DNA of 64,000 nt from Oceanimonas aquatica (GTDB lineage: Bacteria > Pseudomonadota > Gammaproteobacteria > Enterobacterales > Aeromonadaceae). This document shows, in pieces, positions 1 through 64,000 of the stretch. A model generated the notes under the pieces. That model was not told the origin of the DNA, searched no databases, and saw only the letters and a list, made by a program, of their open reading frames with translations. Each line of letters begins with the position of its first letter. Positions within the stretch are counted from its first letter, which is position 1. The stretch is from positions 310,001 through 374,000 of the forward strand of contig NZ_JAVBHX010000001.1 in the NCBI RefSeq assembly GCF_030732065.1, in the 5' to 3' direction. Position numbers and translations under genes: made by a program.

Positions 1-1004
1 AGCCGGCTGATGCTGTTGGGCAGGGTAGGAGCCACCACCACATAGTCCAGGCCGCCATCACTGCGGGCAGCGGCCAGCTGCCGGCCCTGGCGTTTAAAGG
101 GGTTGCCGGCCTGAGCCGGTGAGGTGCCGATGCACAGCACAAAGTCGGTGTGATCCCAGTCGGGCTTGCCGTGGGCGAACTTTTTCAGATCGTTAAACAC
201 GGCCCCGGCCCCGGCGCGAAAGCCAAAGCCGCAATAGCCACCGTGGTGGCCAAAGTTGCGGGTGCCAAAGCTGTTAAAGGCAAAGCGTTTGAGAAAGCTG
301 TCCCGGCCTTCGTCGCCGGCGTTGGTCACCAGTAGCTGGTTGGCTCTGGGGCCAAACTCCGGATTGCTGGCGTCCACCGGGGTGTCGAGATCGCGAATGG
401 CGTTCAGGCCATCTACCTGGCCTTCACCAAAGAGATCGCCGCCCTCGGTAATTTCCCGCAGTAACTGCTCAAGGGAAATGGTCTGCCATTGGCCTTCGCC
501 CCGTTTGCCGGCGCGCTTGAGTATTTGGGTGACCCGGTAGGGGCTTTGCAGTTGCTCGGCCAGGGCCGCACCCCGGGCGCAGGCGGTGGAGCGCTGCTCC
601 AGCCCGGCTTCACCGGCCAGATCGCTATACACTTCACGCACCGGGATTTCCTGAGCCGGCGGTCTGGGGTTGGACAGCGGATGATATGGGTTGCCGGCAA
701 TGCGCAGTATCTTGTTATTGACGGTATCGACCCGGGCACGCAGGCCGCATTGGGTCCAGCAGCCAAAGCACTGCACCGGGCTGACCACCTGATTTTCTGC
801 CATCACCAGCTCGCCGGCGGCGTCAATCATAAACTCCGGGGCCAGGGCGTTGCCGGCAATCCGGTCATTGGTGGGCACACCGCTGGTGCCGTTAACCAGG
901 CCCTTAACGGCCTTGCTGACCGGGGTGGCATAGCCTAGGGCAAAGGCGCCGGTACCACCGGCAATCATGCCCGCCTGTAACAGGGCGCGTCGTTTTTTAT
1001 CCAT
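1..1004 (-). CDS. ttrA: Tetrathionate reductase catalytic subunit A (N-terminal part)
   Basis: Molybdopterin-guanine-dinucleotide subunit that reduces tetrathionate to thiosulfate in the periplasm. The gene runs off the left edge, so only about the first 334 residues are present. The start ATG at 1004 overlaps the end of ttrC by 8 bases, giving translational coupling. The N-terminus begins MDKKRRALLQAG followed by a hydrophobic stretch, a Tat-type signal. A Cys cluster (CFGCWTQCG, then CARGAA) fits the [4Fe-4S] site that precedes the molybdenum domain. The order ttrB-ttrC-ttrA is the known operon order in Salmonella. Identification is firm from context and the Cys cluster; the catalytic half is not visible. 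Confidence 0.93.
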   Translation of the reverse strand, partial: MDKKRRALLQAGMIAGGTGAFALGYATPVSKAVKGLVNGTSGVPTNDRIAGNALAPEFMIDAAGELVMAENQVVSPVQCFGCWTQCGLRARVDTVNNKILRIAGNPYHPLSNPRPPAQEIPVREVYSDLAGEAGLEQRSTACARGAALAEQLQSPYRVTQILKRAGKRGEGQWQTISLEQLLREITEGGDLFGEGQVDGLNAIRDLDTPVDASNPEFGPRANQLLVTNAGDEGRDSFLKRFAFNSFGTRNFGHHGGYCGFGFRAGAGAVFNDLKKFAHGKPDWDHTDFVLCIGTSPAQAGNPFKRQGRQLAAARSDGGLDYVVVAPTLPNSISR

Positions 1005-2052
1005 GGCGGACTCCTGAATTATCCAGCAGGGCCCAGACCGCGCCGGCCAGCGCCAGCCACAGGCCCAGGGTGCCGGCCACAATGACGCCGGCGGAAGACA
1101 ACAGTTGAGGGTCGAGGTGATACAGGCCGGCGCCGTATTTGGGCACCGTCTGCACATTCATCAGCACCACCCAGCGAAAGCCCCAGGCGCACAGCATGGC
1201 CAGGCTCGCGGGCAGCAGGTCCAAGGTGGAAAGCGGGCGATTCAGGCGCAGGGCGGCAATCCACCAGAGCGCCATGCCGCTGGCCACCGACAGCAGCATC
1301 AGGTGCCGCCAGAACGGAAAGTTCGTAAACAGGCGCTGAGCTTCTCGCCAGGAATCGCCGTTTTGCCACTGACCGGTGATGGCCCACAGCAATACGGTTA
1401 CGGTCAGGGCTGCCAGCACAGCTATCATGGTACGGCGCAGCAAGGCAGCGTTTTGCTGTCGCGGGAACAGGCACTCCAGCAGCATCAGCAGGCCGGTCAG
1501 GGCCAGCAGGGCGGTCAGCAGCAGGTTGACCGGCAGCCAGGCGGTGTGCCACAGCGCCCGGGAGCGCACCACCATGATCTCCATGCCGGTATAAAGCAAA
1601 ATGCCCAGCGCCGACAGTGCGCACAGCCAGGCCAGCATGCTCAGCATTCGGCCTTGTGGCCAGAACGGCAGGTTCAGCCAGCGGTTTATCCAGGGCTGTT
1701 TAAACTCGAGATGCGTGCGCAGCAGGTTGATGGTGACCACCAGTGAAAGCGTCACAAATACCGGCAAAATCAGTGCGCCCAGCCACATCCAGGAGCTGGG
1801 CGTCAGCTGAGTGTAAAAGTGCCAGAAGCGGGCCGGCTGGTGTAAGTCTGCCAGCAGCGCCACCGGGCCCACCAGGGCGCTGATGCCCAGCACCAGCGCC
1901 AGCCGATCCCGCCAGGGATGCCAGGCACTGTTGGCGTTGAGGGACAGCGGCAGCAGCAGGGCGGCACAGGCGGCAATACCAATAAAAAAGAAATACTGCA
2001 CGGCCCAGGGCAGCCAGGGTGCTTCGGCATGGGTGGTTAACAGCTCAATCAT
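997..2052 (-). CDS. ttrC: Tetrathionate reductase membrane anchor TtrC (NrfD family)
   Basis: Integral membrane quinol-oxidising subunit that passes electrons to TtrB and TtrA. The 351-residue protein is dominated by hydrophobic segments (about nine), as in NrfD/PsrC-type anchors. I use ATG 2052 (MIELLTTHAEAPWLPW). The frame stays open further upstream, but that extension overlaps the 3' end of ttrB and is out of family. The stop at 997 overlaps ttrA. The 16-base gap to ttrB supports one transcript. Confidence 0.93.
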   Translation of the reverse strand: MIELLTTHAEAPWLPWAVQYFFFIGIAACAALLLPLSLNANSAWHPWRDRLALVLGISALVGPVALLADLHQPARFWHFYTQLTPSSWMWLGALILPVFVTLSLVVTINLLRTHLEFKQPWINRWLNLPFWPQGRMLSMLAWLCALSALGILLYTGMEIMVVRSRALWHTAWLPVNLLLTALLALTGLLMLLECLFPRQQNAALLRRTMIAVLAALTVTVLLWAITGQWQNGDSWREAQRLFTNFPFWRHLMLLSVASGMALWWIAALRLNRPLSTLDLLPASLAMLCAWGFRWVVLMNVQTVPKYGAGLYHLDPQLLSSAGVIVAGTLGLWLALAGAVWALLDNSGVRHG

Positions 2053-2068
2053 GATAAGCCTCTTGTTG

Positions 2069-2785
2069 TTAAGCGTGAGCCGGAGACCAGAGCCCCGGCT
2101 GACCGTCGATACGCTCGAGAAACTCGTCCCCCAGGCCGATGTAATACACCTGCGGGCTGGTACCCTGCTCGGGCTTGAGCACCTTGATATCGTCGGCATG
2201 CTCGACCAGCAGCTCATGCGCCTTGCTGTGCGGGTCGTTCAGATCGCCAATGACCCGGGCACCGCCCACGCAGGACTCCACACAGGCGGGCAGCAGGCCT
2301 ACTTCCAGTCGGTGCACGCAAAAGGTGCATTTGTCGGCGGTCTGGGTATCGTGGTTAATGAAGCGGGCGTCGTAAGGGCAGGCCTGCACGCAGTAGGCAC
2401 AGCCCACACACTGCTGGTTGTCCACCACCACTATGCCGTCGTCGCGCTGGTAGGTGGCCTGGGTCGGGCACACCGGAATGCAGGGCGGGTTGGCGCAGTG
2501 ATTGCAAAGCCGGGGCAGCATCACCTGAGTGGTGGCTGTCCGGTTTTCGACCTGCACCTCGTATTGCTGTACCGTGGTGCGAAACTGGCCCACGGGCGGC
2601 AGGTTTTCCATACTGCAACTGACGGTACAGGCCTGGCAGCCAATGCACTTGCGCAGATCGATCACCATGCCGTAGCGTTTGCCGCTGCTGGTTGGGGCAG
2701 CCTGCACCTGGGTGACGGAAATCAGGCTGGCACCGGCGGTGAGGCCGGTAAGATTTTTAAGAAACTGTCGTTTGCTGGCGTCCAT
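2069..2785 (-). CDS. ttrB: Tetrathionate reductase iron-sulfur subunit B
   Basis: Periplasmic electron-transfer subunit with 238 residues and four Cys-rich ferredoxin motifs, among them CIGCQACTVSC, CNHCANPPCIPVCP and CVGCAYCVQACPYDA, as expected for a DMSO-reductase-type beta subunit. The N-terminal signal reads SKRQFLK, so it carries Lys-Arg instead of Arg-Arg. The same KR exception is known for Salmonella TtrB and is a family trait, not damage. First gene of the ttrBCA operon; its promoter must lie in 2786-2920, facing away from ttrS. Confidence 0.96.
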   Translation of the reverse strand: MDASKRQFLKNLTGLTAGASLISVTQVQAAPTSSGKRYGMVIDLRKCIGCQACTVSCSMENLPPVGQFRTTVQQYEVQVENRTATTQVMLPRLCNHCANPPCIPVCPTQATYQRDDGIVVVDNQQCVGCAYCVQACPYDARFINHDTQTADKCTFCVHRLEVGLLPACVESCVGGARVIGDLNDPHSKAHELLVEHADDIKVLKPEQGTSPQVYYIGLGDEFLERIDGQPGLWSPAHA

Positions 2786-2841
2786 CCGAGGCTCCTCAAA
2801 CAGGGAATAACGCCATTGTCACGGTGGGTTGCGTTCGACTC

Positions 2842-2861
2842 TATTGTGGTTTTCCACAATA
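2842..2861. promoter_or_regulatory. Perfect dyad between ttrB and ttrS
   Basis: Eight-base arms TATTGTGG and CCACAATA around a TTTT centre, placed 57 bases upstream of ttrB and 60 upstream of ttrS. A likely binding site for the TtrR response regulator or for a global anaerobic regulator. The site is seen; its ligand is inferred. Confidence 0.5.
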
Positions 2862-2891
2862 ACCCCATGGGCTTGATCCAGGACAAGTTAT

Positions 2892-2905
2892 ATTTGATAT
2901 CAAAT
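2892..2905. promoter_or_regulatory. 14-bp palindrome upstream of ttrS
   Basis: ATTTGATATCAAAT, perfect palindrome, 15 bases before the ttrS start. It resembles an FNR box (TTGAT-N4-ATCAA) but without the four-base spacer, so an FNR site is doubtful. Its position over the ttrS leader suggests a local operator. Confidence 0.35.
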
Positions 2906-2920
2906 TATTTAATTGCTCAT

Positions 2921-4624
2921 ATGAGACGGTTTTGGCGATGTCTACTGCTACTGGGGATGGGTGGTTTGCTGATGTTGCCGGCGCTGGCCCAGGGGGCGGA
3001 TTACCGGGTTGGCTTTCTCGCCTACCGGGGTGAGGCCCAAGGGCGGGCGCAATGGCAGCCGGTCATCGACAGCCTGAACCGGGCGCTGCCGGCGCATCAT
3101 TTCGACGGCGTTTTTCTGACCCAGCAACAACTGGATCAGGCCCTGGCCGACGGCCGGCTTGATTTTGTGGTGACCAATCCGGCCCATTACGTGCTGAGCC
3201 GTCATCAGGGGCTGAACTGGCTGGCCTCCTGGCTGGACCCGCGTTTTGGCTCGGCCCGGGAAAGCGTGGCAGCCACTCTGCTGGTGCGTGCCGACACTGG
3301 CATCAGCACCAGCCAGCAATTGGCCGGACGCCGGGTAGGAGCGGTTCACGAGCAGGCCTTTGGTGGTTATCTGCTGGTGGCGGAACAGTTGCGCCGGCGT
3401 GGTGTGGCATTGGCCAGCCTGGATTTGCAGTTTCGCGGCTATCCGGTGGATGCGCTGGTCTATTTACTGCGCGACGGCGCCCTGGATGCCGCCATGGTCC
3501 CGGCCTGCACCCTGGAGCAAATGGCCGAAGAAGGGCTGGTGGACCCCGCCGGCTTCAGAGCATTGATGGTGCAGGCCGATGCGCCCTGCGTGCGCTCCAC
3601 GCCGCTGTATCCGGGCTGGAGTTTTGCCGCCGTGAATGTGAATGACGAAGTGTTGTTGCGGGCCATGACCCGGGCCTTGCTGGCCCAGGAGCAGCAAGGC
3701 CGGCCGCTGTGGGGCGCGCCCATTCGGCTGGATGAAGTAGAGCAGTTGCTGCGCGACTGGCGGCCCGACGCCGGCGAGGCGCCCACTTGGCAGACGTTGC
3801 GCAGCGTACTGCTTGGCTACTGGCAGTGGCTGGCCGGGCTGATGCTGGTGCTGCTGGTGATTGCCCTGCACCACGTGCGGGTCACCCGGCTGCTGCTAAA
3901 GCGCACCGATGAGCGCGACCGGCTGCATCACCTTATTCAGAGCCGGGAGCAGGAACTGGCCCGGGCCCGCCAGGCCACCCTGCTGGGGGAAATGGCCACG
4001 GGTCTGGCTCATGAGCTGAACCAGCCGTTGTCGGCCATTCAGGCTTATGCCCAGGCTGGTGAGCTGATGACGGCCGAGCAAAACAGCCGAGAGGTATTTG
4101 ACCATATCGTCGGTGAAACCGAGCGTGGCGCCGACATTATTCGCCGCTTTCGCCAGTGGGCCAGCCAGCCGTTGCCGGGGGCCGACGCCTTTGCACCACG
4201 GGATTTGTGCCGGGAGCTGGCCCAGCGGCTTACCCCTCGGGCCAACGCCGCGGGCGTCAAGCTGGAGGTTAACGCCGGGCCGGGTACCCTGCTGAGTGTA
4301 CGGCCGGCGGTGGAGCAAATCGTTTCCAATTTGCTGGGCAACAGCCTGGATGCCTTTGAGCGCCGTGGCCAGGGTGGCCGCTTGCGGCTTGCCGCCGGGC
4401 GTGAAGAAGGCGGCTGGCGGCTGACGGTGGATGACGATGCCGGCGGCGTGTCGCCTGTAGTGATCGAGGCCCTGGGCCACACCCTGCCGGCCAGCCGCAT
4501 TCACGGCATGGGCATTGGCCTGATGGTCAGTTACCGGCTGGCGCGCCGTCTGGGGGGCCGGCTGACCCTGGACAATGTGAATGGCGGCACCCAAGCCCAA
4601 CTGTTTTTGCCCGAGGAGGAGTAA
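2921..4624 (+). CDS. ttrS: Tetrathionate sensor histidine kinase TtrS
   Basis: Membrane kinase that senses tetrathionate and activates ttrBCA through TtrR. The 567 residues comprise an N-terminal signal or membrane segment, a PhnD-like periplasmic binding domain (about 25-290), a membrane helix (about 300-322, LAGLMLVLLVIAL), a HisKA domain with the phospho-acceptor in GLAHELNQPL, and a HATPase domain ending in GMGIGLMVS. The start is ATG 2921 (MRRFWRCLLLLG); the frame is open far upstream, but that part is antisense to ttrB/ttrC and is not used. The stop overlaps ttrR by one base. It is divergent from the reductase operon. Confidence 0.93.
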   Translation: MRRFWRCLLLLGMGGLLMLPALAQGADYRVGFLAYRGEAQGRAQWQPVIDSLNRALPAHHFDGVFLTQQQLDQALADGRLDFVVTNPAHYVLSRHQGLNWLASWLDPRFGSARESVAATLLVRADTGISTSQQLAGRRVGAVHEQAFGGYLLVAEQLRRRGVALASLDLQFRGYPVDALVYLLRDGALDAAMVPACTLEQMAEEGLVDPAGFRALMVQADAPCVRSTPLYPGWSFAAVNVNDEVLLRAMTRALLAQEQQGRPLWGAPIRLDEVEQLLRDWRPDAGEAPTWQTLRSVLLGYWQWLAGLMLVLLVIALHHVRVTRLLLKRTDERDRLHHLIQSREQELARARQATLLGEMATGLAHELNQPLSAIQAYAQAGELMTAEQNSREVFDHIVGETERGADIIRRFRQWASQPLPGADAFAPRDLCRELAQRLTPRANAAGVKLEVNAGPGTLLSVRPAVEQIVSNLLGNSLDAFERRGQGGRLRLAAGREEGGWRLTVDDDAGGVSPVVIEALGHTLPASRIHGMGIGLMVSYRLARRLGGRLTLDNVNGGTQAQLFLPEEE

Positions 4625-5208
4625 TGCACATTTACCTGCTGGATGACGATCCCAAGGTGCTGGCCGCCAACGGCTTTTTGCTCAAGGCCATGGGCCATGA
4701 CAGCCAGGGCTGGAGCGAGCCGGCGCGCTTTTTGGACGAGCTCGACGACGATGCCGAGGCGGTGCTGCTGCTGGATCTGGCCATGCCGGAACTGGACGGG
4801 CTGGAGGTACTGGCGGAGCTGGGGCGCCGCCAGTGCCCGGTGGCGGTGATTTTGCTCACCGGCCACGGCGATGTGCCCCAGGCGGTGGAAGCGATGAAAC
4901 TGGGAGCGGTGGACTTTCTGGAAAAACCGGTGGATGCCCGCCGCCTGGCCGACGTGCTGGCCCGGGCCCAGCAGCAGGCCCGGGAGCTGGGGGCGCAGTC
5001 ACAGGCCCGGCAACGTTTTGCCCGGCTGTCTGCCCGGGAGCATGAAGTGGTGAGCCTGGTGGCCCAGGGGCTCACCAACAAGGCCATTGCCGAAAGCCTG
5101 TGTGTGGCGGTGCGTACCGTGGAGGTGCACAGGGCCTCGGCCATGAACAAGCTGGAAGCGGCCAACATGGCCGAATTGCTGCACTGCTGGCAGCTGTATC
5201 AGGGGTAA
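4624..5208 (+). CDS. ttrR: Tetrathionate response regulator TtrR (FixJ/NarL type)
   Basis: Partner of TtrS, 194 residues. The receiver domain has the acidic cluster LLDDD near the N-terminus, phospho-acceptor Asp51 (LLLDLAMPELDG) and the conserved Lys in FLEKPVDA. A LuxR-type helix-turn-helix lies at about 135-190 (LTNKAIAESLCVAVRTVEVH). The start codon overlaps the ttrS stop (TAATG), so the two are translationally coupled. It should activate ttrBCA from the shared intergenic region. Confidence 0.93.
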   Translation: MHIYLLDDDPKVLAANGFLLKAMGHDSQGWSEPARFLDELDDDAEAVLLLDLAMPELDGLEVLAELGRRQCPVAVILLTGHGDVPQAVEAMKLGAVDFLEKPVDARRLADVLARAQQQARELGAQSQARQRFARLSAREHEVVSLVAQGLTNKAIAESLCVAVRTVEVHRASAMNKLEAANMAELLHCWQLYQG

Positions 5209-5221
5209 AACGTGAGGGGTA

Positions 5222-5252
5222 AGGGGTGAGGGGATATGGTCTCCTCACCCCT
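5222..5252. terminator. Hairpin between convergent ttrR and ruvX
   Basis: Ten-base arms AGGGGTGAGG (5222-5231) and CCTCACCCCT (5243-5252) close an 11-base loop. An alternative 5' arm (CGTGAGGGGT, 5211) could pair with CCTCACG further right. No clear U-run on either strand; it sits where a shared terminator is needed and reaches the ruvX stop codon. Confidence 0.5.
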
Positions 5253-5668
5253 CACGGGTTCGCTTCCATCCAGGATTCCAGAATCAACTGGGCCGAGACG
5301 GCGTCCACGGCGTCCTTGCCCAGGGCCTTGTAGCCGCCGGCTTCAAACAACCGGGCGCGGGCGTCGGTGGTGGTCAGGCGCTCGTCCTGCAGCTCCACCG
5401 GCAGGCCAAAGCGGCCGTGCAGCCGGTTGGCGAACTTGCGGGCCCGGCGACTGATGTCCTGCTCGGTGCCGTCCATGTTGAGTGGCAGGCCCACCACCAG
5501 CAGATTGGGCTGCCATTCCTTCAGCAGTTTCTCGATCTGGTCCCAGTTGGGTACGCCGTCGTTGGCCTTGAGTGCCAGCAGTGGCCGGGCACTGGCGGTC
5601 AGCTCCTGTCCTACCGCCACGCCGATGCTTTTCAGGCCGTAGTCAAAGCCCAGCAGGGTGCGGCTCAT
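5252..5668 (-). CDS. ruvX: Pre-16S rRNA nuclease / RuvX resolvase-like YqgF
   Basis: 138 residues, the usual length of the YqgF/RuvX family, an RNase H-fold nuclease needed for 16S rRNA 5' maturation. Visible motifs are the first strand with its catalytic Asp ([14 protein letters not shown]) and the conserved DERLTT segment. The start overlaps the stop of yqgE by four bases, and yqgE lies directly upstream as in E. coli. Confidence 0.95.
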
Positions 5669-6219
5669 GCATGACCTACCTGGGAAGACAGCTGGCGGGA
5701 GTCGATGCCCAGGCGCCCAATGGCCTGATGCCAGCGCTGGCCGATGGGGGTGTCGAAGATCAGCTGGCTGTCGGCGGGCACCGTCAGCCAGCTGTTTTCC
5801 ACCAGCTCCTGCTCCAGCTGGCCTGGGGTCCAGCCGGCGTAACCCAGGGTCACCAGGTATTTTTCCGGGGCCTCGTCGGTGCCCAGGCTTTCCAGCACGT
5901 CGCGGGAGGTGGTGACCATCAGATCATCGGACAGCTGCCGGCTGGAGCCAAAGCCGTCGACCGGGGTGTGCAGCACAAAGCCCCGGTCGGCAGACACCGG
6001 GCCGCCCTGCAGCACGGGTTGATCCAGCTCGGGCACATCCTCGGGCTCCAGCTCCAGCTGGTGCAGCAGCTCGTGCAACTGCATCTCGACCGGAATGTTG
6101 ATCACCAGCCCCATGGCACCTTCTTCGTTGTGCTCGCAGATGTAGGTCACGGAGCCGGCAAAGAAGGGATCCTTGAGGCTGGGCATGGCGATGAGAAAGT
6201 GATGTTCCAGTGAATCCAT
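5665..6219 (-). CDS. yqgE: UPF0301 / AlgH-family protein YqgE
   Basis: 184 residues with the family hallmarks: [15 protein letters not shown] at the N-terminus, [10 protein letters not shown], and [12 protein letters not shown] in the C-terminal half. Cytoplasmic protein of poorly defined function; called AlgH in Pseudomonas. It forms a coupled pair with ruvX through an ATGA overlap, downstream of gshB by 68 bases. Confidence 0.93.
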
Positions 6220-6287
6220 GTTGTCTCGGTTTCGGTGTTGATAACACGGGCCGGCGCGAGCCGGCCATGACGAAGAAGGTCGTATTG

Positions 6288-7235
6288 TCAGGATAGCCGC
6301 TTTTCAATGGCGTCCATCAGCATGCCGGTAATGTTGACCGGGAAGGCGGCCTCAATCTCGCGCACGCAGGTGGGACTGGTCACATTCACCTCGGTGAGCT
6401 TGTCACCGATGATGTCCAGGCCCACAAAAATCAGCCCCTTGCTCTTCAGTACCGGCCCTAGCGCTTCGGCAATGCGGCGATCGCTGTCGCTCAACGGGCG
6501 GGCTTCGCCCCGGCCGCCGGCGGCCAGGTTACCCCGGGTTTCGCCACCCTGAGGAATACGCGCCAGACAGTAGGGCACCGGCTCGCCGTCTACCACCAGC
6601 ACCCGCTTGTCGCCGTCCTTGATGGCGGGCAGGTAGGTTTGCACCATGCAGTAGCGAGTGCCGTGCTCGGTGAGGGTTTCGATGATCACCCCCAGATTGG
6701 GATCGTCTTCCTTGACCCGGAAAATGGAGGCACCGCCCATGCCATCCAGAGGCTTGAGAATGACGTCCTTGTGTTCGGCGTGAAAGGCGCGAATGTCGGC
6801 GGCCTTGCGGGTCACCAGGGTGCTGGGGGTGTGGGACGAAAACCAGGCGGTGTAGAGCTTTTCGTTGGCGTCGCGCAGGCTCTGGGGCTTGTTGATGATC
6901 AGGGTGCCTTCGCCTTCGGCCCGTTCCAGCAGGTAGGTGGCATAAATGAATTCGGTGTCGAACGGCGGATCCTTGCGCATCAGGATCACGTCCAGACTGT
7001 GCAGGGGATTGAGCTCGGGCTCACCCAGGGTGAACCACTGGTTTGCATTCTCGGTCACCGACAGCCGGGCCATGCTGCCATAGGCTTCGCCGTCACGCAG
7101 GCTGAGATCGCTCATTTCCATGTACCACAGCTCATAGCCCCGGCGCTGGGCCTCCAGCAGCATGGCAAAGCTGGTGTCTTTTTTGATATTGATGGACTGA
7201 ATGGGGTCCATCACGATTCCCAGTTTAATGGTCAT
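6288..7235 (-). CDS. gshB: Glutathione synthetase
   Basis: ATP-grasp ligase joining gamma-glutamylcysteine and glycine. 315 residues from ATG 7235 ([13 protein letters not shown]), matching the E. coli protein (316). An in-frame ATG seven codons upstream lies inside rsmE and is less likely. Visible motifs are the N-terminal substrate-domain signature, the ATP-grasp loop [14 protein letters not shown] and the metal/ATP site near [15 protein letters not shown]. The start overlaps the rsmE stop by four bases. Confidence 0.97.
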
Positions 7236-7963
7236 GCGAGATCTCCAAATCGGCATTGCAGGGCGGTAATGGCGGTGAGCGCCGCGGTTTCGGTGCGCAG
7301 CACGCGCGGTCCGAGCAGTATATCAATAAAGCCCTGGTCGCGGGCGGCGACGATTTCCTCGTCCGACAGCCCGCCTTCGGGGCCGATCAGCAGGCGCACG
7401 CCGGCCTCGGGGGCGGGCAGGGTATTGACGCTGTACTCGGCCCGCGGATGCAGGTTGAGCTTGAGGTCATTGGTGTCTTCAGCCAGCCATTGTTCCAGTG
7501 ACATGGCCGGGCGAATCTCCGGAATACGGTTGCGGCCGCACTGCTCGCAGGCGGCGATGGCGATTTTTTGCCACTGCTGCAGTTTTTTCTCCAGCCTTTC
7601 GCCGGTGAGCTTGACGCCGCAGCGGCTGGAAAACAGCGGGGTAATGACGTTGACGCCCAGCTCCACCGACTTCTGAATGGTGAACTCCATCTTGTCGCCC
7701 CGGCTCACCACCTGGCCCAGGTGAAAATGCAGCGGCGATTCCACCTCGTCGGCGCAAAATTCACCAATGCGTACCCGCACGTTTTTTTTGCCGGCCTCAA
7801 TGATTTCGGCGTGGTACTGGCCCCCTTCGCCGTTAAACAGCACCAGGGCTTGGCCGGTCTGCATGCGCAGTACTCGCCCCACGTGATTGGCGCCGTCTTC
7901 TGACAGGGTCAGCTCCTGGCCGCTGGCAAGTGAGGCCGGCTCATGGATTCGGGGTATACGCAT
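7232..7963 (-). CDS. rsmE: 16S rRNA m3U1498 methyltransferase RsmE
   Basis: 243 residues from ATG 7963 ([12 protein letters not shown]). SPOUT-class enzyme methylating U1498 of 16S rRNA with SAM; the trefoil-knot motif [14 protein letters not shown] and the C-terminal [11 protein letters not shown] are clear. The longer open frame upstream belongs to overlapping endA sequence. It overlaps endA by 23 bases and gshB by four, so endA-rsmE-gshB are probably cotranscribed. Confidence 0.96.
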
Positions 7964-8645
7964 AGTTTTTGCATTGCTCCTGAACAAAGGGGTTGTGGTT
8001 GCCCTGAATACGGCTGATGCGCTTGTCCCGCTCGCATTCCCAAAGGCTTGCCGGGTATTGCCGGTTCCAGACCTCAAACAGTTTCTGCTGCTGGCGGGCA
8101 ATTTTCAGCTTGTACTGCTGCTGCATGTACAGGTAGGTACGGGCAATGGCCCCCCGGCTTTCCAGCGGCGGTTGTACCCGGCGCGCCTTGAAGTCCACCA
8201 GCATCTGGCAGCGGCCATATTGTACCGGCTTGCCGTTCCATTCGGAAAAGCGGTAGTTGGAGCGATCGCCGTTGACCTCGCCCACCGCCGGCACCAGGTT
8301 GTGCAGGTCGCCTTCCATTTGCTTGAACAGCGCATCCTTGCGGGTGCAGTTTTTGCGCCCGCCCTGTTGCCAGCACTGGCGCTGGTGGCCGAACTCCCAG
8401 GCGGGCACCACGTGTTCCCACTCAATACGGCTGGCTCGCCGCTCCTGTTTACGTACCCGGTAGCCGCAACCGGCCAGATCCGGTACCAGTTTTTTGCCCT
8501 GCTTTTTGATATTGCAGCCACAGTAAAAGCTCACCGGATGATCGGTGTAAATGCCCGGAGCCACCTTTTTGGCCTGACGAAACGACATGGCTTCGCCATA
8601 AGCCAGCGAGGAGCACAGGCTCAGGATCAGAATAAAATAGCGCAC
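7941..8645 (-). CDS. endA: Periplasmic endonuclease I
   Basis: 234 residues; non-specific dsDNA endonuclease secreted to the periplasm. Signal peptide [17 protein letters not shown], then the beta-beta-alpha-metal catalytic region with [15 protein letters not shown] and [20 protein letters not shown]. Several Cys residues suit disulfides. It is the first gene of endA-rsmE-gshB-yqgE-ruvX, with repeat copy A upstream. Confidence 0.96.
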
Positions 8646-8724
8646 GACTCAATATTGTTATGTTGTTTAAGCGCGCAAGCTTACCACCGGCGGCGGGGAA
8701 GGGAAAAGGGGGAGTGGAATTCAC

Positions 8725-8917
8725 GAAGCATCGGCAGAGTTGCCTCCGCCGACACGCTTCGGTGAAGGCCGCTCACTAAAAATACCTGCTGCGAACATAC
8801 TCAATGTTCGGTCAGGCATTTTTACTTCGTCACGGCGAGCAAGCTCGCCCCATGAACGCTCGAAAATGCCATATATGGCATTTTATGGTCGGCTACGGCA
8901 ATCCCTGCCGCTGCTTC
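8725..8917. repeat. Dispersed structured repeat, copy A
   Basis: Fills most of the 331-base gap between endA and the peroxiredoxin gene. Shared blocks: CTCCGCCGACACGCTTC (8744-8760); a 7-bp hairpin GGCGAGC/GCTCGCC (8834-8849); a nested structure with outer arms 8778-8788 and 8813-8823 and inner arms CGAACAT/ATGTTCG (8792-8810); a perfect 22-bp palindrome (8863-8884); then TGGTCGGCTACGGCAA. The nested structure and the GGCGAGC hairpin are inverted relative to copy B. Confidence 0.75.
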
Positions 8918-8944
8918 TTTGGGCAGTCGTTACAAGGGTAATAG

Positions 8945-8964
8945 TACCGGGACGGCGCCCGGTA
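8945..8964 (-). terminator. Hairpin downstream of the peroxiredoxin gene
   Basis: Seven-base arms TACCGGG and CCCGGTA with a six-base loop, 12 bases past the stop of the sprT-prx unit read on the minus strand. No strong U-run, so termination is only probable. Confidence 0.4.
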
Positions 8965-8976
8965 TGACTTTTATGA

Positions 8977-9447
8977 TCAAACCAGCTTCAGCATGGCCTC
9001 GGCAGAAGACACCTCAAACTGACCGGGGGCCTCCACGCACACCTGAGTCACCACGCCGTTGTCCACTACCAGGGCAAAGCGCTGGGCACGCAGGCCGCCG
9101 AACTCGCCGGTGTCCTTGGCCAGTCCCATAGCCTTTGTAAAGCTGCCGGCGCCGTCGGCCAGCATGGTAATGGCTTCGGCGTTCTGACTTTGCTGCCAGG
9201 CGCGCATCACGAAGGCGTCGTTCACCGACAGGCAAAACAGCGCCACGCCCTTGTTCTGGTATTGATCCTGAAGGGTGACAAAGCCTGGCAGGTGTGACTT
9301 TGAACAGGTTGGGGTAAAGGCGCCGGGCACGGCAAAGATAATCGCCTTTTTGTTGGCGAACAGACTTTGAGTGTCGGCGCTGGTTTTGCCGCTTTCGGTG
9401 ATAAAGGTGAAGTCGTGCAGGGGCAGGGTAGTGCCGGGCTGAATCAT
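8977..9447 (-). CDS. Prx5-type (AhpC/TSA) peroxiredoxin
   Basis: 156 residues from ATG 9447 (MIQPGTTLPLHDF). Thiol peroxidase; the active-site loop PGAFTPTCSKSHLPGF carries the peroxidatic Cys with the upstream Thr typical of the Prx5 group. The remaining signature RFALVVDNGVVTQ is also typical. There is no fused glutaredoxin domain. The start overlaps the sprT stop (ATGA), so it is translationally coupled to sprT. This gene is not between sprT and endA in E. coli; here sprT and prx together are bracketed by repeat copies A and B. Confidence 0.93.
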   Translation of the reverse strand: MIQPGTTLPLHDFTFITESGKTSADTQSLFANKKAIIFAVPGAFTPTCSKSHLPGFVTLQDQYQNKGVALFCLSVNDAFVMRAWQQSQNAEAITMLADGAGSFTKAMGLAKDTGEFGGLRAQRFALVVDNGVVTQVCVEAPGQFEVSSAEAMLKLV

Positions 9448-9977
9448 GTTGTTTTCCTTTTGTGTGGGGCTTTCACTCGGGCTAATGGCTGACCGCAGTG
9501 CAGACACTGATAGCGTTTCTGGCCGCGCAGCACGCTGTTGTGCCGGCGCAGGCTGAGCTTGTGAATGCGGCAGCCGCAATCATAGCGAAAAACCGGGGCC
9601 ACCTTCTCGGTATTCAAACGGTGCCGGGTGCGGGGCTCCAGGCCAAAGACCTCAGCCATGATGGTCTGCCACTCCCGGCCATGGGGCCGTACCTTGCCGT
9701 GCAGGGCAAAGGCCACCAGATGGGCCACCTCGTGAGGCACGATTTCGGTGAGAAATTCCTGAGCATTGTCGGCCAGTAGCACCGGGTTAAAGCGCAGCTC
9801 CCAGCGTTCGGTCCAGGCGGAGCCGGCAATCCGGCCACGTTGGTTAAAACGCACGACCGGCGGCTCAAACCGCCGGCCGGTATGGCGCTCGGCCAGCGTC
9901 AGGCATTCGGTAACCCGGTTTTGCACTTGCTGAAATAAGGAATCGTCTGGTTTCATGTTCGTATAACGGTAAGCCAT
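9444..9977 (-). CDS. sprT: SprT-family zinc metalloprotease-like protein
   Basis: 177 residues. The HEVAH metal-binding motif (His82, Glu83, His86) and a C-terminal zinc-ribbon with Cys pairs (DCGCRIH and CLHCGQ) define SprT. The start at 9977 is preferred because GGAGA stands seven bases upstream; the alternative Met8 has no ribosome site. E. coli sprT is adjacent to endA, so synteny holds apart from the inserted prx. Exact cellular role in bacteria is uncertain. Confidence 0.92.
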   Translation of the reverse strand: MAYRYTNMKPDDSLFQQVQNRVTECLTLAERHTGRRFEPPVVRFNQRGRIAGSAWTERWELRFNPVLLADNAQEFLTEIVPHEVAHLVAFALHGKVRPHGREWQTIMAEVFGLEPRTRHRLNTEKVAPVFRYDCGCRIHKLSLRRHNSVLRGQKRYQCLHCGQPLARVKAPHKRKTT

Positions 9978-10023
9978 AAATTGTCTCCGGGCTTACACAC
10001 GTTGCCAAAAGGGATCGCACTGC

Positions 10024-10436
10024 GAAACATCAGCGCGGTTGCGCTCCGCCGACACGCTTCAAGTACTTCCATGTAGCGCTCGAAAATGCCATCCATGGCA
10101 TTTTATGGTCGGCTCCGGCAATCCCCACTGCTGCTTCGTGCAACATTGGCGCTGTCTGTTTGCAGTCAGTCAGCTCCGAGTGAATATAGGAGGGCAAAGG
10201 GTGTCTGCTTCGCCGTGCCCTTTGCGCCATGGCCGAAAATTGCTCCTGCATGTTCGGCATTCCCGCCATCCCTGGCGGTCAGATGCGCAACGGAGCCTAC
10301 ATGGGGCGAGCTTGCTCGCCGTGACGAAATGTTTCAACCCGACCGAACATTCAGTATGTTCGCAGCGGTTTGAAACATTGAGTGGCATGTCATCACGGCG
10401 TGCCGGCGAAGCAGTGCGCTTTGACCAACGACAGTG
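10024..10436. repeat. Dispersed structured repeat, copy B (longest)
   Basis: Occupies most of the 512-base gap between metK and sprT. In order: hairpin AGCGC/GCGCT (10032-10045), CTCCGCCGACACGCTTCAAG, hairpin AAAATGCCAT/ATGGCATTTT (10083-10104), GGTCGGCTCCGGCAA, a GGAGGGCAAAG...GCCCTTTGCGCC hairpin (10189-10227), hairpin GGCGAGC/GCTCGCC (10305-10320), a nested structure with outer arms AATGTTTCAA/TTGAAACATT (10328-10379) and inner CGAACAT/ATGTTCG, then CACGGCGTGCCGGCGAAGC (about 10394-10423). No credible coding frame. Confidence 0.78.
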
Positions 10437-10456
10437 CACGGATCAGCAAGCGAATA

Positions 10457-10483
10457 CAAAAAGGGGAAGCAAATGCTTCCCCT
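10457..10483 (-). terminator. metK intrinsic terminator
   Basis: Nine-base arms AGGGGAAGC/GCTTCCCCT with a four-base loop, followed on the minus strand by a U-run, seven bases past the metK stop. Confidence 0.88.
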
Positions 10484-10489
10484 TGATGA

Positions 10490-11647
10490 TTACTTCAGGC
10501 CGGCGGCGTCGCGCAGCAGGGCGGCCTTGTCGGTGGCCTCCCAGGGGAACTCGTCCCGGCCGAAGTGACCGTAGGCGGCGGTGGCCTGGTAGATGGGACG
10601 GTTCAGGTCCAGCATCTGAATGAGGCCGTAGGGGCGCAGATCGAAGTGCTCGCGCACCAGGGCGTCGAGAACTTCTTCCGATACCTTGCCGGTGCCAAAG
10701 GTTTCCACGCTGATGGAGGTGGGCTCGGCCACGCCGATGGCGTAGGACACCTGAATTTCGCAGCGGTCGGCTAGGCCGGCGGCTACTATGTTCTTGGCCA
10801 CGTAGCGGGCGGCATAGGCGGCGGAGCGGTCCACCTTGGACGGATCCTTGCCGGAGAAGGCGCCGCCACCGTGACGGGCCATGCCGCCGTAGGTGTCCAC
10901 GATGATCTTGCGGCCGGTCAGACCACAGTCACCCATGGGGCCGCCGATGATGAACTGGCCGGTGGGGTTGATGTGGTACTTGGTGTCCTTGCTCAGCCAT
11001 TCGGCGGGCAGCACCGGCTTGATGATAAGCTCCATCACGGCTTCACGCAGGGTGGCCTGATCGATGTCGGGGCTGTGCTGGGTAGACAGCACCACTGTGT
11101 CGATGCCTACCGGCTTGCCGTCGTCATAAACAAAGGTCACCTGAGACTTGGCGTCCGGACGCAGCCAGGGCAGCTCCTTGGCCTTGCGTACATGGGCCTG
11201 GCGTTTGACCAGACGGTGGGAGTAGGTCACCGGGGCGGGCATCAGTACGTCGGTTTCGTTGGAGGCGTAACCAAACATCAGACCCTGGTCGCCGGCGCCC
11301 TGAGCGTAGGGGTCCTTGTCTTCCCGGTCCACGCCCATGGCGATGTCGGGCGACTGCTTGCCAATGGCGTTGAGTACGGCGCAGCTGTCACCGTCAAAAC
11401 CCATGTCGGAGCTGGTGTAGCCAATTTCACGCACGGTGCGGCGGGCTAGCTCTTCGATGTCGACCCAGGCGCTGGTGGAGATTTCGCCGCCCACGATGAC
11501 CATGCCGGTCTTGACGTAGGTTTCGCAGGCCACGCGGGCCTTGGGGTCCTGCTTGATAATGGCGTCGAGGACCGCATCGGAGATCTGGTCGGCAATCTTG
11601 TCGGGATGACCTTCGGACACGGACTCGGAGGTAAACAGTCTGGCCAT
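10490..11647 (-). CDS. metK: S-adenosylmethionine synthase
   Basis: Makes SAM from methionine and ATP; 385 residues against 384 in E. coli. Visible motifs are [47 protein letters not shown] (phosphate-binding loop) and [11 protein letters not shown]. The ATG at 11647 is preceded by a purine-rich ribosome site (AGGAAGT). Single-gene unit with its own terminator and an upstream met-box pair, divergent from tkt. Confidence 0.98.
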
Positions 11648-11711
11648 GTTACTTCACTTCCTGAAAATGTAATGAATTTGGCGTTGTCAGTGACCGCGCA
11701 AATGGCGGTAT

Positions 11712-11733
11712 TAACATCTGGACGGCTATTTTA
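11712..11733 (-). promoter_or_regulatory. Candidate MetJ operator and -10 of metK
   Basis: On the minus strand two adjacent 8-mers, AGCCGTCC and AGATGTTA (11727 down to 11712), resemble tandem met boxes (consensus AGACGTCT; 5-6 of 8 matches each). A TAAAAT -10-like hexamer abuts them at 11733-11728. MetJ repression of metK is established in enterics; the site here is inferred. Confidence 0.5.
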
Positions 11734-11886
11734 GAGAGGCGAGGGCGGGATTGCCAGAAAAATGTGTGACCGGCCCGGCGCCCCGCAGTGGGTCTTGGGG
11801 AGAATAATTTGCGCCACCCGGCCGTCTTTGGGACAATAACCGCCGTTTTGTTCACCCTTCTTTAAAGAATTTCTCAGGAGATGTCG

Positions 11887-13884
11887 ATGCCTTCTCGTCA
11901 AGTGCTGGCCAATGCCGTGCGCGCGCTCAGTATGGATGCGGTACAGAAAGCCAATTCCGGTCACCCCGGAGCCCCCATGGGCATGGCGGATATCGCCGAG
12001 GTGTTGTGGCGTGATTACCTGCAGCACAACCCGGCCAACCCGAACTGGGCCGACCGCGACCGCTTTATTCTGTCCAACGGCCACGGTTCCATGCTGCTGT
12101 ACTCCCTGCTGCACCTGACCGGCTACGAGCTGTCCATCGACGATCTGAAACAGTTCCGCCAGCTGCACTCCAAGACCCCCGGCCACCCGGAATACGGCTA
12201 CGCCCCGGGCGTGGAAACCACCACCGGCCCCCTGGGTCAGGGTATTACCAATGCCGTGGGCATGGCCATCGCAGAAAAGGCCCTGGCGGCCCAGTTCAAC
12301 CAGCCCGGCCATGAGGTAGTGGATCACTTCACCTATACCTTCCTGGGCGACGGCTGCCTGATGGAAGGCATTTCCCACGAAGCCTGCTCCCTGGCCGGTA
12401 CGCTGGGCCTGGGCAAGCTGATTGCCTTCTGGGATGACAACGGCATCTCCATCGACGGTGAAGTGGACGGCTGGTTCAGCGACGACACTCCCAAGCGCTT
12501 CGAAGCCTACGGCTGGCAGGTAATCCCCGCCGTCGACGGCCACGACAGCGCCGCTGTGGCCGCCGCCATCGAGGCCGCCCGTGCCGATACCACTCGTCCG
12601 ACCCTGATCTGCTGCAAGACCGTGATCGGCTTCGGCTCGCCCAACAAGGGCGGCAGCCACGACTGCCACGGCGCGCCTCTGGGTGAAGATGAAATTGCCG
12701 CCACCCGCGAGCAGCTGGGCTGGCATTACGCCCCCTTTGAAATCCCTGCCGAGGTTTACGGCGAGTGGGACGCCAAGGCCAAGGGTGCCGAGCTGGAAGC
12801 TGGCTGGAATGCCAAATTCGACGCCTATGCCGCCGAGTTTCCCGAGCTGGCCGCCGAGCTCAAGCGCCGCCTGAACGGTGAACTGCCTGCCGACTGGGAA
12901 CAGCAGAGCGCCGATTTCATCAAGGGCCTGCAGGCCGCGCCGGCCAAGATCGCCACCCGCAAGGCGTCCCAGAACGCCCTCGACGCCTTTGGCAACCTGC
13001 TGCCCGAGCTTCTGGGCGGCAGTGCCGACCTGGCTCCTTCCAACCTGACCATGCACAAGGCTTCAAAGGCCATCAGCGCCGACGACGCGTCGGGCAACTA
13101 CCTGCACTATGGTGTGCGTGAGTTCGGCATGAGCGCCATCATGAACGGTATTGCCCTGCACGGTGGTTTCGTGCCCTACGGCGGCACCTTCCTGATGTTT
13201 GTGGAATATGCCCGCAACGCCGTGCGCATGGCCGCCCTGATGAAGCAGCGTTCCATCTTTGTTTATACCCACGACTCCATTGGTCTGGGTGAAGACGGCC
13301 CGACCCACCAGCCGGTGGAGCAGATCGCCTCTCTGCGTCTGACCCCCAACATGAGCACCTGGCGCCCCTGTGATCAGGTGGAGTCCGCCGTGGCCTGGAA
13401 ACACGCCATCGAGCGCAAGGACGGCCCCACCTCACTGATCTTTTCCCGCCAGGGTCTGGGCCAGATGGAGCGTACCGAGGCCCAGCTGGCCGACGTGGCC
13501 AAAGGTGGCTATGTGCTGCGCGACTGCGCCGGCACCCCCGAGCTGATCCTGATCGCCACCGGCTCCGAGGTCGAGTTGGCCATGGCCGCCGCCGAGCAGC
13601 TGACTGAAAAAGGTCGTGCCGTACGCGTGGTGTCCATGCCGTCTACCGACGTGTTTGACGCCCAGAGCGCTGAGTACCGTGAAAGCGTGCTGCCCGCCGC
13701 CGTGACCAAGCGTGTGGCGGTAGAAGCCGGCATTCGCGATTTCTGGTTCAAGTACGTGGGCTTTGGTGGTGACATCATCGGCATGTCCAGCTTTGGCGAG
13801 TCGGCTCCTGCCGGCGACCTGTTCAAGCTGTTCGGGTTCACCACTGACAACGTGGTAGAGAAGGCCGAGGCCCTGCTGGCCTGA
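11887..13884 (+). CDS. tkt: Transketolase
   Basis: Thiamine-diphosphate enzyme of the pentose phosphate pathway, 665 residues, close to E. coli TktA (663). Motifs: [17 protein letters not shown], ThDP-binding [13 protein letters not shown] with the following DDNGISIDG, and [16 protein letters not shown] at the C-terminus. An in-frame ATG lies at 11881, but AGGAG directly abuts it, whereas the ATG at 11887 has a seven-base spacing and aligns with the E. coli start, so 11887 is chosen. Monocistronic, with a terminator. Confidence 0.97.
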
Positions 13885-13906
13885 GCCAGCTAACGCCATG
13901 AATGAC

Positions 13907-13934
13907 AAAAACCGGCTTTCGAGCCGGTTTTTTT
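13907..13934 (+). terminator. tkt intrinsic terminator
   Basis: Arms ACCGGCT/AGCCGGT closing a TTCG-like loop, then an uninterrupted T-run, 23 bases after the stop. Confidence 0.92.
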
Positions 13935-13985
13935 GTGCCCGTCATTCAGGCAGTCCATGAAACTGTGGTGTCCTCAGGAGGCGTG

Positions 13986-14001
13986 AATGATCCTGATCAC
14001 A
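13986..14001 (-). promoter_or_regulatory. Possible CRP site upstream of the TRAP operon
   Basis: Minus strand reads TGTGATCAGGATCATT: one perfect TGTGA half-site and a partial second half (TCATT for TCACA). It lies about 185 bases before the TRAP operon start, in a 300-base gap with no coding frame. Catabolite control of an uptake operon would make sense. Confidence 0.3.
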
Positions 14002-14127
14002 ATTTTTTAACCGGCGAAAATTTGCTCTTAAAGGGAAAGTGCTTTCTGAACAGTATCTTGGGATTATTTTTGAACATGGGGTCAGGCTTTCCGCCGTGAT
14101 TGGCATTGCTCAGCCTGTTAATGGAAT

Positions 14128-14152
14128 GTATATATAATTATGAATTCATAAT
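14128..14152. promoter_or_regulatory. Operator-like motif, copy 1 (TRAP operon promoter)
   Basis: Contains GTATATATAATTATGAAT, shared with the site at 19005 at all but one base, and a perfect 16-bp palindrome ATTATGAATTCATAAT (14137-14152). A TATAAT hexamer lies within it, so binding would block the promoter. Probable target of the GntR/FCD protein encoded at 17985. Confidence 0.6.
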
Positions 14153-14184
14153 GACGCGGCGGCGTCGAAACCAAGGAGAAGGTA

Positions 14185-15195
14185 ATGGGAAACAATCTAC
14201 ACGCTTTTGGCGGTTTCTTTAAAAAGAGTTTGTTAACGATTTCGCTGGGGGCCACCCTGGCCACCGCCCAGGTGAATGCCGAGACCCTGCGGGTGGCCGG
14301 CAACTTTGCCGTGGACCACTCCAGCACCCTCGCCATGGAAGTGTTTAAAAAGGAAGTCGAGACGGCCACCGACGGTGATATTGACGTTAACCTGTTCCCG
14401 GCCATGCAGCTGGGCGGCGCCTCCGAGAACGTGGATCAGGTGCGTTCCGGTGTGCTCAACATGACCTGGATTGGTGCCTCTTTTCTGTCGCGCACCGTGC
14501 CCGAGCTGGAAGCGGTGAGCCTGCCGTTTCTGTTCAAGGACCGGGAAACCGCCTTTAAGGTGATCGACGGCCGGGTAGGGGATCTGCTTAACGAAAAACT
14601 GGCCGACAAGGGCTTTGTGGCCCTGGGCTTTATGGAGCTGGGTCCGCGCCACATCACCAACAGCGTGCGTCCTATCGAGTCCATTGATGACTTTGACGGC
14701 CTCAAGATCCGGCTGCAGCCCAACGAAACCCATCTCAAAACCTTCCGCGCTCTGGGTGCCAGCCCGACCTCCATGGGCATCAACGAGGTGTATTCCGCCC
14801 TGCAGCAGAACGTCATCGACGGTCAGGAAAACCCCTTCAGCATCATTCGCAAAAACAACTATCAGGAAGTGCAGCAGTACCTGACTGATACCGGCCATTT
14901 CTTTGACTTTATCGTGGTGGTGGCCAACAAGCGTCGTTTTGACAAGCTCTCCGACGAGGAGCAGCAGGCGGTGCGCCAGGCCATGGCCAAGGCGGTGGAG
15001 TGGCAGCGTGAAAAGGCCGCCGAGGAAGATCTGGAGTCCCGGGACCAGCTGGTGGCCGCCGGCATGAAATTCAACAGCGTCAGCCCCGAACTGCACCAGC
15101 AGATGCAGGACAAAACCGCGGGCATTATCGACGAGCTGAAAGATCGCCTCGGTGATGAGCTGGTGAACGCCGTACTGGAGGACGCCAAGTCATGA
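14185..15195 (+). CDS. TRAP transporter substrate-binding protein (DctP family), system 1
   Basis: Periplasmic binding protein of 336 residues. Signal peptide through about residue 32 (...ATAQVNA), then the DctP fold with FPAMQLGGASENVDQVRSG, the conserved Arg-containing LKIRLQPNETHLKTF and GQENPFSIIRKNNYQEVQQYL. The AAGGAGAAGG upstream sets the start. The stop overlaps dctQ by four bases. Such proteins bind organic acids; the ligand here is unknown, but the downstream enzymes suggest a carboxylate made from or related to a cyclic amide or malonate. Confidence 0.92.
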   Translation: MGNNLHAFGGFFKKSLLTISLGATLATAQVNAETLRVAGNFAVDHSSTLAMEVFKKEVETATDGDIDVNLFPAMQLGGASENVDQVRSGVLNMTWIGASFLSRTVPELEAVSLPFLFKDRETAFKVIDGRVGDLLNEKLADKGFVALGFMELGPRHITNSVRPIESIDDFDGLKIRLQPNETHLKTFRALGASPTSMGINEVYSALQQNVIDGQENPFSIIRKNNYQEVQQYLTDTGHFFDFIVVVANKRRFDKLSDEEQQAVRQAMAKAVEWQREKAAEEDLESRDQLVAAGMKFNSVSPELHQQMQDKTAGIIDELKDRLGDELVNAVLEDAKS

Positions 15196-15749
15196 CAACC
15201 GGTCATTCCGAGCAGCCGCAAATGCTGAACGGAGCCGGGCCTCTGCCTGCACCGGCGGCGCTGGTCCGCCGGTACCTGCTGAGGCTGGATGCAGCCTCCC
15301 GCTATACCATCTGCGTCTGTATGGCAGTGATGGTATTGCTGGTCTCGGCTCAGGTGTTCTGTCGTTATCTGCTGGCCGAATCCATCGACTGGGCCGACGA
15401 AATGTCACGTCTGGCTTTTGTCTGGGCTGTGTTTCTGGCCATTCCCCATGGCCTCAAGCATGGCGTTCATGTGGGCATCGATGTGCTGACCAACAAGCTG
15501 TCACCGCGTGTGCAGGAAGGGCTGAGCCGGCTGATGATGCTGGTCAGCGGCCTGCTGATGGTGGTGGTGTGTTACCAGGCGGTACTGGTGGCCATCGACG
15601 GTTGGGGTGAGCTGATGCCCACCATTCCGGTCAGTGCCTCGGTGTTTTACATCCCGGTGATGCTGAGCTGTGGCCATGGCCTGCTGCATCTGTTGTTCAT
15701 GGCCTGGCAAGGCGCCCATATCTGGGCTGACAAGGAGGAAGCCGCATGA
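15192..15749 (+). CDS. TRAP transporter small permease (DctQ), system 1
   Basis: 185 residues with four predicted membrane helices starting at about 45, 85, 120 and 155; the motif WADEMSRLAFVWAVFLA is typical of DctQ. The N-terminal 35 residues are cytoplasmic. It overlaps dctP by four bases and dctM by four, so the three subunits are translationally coupled. Forms the membrane complex with DctM. Confidence 0.9.
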   Translation: MTTGHSEQPQMLNGAGPLPAPAALVRRYLLRLDAASRYTICVCMAVMVLLVSAQVFCRYLLAESIDWADEMSRLAFVWAVFLAIPHGLKHGVHVGIDVLTNKLSPRVQEGLSRLMMLVSGLLMVVVCYQAVLVAIDGWGELMPTIPVSASVFYIPVMLSCGHGLLHLLFMAWQGAHIWADKEEAA

Positions 15750-17026
15750 CCACACTGGCGATTATCCTGTTCCTGGTGCTGGCCCTGCTGGGTATGCCCC
15801 TGGCCTTTTCTCTGGGCCTGGCGGCCCTGGGTGGACTGGCCTGGAGCGGCATTGAACTGTCGGTGCTGCCCCAGCGCATGATGCATGCGGTCAACTCCTT
15901 TCCGCTGATGGCGATTCCGCTGTTCATGCTGGCGGGTGAGCTGATGGTGGGCGGTCAGGTGATGCAACGCACCATCGACTTTGCCAATGCCTTCGTCGGC
16001 CGGGTCAAGGGCGGTCTGGCGCACGTCACCCTGCTGTCCGGTCTGGGCCTGGCTTCGGTCACCGGTGCTGCCGTGGCGGGCGCCAGTGCCCTGGGTACCA
16101 CCATGATGCCGGCGATGAAAAAGCACTACGACGCGGGCTTTGGCTCGGCGGTGGTGGCCTCGGCGTCCAACCTGGGACCCATCATTCCGCCCAGCGCGGC
16201 AATGATTGTCTACGCCCTGATGGCCGGTTCTTCGGTTTCCGTGGGTGGCCTGTTCATGGCGGGTGTGGTGCCGGGTGTGCTGCTGGTGGTGGGCATGATG
16301 GTGCTGTCGACCTGGATTGCGCACCGCAAGGGCTACCCGCCCACGGGTGAACCTTTCAGCCTGAAGAACCTGCTGGTGCAGACCAAACGGGCCGGGGCCA
16401 TCATGCTGATGCCGGTGATCGTGATTGGCGGCATTGTCGGCGGCGTCTTTACTGCGACCGAAGGGGCGGCCATCGCCGTGGTGTATGCCTTTATCATCGG
16501 TAAATGGGTGACCCGCAAGCTGGCCTGGGTTGATCTGCCCGGCTGCATGTTCCGCGCCGCCGTGACCTCGGCAGTGGTGGGTGCGCTGATCGCTTTTGCA
16601 ACACCGCTGACTTTCCTGTTCACCATCGATCTCATTCCGATGCGGCTGTCGGAGCTCATTCAGAGCATTACCGACAACCCCCAGGTGTTCCTGGCGTTGG
16701 TGATGGCGATGTTGCTGGTGGTGGGCATGTTCCTGGAATCGAACGCCGCCTACATCATGCTGGTGCCGCTGTTTGCGCCCATTGCGCTGGCCTACGGTAT
16801 CGACCCGCTGTATTTCGGCTTTCTGTTCGTGTTCAACCTGGTGATCGGCATGATGACGCCGCCGGTCGGGGTGTTGCTGTTCGTGATGTGCGGCATCGCC
16901 AAAATACCCATGTCTCAACTATTGCGCTACGTATGGCCCTTTATTGCCCTGCAATACCTGGTGCTGGCGCTGTGCTGGATTTTCCCCGAGGTAGTGACGG
17001 CCCTGCCGCACGCCCTGGGTTACTGA
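15746..17026 (+). CDS. TRAP transporter large permease (DctM), system 1
   Basis: 426 residues, about 12 hydrophobic segments, ion-coupled transport subunit. Diagnostic motifs are FPLMAIPLFMLAGELM, SNLGPIIPPSAAMIVYA and MMTPPVGVLLFV. The start overlaps dctQ. The decarboxylase-like gene follows 38 bases later, so the four genes probably form one operon. Confidence 0.94.
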   Translation: MTTLAIILFLVLALLGMPLAFSLGLAALGGLAWSGIELSVLPQRMMHAVNSFPLMAIPLFMLAGELMVGGQVMQRTIDFANAFVGRVKGGLAHVTLLSGLGLASVTGAAVAGASALGTTMMPAMKKHYDAGFGSAVVASASNLGPIIPPSAAMIVYALMAGSSVSVGGLFMAGVVPGVLLVVGMMVLSTWIAHRKGYPPTGEPFSLKNLLVQTKRAGAIMLMPVIVIGGIVGGVFTATEGAAIAVVYAFIIGKWVTRKLAWVDLPGCMFRAAVTSAVVGALIAFATPLTFLFTIDLIPMRLSELIQSITDNPQVFLALVMAMLLVVGMFLESNAAYIMLVPLFAPIALAYGIDPLYFGFLFVFNLVIGMMTPPVGVLLFVMCGIAKIPMSQLLRYVWPFIALQYLVLALCWIFPEVVTALPHALGY

Positions 17027-17064
17027 TAACTGAATGAAACATAATGACAAGCAAGGAGCTAACC

Positions 17065-17796
17065 ATGACTGAACGTACTCTGCTGGGCGTACTGACCCCT
17101 TCTTCCAACACTACCCTGGAGCCGGTGACCGGCGACATTCTGCACGGTGTGGATGGCGTCAGCGCCCACTTTGGCCGCCTCAAGGTGACCGAGATTTCCC
17201 TGACCGATCATGCCCTGAGCCAGTTCGACAACGAGCCCTTTCTGCAGGCGTCCCGGCTGCTGGCCGATGCCAAGGTGCAGTCCATTACCTGGAGCGGCAC
17301 CTCGTCCGGCTGGCGCGGTTTTCAGGATGACGAGATCCTGTGCCAGGCCATTACCGACGCCACCGGCATTCCCGCCACCACCTCGGTGCTGGCGCTGAAC
17401 GAGCTGTTCCAGCTTACCGGCGTCAAGCGCTTTGGCCTGGTGACCCCTTACCTGCACGATGTGCAGAAAAAGGTGGTGGCCACCTACGCCGATGCCGGCT
17501 TTGAATGCGTGGCCGAGCGCCACCTCAATGACAAGGGCAACTTCTCCTTCTCCGAGGTGAGCGAAGAGACCATTGAGCAAATGGTGCGTGAGGTAGCGGC
17601 CGAGGGCCAGTGTGACGCCATCACCATCTTCTGCACCAACCTCCGCGGCGCCCGGGTGGCCGCTCGGCTGGAAAAAGAGCTGGGTATTCCCATCTACGAC
17701 ACCGTCTCTACCGGTGTGTGGAAGGGCATGCTGCTGGCCGACTCGGATCCGAGCCAGATCCAGGGGTGGGGCTCTTTGTTTTCGGTTAAGCCGTAA
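17065..17796 (+). CDS. Asp/Glu racemase-superfamily enzyme, arylmalonate decarboxylase-like
   Basis: 243 residues from ATG 17065, chosen because AAGGAG stands six bases upstream; an earlier in-frame ATG (17044) lacks a site. N-terminal TPSSNTTLEP is shared with maleate isomerases. The first catalytic Cys of racemases and maleate isomerases is replaced by Gly in SGTS (Gly78-Thr79-Ser80). A Tyr129 (VTPYLHDV) and a single Cys190 (FCTN) remain. This pattern matches the Gly74-Thr75-Ser76/Tyr126/Cys188 set of Bordetella arylmalonate decarboxylase, though Gly189 of that enzyme is Thr here. A cofactor-free decarboxylase, or an isomerase with one Cys, is therefore possible. Last gene of the TRAP-1 operon. 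Confidence 0.8.
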   Translation: MTERTLLGVLTPSSNTTLEPVTGDILHGVDGVSAHFGRLKVTEISLTDHALSQFDNEPFLQASRLLADAKVQSITWSGTSSGWRGFQDDEILCQAITDATGIPATTSVLALNELFQLTGVKRFGLVTPYLHDVQKKVVATYADAGFECVAERHLNDKGNFSFSEVSEETIEQMVREVAAEGQCDAITIFCTNLRGARVAARLEKELGIPIYDTVSTGVWKGMLLADSDPSQIQGWGSLFSVKP

Positions 17797-17820
17797 TTAT
17801 ATATTATATAATTCATGAAT
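17795..17820. promoter_or_regulatory. AT-rich palindromes after the decarboxylase-like gene
   Basis: A 19-bp palindrome (arms AATTATATA/TATATAATT, 17795-17813) joined to ATTCATGAAT (17811-17820). Base composition stands out from the GC-rich surroundings and resembles the AT-rich operators at 14128 and 19005, but the sequence is not the same. It lies 165 bases before gntR. Confidence 0.35.
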
Positions 17821-17827
17821 GAAGGCG

Positions 17828-17868
17828 GCCTGGTCGGCGAGTGCCATACTCCCTGCCAGGCTGTTTTT
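17828..17868 (+). terminator. Probable terminator of the first TRAP operon
   Basis: Arms GCCTGG/CCAGGC around a smaller internal GGC/GCC hairpin, followed by GTTTTTG. Long loop, so strength is uncertain. Confidence 0.5.
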
Positions 17869-17984
17869 GTGATTTCTTATTCATAATGCGATTGAGATCA
17901 CCCTTGTCCGCCTCGGGCATACCGTTTTGGCCGGCAACGGATTAAGGTAATCGATCAATAACATTCATATAACAGGAGCACGAT

Positions 17985-18680
17985 ATGGCAAGCAGTGTGA
18001 ATTCCCTGAGCCAGGGTTCCCTGCGGCGACGCTCGCTGCATGAGGAAGTGGCCGACTGCGTGCGCACCATGATCATCGAGGGTGAGCTGAAAGAAGGGGA
18101 GCGCATCAATGAACCGGCCCTGTGTAAACAGCTGGATATCTCCCGCACGCCGCTGCGTGAAGCCCTCAAGGTGCTGCACTCGGAAGGCATTGTCACCATC
18201 GAGCCCAACCGGGGCGCACGGGTGGCGGTGATCACGCCGGACGAAATTCGCGAGCACTTTGAAATCATTTGTTCCCTGGAGCGCCGTGCCGCCGAGCTCA
18301 CCGCCGAACGGGCCACGGCCGCCGACCTGGAGCAGCTGACCCGGCTGCAGTATCAGTTGGAAGGCTATCATCGGGCTCAGGACAAGCAGCAGTATTTCGA
18401 AATCAACCAGCATATTCACCGGCTGATTATCGAGCTTGCCGGCAACGACACTCTGATCCAGCTGCATCATCAGCTGATGAACAAGGTCAGCCGGGGTCGT
18501 TATCTGGCCATTGGCTTTCATCATCGCTGGGACGAGTCCGTGACCGAGCATCAGCAACTGCTGGACGCTCTTAAAGCCGGTGACGGCGACAGGGCAGGGC
18601 GCATTCTGGCCGAGCACGTCATGCATACCGGCAAGCTGCTGGTCAGTGAACTGGAGAAAAAACAGCAAAAAGCGGGCTAA
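17985..18680 (+). CDS. GntR-family regulator, FCD (FadR/VanR) subfamily
   Basis: 231 residues. N-terminal winged helix-turn-helix (about 17-85; LDISRTPLREALKVLHSEGIV is the recognition region) and an all-helical FCD ligand domain (about 90-220) with the metal-binding His residues in EINQHIHRLI and later EHVMHTGKL. The start is supported by CAGGAG seven bases upstream. FCD proteins usually bind small carboxylates and repress neighbouring catabolic genes. It lies between the two divisions of the island, both of which carry the same motif in their leaders, so it is the obvious local repressor. Confidence 0.92.
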   Translation: MASSVNSLSQGSLRRRSLHEEVADCVRTMIIEGELKEGERINEPALCKQLDISRTPLREALKVLHSEGIVTIEPNRGARVAVITPDEIREHFEIICSLERRAAELTAERATAADLEQLTRLQYQLEGYHRAQDKQQYFEINQHIHRLIIELAGNDTLIQLHHQLMNKVSRGRYLAIGFHHRWDESVTEHQQLLDALKAGDGDRAGRILAEHVMHTGKLLVSELEKKQQKAG

Positions 18681-18691
18681 GCCGCTAGCCG

Positions 18692-18722
18692 GAGCGGCGC
18701 CAGGCCCCGCTCTTGTTTTTTT
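18692..18722 (+). terminator. gntR intrinsic terminator
   Basis: Arms GAGCGG/CCGCTC, nine-base loop, then TTGTTTTTTT. Confidence 0.85.
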
Positions 18723-19004
18723 GATGGTTTCTTCGTTTTTCTTTTTCTCTCTTTAATCTCTTTTTCTTCCTCTCTGCCAGCCGGTGCTCCGGCTGTTGCC
18801 TGACCGTCTTGGCTTTTTCTTCCCAACTGCCGGTAACGACATCGTGTCTCCGCGATAGCCAGTTGTTTTTTAGCGAGTCCGCATTTAAGGCATGCCACTT
18901 TTTTATACAAAACCCACTTGTTAACAATTTGTTTTGTTTGTGCGATCCCGTTCACATTCCCGTTACTACCGGTTTGAAAGCTTCAACAAGCAATGATTAA
19001 TTAC
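18723..19004. other. Non-coding leader with a pyrimidine-rich tract
   Basis: Between gntR and the hydantoinase gene. The first 55 bases are almost purely T and C on the plus strand; the remainder is of ordinary composition. No credible coding frame or RNA fold was recognised. The promoter of the second operon must lie at its right end, next to the operator-like motif. Confidence 0.5.
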
Positions 19005-19025
19005 GTATACATAATTATGAATGCA
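19005..19025. promoter_or_regulatory. Operator-like motif, copy 2 (hydantoinase operon promoter)
   Basis: GTATACATAATTATGAAT followed by GCA; differs from the copy at 14128 in one base over the first 18. It forms an imperfect dyad centred on CATAATTATG and contains a CATAAT -10-like hexamer, 36 bases before the hydantoinase start. Confidence 0.6.
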
Positions 19026-19060
19026 ATCTAGTGGATTGGAACAACATCAAGGAGTGACCC

Positions 19061-20482
19061 ATGTCCGAGTTTGATCTGGTGATTCGAAACGGCCGCATTG
19101 CCACCGCCGCCGACGTAACCGACTGTGATATCGGTATCAAGGACGGCCGTATTGTGGCTCTGGGCCTGAACCTGGGCGAGGGTAGGGAAGAGATTGACGC
19201 CAGTGGCCAGCTGGTGCTGCCGGGCGGCGTGGATGCCCACTGTCATCTGGATCAGCCGATGCCTGACGGGCTGCGCATGGCCGACGACTTTTACACCGGC
19301 ACCCGCTCCGCAGCCTGTGGCGGCACTACCACCGTCATGCCCTTTGCCGCCCAGGAAAAAGGCCAGTCGCTGAAGGCGGCGGTAGAAGACTACCACCAGC
19401 GTGCCGAGGGCAAGGCGGTGGTGGATTACGCCTTTCACCTGATCGTCAGTGACCCCACCGAAACCGTGCTCAAGGAAGAGCTGCCGGAGCTGATCCGCCA
19501 GGGTTGTACTTCGTTCAAGATTTACATGACCTACGACGACCTCAAGCTCAACGACGGTCAGATCCTCGACGTGCTGGCGCTGGCCCGGGACGAAGGCGCC
19601 ATGGCCATGATCCACGCCGAAAACGCCGACTGCATCGGCTGGCTGACCAAGCGGCTGATCGACGCCGGTCACACCGCGCCAAAATACCATGCCGCCGCCC
19701 GCCCCATGCTGGTGGAGCGGGAAGCCACTCACAGGGTCATCGCCCTGTCCGAGCTGGTGGACGTGCCCATTCTGATTGTGCATGTGTCCGGTGAAGAGGC
19801 GGTGGAGCAAATTCGCTGGGCCCGCAGCAAGGGCATCAGCATCTACGCCGAAACCTGCCCCCAGTACCTGTTCCTGACCGCCGAAGATCTGGGTATTGAC
19901 GGCTACGAAGGCGCCAAGTGCGTGTGCAGTCCGCCACCCCGGGATGAAGCCAACCAGCAGGTGATCTGGGACGGCCTGGAAGACGGTCTGTTTACCATCT
20001 TCTCGTCTGACCATGCCCCGTTCCGTTACGAAGACCCCCAGGGCAAGAAGCCGAACGGCGAAGAGGTGGACTTTCCCTATATTCCCAACGGCATTCCCGG
20101 CCTGGAAACACGGCTGCCGCTGTTGTTCTCGGAAGGGGTCAACAAGGGCCGCATTACCCTCAACCGCTTCGTGGAGCTGACCGCCACCAACCCGGCCAAG
20201 CTCTACGGCCTGTATCCGCAAAAGGGCAGCATTGCCGTGGGCGCCGATGCCGATATCGCCATCTGGGATCCGAAGCGTGAAGTGGTCATTCAGAACGAAC
20301 TGCTGCATCACGATGTGGATTACACCCCCTACGAGGGTCAGGTGGTCACCGGCTGGCCGGTGCTGACCCTGAGCCGGGGCAAGGTGGTGTGGCGGGACGG
20401 CGAGGTGCTGGGCCAGGCCGGTGATGGCCGCTTTTTGCCCTGCGGCAAGCCGGACATGGCCAAACCCAAGGTGCGGCGCTGA
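19061..20482 (+). CDS. D-hydantoinase / dihydropyrimidinase-family amidohydrolase
   Basis: 473 residues, cytosolic binuclear-zinc enzyme that opens cyclic ureides or imides. All metal ligands are visible: His60 and His62 (DAHCHLD), carbamylated Lys153 (SFKIYM), His185 (MIHAEN), His241 (IVHVSG) and Asp317 (FSSDHAPF). The substrate could be a dihydropyrimidine, a hydantoin or a cyclic imide; sequence alone does not decide. First gene of the second operon, with AAGGAG upstream of the start; the aminotransferase follows after 81 bases that include a GGCCG/CGGCC hairpin. Confidence 0.93.
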   Translation: MSEFDLVIRNGRIATAADVTDCDIGIKDGRIVALGLNLGEGREEIDASGQLVLPGGVDAHCHLDQPMPDGLRMADDFYTGTRSAACGGTTTVMPFAAQEKGQSLKAAVEDYHQRAEGKAVVDYAFHLIVSDPTETVLKEELPELIRQGCTSFKIYMTYDDLKLNDGQILDVLALARDEGAMAMIHAENADCIGWLTKRLIDAGHTAPKYHAAARPMLVEREATHRVIALSELVDVPILIVHVSGEEAVEQIRWARSKGISIYAETCPQYLFLTAEDLGIDGYEGAKCVCSPPPRDEANQQVIWDGLEDGLFTIFSSDHAPFRYEDPQGKKPNGEEVDFPYIPNGIPGLETRLPLLFSEGVNKGRITLNRFVELTATNPAKLYGLYPQKGSIAVGADADIAIWDPKREVVIQNELLHHDVDYTPYEGQVVTGWPVLTLSRGKVVWRDGEVLGQAGDGRFLPCGKPDMAKPKVRR

Positions 20483-20563
20483 GCAAGCGAACAAGGACGA
20501 TTTCGGGCAGGCCGGTTCAATACGGATCGGCCGCCCACTCACAGAGCAGTTCAAGGAGTGAAT

Positions 20564-21730
20564 ATGTCATACAAAAGCGGGCGTCATTTTCTGCAGATCC
20601 CGGGCCCCTCACCGGTACCGGAGCGTCTGGTTCGCGCCATGTCACAAGCGGTGATCGATCACCGCGGGCCGGAGTTCGGTGAGCTGGGTCGCGATGTGCT
20701 GGCCGGCATCAAGCGCATTTTCCAGACCGACAGCCCGGTGGTGATTTATCCCGCCTCCGGCACCGGCGCCTGGGAAGCGGCGCTGGTCAACACCCTGAGC
20801 CCCGGCGACCGGGTACTGATGTGTGAAACCGGTCAGTTTGCCACCCTCTGGCATGAGCTGGCCACTCGTTTGGGCGTGGAAGTGGAATTTCTGCCCGGCG
20901 ACTGGCGCCACGGCGCCAGCCCGGAAGCCATTGCCGAGCGCCTGAGCCAGGACACCGAGCATCACATTCAGGCAGTGTGCGTGGTGCACAACGAAACCTC
21001 TACTGGCGTCACCAGCCGTATTGCCGATATTCGCCGTGCCATCAACGGCACCGGCCATCCGGCGCTGTTTATGGTGGACACCATTTCGGGTCTGGCCTCA
21101 GCCGAATACAAGCACGATGAATGGGGCGTGGATGTCACCGTGTCCGGCTCGCAAAAAGGCCTGATGCTGCCCCCCGGCATCAGCTTCAATGCCCTGAGCG
21201 ACAAGGCCCTGGCCCGCAGCAAGCAGGCCAGACTGCCGAAATCCTACTGGGACTGGGCGTCCATGCTGGCGGGCAACGCCACCGGTTATTTTCCCTACAC
21301 GCCCGCCACCAACCTGCTCTATGGCCTGAAGGAAGCCATCGTCATGCTGGAAGAGGAGGGGCTGGATAACGTCTTTGCCCGTCACCAGCGCCATGCCGAG
21401 GCCACCCGCCGGGCGGTACAGGCCTGGGGCCTGGAAGTGCTGTGCCTTAACCCCGAGGAATACAGCCCGGTACTGACCACGGTACTGCTGCCGGAAGGTC
21501 ACGACGCCGACGCCCTGCGCAAGGTCATTCTGGATCGCTTCGACATGTCGCTGGGCGCGGGTCTTGGCAAGCTCAAGGGCCGGGTGTTCCGCATCGGTCA
21601 CCTGGGCGACATCAATGACCTCACCCTGCTCGGCACCCTGGCCGGCGTCGAGATGGGGCTGGTGGCGGCGGGCGTGCCCCACAGTCAGGGCGGTGTACAG
21701 GCCGCCATGCGTTTTCTGGCCGACCACTAA
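20564..21730 (+). CDS. Class V aminotransferase, alanine/serine-glyoxylate type (PucG-like)
   Basis: 388 residues; PLP enzyme with Lys198 in VSGSQKGLMLPPG, Asp172 in FMVDTISGLASAEY and the N-terminal IPGPSPVPERL typical of SgaA/AGXT/PucG. The start is ATG 20564, which has AAGGAG five bases upstream; a GTG two codons earlier overlaps that site. PucG acts on ureidoglycine with glyoxylate, while other members use serine or alanine; the amino donor here is unknown. Together with the hydantoinase it suggests nitrogen recovery from a ureide or amino-acid-like intermediate. Confidence 0.9.
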   Translation: MSYKSGRHFLQIPGPSPVPERLVRAMSQAVIDHRGPEFGELGRDVLAGIKRIFQTDSPVVIYPASGTGAWEAALVNTLSPGDRVLMCETGQFATLWHELATRLGVEVEFLPGDWRHGASPEAIAERLSQDTEHHIQAVCVVHNETSTGVTSRIADIRRAINGTGHPALFMVDTISGLASAEYKHDEWGVDVTVSGSQKGLMLPPGISFNALSDKALARSKQARLPKSYWDWASMLAGNATGYFPYTPATNLLYGLKEAIVMLEEEGLDNVFARHQRHAEATRRAVQAWGLEVLCLNPEEYSPVLTTVLLPEGHDADALRKVILDRFDMSLGAGLGKLKGRVFRIGHLGDINDLTLLGTLAGVEMGLVAAGVPHSQGGVQAAMRFLADH

Positions 21731-21800
21731 GGATTTCGGTGGCCCGCGGCGTGTGGGTCACCTGTTCATGCAATTAGCATATTCAAGGAAGGACAACCTC

Positions 21801-22838
21801 ATGATGAGAAAACTGATCGTATCCACCCTGCTGGGCAGTGTTCTGGCGTCCACTCCGGCCCTGGCCGAAACCATCAACCTCAAGGTCATTGGTCAGCCGC
21901 TGGCGACCGGTCTGATCCAGAAAAACAAGGAACAGCCGTTTTTTGAAAACCTGGCCGAAAAGACCGGCCTGCCGCTCAAGGTCAACTATAAGCCCCTCGA
22001 TACCACCGGCATCAAGGACGTGGAACAACTGCGGGTACTGAAATCCGGCCTGTTTGACCTGATCTCCCTGCGCATGTCCCAGATTTCCCGGGATGAGCCC
22101 ACCATTCTGGGTCTGGATCTGGTGGGTCTGAACCCGGACTTCGAGCAGGGCCGCAAGGTGGTGGCCGCCTACAAGGACACCGTGGATCAGCGTCTGCAGG
22201 AGCGCTTCAACACCAAGCTGCTGGGCGTATGGCCCTTTGGCCCTCAGGTGCTGTTCTGTAACCACCCCATCAACGGCCTGGAAGACGTCAAGGGCCTGAA
22301 GGTACGGGTGTATGACCAGAACCTGGCCCAGTTTGTGGAATCCGTGGGCGGTGTGCCGGTGCCGGTGGCCTTTGGTGATGTGCACCAGAGTCTGGCGCTG
22401 GGCATGATTGAGTGTGCCATTACCGGCCCCAGTTCCGCCAACTCCGCGGGCTGGCCGGAAGTGACCACCCACATGCTGCCCCTGGGTTTCCAGCTGGCGC
22501 TGAACGGCTACGGCATCAACCTCAAGGCCTGGAACAAGCTGGATGAAGCGCAGCAGCAGACCCTGCAGGCCGCCTTTGACGAGCTGAATGAGGAAATCTG
22601 GAGCTACTCGGAAGAGCTGTTCCTGGATGCCAGCCGCTGTAACGTGGGTGAGCAGCCCTGTGAAACCGGCAAGTCCTTCAACCTGGTGGAAGTGCCGGTG
22701 AACGAAGCCGACCTGGCCACCGTGGCCAGCACAGTGACTCAGGTGTCCTACCCGACCTGGGCCGAGCAGTGCGACAAGTCAAACCCTGACTGCTCTGCCA
22801 ACTGGAAACGGGACCTGAAGGATATCGTGGGCCTGTAA
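21801..22838 (+). CDS. TRAP transporter substrate-binding protein (DctP family), system 2
   Basis: 345 residues, from tandem ATGs at 21801/21804 with GGAAGGA upstream; the frame is open earlier but that part is antisense-like sequence inside the aminotransferase gene. Signal peptide MMRKLIVSTLLGSVLASTPALA. Binding-fold landmarks are the conserved Arg region DVKGLKVRVYDQNLAQFVES and ALGMIECAITGPSSANSAGW. It differs strongly from the system-1 protein and carries two extra Cys pairs near the C-terminus (SRCNVGEQPCE, EQCDKSNPDCS), possibly disulfides. Ligand unknown. Confidence 0.9.
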   Translation: MMRKLIVSTLLGSVLASTPALAETINLKVIGQPLATGLIQKNKEQPFFENLAEKTGLPLKVNYKPLDTTGIKDVEQLRVLKSGLFDLISLRMSQISRDEPTILGLDLVGLNPDFEQGRKVVAAYKDTVDQRLQERFNTKLLGVWPFGPQVLFCNHPINGLEDVKGLKVRVYDQNLAQFVESVGGVPVPVAFGDVHQSLALGMIECAITGPSSANSAGWPEVTTHMLPLGFQLALNGYGINLKAWNKLDEAQQQTLQAAFDELNEEIWSYSEELFLDASRCNVGEQPCETGKSFNLVEVPVNEADLATVASTVTQVSYPTWAEQCDKSNPDCSANWKRDLKDIVGL

Positions 22839-22845
22839 CCAACCT

Positions 22846-22869
22846 CAACGCCGGCAGATGCCGGCGTTG
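22846..22869 (+). terminator. Perfect 10-bp stem-loop between dctP2 and dctQ2
   Basis: Arms CAACGCCGGC/GCCGGCGTTG, loop AGAT, no U-run. Probably a partial terminator or 3'-end stabiliser that raises binding-protein mRNA over permease mRNA, an arrangement common in binding-protein operons. Confidence 0.6.
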
Positions 22870-22996
22870 TTGTCAGAATGACACTAAAAGTGGACCGGTT
22901 GGCGGTGCGGGCAGGCAAGCCCGGTGGTCGCCGACACCACGCCCGGCAAGCAAGGTGGCAACAGCCCCTTGCAGCCGGCTACAAGGAGACGTTGAC

Positions 22997-23608
22997 ATGA
23001 AGCGAATAGAGCAACTGACCAGCCTGGTATTTGGCGGCATGTTTCTGCTGTTGTCGCTGATGATTGCGGTAGAAACCCTGCTGCGCAAGTTTTTCAAGAT
23101 ATCGTTGCAGGGGGTCGATGAGCTGAGCGGTTACGCCCTGGCCGTGGGCGCCACTCTGGCGTTTACCATCGCCCTGTTTGGCCGTGCGCACATGCGCATC
23201 GACATTTTTCATGAGCGGCTGCCAAAGGGTCTGCAGAGCGTGCTGAACTGGCTTTCCGCCATGTTTATGAGCGGTCTGGGTCTGTTCCTGGCCTGGGTCT
23301 GTCTGAATGTGGTGCGCGAAACCATGGATTACGGCAGCACCTCCCAGACGCCCTGGGCGACGCCGCTGATTTATCCCCAGAGTGTCTGGATGGCGGGCCT
23401 GGCGGTATTTGCCCTGGTAGCACTGGGCTATGGCCTGCGTGCCACCTGGCTGCTGGCAACCGGCCGGCACCAGACACTGAACAATGAGTTTAACCCCAAA
23501 GGGGTAAGTGAAGAGCTGAAGGAAGAGCTGGCCGACTTTGCCCAGCGCCAGCAGCAACAGGATCAAAACACCGTGGCGCCAAAACTGGCCGGGGAGGGTG
23601 CACAATGA
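22997..23608 (+). CDS. TRAP transporter small permease (DctQ), system 2
   Basis: 203 residues from ATG 22997 (MKRIEQLTSLVFGG), which has AAGGAG eight bases upstream; a longer in-frame start lacks such a site. Four membrane helices (about 7-29, 45-65, 85-108, 130-152), the LQGVDELSGYALAVGATLAF motif of DctQ and a hydrophilic C-terminal tail of about 50 residues, longer than usual and rich in Glu/Gln. It overlaps dctM by four bases. Confidence 0.9.
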   Translation: MKRIEQLTSLVFGGMFLLLSLMIAVETLLRKFFKISLQGVDELSGYALAVGATLAFTIALFGRAHMRIDIFHERLPKGLQSVLNWLSAMFMSGLGLFLAWVCLNVVRETMDYGSTSQTPWATPLIYPQSVWMAGLAVFALVALGYGLRATWLLATGRHQTLNNEFNPKGVSEELKEELADFAQRQQQQDQNTVAPKLAGEGAQ

Positions 23609-24894
23609 CTGTAACCACCGTTTTTATCGGCTTTTTCGCCATGCTCGGCATGCTGCTGCTGGGGGTGCCCATCGCCGTGGCCATGGCCCTGATTGGGGTG
23701 ATTGGCGGCATCATGGTGTTCGACTGGACCTTTATGGATTCTATCGGTTCCGTGGTCTGGAGTGTGCACAACGAAGCGTTGCTGACCGCCATTCCGCTGT
23801 TCATTCTGCTGGGTGAGCTGCTGCTGCGCAGCGGCATCGCCGACAAGATGTTCCTGTCCATGTCGGCCTGGCTGGGCCGGTTGCCCGGTGGCCTGCTGCA
23901 CACCAACATCGGCTCCTGTGCCCTGTTTGCCGCCACCTCCGGCTCCTCGGTGGCCACCGCCGCCACCATAGGTACAGTAGCGCTGCCGTCGCTGCAGGAA
24001 CGCAAGTACTCCATGCGTCAGTCCCTGGGCAGCCTGGCGGCCGGTGGCACCTTAGGGATCCTTATTCCGCCCAGCGTCAATATGCTGATCTACGGCTCGC
24101 TCACCAACAACTCCATCGGCAAGCTGTTTATGGCGGGGCTTATTCCCGGCGTCATGCTGAGCCTGCTGTTCATGGTGTATATCGGCTTTGCCAACCGCGG
24201 CAAGGGCAGCATTCGTGAAGAAAAACTGCCGCTGTCCGAGAAGCTGCGTCTGTCCCGCCACCTGATCCCGCCTGCGGTGGTATTCGGTATCGTCATGGGC
24301 AGCATCTACAGCGGCCTGGCCACCGCCACCGAGTCGGCTGCCCTGGGCGTGATGACCGCCCTCTGGTTTGCCTGGCGCTCCGGCCGGCTGTCACTGAATT
24401 TCCTGCAGGAATGTTTTGTGCAGACCGCGCGCATTACCGGCATGATCCTGCTCATCATCACCGCCGCCTTTGTGCTTAACCTCACCATCAGCCTCACCGG
24501 CGTGGTGGACGAACTGACCGCCTGGGTAACCTCCTTTGGCCTCAGTGCCACCGGTCTGTTGCTCATCCTCATCCTGTTCTACCTGGCACTCGGTATGTTC
24601 ATGGACGTGTTGTCGATGCAGGTGCTGACCATTCCCATCACCTATCCCATCGTGACCGCTTTGGGTGTGGACCCCATCTGGTACGGCGTGTTCGTAGTGC
24701 TGATGTGTGAGCTGGCGCTGATCACTCCGCCGGTGGGCATGAACCTGTTCGTGGTACAGAGTGTACGCAAGGACGGTGGCAACATCAGTGATGTGATGTG
24801 GGGCGTGGTGCCGTTCATCCTGATCATGATGCTGTTTACCTTCAGTCTGATGACCTTCCCGGAGATCGCCCTGTGGCTGCCCAACATGATGTAA
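23605..24894 (+). CDS. TRAP transporter large permease (DctM), system 2
   Basis: 429 residues with about 12 membrane segments. Motifs: AIPLFILLGELLLRSG, the GTLGILIPPSVNMLIYG loop and ALITPPVGMNLFV. Translationally coupled to DctQ by an ATGA overlap, and its 3' end overlaps the proposed start of the amidase gene by 22 bases, so transport and hydrolysis are cotranscribed. Confidence 0.94.
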   Translation: MTVTTVFIGFFAMLGMLLLGVPIAVAMALIGVIGGIMVFDWTFMDSIGSVVWSVHNEALLTAIPLFILLGELLLRSGIADKMFLSMSAWLGRLPGGLLHTNIGSCALFAATSGSSVATAATIGTVALPSLQERKYSMRQSLGSLAAGGTLGILIPPSVNMLIYGSLTNNSIGKLFMAGLIPGVMLSLLFMVYIGFANRGKGSIREEKLPLSEKLRLSRHLIPPAVVFGIVMGSIYSGLATATESAALGVMTALWFAWRSGRLSLNFLQECFVQTARITGMILLIITAAFVLNLTISLTGVVDELTAWVTSFGLSATGLLLILILFYLALGMFMDVLSMQVLTIPITYPIVTALGVDPIWYGVFVVLMCELALITPPVGMNLFVVQSVRKDGGNISDVMWGVVPFILIMMLFTFSLMTFPEIALWLPNMM

Positions 24895-26285
24895 CCCAAA
24901 GCTGGCGCCTCGGCGCCCTGGAGCTGGCGGCGGCGTATGCCGCCAGCACCCTGACCCCGCTGGCGGTGGTCGACGCGCTGGGCGAGCGTATCGCCCGGCT
25001 CAACCCCGAACTCAACGCCCTGATAACGATAAACCCGGCGGCCAGTGAGGAGGCCGCCGCCGCCACTAGGCGGTGGGCCGAAGGCCGGCCGTTGAGCGCC
25101 CTTGATGGTGTGCCGCTGACGGTCAAGGATCACCTCAACGTGCGTGGCCTGGCCACCACCTGGGGCAACCTGGCCCTGGCCGGCAACATTGCTCACGAGG
25201 AAGAGCTGGCGGTGGCCCGCTGCCGGGCCGCGGGCCTGGTGATACTCGGCAAGACCAATGTGCCCGAGTTCACCCTGGAGGGGTATACCGACAACCCCTT
25301 GTTCGGTGTGACCCGCAACCCCTGGAACCCGGGTCTGACCCCGGGCGGCTCCAGCGGCGGCGCGGTGGCGAGTGTGGCTGCGGGGCTGGCGCCGCTGGCG
25401 CTGGGCACCGACGGCGGTGGCTCCATTCGCCGGCCGGCGTCCCATACCGGCCTGGTGGGGCTCAAGCCTTCCATCGGCGCCGTGGCCCGGGCCGGCAGCC
25501 TGCCCCAGGTGATGCTCGACTTTGAAGTGGTGGGGCCACTGGCCCGCAGCGCCGCTGATGCCGAGGCCCTGTACCGCATTATCGCCGGACCGGACCGGCG
25601 GGATCCCGCTTCCTGGCGCACTCACTCCGAGGCACCGGCCGGCAAGTTGCGTATTCACTATGTGCCCCGTTTCGGCGAGCAGCCCCTGAATGCCGAGATC
25701 GCCGAGAACGTGGAGCGAGCGCTGGCGGTGTTTGAGCGCCAGGGCCACCGGGTAACCCAAGGGGAGCTGCCGTTCTCCTTTGAGCCGGTGGACCGCTTCT
25801 GGCCCATGCTGGGAGTCACCGCAGTGGCGGCCATTTTCCACGCCTTTCCCGAGACCGAGCCCGAGGCCGCCGAGCGCTTTCGCGACATGGCCGAGCAGGG
25901 CCGGCAGCTGTCGGCCACCGATTACCTGTGCGGCCTGGACGGCATTCGCGGGTTTCGCCGTACCGTGGCCGAGGCCTTTGAAGAGGTCGACATCATTATG
26001 ACGCCGTCGGCGGCGGCCCTGCCCTGGCCGGCGGAGCAGCCTTACCCGGTTGAGATCAACGGTCAGCCGGTGGGCCCGCGTGGCCATGCCATCTATACCG
26101 GCTGGGTGAACGCCAGTGGTCACCCGGCCATCAACCTGCCGGCGGCGCCGTCGGCGGACGGCCTGCCCATCGGCTTTCAGCTGGTGGCGGCCATGGGTCA
26201 GGATGAGCTGCTGCTGCGGCTGGCGGCGGAATATGAACAGCAACAACCGGGCTGGCAGTGGCCGGCGCTGGCAGAAACGAAATAA
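24873..26285 (+). CDS. Amidase-signature family amidohydrolase
   Basis: 470 residues if translation starts at GTG 24873, supported by GGAG eight bases upstream; a longer reading runs antisense-like inside dctM. The Ser-cisSer-Lys triad is present: Lys85 (TVKDHLN), cis-Ser160 (GGSSGG) and nucleophile Ser184 (GTDGGGSIRRPAS). It hydrolyses an amide to acid and ammonia; half-amides such as maleamate- or succinamate-like products of the hydantoinase are plausible substrates, but this is inference. Followed after 13 bases by the hydratase. Confidence 0.9.
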   Translation: MAAQHDVTQSWRLGALELAAAYAASTLTPLAVVDALGERIARLNPELNALITINPAASEEAAAATRRWAEGRPLSALDGVPLTVKDHLNVRGLATTWGNLALAGNIAHEEELAVARCRAAGLVILGKTNVPEFTLEGYTDNPLFGVTRNPWNPGLTPGGSSGGAVASVAAGLAPLALGTDGGGSIRRPASHTGLVGLKPSIGAVARAGSLPQVMLDFEVVGPLARSAADAEALYRIIAGPDRRDPASWRTHSEAPAGKLRIHYVPRFGEQPLNAEIAENVERALAVFERQGHRVTQGELPFSFEPVDRFWPMLGVTAVAAIFHAFPETEPEAAERFRDMAEQGRQLSATDYLCGLDGIRGFRRTVAEAFEEVDIIMTPSAAALPWPAEQPYPVEINGQPVGPRGHAIYTGWVNASGHPAINLPAAPSADGLPIGFQLVAAMGQDELLLRLAAEYEQQQPGWQWPALAETK

Positions 26286-26298
26286 CAGGATGAGCACC

Positions 26299-27081
26299 AT
26301 GGAACAACAAGCACAACAACAAACTCAACAACAACAGGTACAGGAAGCGGTGGCCCGGGTACTGGCCGCCTACGAGAGCGGAAAGCAGTTCGAGGCCGGC
26401 GACGGCCCGCAAACCGTGGAGCAGGCCTACGCCATTCAGGATGGCGTGGCCCGCCACCTGTGGCCGGCAAGCCGCACCCACTGCTGGAAGGTGGGTGCCC
26501 CCAACCGGGACACCGAGCCCTACAGCGCGCCCATTCCGCCCCAAAAGGTGTATGACAGCGGCGTGACCCTGAAGGGCTGCGCCTTTCATATGATCGGCAT
26601 TGAGGCGGAGCTGGCGTTTCGGGTAACGCAGCCGCTTCCGGTAAGGGCCGAGGCCTACAGTGAGCAGGAAGTACGCGCGGCCCTGGGAGAAATGTGCGTG
26701 ACCCTGGAGCTGGTGGATACCCGGCTGCAGCAATGGCAGCATACCAGTGCCCTGTGGCGGCTGGCCGATAACCAGATCAGCGGCGGCCTGGTGGTGGGTA
26801 GCGGCATCAGCGACTGGCAGGGCCGGGATCTGGCGCTGCAGCCGGTGCAGCTGACCGTCAACGGCGAGGTGCTGGCGGACAAGCGCGGCGGCCATCCGCT
26901 GAGCGATCCTACCCTGCTGCTGACCTGGGCATTGAATCATCTGGTGGCGCGCAATCAAGGGCTTCAGCCCGGCGATCTGATCACCACCGGCAGCTGGACC
27001 GGCATGAAGTTCATTGAGCGCGGTGCCGAGATCAACGCGGTGTTCCCCGGTATCGGCGAGGTTGCGCTGACTATCGCATAA
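26299..27081 (+). CDS. FAH-superfamily 2-keto-4-pentenoate hydratase-like protein
   Basis: 260 residues from ATG 26299 (AGGA eight bases upstream; an ATG three codons earlier is too close to it). Fumarylacetoacetase-type fold: IGIEAELAFRV carries the metal-binding Glu pair, followed by LELVDTRL, LADNQISGGLVVG and the C-terminal GDLITTGSWTG. Members hydrate 2-oxo-alkenoates or decarboxylate oxaloacetate-like acids. The first 16 residues are very Gln-rich, encoded by CAA-rich DNA, and precede the usual start of the family, so they are an odd extension. Confidence 0.85.
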   Translation: MEQQAQQQTQQQQVQEAVARVLAAYESGKQFEAGDGPQTVEQAYAIQDGVARHLWPASRTHCWKVGAPNRDTEPYSAPIPPQKVYDSGVTLKGCAFHMIGIEAELAFRVTQPLPVRAEAYSEQEVRAALGEMCVTLELVDTRLQQWQHTSALWRLADNQISGGLVVGSGISDWQGRDLALQPVQLTVNGEVLADKRGGHPLSDPTLLLTWALNHLVARNQGLQPGDLITTGSWTGMKFIERGAEINAVFPGIGEVALTIA

Positions 27082-27133
27082 GGTGATTTAACAGGCGCCG
27101 GGTTGGCCCGGTAAGGAGGTTATCATCGCCTGG

Positions 27134-28057
27134 TTGCTTCCCGGCGGCCTGTGTGCCGCCATTATTCTGGCATTGCTGCTGCCGGGCCCCGGTGTCTGGC
27201 TGGCCCAGTGGCAGCCGCTGCCCTGGCTGGTGGCGGTGATCTTTCTGGTCAACGGCCTGCAGACCCAGGTGCGTGAGCTCAGGCCCGAAGCGGGTTTTGG
27301 CCGGGTATTCGGGCTGGCCTTAGTGATAAGCCTGTTGCTGTCGCCGCTGCTGGGGGCACTGCTGTATTATTACAGCGGCCTGGCGCCCGGGCTGGCGCTG
27401 GGGCTGCTGGTGGTGTCGGTGGTGCCGCCGACGCTGTCATCCTGCGTGGTGCTGACCCGGCTCAGCGGCGGCAACGCCCAGTGGTCGTTGTTCATGACCC
27501 TGGGGCTGAACCTGCTGGGTATTGTCACCATACCGCTGATGCTCAGCCTGCTGATTGGCAGCAGTGGTGAGCTGTCGCCCTGGCCCTTGCTGCACAAGCT
27601 GTCGTTGATGGTGCTGCTGCCCTTTGTGCTGGGTATTTTGCTGCGGTTGGTGCTGGGGGCCAGAGTGGTGCACCGCTGGATGACCCTGGTGCCCACCCTG
27701 AGCGTGGTGACCACCGCCTGGATCACCCTGTCGACCAGCCGGGCCGCCTTGCTGGCCCTGGAAGGGGCGGACTTACTGGCGCTGGCGGCCTGGTCGCTGC
27801 TGCTGCACGGCCTGTTGTTGCTGCTGTGCCGGCTGGCGGGCAGCGGTCTGGCCCGTCCGGCGCGGCTGGCGCTGATGTTTACCGCTGCCCAGAAAACCAC
27901 GCCGGTGGCGGTCAGTGTGCTGGTGGCCATGAACGCCGCCGGCGGGCTGGCGGTGGTGGCCTGCCTGGTGTTTCACTTTCTGCACATGCTGGCCGACTCC
28001 CTGCTGGCGTCGCGCATTGCAGCACGCACGGCGGCCCTGGCCCGTGCCGAGGCTTAA
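27134..28057 (+). CDS. Bile acid:sodium symporter (BASS)-family transporter
   Basis: 307 residues counted from TTG 27134, with nine or so membrane helices and the BASS pattern (VVPPTLSSCVVLTRLSGGNAQWSL; MFTAAQKTTPVAVSVLVAMN). The only strong ribosome site, AAGGAGG (27113-27119), is 14 bases from this TTG but five bases from an in-frame ATC at 27125, so the true start may be a non-AUG ATC, adding three residues. It ends convergently with the sensor kinase, overlapping by four bases. Likely exports or imports an organic acid of the same pathway. Confidence 0.85.
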   Translation: MLPGGLCAAIILALLLPGPGVWLAQWQPLPWLVAVIFLVNGLQTQVRELRPEAGFGRVFGLALVISLLLSPLLGALLYYYSGLAPGLALGLLVVSVVPPTLSSCVVLTRLSGGNAQWSLFMTLGLNLLGIVTIPLMLSLLIGSSGELSPWPLLHKLSLMVLLPFVLGILLRLVLGARVVHRWMTLVPTLSVVTTAWITLSTSRAALLALEGADLLALAAWSLLLHGLLLLLCRLAGSGLARPARLALMFTAAQKTTPVAVSVLVAMNAAGGLAVVACLVFHFLHMLADSLLASRIAARTAALARAEA

Positions 28058-29385
28058 CCCTCGGCGCTGAAGGTACAGCAAAACCGGGTCGACCCGCGAC
28101 CCGATGTCACCTCAATGGGCGCCTGGTGACCGTCGAGAATGGCTTTTACCAGGGCCAGCCCCAGACCATGCCCCGGACTGTGGCGGCTGTGATCGCCCCG
28201 GTACAGGCGTTCAAGGATATGGGGCAGATCGGTGTCGCTGATGCCGATGCCGCTGTCTTCGACCACCACTTCAATGCGTTGCCGGTTGCGTCTGGCACTC
28301 AGCCGCACCCGGCCTCCCACTTCCGTGTATTTGATGGCGTTGTCGAGCAGATTGGCAAAGGCCTGGCGCAGGGCCTGGGGATCGCCCTGAATGCGCAACC
28401 CTGGCGCCAGCTCGGTGACAAGGCTGATGTCCTTGTCCTCGGCGGCCAGCTCATAGAGTTCGGCCACTTCCTCCAGCAAGCGGCCCAGTTCGCAGGGCTC
28501 AAGCCGGGCTGGATCCAGCCCCTGCTCGGCGGCGGTGATCGCCAGCAGGTAATCGAGCTGGGTTTGCATGCGCTGGTTTTCCTCGGCGCAGTCGAGCAGG
28601 CTGTCGTACCAGTGCTGTGGCTCGCTGCTTGCCAATGCCTGCTCCATACTGAGGCGCTGGCGGGTCAGCGGCGTGCGCAGATCGTGGGCGGCGCTGTCGA
28701 GGGCGTGGCGCAGTCCGCTTACCAGCCGGTGAATGCGCGCCATCTGCTGGTTAAACAGCAGGGTCAGCTGGCCCAGCTCGGTATGCTTGGAAGCGGTCTG
28801 CGGCACCGGGCGATCAAGGCCGTCCCGTTGCAGGCTGCCGATGCGGTGGATCAGCGCCCGAATGGGGCGCAGGGTGCGCCGGGTCAGCCAGGCCACCAGC
28901 CCCAGGCTTATCAGCAGCATGGGCAGCAGCAGTTGCAGCATGGTCTGGCGGTAACGGGCCAGATCCTGCTGGCGGGGGCCGGACGACAGCGCCACCTGCA
29001 GCCGGTAGCCCCCAAGGGTGCGGCCCTGATGCCAGCTGCCGTCACTGAGCTGGCCGTCCATATTGGCGGGCAGGGCCGGGCCGGCGCTGAACAGGGGCTG
29101 CTGGTTCGGATCGCTGAAGCGCACCCGGTAATGGCTCAGCAGCAGAAATTCCCGATCCCGCTCCAGCACATGCAGCAGCTTGTCGGGGCCGGCGTCGTTG
29201 CTGATGCGCTGGTAGTTGTCGAGCAGGGTGGCCACCAGTTGCCGGTCCTTGTCGAGCAGGCGCTTGCCCAGCAGGTGATCCCCGGCCAGCAGCAGGCCGC
29301 CGGTGACCAGGGTCATCAGCACCAGGTACCAGAGGGTGAGGGTCAGGCCGGTGGTAAAGCGGGGCTTAATCGGCACGCAGGACAT
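28054..29385 (-). CDS. Sensor histidine kinase (HAMP, OmpR-partner type)
   Basis: 443 residues. Two membrane helices (about 13-35 and 148-170) flank a periplasmic domain of roughly 110 residues; then HAMP, HisKA with phospho-acceptor His in SAAHDLRTPLTRQ, and HATPase with DNAIKY, DSGIGIS and GHGLGLA boxes. The start is ATG 29385; a TTG two codons earlier is also open. It overlaps the response-regulator gene by 20 bases. The secreted HbpS-like gene on the other side of the regulator suggests that it may sense haem, redox or oxidative stress through that protein. Confidence 0.92.
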   Translation of the reverse strand: MSCVPIKPRFTTGLTLTLWYLVLMTLVTGGLLLAGDHLLGKRLLDKDRQLVATLLDNYQRISNDAGPDKLLHVLERDREFLLLSHYRVRFSDPNQQPLFSAGPALPANMDGQLSDGSWHQGRTLGGYRLQVALSSGPRQQDLARYRQTMLQLLLPMLLISLGLVAWLTRRTLRPIRALIHRIGSLQRDGLDRPVPQTASKHTELGQLTLLFNQQMARIHRLVSGLRHALDSAAHDLRTPLTRQRLSMEQALASSEPQHWYDSLLDCAEENQRMQTQLDYLLAITAAEQGLDPARLEPCELGRLLEEVAELYELAAEDKDISLVTELAPGLRIQGDPQALRQAFANLLDNAIKYTEVGGRVRLSARRNRQRIEVVVEDSGIGISDTDLPHILERLYRGDHSRHSPGHGLGLALVKAILDGHQAPIEVTSGRGSTRFCCTFSAEG

Positions 29386-30040
29386 AACCAATGCCTCTCA
29401 GGGTATGCAGCAGTTTTTGAGTCTGGCCCTTGTCGATTTTGTTACGCAGCCGGCACACCAGCACGTCCACCACGTTGGTCTGGGGATCAAAGCGGTAATC
29501 CCACACTCGCTCCAGGATCTGGGTGCGAGACACCACCCGGCCCTGCTGGCGCAGCAGCAGCTCCAGCAGCACCAGCTCTCTGGGTTGCAGGGCCAGCTTG
29601 TGCTCGCCCCGCCAAGCCAGCTTGCGTGAAGGGTCCAGGCGCAGATCCGCCAGTTGCTGCAGATCCTGCGCCACTGCCGGCTGGTGCCGGCGCAGCAGTA
29701 CTTCGATGCGCGCCAGCAGCTCGCTGAAGGCAAAGGGTTTGGTCAGGTAGTCGTCACCGCCGAGACGCAGCCCCTGCACCCGGTCGTCCACCGAGCGGCG
29801 GGCACTGAGCAGCAGAATGGGAAAGCCGGCGCCCTGGCCGCGCCAGTCTTGTACCAGCGACAAGCCATCCCGACCCGGCAGCATGATATCGACAATGGCG
29901 AGGGCCGGGGGCTGCTCCAGTGCGAGGGGCGCGGCGTCTTCGGCCTGGCTGCAGTGCTGCACCCGGTAGCCCTGCTCGGTCAGGCCGCGGACAAGAAAGG
30001 CGGCAATCTTGGCGTCATCTTCAACCAGCAACAGCTCCAT
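29366..30040 (-). CDS. OmpR/PhoB-type response regulator
   Basis: 224 residues from ATG 30040 (MELLLVEDDAK; GGAGA upstream). Receiver with Asp51 (AIVDIMLPGRDG) and Lys in DDYLTKPFAFSEL; winged-helix DNA-binding domain at about 125-222 ending in TLRGIGYVLR. Cotranscribed with and overlapping the kinase gene. Divergent from the HbpS-like gene with a 147-base shared promoter region. Confidence 0.94.
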   Translation of the reverse strand: MELLLVEDDAKIAAFLVRGLTEQGYRVQHCSQAEDAAPLALEQPPALAIVDIMLPGRDGLSLVQDWRGQGAGFPILLLSARRSVDDRVQGLRLGGDDYLTKPFAFSELLARIEVLLRRHQPAVAQDLQQLADLRLDPSRKLAWRGEHKLALQPRELVLLELLLRQQGRVVSRTQILERVWDYRFDPQTNVVDVLVCRLRNKIDKGQTQKLLHTLRGIGYVLRAD

Positions 30041-30187
30041 GGCCGGGGTTCTCCGTAATTGATATGGTAAATATTGTACCGGCATCAAGGGTGGAGGCCA
30101 TGAACCTTTCCATTCTGTAATGCAACGGCAAGGTGCGGGCAAGGCAGGCTGGCTATAGTGACAGGGTCATTTACAAGGAGATGCGTC

Positions 30188-30658
30188 ATGAAAAAACTGC
30201 TTGCCGTTCTGGCCCTGGCCAGCCTGGGAGCTCAGGCCCAGACCGTGAATACACCGGTACTGACCACCGACACCGCCATCAAGCTGGTGAGCGAAGGCAT
30301 CGGTCAATGCGCCAACGACGGTTATAACGTGACCGTGGCGGTGGTGGATCGCAGCGGTGCCCTCAAGGCCCTTGGGCGCCATGAGAACGCCGGCCCGCAT
30401 ACCCTTGAAAGCGCCCGCAAAAAGGCCTTTACCTCCGCCTCCATGGGTGTGGTGACCGCCGATCTGGCCAATAACATTGCCGACAAGCCGGCGATCTCCG
30501 GTCTTCGGGAAATGCACCCGGACATACTGATCCTGGGCGGTGGTCTGCCCATTCGCGTGAACGACCAGCTGGTGGGTGGCATTGGCATTGGCGGCGCCCC
30601 CGGCGGCCACCTGGATCAGGCCTGTGCCGAGGCGGCGCTCAAGGCAGTACTCAAGTAA
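30188..30658 (+). CDS. Secreted GlcG/HbpS-family (DUF336) protein
   Basis: 156 residues from ATG 30188, with AAGGAG seven bases upstream. Signal peptide MKKLLAVLALASLGAQA, so it is exported. The rest is one GlcG/HbpS domain (VTVAVVDRSGALKALGRHENAGPHTLESARKKAFTS; GGLPIRVNDQLVGGIGIGGAPGG). Streptomyces HbpS is an extracellular haem-binding protein that modulates the SenS/SenR two-component system. Here the gene is divergent from a two-component pair, which suggests a similar accessory role although the kinase and regulator belong to other families. Confidence 0.88.
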   Translation: MKKLLAVLALASLGAQAQTVNTPVLTTDTAIKLVSEGIGQCANDGYNVTVAVVDRSGALKALGRHENAGPHTLESARKKAFTSASMGVVTADLANNIADKPAISGLREMHPDILILGGGLPIRVNDQLVGGIGIGGAPGGHLDQACAEAALKAVLK

Positions 30659-30673
30659 TGTTGGTGGGGCGGC

Positions 30674-33631
30674 CTATGCCTGGCCGCTCAGCCATGCCAG
30701 CAGCGCCGCTTCCGGCATGGGCCGGGCCATGAGAAAGCCCTGGCAGGCCGGGCAGCCGAGCGCCAGCAGCTGGCTACGCTGGGTCTCGGTTTCCACCCCT
30801 TCCGCCACCACCGCCAGTTTCAGTTCCCGGGCCAGTTGCAGTATGCAGGCGATAATGGCCCTGTCTTTTGGTGCATCATCCACATGGCGAATAAAGGTCC
30901 GGTCGAGCTTGAGTTCGTCCACCGGCAGTTCCTTCAGGTAGGCGAAGGAGGAATAGCCGGTGCCGAAATCGTCGATGGACAGCCCCAGTCCCAGCTCTTT
31001 CAGCCGAGTCATGCGGGCCCGGCTTTCGGTGAGGTTTTCCAGGATCACGCTTTCGGTCACTTCCAGCGTCAGTCGCTGCCGGCAGGCGGGAAACTGCTGC
31101 AACAGGGTTTCCAGCCGGGCGGTAAAGTCAGGGCTGTGAAAGTGGCGGGCACTGATGTTGACCGACAACCGCCCAGGGCCGGTACCGCTCTGGTGCCAGC
31201 GTTGCAGGTGCTCGCAGGCTTGTTGCAGCACCCAGTTGCCGATATCGCAAATCAGCGAGGTTTCTTCCGCCACCGGAATAAAGTGGCCGGGCGGAATCGG
31301 AGGCTGGCCCGCAGGCTGCCAGCGCAACAGGGCTTCCACGCCGGTGAGACCCTGATCGTCCAGCCGCACCTGAGGCTGAAAATGCAGCTGCAGCTCCTCG
31401 TTTTTCAGCGCCAGCTGCAGGGCATTGGACAACTGCAGCCGCTCCTGTACCTCCTCCGCCATTTCCGGGCTGAAAAACACATGACTGCCCGGCGCGATGC
31501 GCTTGGCCATGTGAGTAGCGGTGTCGGCCTGGCGCAAATATTCTTCCAGTGCCACCTCCGTGGCCGGAAACAGGCTGATGCCGGCGCTCATGCTCAGGTG
31601 CAGGCGCAGGCCGTTCAGCTCAAAAGGCAATGAAAACAGCTCGTTCAGGGCCTTGGCCAGCTGCTCGGTGCGGGTCTTGGTCGCGGAGTAGCCGTGGCCC
31701 AGGCGCGGGCACAGCAGCACGAACTCATCGCTGGCGATGCGCGCCAGGCTAAAGTCATCGTGCTGATCGCAGAACTGTTGCAGTCGCTGTGATACCTGGA
31801 TCAGCAACTGGTCGCCCAGGGCATAGCCGAGAGAGTCGTTGATGTTCTTGAAGTCGTCGAGGTCCAGCAGCAGCAGGGCACCCCGAGTGGACTCGTGCTC
31901 GGCCAGCGCCACCGTATGGCTGATGTGATCCACCATAAAGCGGCGGTTGTGCAGGCCGGTGAGCTCGTCGAAATAGGCCATTTTCTCGATGCGCTCACGG
32001 TTGGCCTTTTGCTCGGAAATATCCTCGGCGTGACAAACGTAATGGCACAGGCCCAGGCCATCGTGCATTTGGCTGATGCGCAGGTTCACCGGCAGGGTGC
32101 GGCCATCGGTCCGGGCCAGCCGTTGTTCGCCCTGCCACCAGCCCTGATGGCGCAGCGTCCGCAGGATCATTCCTACATCCACCGTGTCCGGGCCCTTATC
32201 CCGCAACGACAACACCGGTATGCCCACCAGGCTGTCCGGCTCCAGTCCGCACATGCGGGCAAAGGCCCGGTTGGCCCGCTGGATTTGCATGCGGCTGTTG
32301 GCGATGAAAATGCCTTCCCGGGTTTCAAAGGCGGCGGCGGCCACCATCAGGTGTTCCTGATCCCGGCGGTGCTGAAGCTCGGCGGCTACCCTGGGCTCCA
32401 GCTGTGACAGCAGGGTCTTTATTTCGTTGTTGTTGGCCAGAGGCTGGTCGAACAGCAGCACCAGCACACCAAGCGGCTGGCCGCCGGTGTCCCTGAGAGA
32501 AAGGCCGGCGTAAGCCTGCAGGTCGTGCTCGGTCAGCATGGCATCGTCGGGAAAGCGCTCGGTGATGCCGGCATCGTGAATGCAGATCTGCTCCTGCGAT
32601 TCCCGGCTAAAAGCGCAGGGCGTGCCTGCCAGATCGTAATTGAACGGCGGGCACAATTCTCCCCTGAGATGGCAGGCGATCACCCGTACCTGCTCCGCCT
32701 GCTGGTGTTGCAGCCCGGCCAGCACCATGCTGGCACCGGTGAGGCTGGCGAGCTGCAGCATCAGTCGGTTGAAAAAATCCTGCCCGGTATGGCGGCACAG
32801 CAAGGGCGTCAGCTGGTTCATGATGTCGTCGGCACAGCGAGAGGGCGACGGCAAGGCCGGTGCCTGCTCCAGCGCGTCTGCCAGGCGGGTGGCCAGCGTT
32901 GAGACAAACTGCATGTCGGTGGCCGACATGGGGCCGTGGGCCTGGGCGTATTCCAGGCTGAGCAGGCCGCCGGGGCCCCTGGCAAAGGGCAGAGGCACAT
33001 CCAGCCGGTGACGAATGCCGTCGGCGGCCAGGTAATCAAAGGCGCTCAGCAGGGGCTGCTCGGCGCAGTTGCCAAAGCTGAGCCCGCCGCGCTGGTGCAG
33101 GGTGCGCAGGTAACGGCGGTCGGCGCGCACCGGGTGCAGGGCAAAGGGCAGCCCCTGGCTGTAGAGGGGGCGCAACAGCTCGTCGGCCTCGTAGTGGCGC
33201 CACAGAATAATGCGGTCGGGCTGCAACTGACCGGTCAGAATATCCAGTAGCGCCGGCAGCTGGCCGGAGCCCTGCTCCTGCTCGTGATCCCACTGGCGCT
33301 GCAGTTGCCATTCCATCAGCCCCCGATCGTCACGGCTTTCCTGCCGGCCGATATCGGCGCTGAGCAGCCAGTGGCCGTGCTCCACCGGCGCCAGGTGACA
33401 TTGCCAGCGGTGGCCATCCACGCTCAGCCCGAGCGAGCTGGCCTCGCCGGACTGACAGGCCTGCTCCAGGCGTTGACGATCATCATCGGTCAGGCGGTTG
33501 GGCAGGGGGGCGTCGGTGTCGAATACGTTGAGCCCGTCCGGCAGGGGCGTCAGCGGATACAGACGGTATTGCGGATCCAGCCTGAAAAAGCACAGGCGGT
33601 GCTGGGCCTGGAATAGCGCAGGCAACGACAT
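30674..33631 (-). CDS. GAF-PAS-GGDEF-EAL cyclic-di-GMP phosphodiesterase
   Basis: 985 residues. Order: N-terminal region, GAF-like domain (about 120-255), second GAF (about 270-420), PAS (about 425-545), GGDEF (about 550-720), EAL (about 735-985). The cyclase motif is degenerate (ASDEF, residues 633-637), so cyclase activity is unlikely. The phosphodiesterase residues are intact: EALLRW (Glu766), SVNISARHF, EVTESV, IDDFGTGYSS, KLDRT and AEGVET. No membrane helix is seen, so it is a cytosolic sensor-effector lowering c-di-GMP. Convergent with the HbpS-like gene. Confidence 0.92.
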   Translation of the reverse strand: MSLPALFQAQHRLCFFRLDPQYRLYPLTPLPDGLNVFDTDAPLPNRLTDDDRQRLEQACQSGEASSLGLSVDGHRWQCHLAPVEHGHWLLSADIGRQESRDDRGLMEWQLQRQWDHEQEQGSGQLPALLDILTGQLQPDRIILWRHYEADELLRPLYSQGLPFALHPVRADRRYLRTLHQRGGLSFGNCAEQPLLSAFDYLAADGIRHRLDVPLPFARGPGGLLSLEYAQAHGPMSATDMQFVSTLATRLADALEQAPALPSPSRCADDIMNQLTPLLCRHTGQDFFNRLMLQLASLTGASMVLAGLQHQQAEQVRVIACHLRGELCPPFNYDLAGTPCAFSRESQEQICIHDAGITERFPDDAMLTEHDLQAYAGLSLRDTGGQPLGVLVLLFDQPLANNNEIKTLLSQLEPRVAAELQHRRDQEHLMVAAAAFETREGIFIANSRMQIQRANRAFARMCGLEPDSLVGIPVLSLRDKGPDTVDVGMILRTLRHQGWWQGEQRLARTDGRTLPVNLRISQMHDGLGLCHYVCHAEDISEQKANRERIEKMAYFDELTGLHNRRFMVDHISHTVALAEHESTRGALLLLDLDDFKNINDSLGYALGDQLLIQVSQRLQQFCDQHDDFSLARIASDEFVLLCPRLGHGYSATKTRTEQLAKALNELFSLPFELNGLRLHLSMSAGISLFPATEVALEEYLRQADTATHMAKRIAPGSHVFFSPEMAEEVQERLQLSNALQLALKNEELQLHFQPQVRLDDQGLTGVEALLRWQPAGQPPIPPGHFIPVAEETSLICDIGNWVLQQACEHLQRWHQSGTGPGRLSVNISARHFHSPDFTARLETLLQQFPACRQRLTLEVTESVILENLTESRARMTRLKELGLGLSIDDFGTGYSSFAYLKELPVDELKLDRTFIRHVDDAPKDRAIIACILQLARELKLAVVAEGVETETQRSQLLALGCPACQGFLMARPMPEAALLAWLSGQA

Positions 33632-33732
33632 GATGGGGGCGTCCTTGTACTGTGGGCCGTAAAACCGCTTTATGGTGAAGTTGATGAAAAATATTGTAAA
33701 GCATTGCGAATGGGCGTGTCGCAGCTTTATTT

Positions 33733-33748
33733 ATTAGTCTTTTCTAAT
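33733..33748. promoter_or_regulatory. Inverted repeat in the yeeE-type promoter
   Basis: ATTAG-N6-CTAAT placed about 15 bases before a TATGAT -10-like hexamer (33763-33768), so it would cover the -35 region. ArsR- or CsoR-type sulfur-responsive repressors often control such permease pairs; none is encoded nearby. Confidence 0.35.
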
Positions 33749-33797
33749 TTAATGGTGTCTTGTATGATAAGTCAGATCTCAAACGTGGAGGCCTGTG

Positions 33798-34217
33798 ATG
33801 ACCATTGTCAATTTTACTCCCTGGACTGCCCTGGTTGGCGGCCTGTTGATCGGCAGTGCGGCGCTGCTGTTATTGCTGGTGGGCGGGCGTATTGCCGGCA
33901 TCAGTGGCATTGTGGCCGGTATTGGCAGCCAGCCCGATAAAGGCTGGCGGCTCGCCTTTGTGGCGGGGCTGGTGGCAGTGCTGTTGGTGCTGTTTGGGCT
34001 GAATGCGGCCGAGGCGGCCTCGCTGCAGCATTATTCGCCCTGGCGGCTGGCCCTGGCCGGACTGCTGGTGGGCATTGGTACTCGCCTTGGCAACGGCTGT
34101 ACCAGCGGCCATGGTATTTGCGGCATGGGCCGGCTGTCGCCCCGCTCCATGGTGGCCACCCTGCTGTTTATTGCGGCGGGCATGGCCACCGTGGCCCTGA
34201 CCGGACTGGGAGGCTGA
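33798..34217 (+). CDS. YeeE/YedE-family sulfur transporter, first half
   Basis: 139 residues from ATG 33798 (GGAG seven bases upstream; a GTG one codon earlier is possible). Four membrane segments and the hallmark [17 protein letters not shown] with the functional Cys residues. Full-length YeeE takes up thiosulfate; in many bacteria it is encoded as two small proteins, as here. Translated just before its partner (two-base gap). Confidence 0.88.
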
Positions 34218-34219
34218 TC

Positions 34220-34636
34220 ATGCTGATATTGGTATCGTTACTGTCGGGTGCCCTGTTCGGGCTCGGGCTGCTGGTGTCGGGGATGATGAACCCGGCCAAG
34301 GTGCTGGGCTTTCTCGACCTGTTCGGCCAGTGGGATCCGAGCCTGGTGCTGGTGATGGGCGGGGCGCTGGTGGTGTTTGCGCCTGGTTACTGGTGGTGGC
34401 GCAAACAGGGGCGCGGCCGTTGCGTGCTGGGCGATGAATTGCCCAAGGTGCCGCCGGCCCGCTTTGACCGCAAGCTGCTGCTGGGGGCACTGGTGTTTGG
34501 CATGGGGTGGGGGCTGGCGGGCATCTGCCCGGGCCCGGCGCTGGGGTTGCTGGGCAGTCTGCAATGGCAGGCCGGCCTGTTTGTGGCCGCCATGATCATT
34601 GGCTTCTGGCTGGTGGGGCGGCTGCAAAAGGCTTGA
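34220..34636 (+). CDS. YeeE/YedE-family sulfur transporter, second half (DUF6691)
   Basis: 138 residues from ATG 34220; the frame is open upstream inside the partner gene but GGGAGG sets this start. Four membrane segments, with [13 protein letters not shown] and [16 protein letters not shown], both typical of the second half. Likely forms one permease with the preceding protein, for thiosulfate or another reduced sulfur species. Tetrathionate reduction by the ttr enzymes in this window makes thiosulfate, so a functional link is possible. Confidence 0.88.
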
Positions 34637-34662
34637 AGCGGGCCTTCAACCAACGTAATGCC

Positions 34663-34935
34663 AAGCAGCAGCGCGGTTGCGCTACGCCGACACGCTGCAA
34701 GCCCCTCCTTGGGGCGCTCGGCACATGCCATCCGTGGCATGTGACGGTCGGCTCCGGCAAACCCCGCTGCTGCTTGGTGTAACTGGAGAGTTGTCTGTTA
34801 GTGGCTAACAGGCAACTCGGTGCTGATGCAGGAGGGCAAAGTGTGTCTGCTTCGCCGAGCCCTCTGCGCCATGGATGGCGCAGTGGAGGCCCCAGGGAGG
34901 GGTTCACGGCGTGCCGGAGAAGCAGTGCGCTTTGT
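34663..34935. repeat. Dispersed structured repeat, copy C
   Basis: Fills most of the 342-base gap before bcp. Blocks shared with copy B in the same order: AGCGCGGTTGCGCT hairpin (34670-34683), CGCCGACACGCTGCAAG, GCCCC/GGGGC hairpin (34701-34715), CACATGCCA/TGGCATGTG hairpin (34722-34743), CGGTCGGCTCCGGCAA, GGAGGGCAAAGTGTGTCTGC with GCCCTCTGCGCC, and CACGGCGTGCCGGAGAAGC. The nested structure and GGCGAGC hairpin of copies A and B are missing. Confidence 0.75.
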
Positions 34936-34978
34936 CCGACAAAGTTGCAGCCAGGCTGAAGCCGGGAAGTGAGCTAGC

Positions 34979-35446
34979 TTACAACTGCTTCAGGTAGTCC
35001 AGCACCACCTCGTGGTGATCCTTGGTCTTGAACTTGTTGAACACCTTGGCCACGGTGCCGGCCTCATCGACAAGAAAGCTGATGCGGTGAATGCCGTCGT
35101 ATTCCTTGCCCATGAACTTCTTCGGGCCCCAGACGCCAAAGGCATCGGCCACGGCGTGGTCTTCGTCGGACAGCAGGGTGAAGTTGAGCTCGTCCTTTTC
35201 TTCAAACTTTTTCAGCCGCGTCACCGGGTCCGGGCTGATGCCCAGCACCACCACGTTGAGGGCTTCCAGCTCGGCACGGCTGTCGCGCAGGCCGCAGGCC
35301 TGCACCTTGCAGCCAGGCGTCATGGCCTTGGGGTAGAAATACACCAGTACTTTCTTGCCGCTGAAGTCGTTCAGGCTGACGCGCTGGCCGTTCTGATCAC
35401 AAAGGGTAAAGGCCGGAGCCTGGCTGCCTTCCTGCAGATAGGTCAT
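34979..35446 (-). CDS. bcp: Thioredoxin-dependent thiol peroxidase Bcp (PrxQ)
   Basis: 155 residues from ATG 35446 (MTYLQEGSQAPAF). Active-site segment YFYPKAMTPGCKVQACGLRD has the peroxidatic Cys and the resolving Cys five residues on, the atypical 2-Cys PrxQ pattern. Cytosolic peroxide detoxification. The start overlaps the gcvR stop (ATGA), and the gcvR-bcp order is the same as in E. coli. Confidence 0.95.
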   Translation of the reverse strand: MTYLQEGSQAPAFTLCDQNGQRVSLNDFSGKKVLVYFYPKAMTPGCKVQACGLRDSRAELEALNVVVLGISPDPVTRLKKFEEKDELNFTLLSDEDHAVADAFGVWGPKKFMGKEYDGIHRISFLVDEAGTVAKVFNKFKTKDHHEVVLDYLKQL

Positions 35447-35991
35447 TTGCTGTTTCCTGTGGTTGGTTTGCGTTTTAAACGAAAGCTGTGTTGTTCGCAT
35501 TCCAGCTCGGCACACAACTGTTCAAAGATGATCCGGGCTTCATCGTCATTGAGCTGCTCGGGCAGATTGAGCTGAAAGTGAGCCTGGAATTTGCCGCTGT
35601 GCTCCCCACTCAGAGTCTGGTTCTGCATGGCCTGAATATCCCAGCCGGCGTCGCTGAAAAACTGGGTGCAGCGGTTGACGATGCCGGGCCGGTCGGTGAG
35701 GACAATCTCGGCATCGGCACTCAGCACATAGCTGGGCTGGTTAAGCACCTGAGTACGCTTCATCATGGTGATTAACTGCTGGCTCTGGCCGAACAGGGGC
35801 AGGGTGGTTTCCAGCCGGGTGATCTGATTCCAGCTGCCTGACAACAGTAGAATAAAGGTAAACTCGTTGCCGAAAATGCCCAGCCGGCTGTCGACGATGT
35901 TACAGCCGCAATCGGAAACATGGCGGGCCACTTCGTTTACGATGCCGGCTCTGTTTTCGCCTATGGCGGTCACCACGAGATGATGGGTCAT
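35443..35991 (-). CDS. gcvR: Glycine cleavage system transcriptional repressor GcvR
   Basis: 182 residues from ATG 35991 (MTHHLVVTAIGENRAG); upstream open frame is ignored as out of family. Two tandem ACT domains (about 5-80 and 90-170; second begins DAEIVLTDRPGIVNRCTQFF). It has no DNA-binding domain; in E. coli it acts by binding GcvA. Coupled with bcp. In E. coli dapA and bamC follow divergently; here bamC is present, dapA is not. Confidence 0.93.
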   Translation of the reverse strand: MTHHLVVTAIGENRAGIVNEVARHVSDCGCNIVDSRLGIFGNEFTFILLLSGSWNQITRLETTLPLFGQSQQLITMMKRTQVLNQPSYVLSADAEIVLTDRPGIVNRCTQFFSDAGWDIQAMQNQTLSGEHSGKFQAHFQLNLPEQLNDDEARIIFEQLCAELECEQHSFRLKRKPTTGNSK

Positions 35992-36152
35992 CGGCAGTCC
36001 GAATAATGCTGAGGGAAAGAGCTGGCATGTTAGCATAAAAGCCGGTTGGCTCCAGTGCCTGACTTGTATTAGGGTAGGGGCCACCACAAGCATAACCGCC
36101 TTTGTCCTTGTTTCGCAGGCAAGGGGCGCGTTACCGAAGCGAATTTTAGGGC

Positions 36153-37151
36153 ATGAACCAAAGCGTGAAAGCAAAAACAATGATGATGAGCCTGCTGGCC
36201 GTGACGGTACTGGCCGGCTGCAGCAATCCGGAAACCCGCAGTCAGGCCAATCGCGGCTTTGACTACGAGGAAGAAACCCTGCGTACTGCGCCGCTGCTGA
36301 TCCCGGAAGGACTGCAGGCGCCGCGCTTCAATACCGAATACGTGATCCCCAAAGGCACGGCCCAGGGCGCCACCGGCAAGGCGCTGGACATTCGCCCGCC
36401 GACCCAGGTGTTGCCGCTGGTGCGGGGCTCCGAGGCCATGAGTGAAGGCAGCGGCCTGTGGTTTTACCAGCAGCGCCTGGATCAGCCCCTGGAGCAGGAG
36501 CTGAACAGGGCGCTGTCGGCGTTTTTTGAGCAGACCGACGCCGACTACAACGCCGTGACCGGCGGCTTTGAGAGCAGCGGCAAGGCCATTGGCGCACCCA
36601 AACAGCAGTTTCGCTGGCAGCTGATGCCGGACGCGGTGCGCCGGGCCGTGGCGGTGCAGGTAGAGGCCACGGCGGGTGCCGGTGCCCTGGCCCAGGACCG
36701 GCTGCGGGCCGAAGCCTCCATGCTCAATGCCTTTTCCCTGTCTTACCAGCGTGAACTGAGCCGTCAGCAGGAACTGCTCGACAGAAGCCCCATTGAGCTG
36801 GCCCTCGACGCCGAGCAGGGCCTGTTGCTGGCCGGTCAGGGATATGACCGCACCTGGAAGCGGCTGATCACCCTGCTGCCCAGGCTGGGTTTTGACATCA
36901 GCAACCGCCAGCAGGCGCTGGGTTATGTGGACGTGGAGTTCGACGGCCTGAGTAAGGGTGACTGGCAGGATCTCGGCTTGCCGGCGCTTGATATTCCCGA
37001 GCAGGAATACCGCATTCAGCTGGGCGATTTGGGTGAACGCACCAGCCTGAGCCTGAGCAACAAGGACCGGGAGCCGGTGCCCGCCGAGGTACTGAGCGAA
37101 CTGACTGCCACCCTTGCCCCGGCCTTTGCGCGCACCGATCTGGTTCGCTGA
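36153..37151 (+). CDS. bamC: Outer-membrane assembly lipoprotein BamC
   Basis: 332 residues (E. coli 344). Lipoprotein signal with lipobox LAGC at about residues 20-23. An unstructured N-terminal segment (binding BamD in E. coli) and two helix-grip domains follow. Component of the BAM complex inserting beta-barrel proteins. The start codon lies in a short divergent region shared with gcvR; ribosome site weak. Normally follows dapA, but no dapA is here, so bamC seems to have its own promoter. A strong terminator follows. Confidence 0.9.
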   Translation: MNQSVKAKTMMMSLLAVTVLAGCSNPETRSQANRGFDYEEETLRTAPLLIPEGLQAPRFNTEYVIPKGTAQGATGKALDIRPPTQVLPLVRGSEAMSEGSGLWFYQQRLDQPLEQELNRALSAFFEQTDADYNAVTGGFESSGKAIGAPKQQFRWQLMPDAVRRAVAVQVEATAGAGALAQDRLRAEASMLNAFSLSYQRELSRQQELLDRSPIELALDAEQGLLLAGQGYDRTWKRLITLLPRLGFDISNRQQALGYVDVEFDGLSKGDWQDLGLPALDIPEQEYRIQLGDLGERTSLSLSNKDREPVPAEVLSELTATLAPAFARTDLVR

Positions 37152-37172
37152 GTGTATTTGCCTTGAGTCATT

Positions 37173-37199
37173 AACAGCCCCGCCCGGCGGGGCTGTTTT
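37173..37199 (+). terminator. bamC intrinsic terminator
   Basis: AACAGCCCCG paired with CGGGGCTGTT, ending in TTTTCG, 21 bases after the stop. Confidence 0.88.
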
Positions 37200-37225
37200 C
37201 GTTTAATGCCGGTATTCTTTTATTC

Positions 37226-39586
37226 ATGAACGCCATTCAGCAGGGCTTTGTGCTGACCCGCCACAGCCGGGATCGTCACGGCCACATCGAGCTTCATTAC
37301 TGGTTATGCACGCCTTATGGGCCGGCCCGGCTCACGGTGCGCGGCGAGCGCGCCCTGCTGATGGTGCCGGTGGCAGACCGTACTCAGGTGGAGCGGGCCC
37401 TGACGGGGCTTGGGTTTGAATGGGCCGAGCCCGGTCTGCAAAGCCTGGCCCGACAGCCCCTGGCGGTGCTGTATTTCACCACCATGAGCGACCAGCTGCA
37501 GGCGGTGCAGCGGCTTCAGGCCGACGGCATTGAGGTGCTGGAGCACGACTTTCGCCCCCACGAGCGTTACCTCATGAGCCGTTTTATTCGTGGCAGCACC
37601 GAATTTACCGGCGTGGCGCGGCCCCAGCATGGCTTCGTGCAGGTCGACGAGGCCCGGTTGCGCAAGGGCCAGTGGCAACCCCGCTTTCGGGTGCTGTCGC
37701 TGGATATTGAATGCTCGGGCCAGGGCGAGCTCTACTCCATCGGCCTGTATGGCGAGGGGCTGGCCCGAGTGCTGATGGTAGGCCAGCCCGAGCCCGCCGC
37801 CACCGATACCGGAACCGATACCGACATTCGCTGGGTAGCCGACGAGCGGGCCCTGTTGCAAGCCCTTGAAAGCGAACTGAGCCACCATGATCCCGACATT
37901 CTGATTGGCTGGAACCTGGTGGCCTTTGATCTGCGGCTGATCCTGAAGCGGGCGGCGCTGCTCGGGCTGAAACTGCGGCTGGGCCGGGGCGGCGAGGGCG
38001 CTTTTCTGCGCGAGCGGGCCCACACCGAGCAGGTGTTTGTCACCCTGCCGGGCCGGGTGGCCATCGACGGTATCGACGCGCTCAAGACAGCCTGCTATAG
38101 CTTTGACAGTTTCAGCCTGGAATCGGTGGCGCAGGCCCTGCTGGGCCGGGGCAAGCACACCGAAGACGTGGCCAACCGGCTGGCCACCATCATGCACGAC
38201 TTTCACTTTAATAAGCCGAAGCTGGCCGCCTATAACCTGGAAGACTGCCGCCTGGTGTGGGACATTTTTGAACACACGCGGGTGCTCGACTTTCTGCGTT
38301 TGCGCAGCCAGCTCACCGGGCTGGAGCTGGATCGCATCGGCGGCTCGGTGGCGGCCTTTGTGCAGGTGTATCTGCCGCACCTGCACCGGGCCGGTTTTGC
38401 CGCGCCTAACCTGCCGCCCGGCGGCGGCCTGGCGAGCCCCGGCGGTTATGTGATGGACTCGCGCCCGGGGCTGTATCGCCATGTGCTGGTACTCGACTTC
38501 AAAAGCCTGTATCCCTCCATTATTCGCACTTTTCGCATCGACCCGCTCGGGCTGGTGCTGGGCGCCGAAGAAAACGATGCAATTCCCGGCTACCGGGGTG
38601 CGCGCTTTTCCCGTACTCACCATTTTCTGCCCGACATCATCGCCGGGCTGTGGCGCGAGCGGGATCAGGCCAAGCGAGATAATGACGGCCCGCGCTCCCA
38701 GGCCATCAAGATACTGATGAACTCTTTTTACGGCGTACTCGGCTCCGGCGGCTGCCGCTTTTACGATACCCGACTGGCGTCCTCCATTACCCTGCGCGGC
38801 CACGACATCATGCAGCGAAGCGCACGCCGCATAGAAGCCGAGGGCCACGAGGTGATCTACGGCGATACCGACTCGGTGTTCGTACTGCTGGCAGGAGAGC
38901 ATGACGAGGCGTCGGCCAGCCGGGAAGGGCTGCGGCTGGCGGCGCTGGTCAACCGGCACTGGCAGGAATGGCTGCAAACGGAGCTGCAACTGGAAAGCCA
39001 TCTGGAGCTGCAGTTTGAGAGCTACTTCGCCCGCTTTTTAATGCCCACCATTCGCGGCCGGGAAGAGGGGTCAAAAAAGCGCTACGCCGGCCTGCGGGTC
39101 AAAAACGGCGAGCATGAACTGGTGTTCAAGGGGCTGGAAACGGTGCGTTCCGACTGGACGCCACTGGCGCGGGCCTTTCAGACCGAGCTGTACCGGCTGG
39201 TGTTCGCCGATGAGGACCCGAGTGACTTTGTGCGGGAAACCCTGGCGCAAACCCTGGGCGGTGAGCGGGATGAACAGCTGGTGTACCGCAAACGGCTGCG
39301 CCGGCCTCTGGCCCAGTATGTGAAATCCCAGCCGCCCCAGGTGCGGGCGGCCAGGCTGGCCGACGAGCACAACGCCCGCCTGGGGCGGCCATTGCGTTAT
39401 CAGCGCAAGGGGGTCATTGCCTATGTGATCACGGTGAACGGGCCGGAGCCAGTGGAATACCGGCAATCGACCATCGACTACCAGCATTATGTGGACAAGC
39501 AGCTCAGGCCGGTGGCGGACGCCATTCTGCCCTTTGTGGGGCTGACGTTTGAAGGGATCACCGGCCAGCAGCTGGGGTTGTTTTAA
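37226..39586 (+). CDS. polB: DNA polymerase II (family B)
   Basis: 786 residues against 783 in E. coli. Exonuclease motifs: DIECSG, NLVAFDLRL and YNLEDCRL; polymerase motifs: DFKSLYPSIIRTF (A), KILMNSFYGVLG (B) and YGDTDSVF (C); C-terminal QLGLF fits a beta-clamp-binding peptide. Damage-tolerance and restart polymerase. No LexA box (CTGT-N8-ACAG) is seen in the 75 bases upstream, so SOS control is not evident. Its stop overlaps the convergent small gene by four bases. Confidence 0.97.
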   Translation: MNAIQQGFVLTRHSRDRHGHIELHYWLCTPYGPARLTVRGERALLMVPVADRTQVERALTGLGFEWAEPGLQSLARQPLAVLYFTTMSDQLQAVQRLQADGIEVLEHDFRPHERYLMSRFIRGSTEFTGVARPQHGFVQVDEARLRKGQWQPRFRVLSLDIECSGQGELYSIGLYGEGLARVLMVGQPEPAATDTGTDTDIRWVADERALLQALESELSHHDPDILIGWNLVAFDLRLILKRAALLGLKLRLGRGGEGAFLRERAHTEQVFVTLPGRVAIDGIDALKTACYSFDSFSLESVAQALLGRGKHTEDVANRLATIMHDFHFNKPKLAAYNLEDCRLVWDIFEHTRVLDFLRLRSQLTGLELDRIGGSVAAFVQVYLPHLHRAGFAAPNLPPGGGLASPGGYVMDSRPGLYRHVLVLDFKSLYPSIIRTFRIDPLGLVLGAEENDAIPGYRGARFSRTHHFLPDIIAGLWRERDQAKRDNDGPRSQAIKILMNSFYGVLGSGGCRFYDTRLASSITLRGHDIMQRSARRIEAEGHEVIYGDTDSVFVLLAGEHDEASASREGLRLAALVNRHWQEWLQTELQLESHLELQFESYFARFLMPTIRGREEGSKKRYAGLRVKNGEHELVFKGLETVRSDWTPLARAFQTELYRLVFADEDPSDFVRETLAQTLGGERDEQLVYRKRLRRPLAQYVKSQPPQVRAARLADEHNARLGRPLRYQRKGVIAYVITVNGPEPVEYRQSTIDYQHYVDKQLRPVADAILPFVGLTFEGITGQQLGLF

Positions 39587-39816
39587 TTCCCTGCTCCCTT
39601 GTCCCCGTTTTTCTTCTCGTCATCGGGGTGATACTTGCCCGGGGGCACTCCCCAGTCATCCTTGTTGCGCTTTTCTTCCTCTTCCCAGTCGCGTAGTTTC
39701 ATTTTGTCGCGGTTTTTCTTGACGTTTTTCTCAATTTGCTTGGTGTCCTTGAGGGCACTGACAAACAGGCCAACCAGAAACAGCAGGGGCAGGGCGATCC
39801 AGAGCCAGACGCTCAT
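39583..39816 (-). CDS. Small single-helix membrane protein of unknown function
   Basis: 77 residues from ATG 39816, with GAGGAAAA eight bases upstream. One N-terminal membrane helix (SVWLWIALPLLFLVGLFVSAL), then a highly charged cytoplasmic tail rich in Lys, Asp and Glu, with probable coiled-coil character at 25-50. Not recognised. Downstream of the M15 peptidase by only ten bases, so probably the last gene of the arsC-like/dapE/M15 operon. Confidence 0.7.
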   Translation of the reverse strand: MSVWLWIALPLLFLVGLFVSALKDTKQIEKNVKKNRDKMKLRDWEEEEKRNKDDWGVPPGKYHPDDEKKNGDKGAGN

Positions 39817-39826
39817 GGTGTTTTCC

Positions 39827-41987
<2,161 letters not shown>

Positions 41988-42218
41988 GATGCAGTTGCTC
42001 CTGGAGGGTGGCCGGAATTTTGTCACTTAAGGTGCCGGGCTGCAACCGGGGACAGGGCCGCGACAAAATCCGCTGGCGCATCACCGCCGCTTTGGTTAGT
42101 GTTAGCGACTTTGAATTCCCGTCGCAGCCGCCAACCGGGCCAAGTCTTGATGCTCGGCCTTACACTATATTTACGCGGCATTTCATTCGCTTTGCCTTCA
42201 AAATAAAAGGGGAAAGGC

Positions 42219-43301
42219 TTGGAACTCAAGGAATACTGGAGTGACAGTTACCACTCCAGCGATTTTAAACTGACTCGCATCGGCTTTGTGGCCATTCGTT
42301 TTCGCTGGCTGGTGACCCTGCTGATCATCGGCATTGCCGGCTGGGTGGCGGTGGACTGGTGGGTGCTGGATCCGGCCCATTTTCAGCTGATCTGGAAAAT
42401 CCGGCTGATCACCGGCGCCATGCTCACGCCGCTTTTGCCGCTCAGTTACCTGTGCAAGCTCAACCGGCGCTGGATGGTGGCTTCGCTGTATTTTCTGCTG
42501 GGCATTCTGCTCACCTTTAACCTGGTGGGGCTGTGGAGTTTTCGCGACGGCGCGCCCATTCCCATCGGCTATATTGCCTTTCCCTATTTTCTGCTGGCGC
42601 TGCTGAGTGTGCTGCCGCTGCCAGTGAAATCCGGCCTGCGCGTGGCACTGGTGGTCACCCTGGCGGTGCTCGGCACCGACTACTGGCTGGACCGGCAAAG
42701 CCTGTACAACGGCGTTCTGCTGGACCGGCTGTGGCTGCTGCTCTGCTTCAGTCTGGCCATGATCTGGGTGCAGGCGGGCCAGTTGCGCATGCTGCTGGAT
42801 CTGTACCGGGAATCGACTCGGGATCCGCTCACCCGGCTGATGAACCGCCGGCTGTTTATGCGCCAGCTGGAGCAGGTACAGCGGGAAAGTCAGGGCACGC
42901 CCTTTACCCTGATTTTGTTCGATCTGGACAAGTTCAAGCGCATCAATGACGAGCACGGCCACCTGATGGGTGACGAGGTGCTGGTGCGGGTGGCCAATAC
43001 CCTGGGGGACATTTTCGGCCCCGAGGCCACCATGGCCCGCTATGGTGGCGAAGAGTTTATTGTGCTGCTGCCCAACACCGGTCTGAGCCAGGGCCTGCGC
43101 CAGGCCGAGACCCTGCGTCTGGCGGTGGAGTCCCAGCCGGTGGAAAACCCCTTGGGAGACGGCGAAATTACCGTGACCCTGAGCGCCGGCGTGGTGCAGG
43201 GACAGCACGACAGCGAGCTGCAGGGATTGCTTAATCAGGCCGATGAGGCCCTGTATGACGCCAAGCGAAACGGCCGAAACTGTGTACAGGCGGCGGCCTG
43301 A
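42219..43301 (+). CDS. Membrane diguanylate cyclase (GGDEF)
   Basis: 360 residues from a TTG start at 42219, supported by AGGGGAAAGG just upstream. N-terminal region with about six membrane helices (28-190), a short linker (RESTRDPLTRLMNRR) and a complete GGDEF domain (about 200-355) with active motif RYGGEEF. Makes c-di-GMP. No inhibitory RxxD motif is obvious five residues before the active site. It balances the phosphodiesterase at 30674 in general terms only; they are not linked. Confidence 0.9.
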   Translation: MELKEYWSDSYHSSDFKLTRIGFVAIRFRWLVTLLIIGIAGWVAVDWWVLDPAHFQLIWKIRLITGAMLTPLLPLSYLCKLNRRWMVASLYFLLGILLTFNLVGLWSFRDGAPIPIGYIAFPYFLLALLSVLPLPVKSGLRVALVVTLAVLGTDYWLDRQSLYNGVLLDRLWLLLCFSLAMIWVQAGQLRMLLDLYRESTRDPLTRLMNRRLFMRQLEQVQRESQGTPFTLILFDLDKFKRINDEHGHLMGDEVLVRVANTLGDIFGPEATMARYGGEEFIVLLPNTGLSQGLRQAETLRLAVESQPVENPLGDGEITVTLSAGVVQGQHDSELQGLLNQADEALYDAKRNGRNCVQAAA

Positions 43302-43327
43302 TCAATAAGCCTTTCGAGTGGTGGTTT

Positions 43328-43371
43328 GTATACGAGGCTTGGCTTATACTGCGTGCCAAGCCCCCGTATAC
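43328..43371. promoter_or_regulatory. Nested inverted repeat upstream of maeA
   Basis: Outer arms GTATACG (43328-43334) and CGTATAC (43365-43371), inner arms GGCTTGGC (43336-43343) and GCCAAGCC (43355-43362). The 11-base centre, together with the edge of the arms, holds a TATACT -10-like hexamer (43345-43350). No U-run, so it is not a terminator of the cyclase gene. Likely an operator or a 5' leader hairpin. Confidence 0.6.
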
Positions 43372-43422
43372 CAATTTCAAATCATGACTTTCCTGCGGAA
43401 AAAATAACTAAGCGAGATGTCT

Positions 43423-45120
43423 ATGCCCCAAGACCAACAGGACAAACGTGCCCTTTACATTCCCTATGCCGGCCCCGCGCTGCTTGAAACTCCCTTGCTG
43501 AACAAGGGCAGTGCGTTCACCAAGGAAGAACGGCTGGCATTCAACCTGGAAGGTCTTCTGCCTCACAACATTGAAACCATCGAAGAGCAGGCCGAGCGGG
43601 CCTACAAGCAGTATTGCGGGTTTCAGAACAATCTCGACAAGCACATTTACCTGCGCAACATTCAGGATACCAACGAGACGCTGTTCTACCGTCTGGTGGA
43701 AGATCACCTCACCGAGATGATGCCCATCATCTACACCCCCACCGTGGGTCAGGCCTGTGAGGAGTTCTCCAACATCTATCGTCGCGCCCGGGGGCTGTTT
43801 ATCTCCTACCCCGATAAGGACCATATCGACGACATCCTGCAAAACGCCACCAAGCGCAACGTCAAGGTGATCGTGGTTACCGACGGCGAGCGTATTCTGG
43901 GCCTGGGTGACCAGGGCATCGGCGGCATGGGCATTCCCATCGGCAAGCTGTCACTGTATGTGGCCTGTGGCGGTATCTCTCCGGCTCATACCCTGCCGGT
44001 AGTGCTGGACCCGGGTACCAACAACCCGCAGTTGCTGAAGGATCCCATGTACATGGGCTGGCGCAACCCGCGGGTGACCGGCGAGGAATACGAAGAGTTC
44101 GTCGACGCCTTTATCAAGGCCGTCAAGCGCCGCTGGCCCAACGTGCTGCTGCAGTTTGAAGACTTTGCCCAGAAGAACGCCATGCCGGTGCTCAACCGCT
44201 ACAAGGATGAGCTGTGCTGCTTTAACGACGACATTCAGGGCACCGCCGCCGTGACCCTGGGCTCCCTGATCGCGGCCTGTCAGGCCAGCGGCAGCAAGCT
44301 GTCCGAGAAGAAGGTGGCTTTCCTCGGCTCCGGCTCCGCCGGCTGCGGCATTGCCGAGCAGATTGTCGCCCAGATGAAGGCCGAAGGCCTGAGCGACGCC
44401 AAGGCCCGGGAGCGGGTGTTTATGGTCGACCGCTTTGGTCTGATCACCGACAACATGCCCAACCTGGTGGACTTTCAGCGTCCGCTGGCCCAGTCCCTGG
44501 AGAACCTGCAGGACTGGACCGTGAACGGTGACAACATCTCCCTGCTGGAGGTGATGCATAATGCCAAGCCCGATATTCTGATTGGGGTGTCCGGCCAGCC
44601 GGGTCTGTTTACCAAAGAGGTGATCCAGACCATGCACGCCAACTGCGAGCGGCCCATCGTGTTCCCGCTGTCCAACCCCACTTCCCGGGTGGAAGCCACG
44701 CCGGAAGAGATCATCAACTGGACCGACGGGCAGGCCCTGGTGGCCACCGGCAGCCCCTTTGCCCCGGTGGAATACAAGGGCAAGCTGTACGAGATTGCCC
44801 AGTGCAACAACTCCTACATCTTCCCCGGCATTGGTTTGGGCGTGCTGGCCTGTGGCGCCAAGCGGGTCACCGACGCCATGCTGATGGCCTCCAGCCGTGC
44901 CCTGGCGTCCTGCTCGCCGCTGACGAAAGATGGCGAAGGCGCACTGCTGCCGCCGCTGGAAGAGATCCAGCAGGTGAGCCGCCACATCGCCAAGATGGTG
45001 GCCAAGACCGCTCAGCTGCAGGGCCAGGCGCTGCAGACCTCGGACGAGCAGTTGGAGAAGGCCATTGAGGCCAACTACTGGGATCCGGAATACCGCCAGT
45101 ACCGCCGGGTGTCTTTCTAA
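43423..45120 (+). CDS. maeA: NAD-dependent malic enzyme
   Basis: 565 residues from ATG 43423, as in E. coli MaeA (565); an ATG two codons earlier directly abuts the weak AGCGAG site. Oxidative decarboxylation of malate to pyruvate. Motifs: [21 protein letters not shown] with catalytic Tyr, [14 protein letters not shown] with Lys, FEDFAQKNA and [11 protein letters not shown] for metal, and [13 protein letters not shown] for NAD. Monocistronic with a strong terminator and a striking upstream dyad. Confidence 0.96.
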
Positions 45121-45137
45121 ACCACGGCGTTATCAAC

Positions 45138-45167
45138 AAAAGGCATGCTTCGGCATGCCTTTTTTTT
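45138..45167 (+). terminator. maeA intrinsic terminator
   Basis: AGGCATGC-TTCG-GCATGCCT with flanking A and T runs; UUCG tetraloop and eight T residues. The T-run is followed at once by TTGACT (45166-45171), a possible -35 for oppA. Confidence 0.93.
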
Positions 45168-45279
45168 GACTCTCGCCATGGCTGGTATTCATATAACCCC
45201 CTCGGTATATTGGGTTTTAACTGTGGTGAGCCACGGTGCCCGCCATGATGGCCGGGTCTGGTTATTCAAGGAGGAATGC

Positions 45280-46893
45280 ATGACCGTTAAAAAACCCCTG
45301 TTGGCCCTGTCCCTGTGCTCCCTGCTGGGCACATCCGCCCTGGCTGCCGTGGTGCCCGAGGGCACCGTGCTTGCCGATACTCAGCAACTGGTGCGGGGCA
45401 ACGGCTCCGAGCCGGCCTCTCTCGACCCCCACAAGGTGGAAGGGGTACCCGAGAGCAATGTGCTGCGGGACCTGTTTGAAGGCCTGGTGAATTCCGGCCC
45501 CAACGGCGAGGTGGTGCCGGGCGTGGCCGAGCGCTGGGAAACCAGCGACAACCTGGTGTATGTGTTTCACCTGCGCGACAACGCCAAATGGTCCAACGGC
45601 GATCCGGTGACGGCGCAGGACTTTGAATATGCCCTCCGGCGGGCGGTGGATCCGGCTACCGCTTCGCCCTATTCCTGGTACCTGGAAAAGGCCACCATTC
45701 AGAATGCCAGCGAGGTGGTAAACGGCAAGAAACCTGCCAGCGAGCTGGGCGTTAAGGCGCTGGACGAGCACACCCTGGAGATCACCCTGGCCAGCCCGGT
45801 GCCGTATTTCGTGTCCATGCTGTCACTGGCGCCCACCTATCCGGTGCACAGGGCCACGGTGGAACAGTACGGCGATGAATGGACCCGGGTCGGCAACATG
45901 GTATCCAACGGCGCCTACCGGCTGAGCAACTGGGTGGTCAACGAACGTATCGAGCTGGAGCGCAATCCGCAATACTGGAACAACGCCGAGACGGTGGTGG
46001 AGAAGGTCACCTACCTGCCCATTGCATCCCAGAATGCCGAAATGAACCGCTTTCTGTCCGGCGAGCTGGACCTGACCTACGACATTCCCCTCGAGCATTT
46101 CAAACGGCTGCAAAAGGAACGTCCCGACGCCATTCGCGTGGGCGGATACGTGGGCACCTATTACTATATTTTCAACACCCAAAAACCGCCCTTTGACGAC
46201 GCCCGCGTGCGCAACGCCCTCTCTTACGCCATTGACCGGGACATTATCGCCGGCAAGGTGATGGGGCAGGGAGAGCGGCCCGCCTATACCCTGGCCCCTG
46301 AGGTGGTGGACGGCTTTACCCCGCCGGCGGTGGCGTGGGCCGGCTGGAGTCAGGCCGAGCGGGACGAAAAGGCCCGGGCATTGATCGCGCAGGCCGGTTA
46401 TGGCAAGGACAATCCGCTGCGCTTTGAGCTGCTCTACAATACCAATGACAACCACCGCAAGGTGGCGGTGGCCATCGCCTCCATGTGGAAAAAGCACCTG
46501 GGGGTGGAAGTGGAGCTGGTCAACCAGGAGTGGAAAACCTATCTGGATACCAAGACTCAAGGGAACTTTGAGGTGGCCCGGGCCGGCTGGATCGCCGACT
46601 ATAACGAGGCCTCCAGCATGCTGGATTTGATGCAGAGCAGCCACGGCAACAACGACGGCAAGTACAGCAACCCAAAGTTCGACAAGCTGATGGCCGAATC
46701 GCGCCTGGTGAGTGACAAGGAAGCCCGCAATGGCCTCTATGCCCAGGCCGAGGAGATACTGGCGGTGGACATGCCCATTGCGCCCATTTACCAGTACGTC
46801 AAGGCCCGGCTGGTGCAGCCCCATGTGGGCGGCTACCCCGATAACCCTCTCGACAACCTTTACAGCAAGGATATGTATATCAAGGCGAAGTAA
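45280..46893 (+). CDS. oppA: Oligopeptide ABC transporter periplasmic binding protein
   Basis: 537 residues from ATG 45280 (AAGGAGG five bases upstream; a longer frame is rejected). Signal peptide MTVKKPLLALSLCSLLGTSALAA, then the SBP-family-5 fold: RGNGSEPASLDPHKVEGVPE, KWSNGDPVTAQDFEYALRR and GWIADYNEASSMLDL. Length and sequence fit OppA, which binds peptides of 2-5 residues. First gene of oppABCDF; a stem-loop separates it from oppB. Confidence 0.95.
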   Translation: MTVKKPLLALSLCSLLGTSALAAVVPEGTVLADTQQLVRGNGSEPASLDPHKVEGVPESNVLRDLFEGLVNSGPNGEVVPGVAERWETSDNLVYVFHLRDNAKWSNGDPVTAQDFEYALRRAVDPATASPYSWYLEKATIQNASEVVNGKKPASELGVKALDEHTLEITLASPVPYFVSMLSLAPTYPVHRATVEQYGDEWTRVGNMVSNGAYRLSNWVVNERIELERNPQYWNNAETVVEKVTYLPIASQNAEMNRFLSGELDLTYDIPLEHFKRLQKERPDAIRVGGYVGTYYYIFNTQKPPFDDARVRNALSYAIDRDIIAGKVMGQGERPAYTLAPEVVDGFTPPAVAWAGWSQAERDEKARALIAQAGYGKDNPLRFELLYNTNDNHRKVAVAIASMWKKHLGVEVELVNQEWKTYLDTKTQGNFEVARAGWIADYNEASSMLDLMQSSHGNNDGKYSNPKFDKLMAESRLVSDKEARNGLYAQAEEILAVDMPIAPIYQYVKARLVQPHVGGYPDNPLDNLYSKDMYIKAK

Positions 46894-46922
46894 GATTTGT
46901 GTGCAGTGCTGGCTCGTGCTGC

Positions 46923-46947
46923 TGGAGCGCGGGCAGCCTGCGCTCCA
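46923..46947 (+). terminator. Stem-loop between oppA and oppB
   Basis: Arms TGGAGCGC and GCGCTCCA (8 bp, nine-base loop), no U-run. Likely limits expression of downstream permease genes relative to oppA. Confidence 0.55.
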
Positions 46948-47002
46948 ATGAGTCGGGCTATCAGGTATGCTGCAGGTACAGGCTCTAGCTCAAGGTCACC
47001 CC

Positions 47003-47923
47003 ATGTTCACATTCATACTCAAGCGACTGCTGGAAGCGATTCCTACCCTGCTGGTGCTGATCACCATCTCGTTTTTCATGATGCGCTTTGCGCCGGGCAA
47101 CCCCTTCAGTACCGAGCGCTCGCTGCCTCCCGAGGTGATGGCCAACATCGAGGCCAAATACGGCCTCGACAAGCCGGTGCTGCAGCAGTACTTCACTTAT
47201 CTGGGTAACCTGGCGCAGGGGGATCTGGGGCCCTCGTTCAAATACCGGGACTTCACCGTCAACGATCTGGTGGCCCAGGCGCTGCCGGTGTCGGCCCGCA
47301 TCGGCCTGTTTGCCTTTGCCGGGGCCGTGCTGCTCGGCGTGACCGCGGGCATGGTGGCCGCACTCAGGCAAAACAGCTGGGTAGATTACCTGGTGATGTC
47401 CGGCGCCATGCTGGGGGTGTTGATCCCGTCCTTTGTGCTGGCACCCTTGCTGATCCTGGTGTTTGCCATCGGGCTGAAATGGCTGCCCGCCGGCGGCTGG
47501 CAGGACGGTGGCTGGCAATATCTGTTGTTACCGGTTACCGCCATAATGATGCATTACATCGCCACCATCGCCCGCATCATGCGCGGATCCATGATTGAAG
47601 TGATGAACGCGCCCTTTATTCGTACCGCCCGGGCAAAGGGATTGCCGATGTCATACATAGTGCGGCGTCACGCCCTGCGTCCGGCGCTGCTGCCGGTGGT
47701 GTCGTACCTGGGGCCGGCCTTTGTGGGTATCATCACCGGCTCCGTGGTGATTGAAACCATCTTTGGTCTGCCCGGTATCGGCCAGCTGTTTGTGAATGGC
47801 GCGCTGAACCGGGACTACTCCATGGTGCTGGGGCTCACCATACTGGTGGGCGCGCTCACCATTACCTTTAATGCAGTGGTCGATATTCTTTATGCCCTGA
47901 TCGACCCCAAAATTCGTTACTGA
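47003..47923 (+). CDS. oppB: Oligopeptide ABC transporter permease OppB
   Basis: 306 residues from ATG 47003 (MFTFILKRLLEAIPTL; AAGGT upstream), equal to E. coli OppB. Six membrane helices and the EAA loop (FIRTARAKGLPMSYIVRRHALRPALLPV) that docks the ATPases. Cotranscribed with oppC eight bases downstream. Confidence 0.96.
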   Translation: MFTFILKRLLEAIPTLLVLITISFFMMRFAPGNPFSTERSLPPEVMANIEAKYGLDKPVLQQYFTYLGNLAQGDLGPSFKYRDFTVNDLVAQALPVSARIGLFAFAGAVLLGVTAGMVAALRQNSWVDYLVMSGAMLGVLIPSFVLAPLLILVFAIGLKWLPAGGWQDGGWQYLLLPVTAIMMHYIATIARIMRGSMIEVMNAPFIRTARAKGLPMSYIVRRHALRPALLPVVSYLGPAFVGIITGSVVIETIFGLPGIGQLFVNGALNRDYSMVLGLTILVGALTITFNAVVDILYALIDPKIRY

Positions 47924-47931
47924 GGCACGCC

Positions 47932-48840
47932 ATGGTGACCACCAAGGACAACACCGCTGCTGTCAGCCAGTTTGCCGGCGAACTGGCCGTACAGGGCCGC
48001 TCCCTGTGGGCCGATGCCCGCCGCCGCTTTTTTCGAAACCGGGCGGCTCTGGCCAGTCTGCTGATATTGCTGCTGATGGTCTTGCTGGTGCTGATGGGGC
48101 CCGCGCTTGCGCCCTATGCCTATGATGAGCCCGACTGGGGTGCCATGATGGCGGCCCCCGAGCTTGCAAGTGGCCATTACTTTGGCACCGACTCGCTTGG
48201 GCGGGATTTGTTTGTGCGCACCCTGATCGGCGGACGTATTTCACTGATGGTGGGGCTGCTCGGCGCTCTGGTGGCGGTGGTGATCGGCACCCTGTACGGC
48301 GCCACCGCCGGCTTCATCGGCGGGCGCACCGATGCGTTGATGATGCGGCTGCTGGAAATACTTAATTCCTTCCCCTTTATGTTTTTCGTGATTCTGCTGG
48401 TGACCTTTTTTGGCCGCAACCTGCTGCTTATCTTCTTTGCCATCGGCGCGGTAAGCTGGCTCGACATGGCGCGCATCGTGCGCGGTCAGACCCTGAGCCT
48501 GAAACGCCGGGAGTTTATCGAGGCGGCCGAAGTGTGCGGCGTCAGCCGGTTTCACATTATCACCCGCCATATCGTGCCCAATGTGCTCGGCATAGTGGTG
48601 GTCTACGCCACTCTGCTGGTACCGGGCATGATTTTGTTTGAGTCGTTTCTCAGCTTTCTCGGCCTGGGGGTGCAGGAGCCCATGACCAGCTGGGGCGCCC
48701 TGCTTGACGAAGGTGCCAAGTCGATGGAAGTGGCCCCCTGGCAGCTGCTGTTTCCCGCCGGGTTTATGGTGGTGACCCTGTTCTGTTTCAATTTTCTCGG
48801 GGACGGCCTGCGGGACGCCCTGGATCCCAGAGACCGTTAG
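47932..48840 (+). CDS. oppC: Oligopeptide ABC transporter permease OppC
   Basis: 302 residues, same as E. coli. Long N-terminal cytoplasmic segment followed by six helices; EAA loop FIEAAEVCGVSRFHIITRHIVPN. Pairs with OppB in the membrane. The ribosome site of oppD lies across its stop codon. Confidence 0.96.
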   Translation: MVTTKDNTAAVSQFAGELAVQGRSLWADARRRFFRNRAALASLLILLLMVLLVLMGPALAPYAYDEPDWGAMMAAPELASGHYFGTDSLGRDLFVRTLIGGRISLMVGLLGALVAVVIGTLYGATAGFIGGRTDALMMRLLEILNSFPFMFFVILLVTFFGRNLLLIFFAIGAVSWLDMARIVRGQTLSLKRREFIEAAEVCGVSRFHIITRHIVPNVLGIVVVYATLLVPGMILFESFLSFLGLGVQEPMTSWGALLDEGAKSMEVAPWQLLFPAGFMVVTLFCFNFLGDGLRDALDPRDR

Positions 48841-48849
48841 GAGGGCGTG

Positions 48850-49815
48850 ATGACCTTGCTGAACGTGGACGCCCTGCGGGTTACCTTTGACACGCCGGAA
48901 GGGCAAGTGGTGGCGGTTAATGATCTGAGTTTTACCCTGAATGCCGGCGAGACCTTAGGCGTTGTGGGGGAGTCGGGCTCGGGCAAGAGCCAGACCGCCT
49001 ATGCCATCATGGGGTTGCTGGCCAGCAATGGCCGTGCCGAAGGCAGCCTGCGCTATCGGGGCAAAGAGTTGCTTGGCCTGCCGGAGCGGGCGCTTAACCG
49101 CATTCGTGCCGAAGAGATCGCCATGATTTTTCAGGACCCCATGACCTCCCTGAACCCCTATATGAAGGTCGGGGAGCAACTGATGGAAGTGCTGCTGCTG
49201 CACAAGGGCCTGAGCCGACAGGCCGCCTTTCGTGAGTCGGTGCGCATGCTGGAGGCGGTGAAAATTCCCGAGGCGCGGGATCGCATGAATCGCTACCCTC
49301 ACGAGTTTTCCGGCGGCATGCGCCAGCGGGTAATGGTCGCCATGGCGCTGATGTGCCGGCCCAGCCTGCTGATTGCCGATGAGCCCACCACGGCGCTGGA
49401 TGTGACCGTGCAGGCCCAGATCATGAGCCTGCTCAATGAGCTGAAAACCGAGTTCAATACCGCCATTATTCTGATCACCCACGATCTGGGGGTGGTGGCC
49501 GGCAGTTGTGATCGGGTGCTGGTGATGTACGCCGGCCGCACCATGGAAGTGGCCCCGGTGCGGGATATCTACTACCGGCCGGCTCACCCCTATACCCAGG
49601 GGCTGCTGCACGCCATTCCCCGGCTCGACAGCGACGGTGGCGAGCTTGCCACCATTGCCGGCAATCCGCCCAATCTGCTGCGGCTGCCCCCCGGTTGCCC
49701 CTTTCAGGCCCGTTGCCCTCATGTATTTGAGCGCTGCCGGCAGGAGACGCCGCCCTTGTATGCACTGAATGAGGGCCGGTACAGCGCCTGTTTTCTGGAG
49801 GTGAGCCATGACTGA
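48850..49815 (+). CDS. oppD: Oligopeptide ABC transporter ATPase OppD
   Basis: 321 residues from ATG 48850, with AGGAGG five bases upstream (GTG at 48847 is too close). Walker [10 protein letters not shown], signature motif [12 protein letters not shown], Walker [13 protein letters not shown], and the C-terminal Cys-rich extension ([17 protein letters not shown]) typical of the oligopeptide subfamily. Overlaps oppF by eight bases. Confidence 0.96.
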
Positions 49816-50788
49816 GCCGCTGTTGCGAGTGCGTGATTTGCAGGTGCATTTTCCGGTGCGGGCCAAAAAGGCCTGGCCCTGGCAGGCACCGCTGCGGTTA
49901 AGGGCGGTAGATGGAGTCAGCCTGAGCCTGGCGCCGGGGGAAACCCTGGGGGTCGTGGGAGAGTCGGGCTGCGGCAAGTCCACCCTGGCCCGGGCCATGA
50001 TTGGACTGGTGCCCGCCACCGGCGGCGAGGTTATCTGGCAGGGGCGCACGCTCACCGGCCTGGGGGCAGGGGAGTGGCGCGGGGTGCGCCGGAACATGCA
50101 GATGATTTTTCAGGATCCGCTGGCCTCGCTCAACCCGCGCATGACGGTGGGCGACATTATCGCCGAGCCGCTGGTGAGCTTTAACCCGCGCCTCGGCAAG
50201 GCCGAAGTGCGCCGGCGAGTGGCAGCCATCATGGAGCGGGTAGGGCTGCTGCCCAACCTGATTAACCGCTATCCTCACGAGTTTTCCGGCGGCCAGTGCC
50301 AGCGCATTGGTATTGCCCGGGCGCTGATCCTTGAACCACGGCTTATCATCTGTGACGAGCCGGTCTCGGCGCTGGATGTATCCATTCAGGCCCAGGTGAT
50401 CAACCTGCTGAAAGACGTGCAGCGGGAGCTGGGGCTGGCGCTGATCTTTATTGCCCACGACCTGTCGGTGGTGCGCCATATCGCCGACAGAGTGCTGGTG
50501 ATGTACCTGGGCCACGGGGTGGAGCTGGCCGACAAGCAGGCCCTCTATAACGACCCCAAACATCCCTATACTCAGGCGCTGCTCAGCGCCGTGCCCATTC
50601 CCGATCCGGATGCCGAGCGCGGCAAGTCCGTGCAACTGCTGGCAGGGGAGTTGCCGTCGCCCCTGAACCCGCCCTCGGGCTGTGTGTTCCGCAGCCGCTG
50701 CCCGCTGGCGGACGCGGGGTGTGCGCGGGCCATGCCGGTGCTGGAAGGCCCGGCTGCTCACCAAGTAGCCTGTTTCAAGGTGGCATGA
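49808..50788 (+). CDS. oppF: Oligopeptide ABC transporter ATPase OppF
   Basis: 326 residues. Walker [10 protein letters not shown], signature [15 protein letters not shown], Walker [13 protein letters not shown], and C-terminal Cys motif [17 protein letters not shown]. Last gene of the operon; no clear terminator follows before the tig promoter. Confidence 0.96.
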
Positions 50789-50864
50789 GCCCAATATTTG
50801 TAAATACGCCTTGAAAACCGCGGCGTTCGCCCCATATTCAGTAACCTCGGCGCCCCATCGTCCC

Positions 50865-50893
50865 TCGACGCTGGCACACTGCGCCGTTATAAT
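50865..50893 (+). promoter_or_regulatory. Sigma-70 promoter of tig
   Basis: TCGACG (50865-50870), 17-base spacer, TATAAT (50888-50893). The leader of about 110 bases holds a palindrome GAAGACA-C-TGTCTTC (50913-50927) and a CAGCAC/GTGCTG hairpin. Confidence 0.65.
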
Positions 50894-51009
50894 GCCGCGT
50901 CTGTATTTTAGCGAAGACACTGTCTTCACCAGGATTCAAGGAGCAGCCCGGGCTGTTTCAAACATCACAGGGTCAGCACCGCCGTGCTGAAGAAAATTGA
51001 GGTAAAAGA

Positions 51010-52320
51010 ATGCAAGTTTCTGTAGAGACGACCCAGGGCCTGGAGCGCCGCCTGACCATCACCGTTCCCGCCGAGCAGGTAACCGGCGAAGTGAACAACC
51101 GTCTGCGTCAGCTGGCCAAGACCCGCCGCATCGACGGCTTTCGTCCTGGCAAGGCCCCGCTGACCGTTATCAAGAAAATGTTCGGTGCGTCCGTGGAAGC
51201 CGACGTGGCTGGCGATCTGATGCAGCGCAACTTCTTTGAAGCCGTTATGAGCGAAAAGCTCAACCCGGCTGGCATGCCCACCATGGAGCCTGCCCCCATC
51301 AAGGCCGGCGAAGATTTCACCTTTACCGCAACCTTTGAAGTGTACCCGGAAGTGGAAGTGAAGGGTCTGGACGCGGTATCCGTTGAGAAGCCCCAGGCTG
51401 ACGTGACCGACGCCGATCTGGACAACATGATCGACACCCTGCGCAAGCAGCACGCCGACTGGGTTGAAGCCGACCGTGCCGCCGAAGACGGCGACCGCGT
51501 GACCATGAACTTCGTGGGCTCCGTGGACGGTGAAGAGTTCGAAGGCGGCAAGGCCGACGATTTCGTACTGGTACTGGGCTCCGGCCGCATGATCCCGGGC
51601 TTTGAAGACGGCCTGCTGGGCAAGAAAGCCGGTGACGAGTTCACCATCGAAGTGACCTTCCCCGAGGAATATCACGCTGAAAACCTGAAGGGCAAGCCCG
51701 CCAGCTTCGCCATCACCCTGACCAAGGTGGAAGCCCAGCAGCTGCCCGAGCTGACCGAAGAATTCGTGAAGCGTTTCGGCATCGCCGACGGCACCGTGGA
51801 CGGCCTGAAAGCCGAAGTACGCAAAAACATGGAGCGCGAGCTGGCCCAGGCCCTGAAAGCGTCCGTGAAGGAGCAGGTGATCGACGGTCTGCTGGAGCAG
51901 AACGAAGTTGAAGTTCCCCAGTCCCTGATCGACAGCGAAATTGACACCCTGCGCAAGCAGGCGCTGCAGCGCTTTGGCGGTATGGACGCGCAAAACGCGC
52001 CCGAGCTGCCGGCCGAGCTGTTCAAGGACCAGGCCGAGCGCCGCGTACGCGTGGGCCTGGTACTGGGCGAGCTGATCAAGGCCAACGAGATCAAGGCTGA
52101 CGACGCCAAGGTGCAGGAAATCATCGCTTCCATGGCCTCTGCCTACGAAGATCCGTCCGAAGTGGTAGCCTACTACAACGACAACCCCCAGCTGCTGGAA
52201 AACGTACGCAGCCTGGCCGTTGAAGATCAGGCTATCGAGTTCATCCTGTCTCAGGCCAAGGTCACCGACAAGCAGGTGTCCTTTGATGACGTGATGAACA
52301 AGCCGGGCGCTGGCGCTTAA
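51010..52320 (+). CDS. tig: Trigger factor chaperone
   Basis: 436 residues (E. coli 432). Ribosome-binding N-domain with signature [14 protein letters not shown], an FKBP-type PPIase domain (about 150-245; [20 protein letters not shown]) and a C-terminal chaperone domain. Binds nascent chains at the ribosome exit. Start of the conserved tig-clpP-clpX-lon-hupB-ppiD block; bolA, which precedes it in E. coli, is replaced by the opp operon. Confidence 0.97.
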
Positions 52321-52326
52321 GATCAT

Positions 52327-52357
52327 TTGACTTAAGCATCAAGCTCTTGCGTATAAT
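52327..52357 (+). promoter_or_regulatory. Candidate clpP promoter nested in the tig terminator
   Basis: TTGACT (52327-52332) and TATAAT (52352-52357) with a 19-base spacer, longer than the ideal 17. The last three bases of TATAAT form the outer end of the upstream terminator arm. Confidence 0.45.
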
Positions 52358-52393
52358 GGCCCCAGTGTAAGTGCACTCGGGCCATTTTGTTTT
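52355..52393 (+). terminator. tig terminator / clpP leader hairpin
   Basis: Arms AATGGCCC (52355-52362) and GGGCCATT (52379-52386), extended inside by AGTG/CACT, then TTGTTTT. Strong intrinsic terminator for transcripts coming from tig. Confidence 0.75.
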
Positions 52394-52407
52394 AGGGACA
52401 AGAATCT

Positions 52408-53031
52408 ATGTCGAACAACCAGAATCCGATGATGGACGGCCCCCTGGCCGCCCTGATCCCCATGGTAGTGGAGCAGACAGCCAAGGGTGAACGTTCCTAC
52501 GATATCTACTCGCGCCTGCTGAAGGAGCGGGTGATCTTCCTCACCGGTCAGGTTGAAGACCACATGGCCAACCTGATCTGCGCCCAGTTGCTGTTTCTGG
52601 AGTCGGAGAACCCGGAAAAGGACATCTACCTTTACATCAACTCGCCGGGCGGCTCGGTGACGGCGGGCATGTCCATCTATGACACCATGCAGTTCGTCAA
52701 GCCCAACGTGAGCACCGTATGTATGGGTCAGGCCTGCTCCATGGGGGCCTTCCTGCTGGCCGGTGGCGCGCCCGGCAAGCGCTTTGCGCTGCCCAACAGC
52801 CGGGTGATGATTCACCAGCCCCTGGGCGGATTTCAGGGCCAGGCGTCGGACATTCAGATCCACGCCAAGGAAATTCTGTATATCAAGGAAAAGCTCAACC
52901 GGCTGCTGGCCGAGCATACCGGCCAGGACCTGTCGGTGGTCGAGCGCGATACCGACCGCGACAACTTTATGTCGGCGGAACAGGCCAAAGAATACGGCCT
53001 GGTTGACGAGGTGCTTCTCAAGCGCGACTGA
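52408..53031 (+). CDS. clpP: ATP-dependent Clp protease proteolytic subunit
   Basis: 207 residues, same as E. coli. Serine protease with nucleophile Ser111 (GQACSMGAF), His136 (VMIHQPLGG) and Asp185 (DTDRDNF). Forms the tetradecameric chamber working with ClpX, encoded 83 bases downstream. The N-terminal propeptide region is present. Confidence 0.98.
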
Positions 53032-53113
53032 GCAAAGCGGAGCGGGGTGCTGTACACTGTGCAGTAGAGCCGACACTGGCGAGCCCCGCGCTGCATCCAC
53101 AAGAGGTGACTGA

Positions 53114-54394
53114 ATGACAGACAAACGCAAGGGCGAAGGGGATGGCGGCAAACTGCTGTACTGTTCCTTTTGCGGTAAGAGCCAACACGAAGTACGCAAG
53201 CTGATCGCCGGCCCTTCCGTCTACATTTGTGACGAATGTGTCGAGCTGTGCGAAGACATCATTCGGGAAGAGATCAAGGATATTTCGCCCAAGCGTGATG
53301 GTGACGCTCTGCCTACGCCCCACGAAATCCGCGCGCACCTGGACGATTACGTTATCGGTCAGGATCACGCCAAGAAGGTACTGGCGGTCGCGGTGTACAA
53401 CCACTACAAGCGCCTGCGCAACGCCACCGGCACCGACGGGGTAGAACTGGGCAAGTCCAACATTCTGCTCATCGGTCCCACCGGCTCGGGCAAGACCCTG
53501 CTGGCCGAGACCCTGGCCCGGCTGCTGGATGTGCCCTTTACCATGGCCGACGCTACCACCCTGACCGAAGCCGGTTACGTGGGTGAAGATGTCGAAAACA
53601 TCATTCAGAAGCTGCTGCAAAAGTGCGACTACGACGTGGAGAAGGCCCAGCGCGGCATTGTCTATATCGATGAAATCGACAAGATTTCCCGCAAGTCCGA
53701 CAACCCGTCCATTACCCGTGACGTGTCGGGCGAGGGCGTACAGCAGGCGCTGCTCAAGCTGATTGAAGGCACAGTAGCATCGGTACCGCCTCAGGGCGGC
53801 CGTAAGCATCCGCAGCAGGAGTTTTTGCAGGTCGACACCTCCAAGATCCTGTTTATCTGCGGTGGTGCCTTTGCCGGTCTCGACAAGGTGGTGGAGCAGC
53901 GCATGGATCACGGCACCGGCATCGGCTTTGGCGCCGAGGTCAAGGCCCGGGATCAAAAGGCAACCCTGAGTGAAATCTTCACTCGGGTGGAGCCGGAAGA
54001 TCTGGTCAAGTATGGTCTGATCCCCGAGTTCATCGGCCGTCTGCCGGTGGTAGCAACCCTGACCGAGCTGGACGAAGATGCCCTGGTGCAGATTTTGTCC
54101 GAGCCTAAGAATGCCCTCACCAAGCAGTATGCGGCGCTGTTCGCACTGGAAGACGTTGAGCTGGAATTCCGTGACGACGCCCTGCGCTCCATCGCCCGCA
54201 AGGCCATGGAACGCAAGACCGGTGCCCGGGGCCTGCGCTCCATTGTGGAAGCCGTGCTGCTTAACACCATGTACGACCTGCCGTCCATGGACGAGGTGTC
54301 CAAGGTGGTTATCGACGAAACCGTGATCAAGGGCGAATCTGACCCCATTCTCATCTACGAGAAAGGGGAAGCCCAGGCCGCTTCCGGCGACTGA
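53114..54394 (+). CDS. clpX: Clp protease ATP-binding subunit ClpX
   Basis: 426 residues. N-terminal zinc finger with four Cys (CSFCGKS..., CDECVELC), AAA+ domain with Walker A GPTGSGKT, pore loop GYVGED, Walker B VYIDEID, the ClpP-docking IGF loop in GIGFGAEVK, and sensor motifs. Unfolds tagged substrates for ClpP. A terminator and a heat-shock promoter separate it from lon. Confidence 0.98.
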
Positions 54395-54413
54395 ACGCGG
54401 CTTTTTTAACCTG

Positions 54414-54440
54414 AAAAAGGGGCATTTAGCCCCTTTTTCC
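54414..54440 (+). terminator. clpX intrinsic terminator
   Basis: Ten-base arms AAAAAGGGGC/GCCCCTTTTT, loop ATTTA, ending in a T-run; 19 bases after the stop. Confidence 0.9.
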
Positions 54441-54458
54441 GTTTTTGCCGCCGTAGCG

Positions 54459-54486
54459 ATTGAATCTTGCGATCCTGCCCCCATAT
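54459..54486 (+). promoter_or_regulatory. Sigma-32 heat-shock promoter of lon
   Basis: ATTGAAT at the -35 (54459-54465), 13-base spacer, CCCCATAT at the -10 (54479-54486). Matches the sigma-32 consensus CTTGAAA-N13..15-CCCCATNT very well; E. coli lon is also a sigma-32 gene. Confidence 0.85.
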
Positions 54487-54531
54487 ACTCATCCAAGCGC
54501 CAATACATTGCATTCAAGCCGAGAGGACACT

Positions 54532-56883
54532 ATGACCCTAGAGCGTTCCGAACGCATCGAAACTCCCGTCCTGCCTCTCAGGGACGTGGTGGTTTATCCT
54601 CACATGGTCATCCCGCTGTTTGTGGGACGGGAAAAATCCATTCGCTGTCTGGAAGCGGCCATGGAGCAGGACAAGAAAGTGCTGCTGATCGCCCAGAAAG
54701 ATGCGTCTACCGACGATCCGAGTGCGGATGATGTCTACCAGGTGGGCACAGTGGCCAACGTGCTGCAGATGCTCAAGCTGCCCGACGGCACCGTCAAGGT
54801 GCTGGTGGAAGGCGCTCAGCGTGCCCAGCTTGAAGCGCTGCGGGAAGAAGATGGCTACTTCGTGGCCGAGGCCCAGTACCTGGCGACCGGCGCCCTGGAT
54901 GAGCGCGAGCAGGAAGTGCTGGTGCGCTCCGCCATTACCCAGTTTGAAGGCTACATCAAGCTCAACAAGAAAATTCCACCCGAGGTGCTGACCTCGCTGT
55001 CGGCCATTGAAGACGCCGCCCGTCTGGCCGATACCATGGCCGCCCATATGCCGCTGAAGCTGGAAGACAAGCAGAAGGTGCTGGAGATCGTCGATGTCGG
55101 CGAGCGCCTCGAGTACCTGATGGCGATGATGGAAGCGGAAATGGATCTGCTGCAGGTGGAGCGCCGCATTCGCGCCCGCGTGAAAAAGCAGATGGAAAAG
55201 AGTCAGCGCGAGTACTACCTGAATGAGCAGATGAAGGCCATTCAGAAAGAGCTCGGCGAGCTCGACGACGTGCCCGACGAGTTCGAAGCGCTGCAGCAGA
55301 AAATTGATGAAGCGGGCATGACCGACGAAGCCAGACAGAAAACCGAAGCGGAGCTGGCCAAGCTGAAGATGATGTCGCCCATGTCTGCGGAAGCCACGGT
55401 AGTGCGCGGCTACATCGACTGGATGATCTCGGTGCCTTGGAAGAAGCGCTCCAAGGTCAAGAAAGACCTGGCCAAGGCCGAAGAAGTGCTCGATGCCGAC
55501 CACTATGGCCTGGAAAAGGTCAAGGAACGCATTATTGAGTATCTGGCAGTGCAGACCCGTACCAACAAGCTGAAAGGCCCCATTCTGTGCCTGGTGGGTC
55601 CGCCTGGTGTGGGTAAAACCTCCCTTGGCCAGTCCATCGCCAAGGCCACCGGCCGCAAATACGTGCGCATGGCCCTGGGCGGCGTGCGTGACGAAGCGGA
55701 AATTCGGGGTCACCGCCGTACCTATATCGGCTCCATGCCCGGCAAGCTGATCCAGAAAATGGCCAAGGTAGGCGTGCGCAACCCGCTGTTCCTGCTGGAT
55801 GAAATCGACAAGATGTCGTCCGACATGCGCGGTGACCCGGCCTCGGCGCTGCTGGAAGTGCTGGATCCGGAGCAGAACCACAGCTTTAACGATCACTACC
55901 TGGAAGTGGATTACGATCTGTCCGATGTGATGTTTGTGGCCACCTCCAACTCCATGCACATTCCCGGCCCGCTGCTGGACCGGATGGAAGTGATCCGGCT
56001 GTCCGGCTACACCGAAGACGAGAAGCTCAACATTGCCAAGCGTCACCTGCTGGCCAAGCAGATCAGCCGCAACGGTCTGAAGCCGACAGAAGTGGTGGTG
56101 GAAGACTCCGCCATTATCGGCATTATTCGCTACTACACCCGGGAAGCCGGGGTACGGAGCCTGGAGCGGGAGATTTCCAAGCTGTGCCGCAAGGCCGTGA
56201 AGGAAATTCTGCTAAACAAAGACACCAAACAGGTCGTTATCAATGGTGACAACCTGAAGGACTATCTGGGTGTGGTTCGCTTTGACTATGGCAAGGCGGA
56301 AGAAAGCAACCAGATAGGGCAGGTGACCGGTCTGGCCTGGACCGAAGTGGGCGGCGATCTGCTGACCATTGAGGTGGCCAACGTAGCAGGCAAGGGCAAG
56401 CTGTCCTACACCGGCTCGCTGGGTGACGTGATGCAGGAGTCCATTCAGGCCGCCCTGACGGTGGTACGCTCCCGTGCCGAAAAATGGCGGATTAATGCGG
56501 ACTTCTATGAAAAGCGTGACATTCACGTGCACGTGCCCGAAGGCGCCACGCCCAAGGATGGCCCCAGTGCCGGTATCGCCATGTGTACCGCCCTGGTGTC
56601 CAGCCTCACCGGCAACCCGGTGCGTGCCGATGTGGCCATGACCGGCGAGATCACCCTGCGTGGTGAAGTGCTGCCCATTGGCGGGCTCAAGGAGAAACTG
56701 CTGGCGGCCCACAGAGGCGGCATCAAGCGGGTGGTTATCCCGGCGGAGAACGAACGGGATCTCGAAGAAATTCCGGACAACGTCAAGGGTGACCTGGAAA
56801 TTCATCCGGTGCGCTGGGTGGACGAGGTACTCGAGCTGGCACTGGAACAGCCGCCGGAAGGCTTTGCGGTGGCCTCGGCCTGA
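54532..56883 (+). CDS. lon: ATP-dependent protease Lon
   Basis: 783 residues (E. coli 784) from ATG 54532; GAGAGGA upstream. LAN substrate domain (about 10-200), coiled-coil linker, AAA+ with Walker [10 protein letters not shown] and Walker [11 protein letters not shown]-terminal protease with Ser in PKDGPSAG and Lys in [10 protein letters not shown] forming the catalytic dyad. Cytosolic quality control. Expressed from its own heat-shock promoter. Confidence 0.98.
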
Positions 56884-57047
56884 GCTTTTTCGCCGCAGGC
56901 CGCGGTTTGAGGCTTGTCAGTAGCCCAGACTCGCAGTAGCCTTGAACAGCTTTGTGGCGGTCCGGTCAGGATGAAACCGGACTGCCCACTCCAATAACAG
57001 GGTGAGCTCACCCGACCAATACCAAATAATGAACAAGGGGAATGACC

Positions 57048-57320
57048 GTGAATAAATCTCAACTGATTGACAGAATCGCTGACGGCGCCGACATCACCAA
57101 GGCGTCTGCCGGTCGTGCGCTGGACGCGTTCGTGGAAGCGATTACCGAAACCCTGAAAGACGGCGATTCTGTCTCTCTGGTGGGTTTTGGCACCTTTGAA
57201 GTGCGCGAGCGTGCCGCCCGTACCGGTCGCAACCCGCAAACCGGCGCCACCATTGAAATCGCCGCCGCCAAAACCCCGGCATTCAAGGCCGGCAAGGCCC
57301 TGAAAGACGCCGTTAACTAA
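57048..57320 (+). CDS. hupB: DNA-binding protein HU-beta
   Basis: 90 residues if started at GTG 57048, which has AAGGGG seven bases upstream and gives the same length and start (MNKSQLID) as E. coli HupB. The ATG at 57042, two codons earlier, lies one base from that site and is less likely. The HU signature [21 protein letters not shown] is intact. Nucleoid protein. Preceded by a 164-base leader with a GTCCGGT/ACCGGAC hairpin and followed by a terminator. Confidence 0.96.
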
Positions 57321-57363
57321 TAGCAGCGTGCCGGCATTCTGGCCGGCTACACTGACTCCGAAC

Positions 57364-57392
57364 AAGGCGCATCCGAAGGTGCGCTTTTTTTT
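57364..57392 (+). terminator. hupB intrinsic terminator
   Basis: GCGCA/TGCGC stem with inner CC/GG pairs and a GAA loop, then eight T residues. Confidence 0.88.
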
Positions 57393-57433
57393 CGGCACCG
57401 GCGCCATGGCGCCAACGGGAGCGATAACGACTT

Positions 57434-59335
57434 ATGTTTTTTGACAAAATGAGAGAGGGCGCCCAGGGCACCACCTCCAAGATCATACTGGGCGCCATCA
57501 TATTGTCCTTTGCCCTGGCCGGCGTGGGCAGCTATGTGACCCGTCCTGCCAAGCAGGTGGCCGCCGTGGTCAACGGTGACGAGATCCCGGCCCAGACCCT
57601 GGAAAACGCCTACCGCAACGAACGCGCCCGCCTGGAAAGCCAGCTGGGTGAGCAATTCAGCCAGCTGCTTGCCGATCCCGCCTACGTGGCGCAAATTCGC
57701 CGCTCGGTGCTGGAGCAACTGGTGGAGCAGCGTCTGATCGACCAGAAAATTGCCGAGCTGGGCCTGCGCGCCAGTGATGACCAGGTGCGCAATGCCATTC
57801 GCGCGCTGCCCGAGTTTCAGGTGGATGGTCAGTTCGACAACGACCGCTATCTGCAACTGCTGGGCCGCAACAACCTGAGCCCGGAACAGCTGCGCGACAG
57901 CATTCGCCAGGATCTGAACCGGCAGATGCTGCTTAACGCCGTGGTCGGCTCTGCCTTTTCCCTGCAAAGCGAAGCCGGCCTGCTGGACCGTCTGACCCAC
58001 CAGCAGCGCAGTGCCAGTCTGGTCCGCCTGCCTCTGGCGCAGTTTGAGGCTGGTGCCGAGGTGAGCGACGAAGAAGCCCTAGCCTGGTATGAGGCGCACT
58101 CACAGCAGTTCCAGCGCCCCGAGCAGGTGAAGCTCAACTATGTGCTGCTGGATGCCAATACTGTTTCTGCCGATGATATTGATGAGCAGGCCATTGCGGA
58201 TTACTACGCCGCCAACCAGGCCAGCTATACCCAGCCCGAGCAGCGCCGGGTGGCTCATATCATGGTGAGCAAGGGTGAGGGCGCCGAGCAGAAAATTGCC
58301 GCCATTGCCGAACGACTGGCCGCCGGTGAAGACTTTGCAGATCTCGCCAAAACCGAGTCGGACGACACCTTTACCGGTGATAACGGCGGCGAGCTGGACT
58401 GGATGGAAGCCGGTACCCTGGATCCCGCCTTTGACGCCGCCGCCTTTGGCCTGACCGAGGCCGGCGAAGTGTCCGGTGTGGTGGAAAGCGAATTCGGCCT
58501 GCACCTGATCAAGCTGCTGGAAGTACGTCCGGCCCAGACCAAGCCGCTGGACGAGGTGCGTGACGCCATTGCCGAGCGGCTGGCTGCCGACCAGGCCGGT
58601 GACGACTTCTACAACCGCGAGCAACGGCTGGCGGAGCTGGCGTTTGAGTTTCCCGACTCCCTCGACATGGCCGCCGACGAGCTGGGGCTGACGGTGCACT
58701 CCACCGACTTCGTCTCTGCCGACGCCCTGCCGGCGGCGCTGAACGACGCGCGGGTGGCCACTCAGGCGTTCTCCCTCGAGCTTCGCGAGCAGCGCATGAA
58801 CTCGGATCTGATTGAGCTGGGTGATAACCGGGCCGCGGTGATCCGTGTGCTGGACTACCGTCCGGCGGCGGTACGCGACTTTGACGAGGTCAAGGCCGAG
58901 GCGCAGCAACTGGCGCTGAAAGACAAGGCTGCCGAGCTGGCGCAACAGGCCGCCGACGAGCTGGAGCAAGTATGGGCTCAGGGTGACATTGAAGCCTGGC
59001 TGAGCGAGCGTGAGCTGAGTGTGACCGAGCTTGCCGAGGTAACCCGGGAAAGCGCTCAGGATCCGGCTCTGCTCAACGCCCTGTTTGCCATGGCGGCACC
59101 CGCTGAAGATGAGCCCAGCCTGCAGACCGTGTCCCTGATGGGGGGCGATCTGGCGGTGCTGCGCCTGAACGCGGTGAACACGCCTGAAGCGACTTCCGAG
59201 CAGCTAGCGCTGGTGCGTCAGGGCCAGGGCCGGGTGCAGGGTCAGCGCGACTATCAGAGCCTGATCACTGCTCTCAAGGCCGCTGCCGAGATTGAATACC
59301 GTCAGATTGAAAACGAAGACGACAACTTCTTCTGA
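57434..59335 (+). CDS. ppiD: Periplasmic folding chaperone PpiD (SurA_N and parvulin domains)
   Basis: 633 residues (E. coli 623). Cytoplasmic N-terminus, one membrane anchor (KIILGAIILSFALAGVGSYV), a SurA-like N-terminal chaperone region (about 35-200), a central parvulin domain (about 265-360; QRRVAHIMVSKGEG, FGLHLIKLLEV) and a C-terminal region. Assists proteins leaving the Sec translocon. Ends the conserved block; strong terminator downstream. Confidence 0.95.
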   Translation: MFFDKMREGAQGTTSKIILGAIILSFALAGVGSYVTRPAKQVAAVVNGDEIPAQTLENAYRNERARLESQLGEQFSQLLADPAYVAQIRRSVLEQLVEQRLIDQKIAELGLRASDDQVRNAIRALPEFQVDGQFDNDRYLQLLGRNNLSPEQLRDSIRQDLNRQMLLNAVVGSAFSLQSEAGLLDRLTHQQRSASLVRLPLAQFEAGAEVSDEEALAWYEAHSQQFQRPEQVKLNYVLLDANTVSADDIDEQAIADYYAANQASYTQPEQRRVAHIMVSKGEGAEQKIAAIAERLAAGEDFADLAKTESDDTFTGDNGGELDWMEAGTLDPAFDAAAFGLTEAGEVSGVVESEFGLHLIKLLEVRPAQTKPLDEVRDAIAERLAADQAGDDFYNREQRLAELAFEFPDSLDMAADELGLTVHSTDFVSADALPAALNDARVATQAFSLELREQRMNSDLIELGDNRAAVIRVLDYRPAAVRDFDEVKAEAQQLALKDKAAELAQQAADELEQVWAQGDIEAWLSERELSVTELAEVTRESAQDPALLNALFAMAAPAEDEPSLQTVSLMGGDLAVLRLNAVNTPEATSEQLALVRQGQGRVQGQRDYQSLITALKAAAEIEYRQIENEDDNFF

Positions 59336-59360
59336 TTGGCCGGTATGCATTCACACCATA

Positions 59361-59388
59361 AAAACAGGCGCTTCGGCGCCTGTTTTGC
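59361..59388 (+). terminator. ppiD intrinsic terminator
   Basis: Eleven-base arms AAAACAGGCGC/GCGCCTGTTTT with a TTCG tetraloop, followed by GCTT; works in both directions. Confidence 0.9.
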
Positions 59389-59772
59389 TTACTGCCGGCT
59401 CATTTAAACCAGCAATTATTCCCACGCCCATGCCGACGGCAGGCCACGTCAGGAGCCGTGGAATTTAGCTGTCATGCCCGCGCAGTGAGCAACCAGGGGC
59501 AGATTACGCCGGAGGCGGCAGTATCGACCCCTGTCCCCGCGGGAGGAACAACCAATAAGCGTCAAATATCCTTTATTATCCGTTTGGCACCCCTCACAGT
59601 TTCCTGTTTCGCCTCGCTTTCCGCCTGAGCGCGAGTTGCCATTGTGCCGCCGATTTGATACTAAGGGTGTCCCCGCGGCTGAATGTTTTTGTTCGGCCTG
59701 CGTTTTTCGTTTAGATGCGAAGCATGGGTAATTGAGATATGCTAAGCAGGTTACAGCAGTCGGAGAACAGCT
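59389..59772. other. Non-coding gap upstream of uvrY
   Basis: 384 bases without a supportable gene. A 117-residue minus-strand open frame (59449-59802) overlaps the uvrY start and looks random. The uvrY promoter should lie at the right end, which has lower G+C; no convincing -35/-10 pair was found. Confidence 0.5.
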
Positions 59773-60414
59773 TTGATAAACGTATTCCTGGTTGATGACC
59801 ATGAGTTAGTGCGCACAGGGATCCGACGCATACTGGAAGATGTCAAGGGAATGAAGGTGATGGGCGAAGCCAAGAGCGGCGAAGAGGCCGTTCAGTGGTG
59901 TCGTGAGCATCATCCTGATGTCATTCTGATGGACATGAACATGCCCGGCATCGGCGGGCTGGAAGCCACCCGCAAGATTTTGCGCTTCAATCCCGATGTG
60001 AAAATCATCGTGCTGACCATTCACACCGAAAACCCGTTCCCCACCAAGGTGATGCAAGCGGGCGCCGCCGGCTACCTGACCAAGGGCGCCGGGCCGGAAG
60101 AAATGATCAACGCCATTCGGCTGGTGCACAGCGGCCAGCGTTACCTGTCACCGGAAATTGCCCAGCGCATGGCCCTGAGCCAGTTTTCCAACGAGGAAAA
60201 CCCGTTCAAGGAGCTGTCGGAGCGGGAACTGCAGATCATGCTTATGATCACCCGTGGCCAGCGCGTGACTGACATTTCCGAGCAGCTTAACCTCAGCCCC
60301 AAAACCGTGAACAGCTACCGTTACCGGTTGTTCAGCAAGCTCAACATCAACGGGGACGTGGAGCTGACCCACCTGGCCATTCGCTACGGCATGCTCGACG
60401 CGGAAAAAATCTGA
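59773..60414 (+). CDS. uvrY: UvrY/GacA response regulator
   Basis: 213 residues with a TTG start at 59773 (GGAG eight bases upstream). Receiver domain with Asp54 ([12 protein letters not shown]) and Lys in [11 protein letters not shown]; LuxR-type helix-turn-helix at about 150-205 ([26 protein letters not shown]). Partner of the BarA/GacS kinase; turns on Csr sRNAs in relatives. Adjacent to uvrC as in E. coli. Confidence 0.96.
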
Positions 60415-60451
60415 AGCGCGTTCTCACGGAGCCCGCTTTAGTCAGCCCTTC

Positions 60452-62281
60452 ATGAACCAGCCCTTTGATGCCAAGGCCTTTCTCAAGGTCGTGACCGATC
60501 AACCCGGTGTCTACATGATGTATGACGCCGGGGGTGAGGTGATCTATGTGGGCAAGGCCAAAAACCTCAAGAAACGACTGTCGTCCTATTTTCGCACCAA
60601 TGTCAGTGGCGAGAAGACCCGGGCGCTGGTGCGCCAGATAAACGATGTGCAGGTGACGGTGACCCATACCGAAACCGAGGCCTTGATCCTTGAGCACAAC
60701 CTGATCAAGCAACACCTGCCCAAATACAATGTGCTGCTGCGGGACGACAAGTCCTACCCCTATATTCTGATCTCCGATCATCCCCATCCGCGCATCAGCA
60801 TACACAGGGGTGCCCGCAAGAAGCGGGGCGAATATTTCGGCCCTTACCCCAACGGCGCCGCCGTGCGTGAAAGCCTGCACCTGATGCAGAAGCTGTTTCC
60901 GGTGCGCCAGTGCGAAGACAGCGTGTATGCCAACCGCAGCCGGCCCTGTTTGCTTTATCAGCTCAAGCGCTGCGCCGGCCCCTGCGTAAAAGGCCTTATC
61001 AGCGACGAGGACTACAGCCACCAGGTGCAGCTGGCGAGGCTGTTTCTGCAGGGCAAAAACCAGCAGGTGCTGACTGCGCTTGCCGACAGCATGGAACAGG
61101 CCAGCCAGGATCTGCGCTTTGAAGACGCGGCCCGCTACCGGGACCAGTTGCTGGCCCTGCGCCGGGTGCAGGAGCAGCAGTTCGTGAGCGGCAACGTACT
61201 CGACGATCTCGACGTGATCGGCCTGGCGGTGGAGCGCAGCCAGGCCTGCGTGCAGGTGCTGTTTATTCGCCAGGGCAAGGTGCTGGGCGGACGCAGTTAT
61301 TTTCCGCGCATGGCCCCGGATACCGATGCCGAGGAGATATTGCAGAGCTTTGTGTTGCAGTTTTACCTTTCCGGCATCAATGGCCGGGAAGCGCCCTCGG
61401 AAGTGCTGCTGGACCGCACCCTGCCCGATGAAAGCGTGCTCAGCGATACCCTCAGCCAGCACTACGGCCGCAAGGTACGGTTGCGCAGCGCCGTTCGCAG
61501 CGAGCGGGCCCGCTTTGTTAAGCTGGCCTGCACCAATGCCGAAACCGCCCTGGCCAGCCGGCTGGCCCACCGCAGCACTCAGCGACAGCGACTGGCGCAG
61601 CTGCAGGAGGTGCTGGGACTGTCCGACATCACCCGCATGGAATGTTTTGATATTTCCCACACTATGGGCGAGAAAACCGTGGCCTCCTGCGTGGTGTTCG
61701 ACCAGGACGGCCCGCGCAAGAGCGATTACCGCCGTTTTAACATCAGCGGCATTACTCCCGGCGACGACTACGCCGCCATGGAGCAGGCGCTGACCCGGCG
61801 CTTTGACGGCGCCGATCCCGACAGCCTGCCGGACGTGCTGTTTATCGACGGCGGCCTGGGTCAGCTCAGCAAGGCCGAAGCGGTGGTGGGCGAAGCGCTG
61901 GCCGGCAGCCCGAAACAGCCGTTCCTGGTGGGGGTGGCCAAGGGCGTGACCCGCAAGCCGGGGCTGGAGACGCTGATCATGGGCACCAGCCACGAGGAGC
62001 GGCACCTGCCCGCCGATTTGCCGGCGCTGCACCTGATCCAGCATATTCGGGACGAATCCCACCGCTTTGCCATTACCGGCCACCGGGCCCAGCGGGGCAA
62101 GGCACGCACGACCAGCAGCCTGGAAACCATTCCCGGGGTGGGCGCCAAACGTCGCCAGGCCTTGCTAAAATATCTGGGTGGATTACAGGAAGTGAAGCGG
62201 GCGAGTGTGGACGAACTGTCCAAGGTGCCGGGTATCAGCCGGGCCCTGGCAGAAAAGATCCACGATGCGTTGCATCACTGA
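60452..62281 (+). CDS. uvrC: Excinuclease ABC subunit C
   Basis: 609 residues (E. coli 610). GIY-YIG nuclease domain (about 15-95; [20 protein letters not shown]), UVR motif (about 205-240), RNase H-like endonuclease (about 385-540; [26 protein letters not shown]) and a tandem helix-hairpin-helix at the C-terminus ([18 protein letters not shown]). Makes both incisions in nucleotide excision repair with UvrB. Cotranscribed with uvrY (37-base gap). Confidence 0.98.
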
Positions 62282-62329
62282 GTCTCATCATGCACCATGT
62301 ACCGGCATCGTATTCTGGTTTAAACAACA

Positions 62330-62878
62330 ATGATAAATGTCCCCAATTCCCTGACGTTCTTTCGCATTCTGCTGATCCCTGTCTTCATCGTGCTGTTTTA
62401 CCTGCCGTTCGACTGGGCCTATTTCTGGGCAGCCGCCGTGTTTACCCTGGCGGCCGTGACCGACTGGCTCGACGGCTTTCTGGCCCGCCGGCTGGAGCAA
62501 AGCACTCCCTTTGGCGCCTTTCTCGATCCGGTGGCCGACAAGGTAATGGTGGCCGCCGCCCTGGTGCTGATTGTTGAAGACTACAGCAGCCCGCTGGTGA
62601 CCATTCCGGCCATGTTCATGATTGGCCGCGAGATCATCATCTCCGCTCTGCGGGAGTGGATGGCGGAAATCGGCCAACGCTCGCGGGTGGCGGTAAGCTG
62701 GATTGGCAAGTGGAAAACCACCATTCAGATGCTGGCGCTGATCGGCCTTATCTGGCAGCAGAGCATCTACATGATCTGGGCCAGCTATGTGCTGCTGTAT
62801 GCGGCCACCGGTTTGACCCTGTTCTCCGCCTACGACTACCTGAGAGCGGCCTGGGGTGACCTGACCCGCAGCGAATAA
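62330..62878 (+). CDS. pgsA: CDP-diacylglycerol-glycerol-3-phosphate phosphatidyltransferase
   Basis: 182 residues, equal to E. coli. CDP-alcohol phosphatidyltransferase motif intact ([10 protein letters not shown] then [11 protein letters not shown]) among four or more membrane helices. Makes phosphatidylglycerol-phosphate. Position between uvrC and tRNA genes matches enterics. Confidence 0.97.
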
Positions 62879-62941
62879 CGCTCAAAAAACCGGGCTTGCG
62901 CATAAAAAATGTGCGAACGGACGTGAAACACCGATTAGCGG

Positions 62942-62969
62942 TTGACTGGGCGCCATTCGCCATTAAAAT
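62942..62969 (+). promoter_or_regulatory. Promoter of the tRNA-Cys/tRNA-Leu unit
   Basis: TTGACT (62942-62947), 16-base spacer, TAAAAT (62964-62969), about 28 bases before the first tRNA. Confidence 0.7.
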
Positions 62970-62996
62970 GCAAGCCATATCAACGACCTTTCTTTC

Positions 62997-63070
62997 GGCG
63001 CGTTAGCAAAGTGGTTATGCAGCGGATTGCAAATCCGTTTAGTCCGGTTCGATTCCGGAACGCGCCTCCA
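62997..63070 (+). tRNA. cysT: tRNA-Cys (GCA)
   Basis: 74 bases. Acceptor GGCGCGT pairs with ACGCGCC, discriminator T, encoded CCA end. Anticodon loop TTGCAAA gives GCA. T-arm TCCGG-TTCGATT-CCGGA. The E. coli glyW-cysT-leuZ operon has the same position; a glyW equivalent is absent here. Confidence 0.97.
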
Positions 63071-63093
63071 TATTCCTTCTCGAATACGTCTAC

Positions 63094-63180
63094 GCCCGGA
63101 TGGTGAAATCGGTAGACACAAGGGATTTAAAATCCCTCGCTCGCAAGGGCGTGCGGGTTCAAGTCCCGCTCCGGGCACCA
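63094..63180 (+). tRNA. leuZ: tRNA-Leu (UAA)
   Basis: 87 bases, class II with a long variable arm (TCGCTCGCAAGGGCGT). Acceptor GCCCGGA/TCCGGGC, anticodon loop TTTAAAA gives TAA, encoded CCA. The last 22 bases are antisense to the 3' end of the convergent lipoprotein gene. Confidence 0.97.
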
Positions 63181-63731
63181 TAGTTGTTATTTTTGCTCTT
63201 TCCCTGAATACAATCATTCAGCTCTTTGAACAGCCGTTGCAGCCGCTGGTACACCTGCTGGGTTTCCGTGCCCGAGGGGGGCAGGGGAGCGTAATCGTGG
63301 CCGTTTAACCCGAGTGGATCGTGGCGGGCCGATTCTATGCGGCGAAAGCCGTAGGTGGTGCCCGAAACCTTGGCCAGCAGGGTCAGCTCAAAGCGAATGC
63401 GGTCCTGTACCGGCAGCACGCCATACACCTGGGTGCGGTTATCTACCCGGCCTTCGGAATTGAGCATGTCACGGCCGCTGTAGCGAATAATCCCGGCGTC
63501 CTGCTCCTGCTCCTGCAGTAGTTTTTTGGTGCAGGCACCGGCGCTGGCCTCATCGAATGCGGTGGTGGCAAAAAAGGTGAGGGCGGCCAGGCGCGGCGGT
63601 GCATCCCGGGTAACGGTCACGCCGGGGCTGTTTTCGTTAATGGCGGGCGGGGTGTTCTTGCTGATAAGGGGAGAGACCTGGGCGCAGCCTGCCAGCAGCA
63701 GCACGGGCCACAACCGTAAAACCGGAAACAT
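63159..63731 (-). CDS. Putative lipoprotein of unknown function
   Basis: 190 residues from ATG 63731 with GGAGG six bases upstream. Lipoprotein signal: MFPVLRLWPVLLLAGC, Cys16 as lipidation site. The mature part (two further Cys, in GACTKKLL and LNDCIQGK) was not recognised. Its final codons and stop lie within the antisense of tRNA-Leu, so the C-terminal tail (NNNYGARSGT) is probably a passive readthrough extension. Confidence 0.75.
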   Translation of the reverse strand: MFPVLRLWPVLLLAGCAQVSPLISKNTPPAINENSPGVTVTRDAPPRLAALTFFATTAFDEASAGACTKKLLQEQEQDAGIIRYSGRDMLNSEGRVDNRTQVYGVLPVQDRIRFELTLLAKVSGTTYGFRRIESARHDPLGLNGHDYAPLPPSGTETQQVYQRLQRLFKELNDCIQGKSKNNNYGARSGT

Positions 63732-63907
63732 GGTGAACCTCCAAATGTTCTGTGATGAGGCGGGGCGCCTTTGTCCTGCTACTTAGTGTGGGCGGCGAAC
63801 GGAGCCAGAACAAACCGAATGGTGTTATTTGCGTACCAGACGGTTACAAGCCTCCCCGCGCCGGGCTATCATTGAAACAGGATCTCTCTAATAGTTAACT
63901 GGTATTT

Positions 63908-64000
63908 ATGCGCTTTCTGCCCAAATTTGTCGTGCCAACCCTGTTTTTAACGACTTTACTCATGCCAAACGTCGCGTTCAGCTACATTCACGGCTCGGTG
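63908..64000 (+). CDS. Exported protein of unknown function (5' end only)
   Basis: The first 31 residues of a gene cut by the window edge. MRFLPKFVVPTLFLTTLLMPNVAFS is a typical signal peptide with cleavage after AFS. Too short to identify. No strong ribosome site; GGTATTT precedes the ATG. Confidence 0.5.
   Translation, partial: MRFLPKFVVPTLFLTTLLMPNVAFSYIHGSV

Follow-up and report, generated by a model that had tools for sequence, protein, structure and literature searches.

An arylmalonate decarboxylase-like protein with a glycine/single-cysteine active site is encoded near a hydantoinase in Oceanimonas aquatica and in most loci of its clade

A protein of Oceanimonas aquatica, here called P0001, belongs to a clade of racemase-superfamily proteins in which a hydantoinase/dihydropyrimidinase is encoded within 10 kb of the clade gene in 32 of 40 loci. 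This hydantoinase setting is a stronger finding than the active site, and the pathway setting of the clade is well supported. As judged from its sequence, P0001 appears to be an enzyme like arylmalonate decarboxylase (AMDase) within the superfamily, although strict AMDase membership fails; the observation from which the analysis started, the change of the first catalytic Cys to Gly, is right and conserved. The proposal made with that observation, that an AMDase-type site occurs here in a catabolic gene cluster, was supported.

The DNA analyzed, referred to as the window, is a stretch of 64,000 nt from O. aquatica (GCF_030732065.1, NZ_JAVBHX010000001.1, positions 310,001 to 374,000, forward strand). 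The P0001 gene lies directly 3′ of the first set of TRAP genes (14185 to 17026) and is the last gene of that operon (Table 1). Its start was placed at ATG 17065 rather than at ATG 17044, which would give a protein of 250 aa, because AGGAG lies ∼7 nt before 17065. The solved relatives nearest to the window hydantoinase are D-hydantoinases. For the aminotransferase, the nearest solved protein is serine-glyoxylate aminotransferase (6pk1), and the best NCBIfam model, BhcA, scored below its cutoff. An SBF-like (bile-acid/CPA) transporter is encoded just 3′ of the gene set (27134 to 28057), and in Marinobacterium and a related MAG (L007 to L010) a gene for kin of this transporter separates the clade gene from that of the hydantoinase. 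No eut genes were recognized among the window proteins scanned.

Table 1. Features of the window around the P0001 gene
Feature	Position	Strand	Basis or remark
Candidate operator core ATAATTATGAAT	14134..14145	+	∼50 nt 5′ of TRAP-1 operon
TRAP-1 solute-binding protein DctP	14185..15195	+	Pfam DctP, 276 bits
ORF between DctP and DctM, presumably small permease DctQ (TRAP-1)	15192..15749	+	Position, overlap with neighbors
TRAP-1 large permease DctM	15746..17026	+	TIGR00786, 369 bits
P0001, AMDase-like/maleate-isomerase-fold protein	17065..17796	+	243 aa (translation)
GntR/FCD-family regulator	17985..18680	+	Pfam FCD and GntR
Candidate operator core ATAATTATGAAT	19011..19022	+	∼50 nt 5′ of hydantoinase
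Dihydropyrimidinase/hydantoinase, PRK13404 group	19061..20482	+	NF009941, 828 bits (cutoff, 647)
Class V aminotransferase	20564..21730	+	ORF opens at GTG 20558
TRAP-2 solute-binding protein	21801..22838	+	Pfam DctP, 82 bits; ORF opens at 21564, ATG 21801 inferred
TRAP-2 small permease DctQ	22997..23608	+	ORF opens at GTG 22955, ATG 22997 inferred
TRAP-2 large permease DctM	23605..24894	+	Second TRAP system
Amidase-signature hydrolase	24798..26285	+	Pfam Amidase, 331 bits; ORF bounds, start provisional
2-Keto-4-pentenoate hydratase/FAA-hydrolase family protein	26290..27081	+	Start inferred; below NCBIfam cutoffs

The 40 clade loci comprise the window, 10 near relatives, and 29 others, counted without L011 (a near copy of L003) and without L071 and L072, which lie outside the clade. 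Of the 29 others, 21 had a hydantoinase within 10 kb, versus 0 of 22 control loci from other branches by the same test (Fisher, 4e-8), a P value that is descriptive because the rows are related. The controls were five AMDase loci, one maleate isomerase locus, EutA and EutA-like loci, the third Gly group described below, and more; none of the five true AMDase loci examined (L140 to L144) had a hydantoinase near it. Identity to the window hydantoinase was at least 55% for 31 of the 32 locus hydantoinases, the remaining one, in L127, being 33% identical. Across whole genomes, PRK13404 matches above the cutoff occurred in 7/7 clade-positive genomes (O. aquatica itself excluded) versus 7/240 others, counts that describe co-occurrence rather than adjacency and for which the genomes common to both samples were inferred from handles; in G520 and G592 the match above the cutoff does not adjoin the clade gene.

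Other genes found within 10 kb in the 40 clade loci encode GntR regulators (32 loci), amidases (23), HyuE-like proteins (18), aminotransferases (12), and proteins resembling the hydratase (11). Eight loci (L057, L059, L063, L069, L070, L074, L128, and L130) showed no hydantoinase in the stretch, and in three of these (L059, L074, and L128) a TRZ/ATZ-type amidohydrolase adjoins the clade gene. Amidohydrolases of this type lie close to the clade gene in L059, L074, L128 (two), L132, and L133; their best models were 5′-deoxyadenosine deaminase, N-ethylammeline chlorohydrolase, or TRZ/ATZ hydrolase, and the models ranked next included 8-oxoguanine deaminase, all below cutoff. These amidohydrolases and the genes of purine-catabolism type in L053, L059, and L129 named below are pointers to purine-type rings, none of them universal. 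The transporters of the clade loci are of the TRAP, D-galactonate-type MFS, and SsuA-like ABC types (the last two below cutoff), which suggests anionic import. Genes seen near the clade gene in individual loci include those for a pucC/pucD-like dehydrogenase (L059) and a PuuE-like protein (L053), both below cutoff, annotated uraD and hydroxyisourate hydrolase genes (L129), and a DUF3830 protein gene next to the cluster in Rhizobium and Paraburkholderia (L128:13073-13480 and L076:15031-15450).

The two gene sets of the window share an upstream motif. The exact 12-mer ATAATTATGAAT occurs only twice in the 3,447,595-base genome (Table 1), each copy ∼50 nt before a gene set, namely, the TRAP operon that ends with the P0001 gene and the hydantoinase. 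Matches with one mismatch numbered 3 in the window versus 0.03 expected, two of the three overlapping as one palindrome. Sites matching at 10 to 12 of the 12 positions were found 5′ of both the opening gene of the TRAP set and the hydantoinase gene in six loci of Oceanimonas, Oceanisphaera, and Zobellella (L001 to L006), and in Oceanospirillaceae (L007 to L010) a similar site lies 5′ of the hydantoinase, at other distances and on the opposite strand, and 5′ of the TRAP gene in L009 and L010 only; the upstream stretches searched in the relatives are AT-rich, and the counts there are raw. A promoter scan returned no sigma-70 match. The two gene sets probably form one regulon, and the GntR protein encoded between them would be the obvious candidate to bind ATAATTATGAAT.

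Translation and alignment placed Gly78 (GGC, 17296 to 17298; within WSGTSSGW) at the position of the first catalytic Cys, followed by Thr79 and Ser80, with Tyr129 (within TPY) and Cys190 (TGC, 17632 to 17634; within IFCTNLRG) kept, in agreement with the earlier note. The correspondence claimed there with Bordetella AMDase also held in the alignment: these residues match Gly74/Thr75/Ser76/Tyr126/Cys188, the AMDase residues given in PMC4996985, where Gly plus a single Cys is the AMDase pattern. Gly78 and Cys190 are kept in 38/38 clade rows and the Tyr in 37/38. When P0001 was aligned with 30 orthologues (38 to 93% identity to P0001), a set that includes Gamma-, Beta-, and Alphaproteobacteria, one actinobacterium, and one cyanobacterium, 29 columns were invariant, including P12, S13, S14, N15, H35, R38, W76, G78, T79, W83, Y129, N159, C190, T191, N192, and D212. 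A diverged second copy in G432 (L034), in which GTS reads GSS and the catalytic Tyr is replaced by His, is perhaps decaying or repurposed.

Profile searches gave P0001 80.7 bits against Pfam Amdase (PF17645; gathering score, 25.9) and 43.6 bits against Asp_Glu_race (31) and placed it far below the cutoffs of the NCBIfam AMDase model NF052327 (70.6 bits; cutoff, 225) and the EutA model TIGR02990 (67.7 bits; cutoff, 318). The nearest solved sequences were AMDase entries (E value, 3.8e-15), followed by maleate isomerases (E value, 3e-7). AMDase membership was judged by the 12 criteria of PMC4996985, Table 4. G74 and C188 have counterparts in G78 and C190, and the dioxyanion-hole residues T75, S76, and Y126 have theirs in T79, S80, and Y129. 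The dioxyanion-hole G189 is T191 in P0001, P14 P15 is P12 S13, and the hydrophobic pocket residues Y48, V156, and M159 are L51, N159, and F162, all three assigned by sequence alignment and the last two across a variable stretch. Asn159 thereby takes the place of Val156, which in AMDase helps form the pocket for expelling the departing carboxylate. The pocket residues L40 and V43 fall in a gappy stretch and correspond to V41 and I44 when the alignment is anchored on GTS or to K40 and E43 when it is anchored on the N-terminal PP; the similar residues V41 and I44 seem likelier, since GTS anchoring gives the AMDase rows L and I. The motifs LMGTSLSF and ILLSCGGL read TWSGTSSGW and ITIFCTNL. Strict membership among the AMDases, EutA proteins, or maleate isomerases was considered and rejected, with profile scores below the cutoffs and with differing cysteines and pocket residues.

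At the positions of Asn15 and Asn159 of P0001, NicE, MaiA, and a genomic maleate-isomerase-like protein (L105) have Asn as well, and Y129 matches the Tyr position of NicE and MaiA. In maleate isomerases, this Asn pair and Tyr form the substrate site. Of the two active-site cysteines of maleate isomerases, the first is G78 in P0001, and of the cysteine dyad of Asp/Glu/hydantoin racemases, C190 alone is present. With Gly78 and Cys190 aligning with AMDase and Asn15 and Asn159 with NicE and MaiA, the predicted site joins an AMDase-like Gly/Cys arrangement to a maleate-isomerase-like polar pocket. PSSNTTLE (residues 12 to 19) and CTNLRG had both been taken as maleate-isomerase motifs; PSSN does occur in solved maleate isomerases, but NicE and MaiA read CVQMP around the second Cys, and CTNLR is found in EutA-like two-Cys proteins. 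The further idea of a mosaic of two families was abandoned, as P0001 sits in one coherent clade and both PSSN and CTNLR are more widely shared.

In a tree of 77 rows, the P0001 clade stood alone with 38 rows (support, 100/99), and three AMDases and three maleate isomerases formed groups of their own outside it. The three AMDases are all of its AMDase rows, L136, L138, and the fragment L139 having been left out; also left out were 14 near copies and the Ser rows L095 and L098, both of which were in the first tree. A placement of P0001 inside the maleate isomerases, named in the earlier note as an outcome that, with loss of activity on malonates, would count against it, did not occur in these trees, which were built without hydantoin racemases proper. 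The EutA and maleate isomerase rows examined keep both cysteines. Gly at position 78 occurs in three groups, the P0001 clade, the AMDases, and a small group (L050, L051, and L079), and needs three changes on the tree. AU tests rejected none of three joins, the clade with AMDase (P = 0.275), the clade with maleate isomerase (P = 0.282), or all Gly groups (P = 0.204); a single origin of the Gly78 state is neither shown nor rejected, and the deeper branching is weakly resolved. The third Gly group, apart from both AMDase and the P0001 clade, reads GGTS where the first Cys would stand and CTN at the site of the second. In the superfamily proteins L095 and L098, the first position is Ser (TSTS), and the second (DTALH) lacks a Cys.

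An AlphaFold2 model of P0001 built from 50 aligned sequences had a mean pLDDT of 96.6. Aligned with VIA-align, it matched maleate isomerase 4fq5 best (Z, 32.1; rmsd, 1.7; 236 residues aligned), followed by the maleate isomerases 2xed (Z, 31.9) and 2xec (31.7), the AMDase mutant 3ixl (Z, 31.4; rmsd, 1.9; 231 residues aligned), maleate isomerase 4fq7 (31.2), and AMDase 3dg9 (30.8), so that the six top matches fell within 1.3 Z units. Further AMDase entries and two uncharacterized proteins came next (Z, 26.4 to 27.8), and allantoin, hydantoin, aspartate, and glutamate racemases reached at most 18.7, the value of allantoin racemase. Foldseek likewise ranked maleate isomerases at the top and AMDase a close second. 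Structure prediction against the two families had been suggested as a check; the model matched both and, being close to tied between isomerase and decarboxylase, chooses neither.

The HyuE-like companions form a second group of superfamily proteins in the clade loci. Eighteen from 17 loci were compared, 15 from gene clustering and 3 from annotated records (matches in L058 and L061 were left out). The first catalytic Cys is replaced by Ala, Val, or Ile in 16 of the 18, and the second is also replaced in 15 of those 16, the second site of the L005 protein lying beyond the contig end. Both cysteines are kept in two, the protein of L053 and one of the two in L060; the nearest solved kin of the cysteine-free L060 copy are hydantoin and allantoin racemases. 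Carriers of HyuE-like homologues include L056, L060, L063, L065, L067, L068, L075, L076, L127, L129, and L131, where the homologue is encoded beside the clade gene or close to it. No HyuE-like gene was found in the window cluster.

At somewhat less than even confidence, the reading favored here is that P0001 transfers protons without a cofactor in the catabolism of cyclic ureides or N-heterocycles, probably by decarboxylating a small polar ureido- or dicarboxylate. The gene set, probably GntR controlled, would import small anionic compounds by the two TRAP systems, and the hydantoinase, amidase, and aminotransferase would degrade cyclic ureides or related N-heterocycles. Ring opening by the hydantoinase and/or amidase would yield the substrate, probably a small polar ureido- or dicarboxylate, whose carboxylate would be held at Thr79/Ser80/Tyr129; CO2 would then leave, or a proton be removed, without a cofactor, and Cys190 would protonate one face of the enediolate. 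We infer the cyclic-ureide role, the proton transfer by Cys190, and the GntR control, whereas decarboxylation, the substrate, and the order of the steps are speculative. With a single cysteine, neither the usual two-base racemization nor the maleate-isomerase route through the first cysteine is to be expected. Decarboxylation is the first guess because we know of no other reaction for a Gly/single-Cys site in the racemase fold. The holding of the carboxylate by Thr/Ser/Tyr and the protonation of the enediolate by the lone Cys would follow by analogy from work on AMDase (PMC4996985 and PMC12576825).

As aligned, the polar Asn159 makes arylmalonates less likely as substrates and a small polar compound more likely. 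According to PMC4996985, annotated AMDases without the hydrophobic pocket are very unlikely to turn over arylmalonates, which a tested Acidianus protein is said to confirm. Guesses at the substrate are 5-carboxyhydantoin or ureidomalonate, dihydro-isoorotate, 5-substituted barbiturates, and uric-acid or allantoin derivatives. In the racemase-family enzyme OpaE, C90S keeps 4.8% and C199S at most 0.3% of the activity (PMC12661438), which was counted for the single-Cys reading, and the argument made for AMDase that hydrogen bonds to the carboxylate being cleaved raise the barrier (PMC12576825) was counted against a decarboxylase. The favored reading also has against it the changed AMDase pocket, the 8/40 loci without a hydantoinase, the lack of a cluster gene that fixes the substrate, and a fold and Asn pair that lean as strongly to maleate isomerase as to AMDase.

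The main rival to decarboxylation is isomerization or tautomerization, with Cys190 either attacking as a nucleophile or donating a proton to an unsaturated ureido/amide dicarboxylate, for example, one resembling maleamate or ureidoacrylate. Although maleate isomerases were the top fold matches, nearly tied with AMDase, and the Asn15/Asn159 pair shared with NicE and MaiA is invariant in 31 sequences, with a 2-keto-4-pentenoate hydratase homologue within the cluster, the first cysteine, the presumed succinyl carrier in MaiA, is Gly in 38/38 rows, and this alternative is considered unlikely, if still a serious contender. The 2xed entry is the MaiA C194S structure, with the succinyl group presumably on the first cysteine.

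A one-sided racemase or epimerase of hydantoins or N-carbamoyl amino acids, in which another residue or water replaces the lost cysteine, would suit the hydantoinase partner and has a parallel in the unbalanced Thr/Cys pair of EcL-DER (PMC12661438). It is improbable, however, as all 38 clade rows have Gly at position 78, which offers no side chain as a base, and 16/18 HyuE-like companions lack the first cysteine and 15/18 lack both, so that racemization seems not to be selected. That P0001 is a noncatalytic relative or one of other function (scaffold or sensor) riding with the operon might be suggested by the second, mostly cysteine-free relative alongside in many loci; with 29 invariant columns, many of them in active-site motifs, across 31 taxonomically wide sequences, this is less probable again. 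Least probable of all is a true, divergent arylmalonate decarboxylase of the Bordetella type, which the Pfam Amdase score and the kept equivalents of G74, T75, S76, Y126, and C188 favor but which is opposed by the NCBIfam score, the departures at P15, Y48, V156, M159, G189, and both motifs, the separate clade (a grouping with AMDase nevertheless having an AU P value of 0.275), and the absence of a nearby hydantoinase at all five true AMDase loci.

The proton-transfer reading can be taken further, though doubtfully: the clade might be the missing physiological setting of AMDase chemistry, a cofactor-free decarboxylase of ureido- or substituted malonates acting after a dedicated hydantoinase and amidase open a carboxylated cyclic-ureide or barbiturate-like ring, accompanied in many bacteria by a cysteine-free racemase-fold partner. 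If so, two repurposed members of the superfamily would serve a single, so far undescribed N-heterocycle pathway. The natural substrate of AMDase is stated to be unknown (PMC4996985); in the P0001 clade, a conserved gene set brings an AMDase-type Gly/Cys site together with an obvious biochemical partner, so that the substrate can be sought directly. As sampled, the Gly/single-Cys site occurs in three separate superfamily groups, of which the P0001 clade has a polar rather than a hydrophobic pocket residue, a variant relevant to predicting or engineering such decarboxylases from sequence. The usual proximity of a gene for the opening of urea-type rings, in a marine bacterium and some of its distant relatives, hints at a catabolic step. 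In the literature covered, which leaves most subscription journals outside, no papers were found on arylmalonate decarboxylase with hydantoinase or, by title or abstract start, on this TRAP/dihydropyrimidinase/racemase-type cluster.

Among known systems, AMDase (EC 4.1.1.76; 3dg9, 3ixl, and 2vlb) resembles P0001 in fold (Z, 26.8 to 31.4), in Gly-Thr-Ser, Tyr, and the single Cys, and in the transporter genes nearby, as reported for amd genes (PMC4996985). P0001 differs in Asn159 for Val156, Phe162 for Met159, Leu51 for Tyr48, Thr191 for Gly189, and Ser13 for Pro15 and forms its own clade, and its neighbors are a hydantoinase and an amidase, whereas 61% of amd loci have a mandelate-racemase/MLE gene (PMC4996985). 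With the maleate cis-trans isomerases (NicE, 4fq5/4fq7; MaiA, 2xec/2xed) it shares the top fold scores (Z, 31.2 to 32.1), PSSN, and Asn at 159, but its first Cys is Gly, and CTNLR stands in place of CVQMP around the second. EutA, of ectoine/hydroxyectoine utilization, has the Pfam superfamily and a CT-x-LR-like stretch at the second Cys in common with P0001; unlike P0001, EutA rows above the TIGR02990 cutoff keep both cysteines (SCTS and CTA), in line with a proposed role of EutA as a racemase (PMC5924519). The hydantoin/allantoin racemase pathway (HyuE/HpxA kin) is a parallel in that the P0001 gene lies beside a hydantoinase and a HyuE-like protein is present in 18/40 clade loci, but the first Cys of the dyad is missing from P0001, and both are missing from 15/18 HyuE-like companions.
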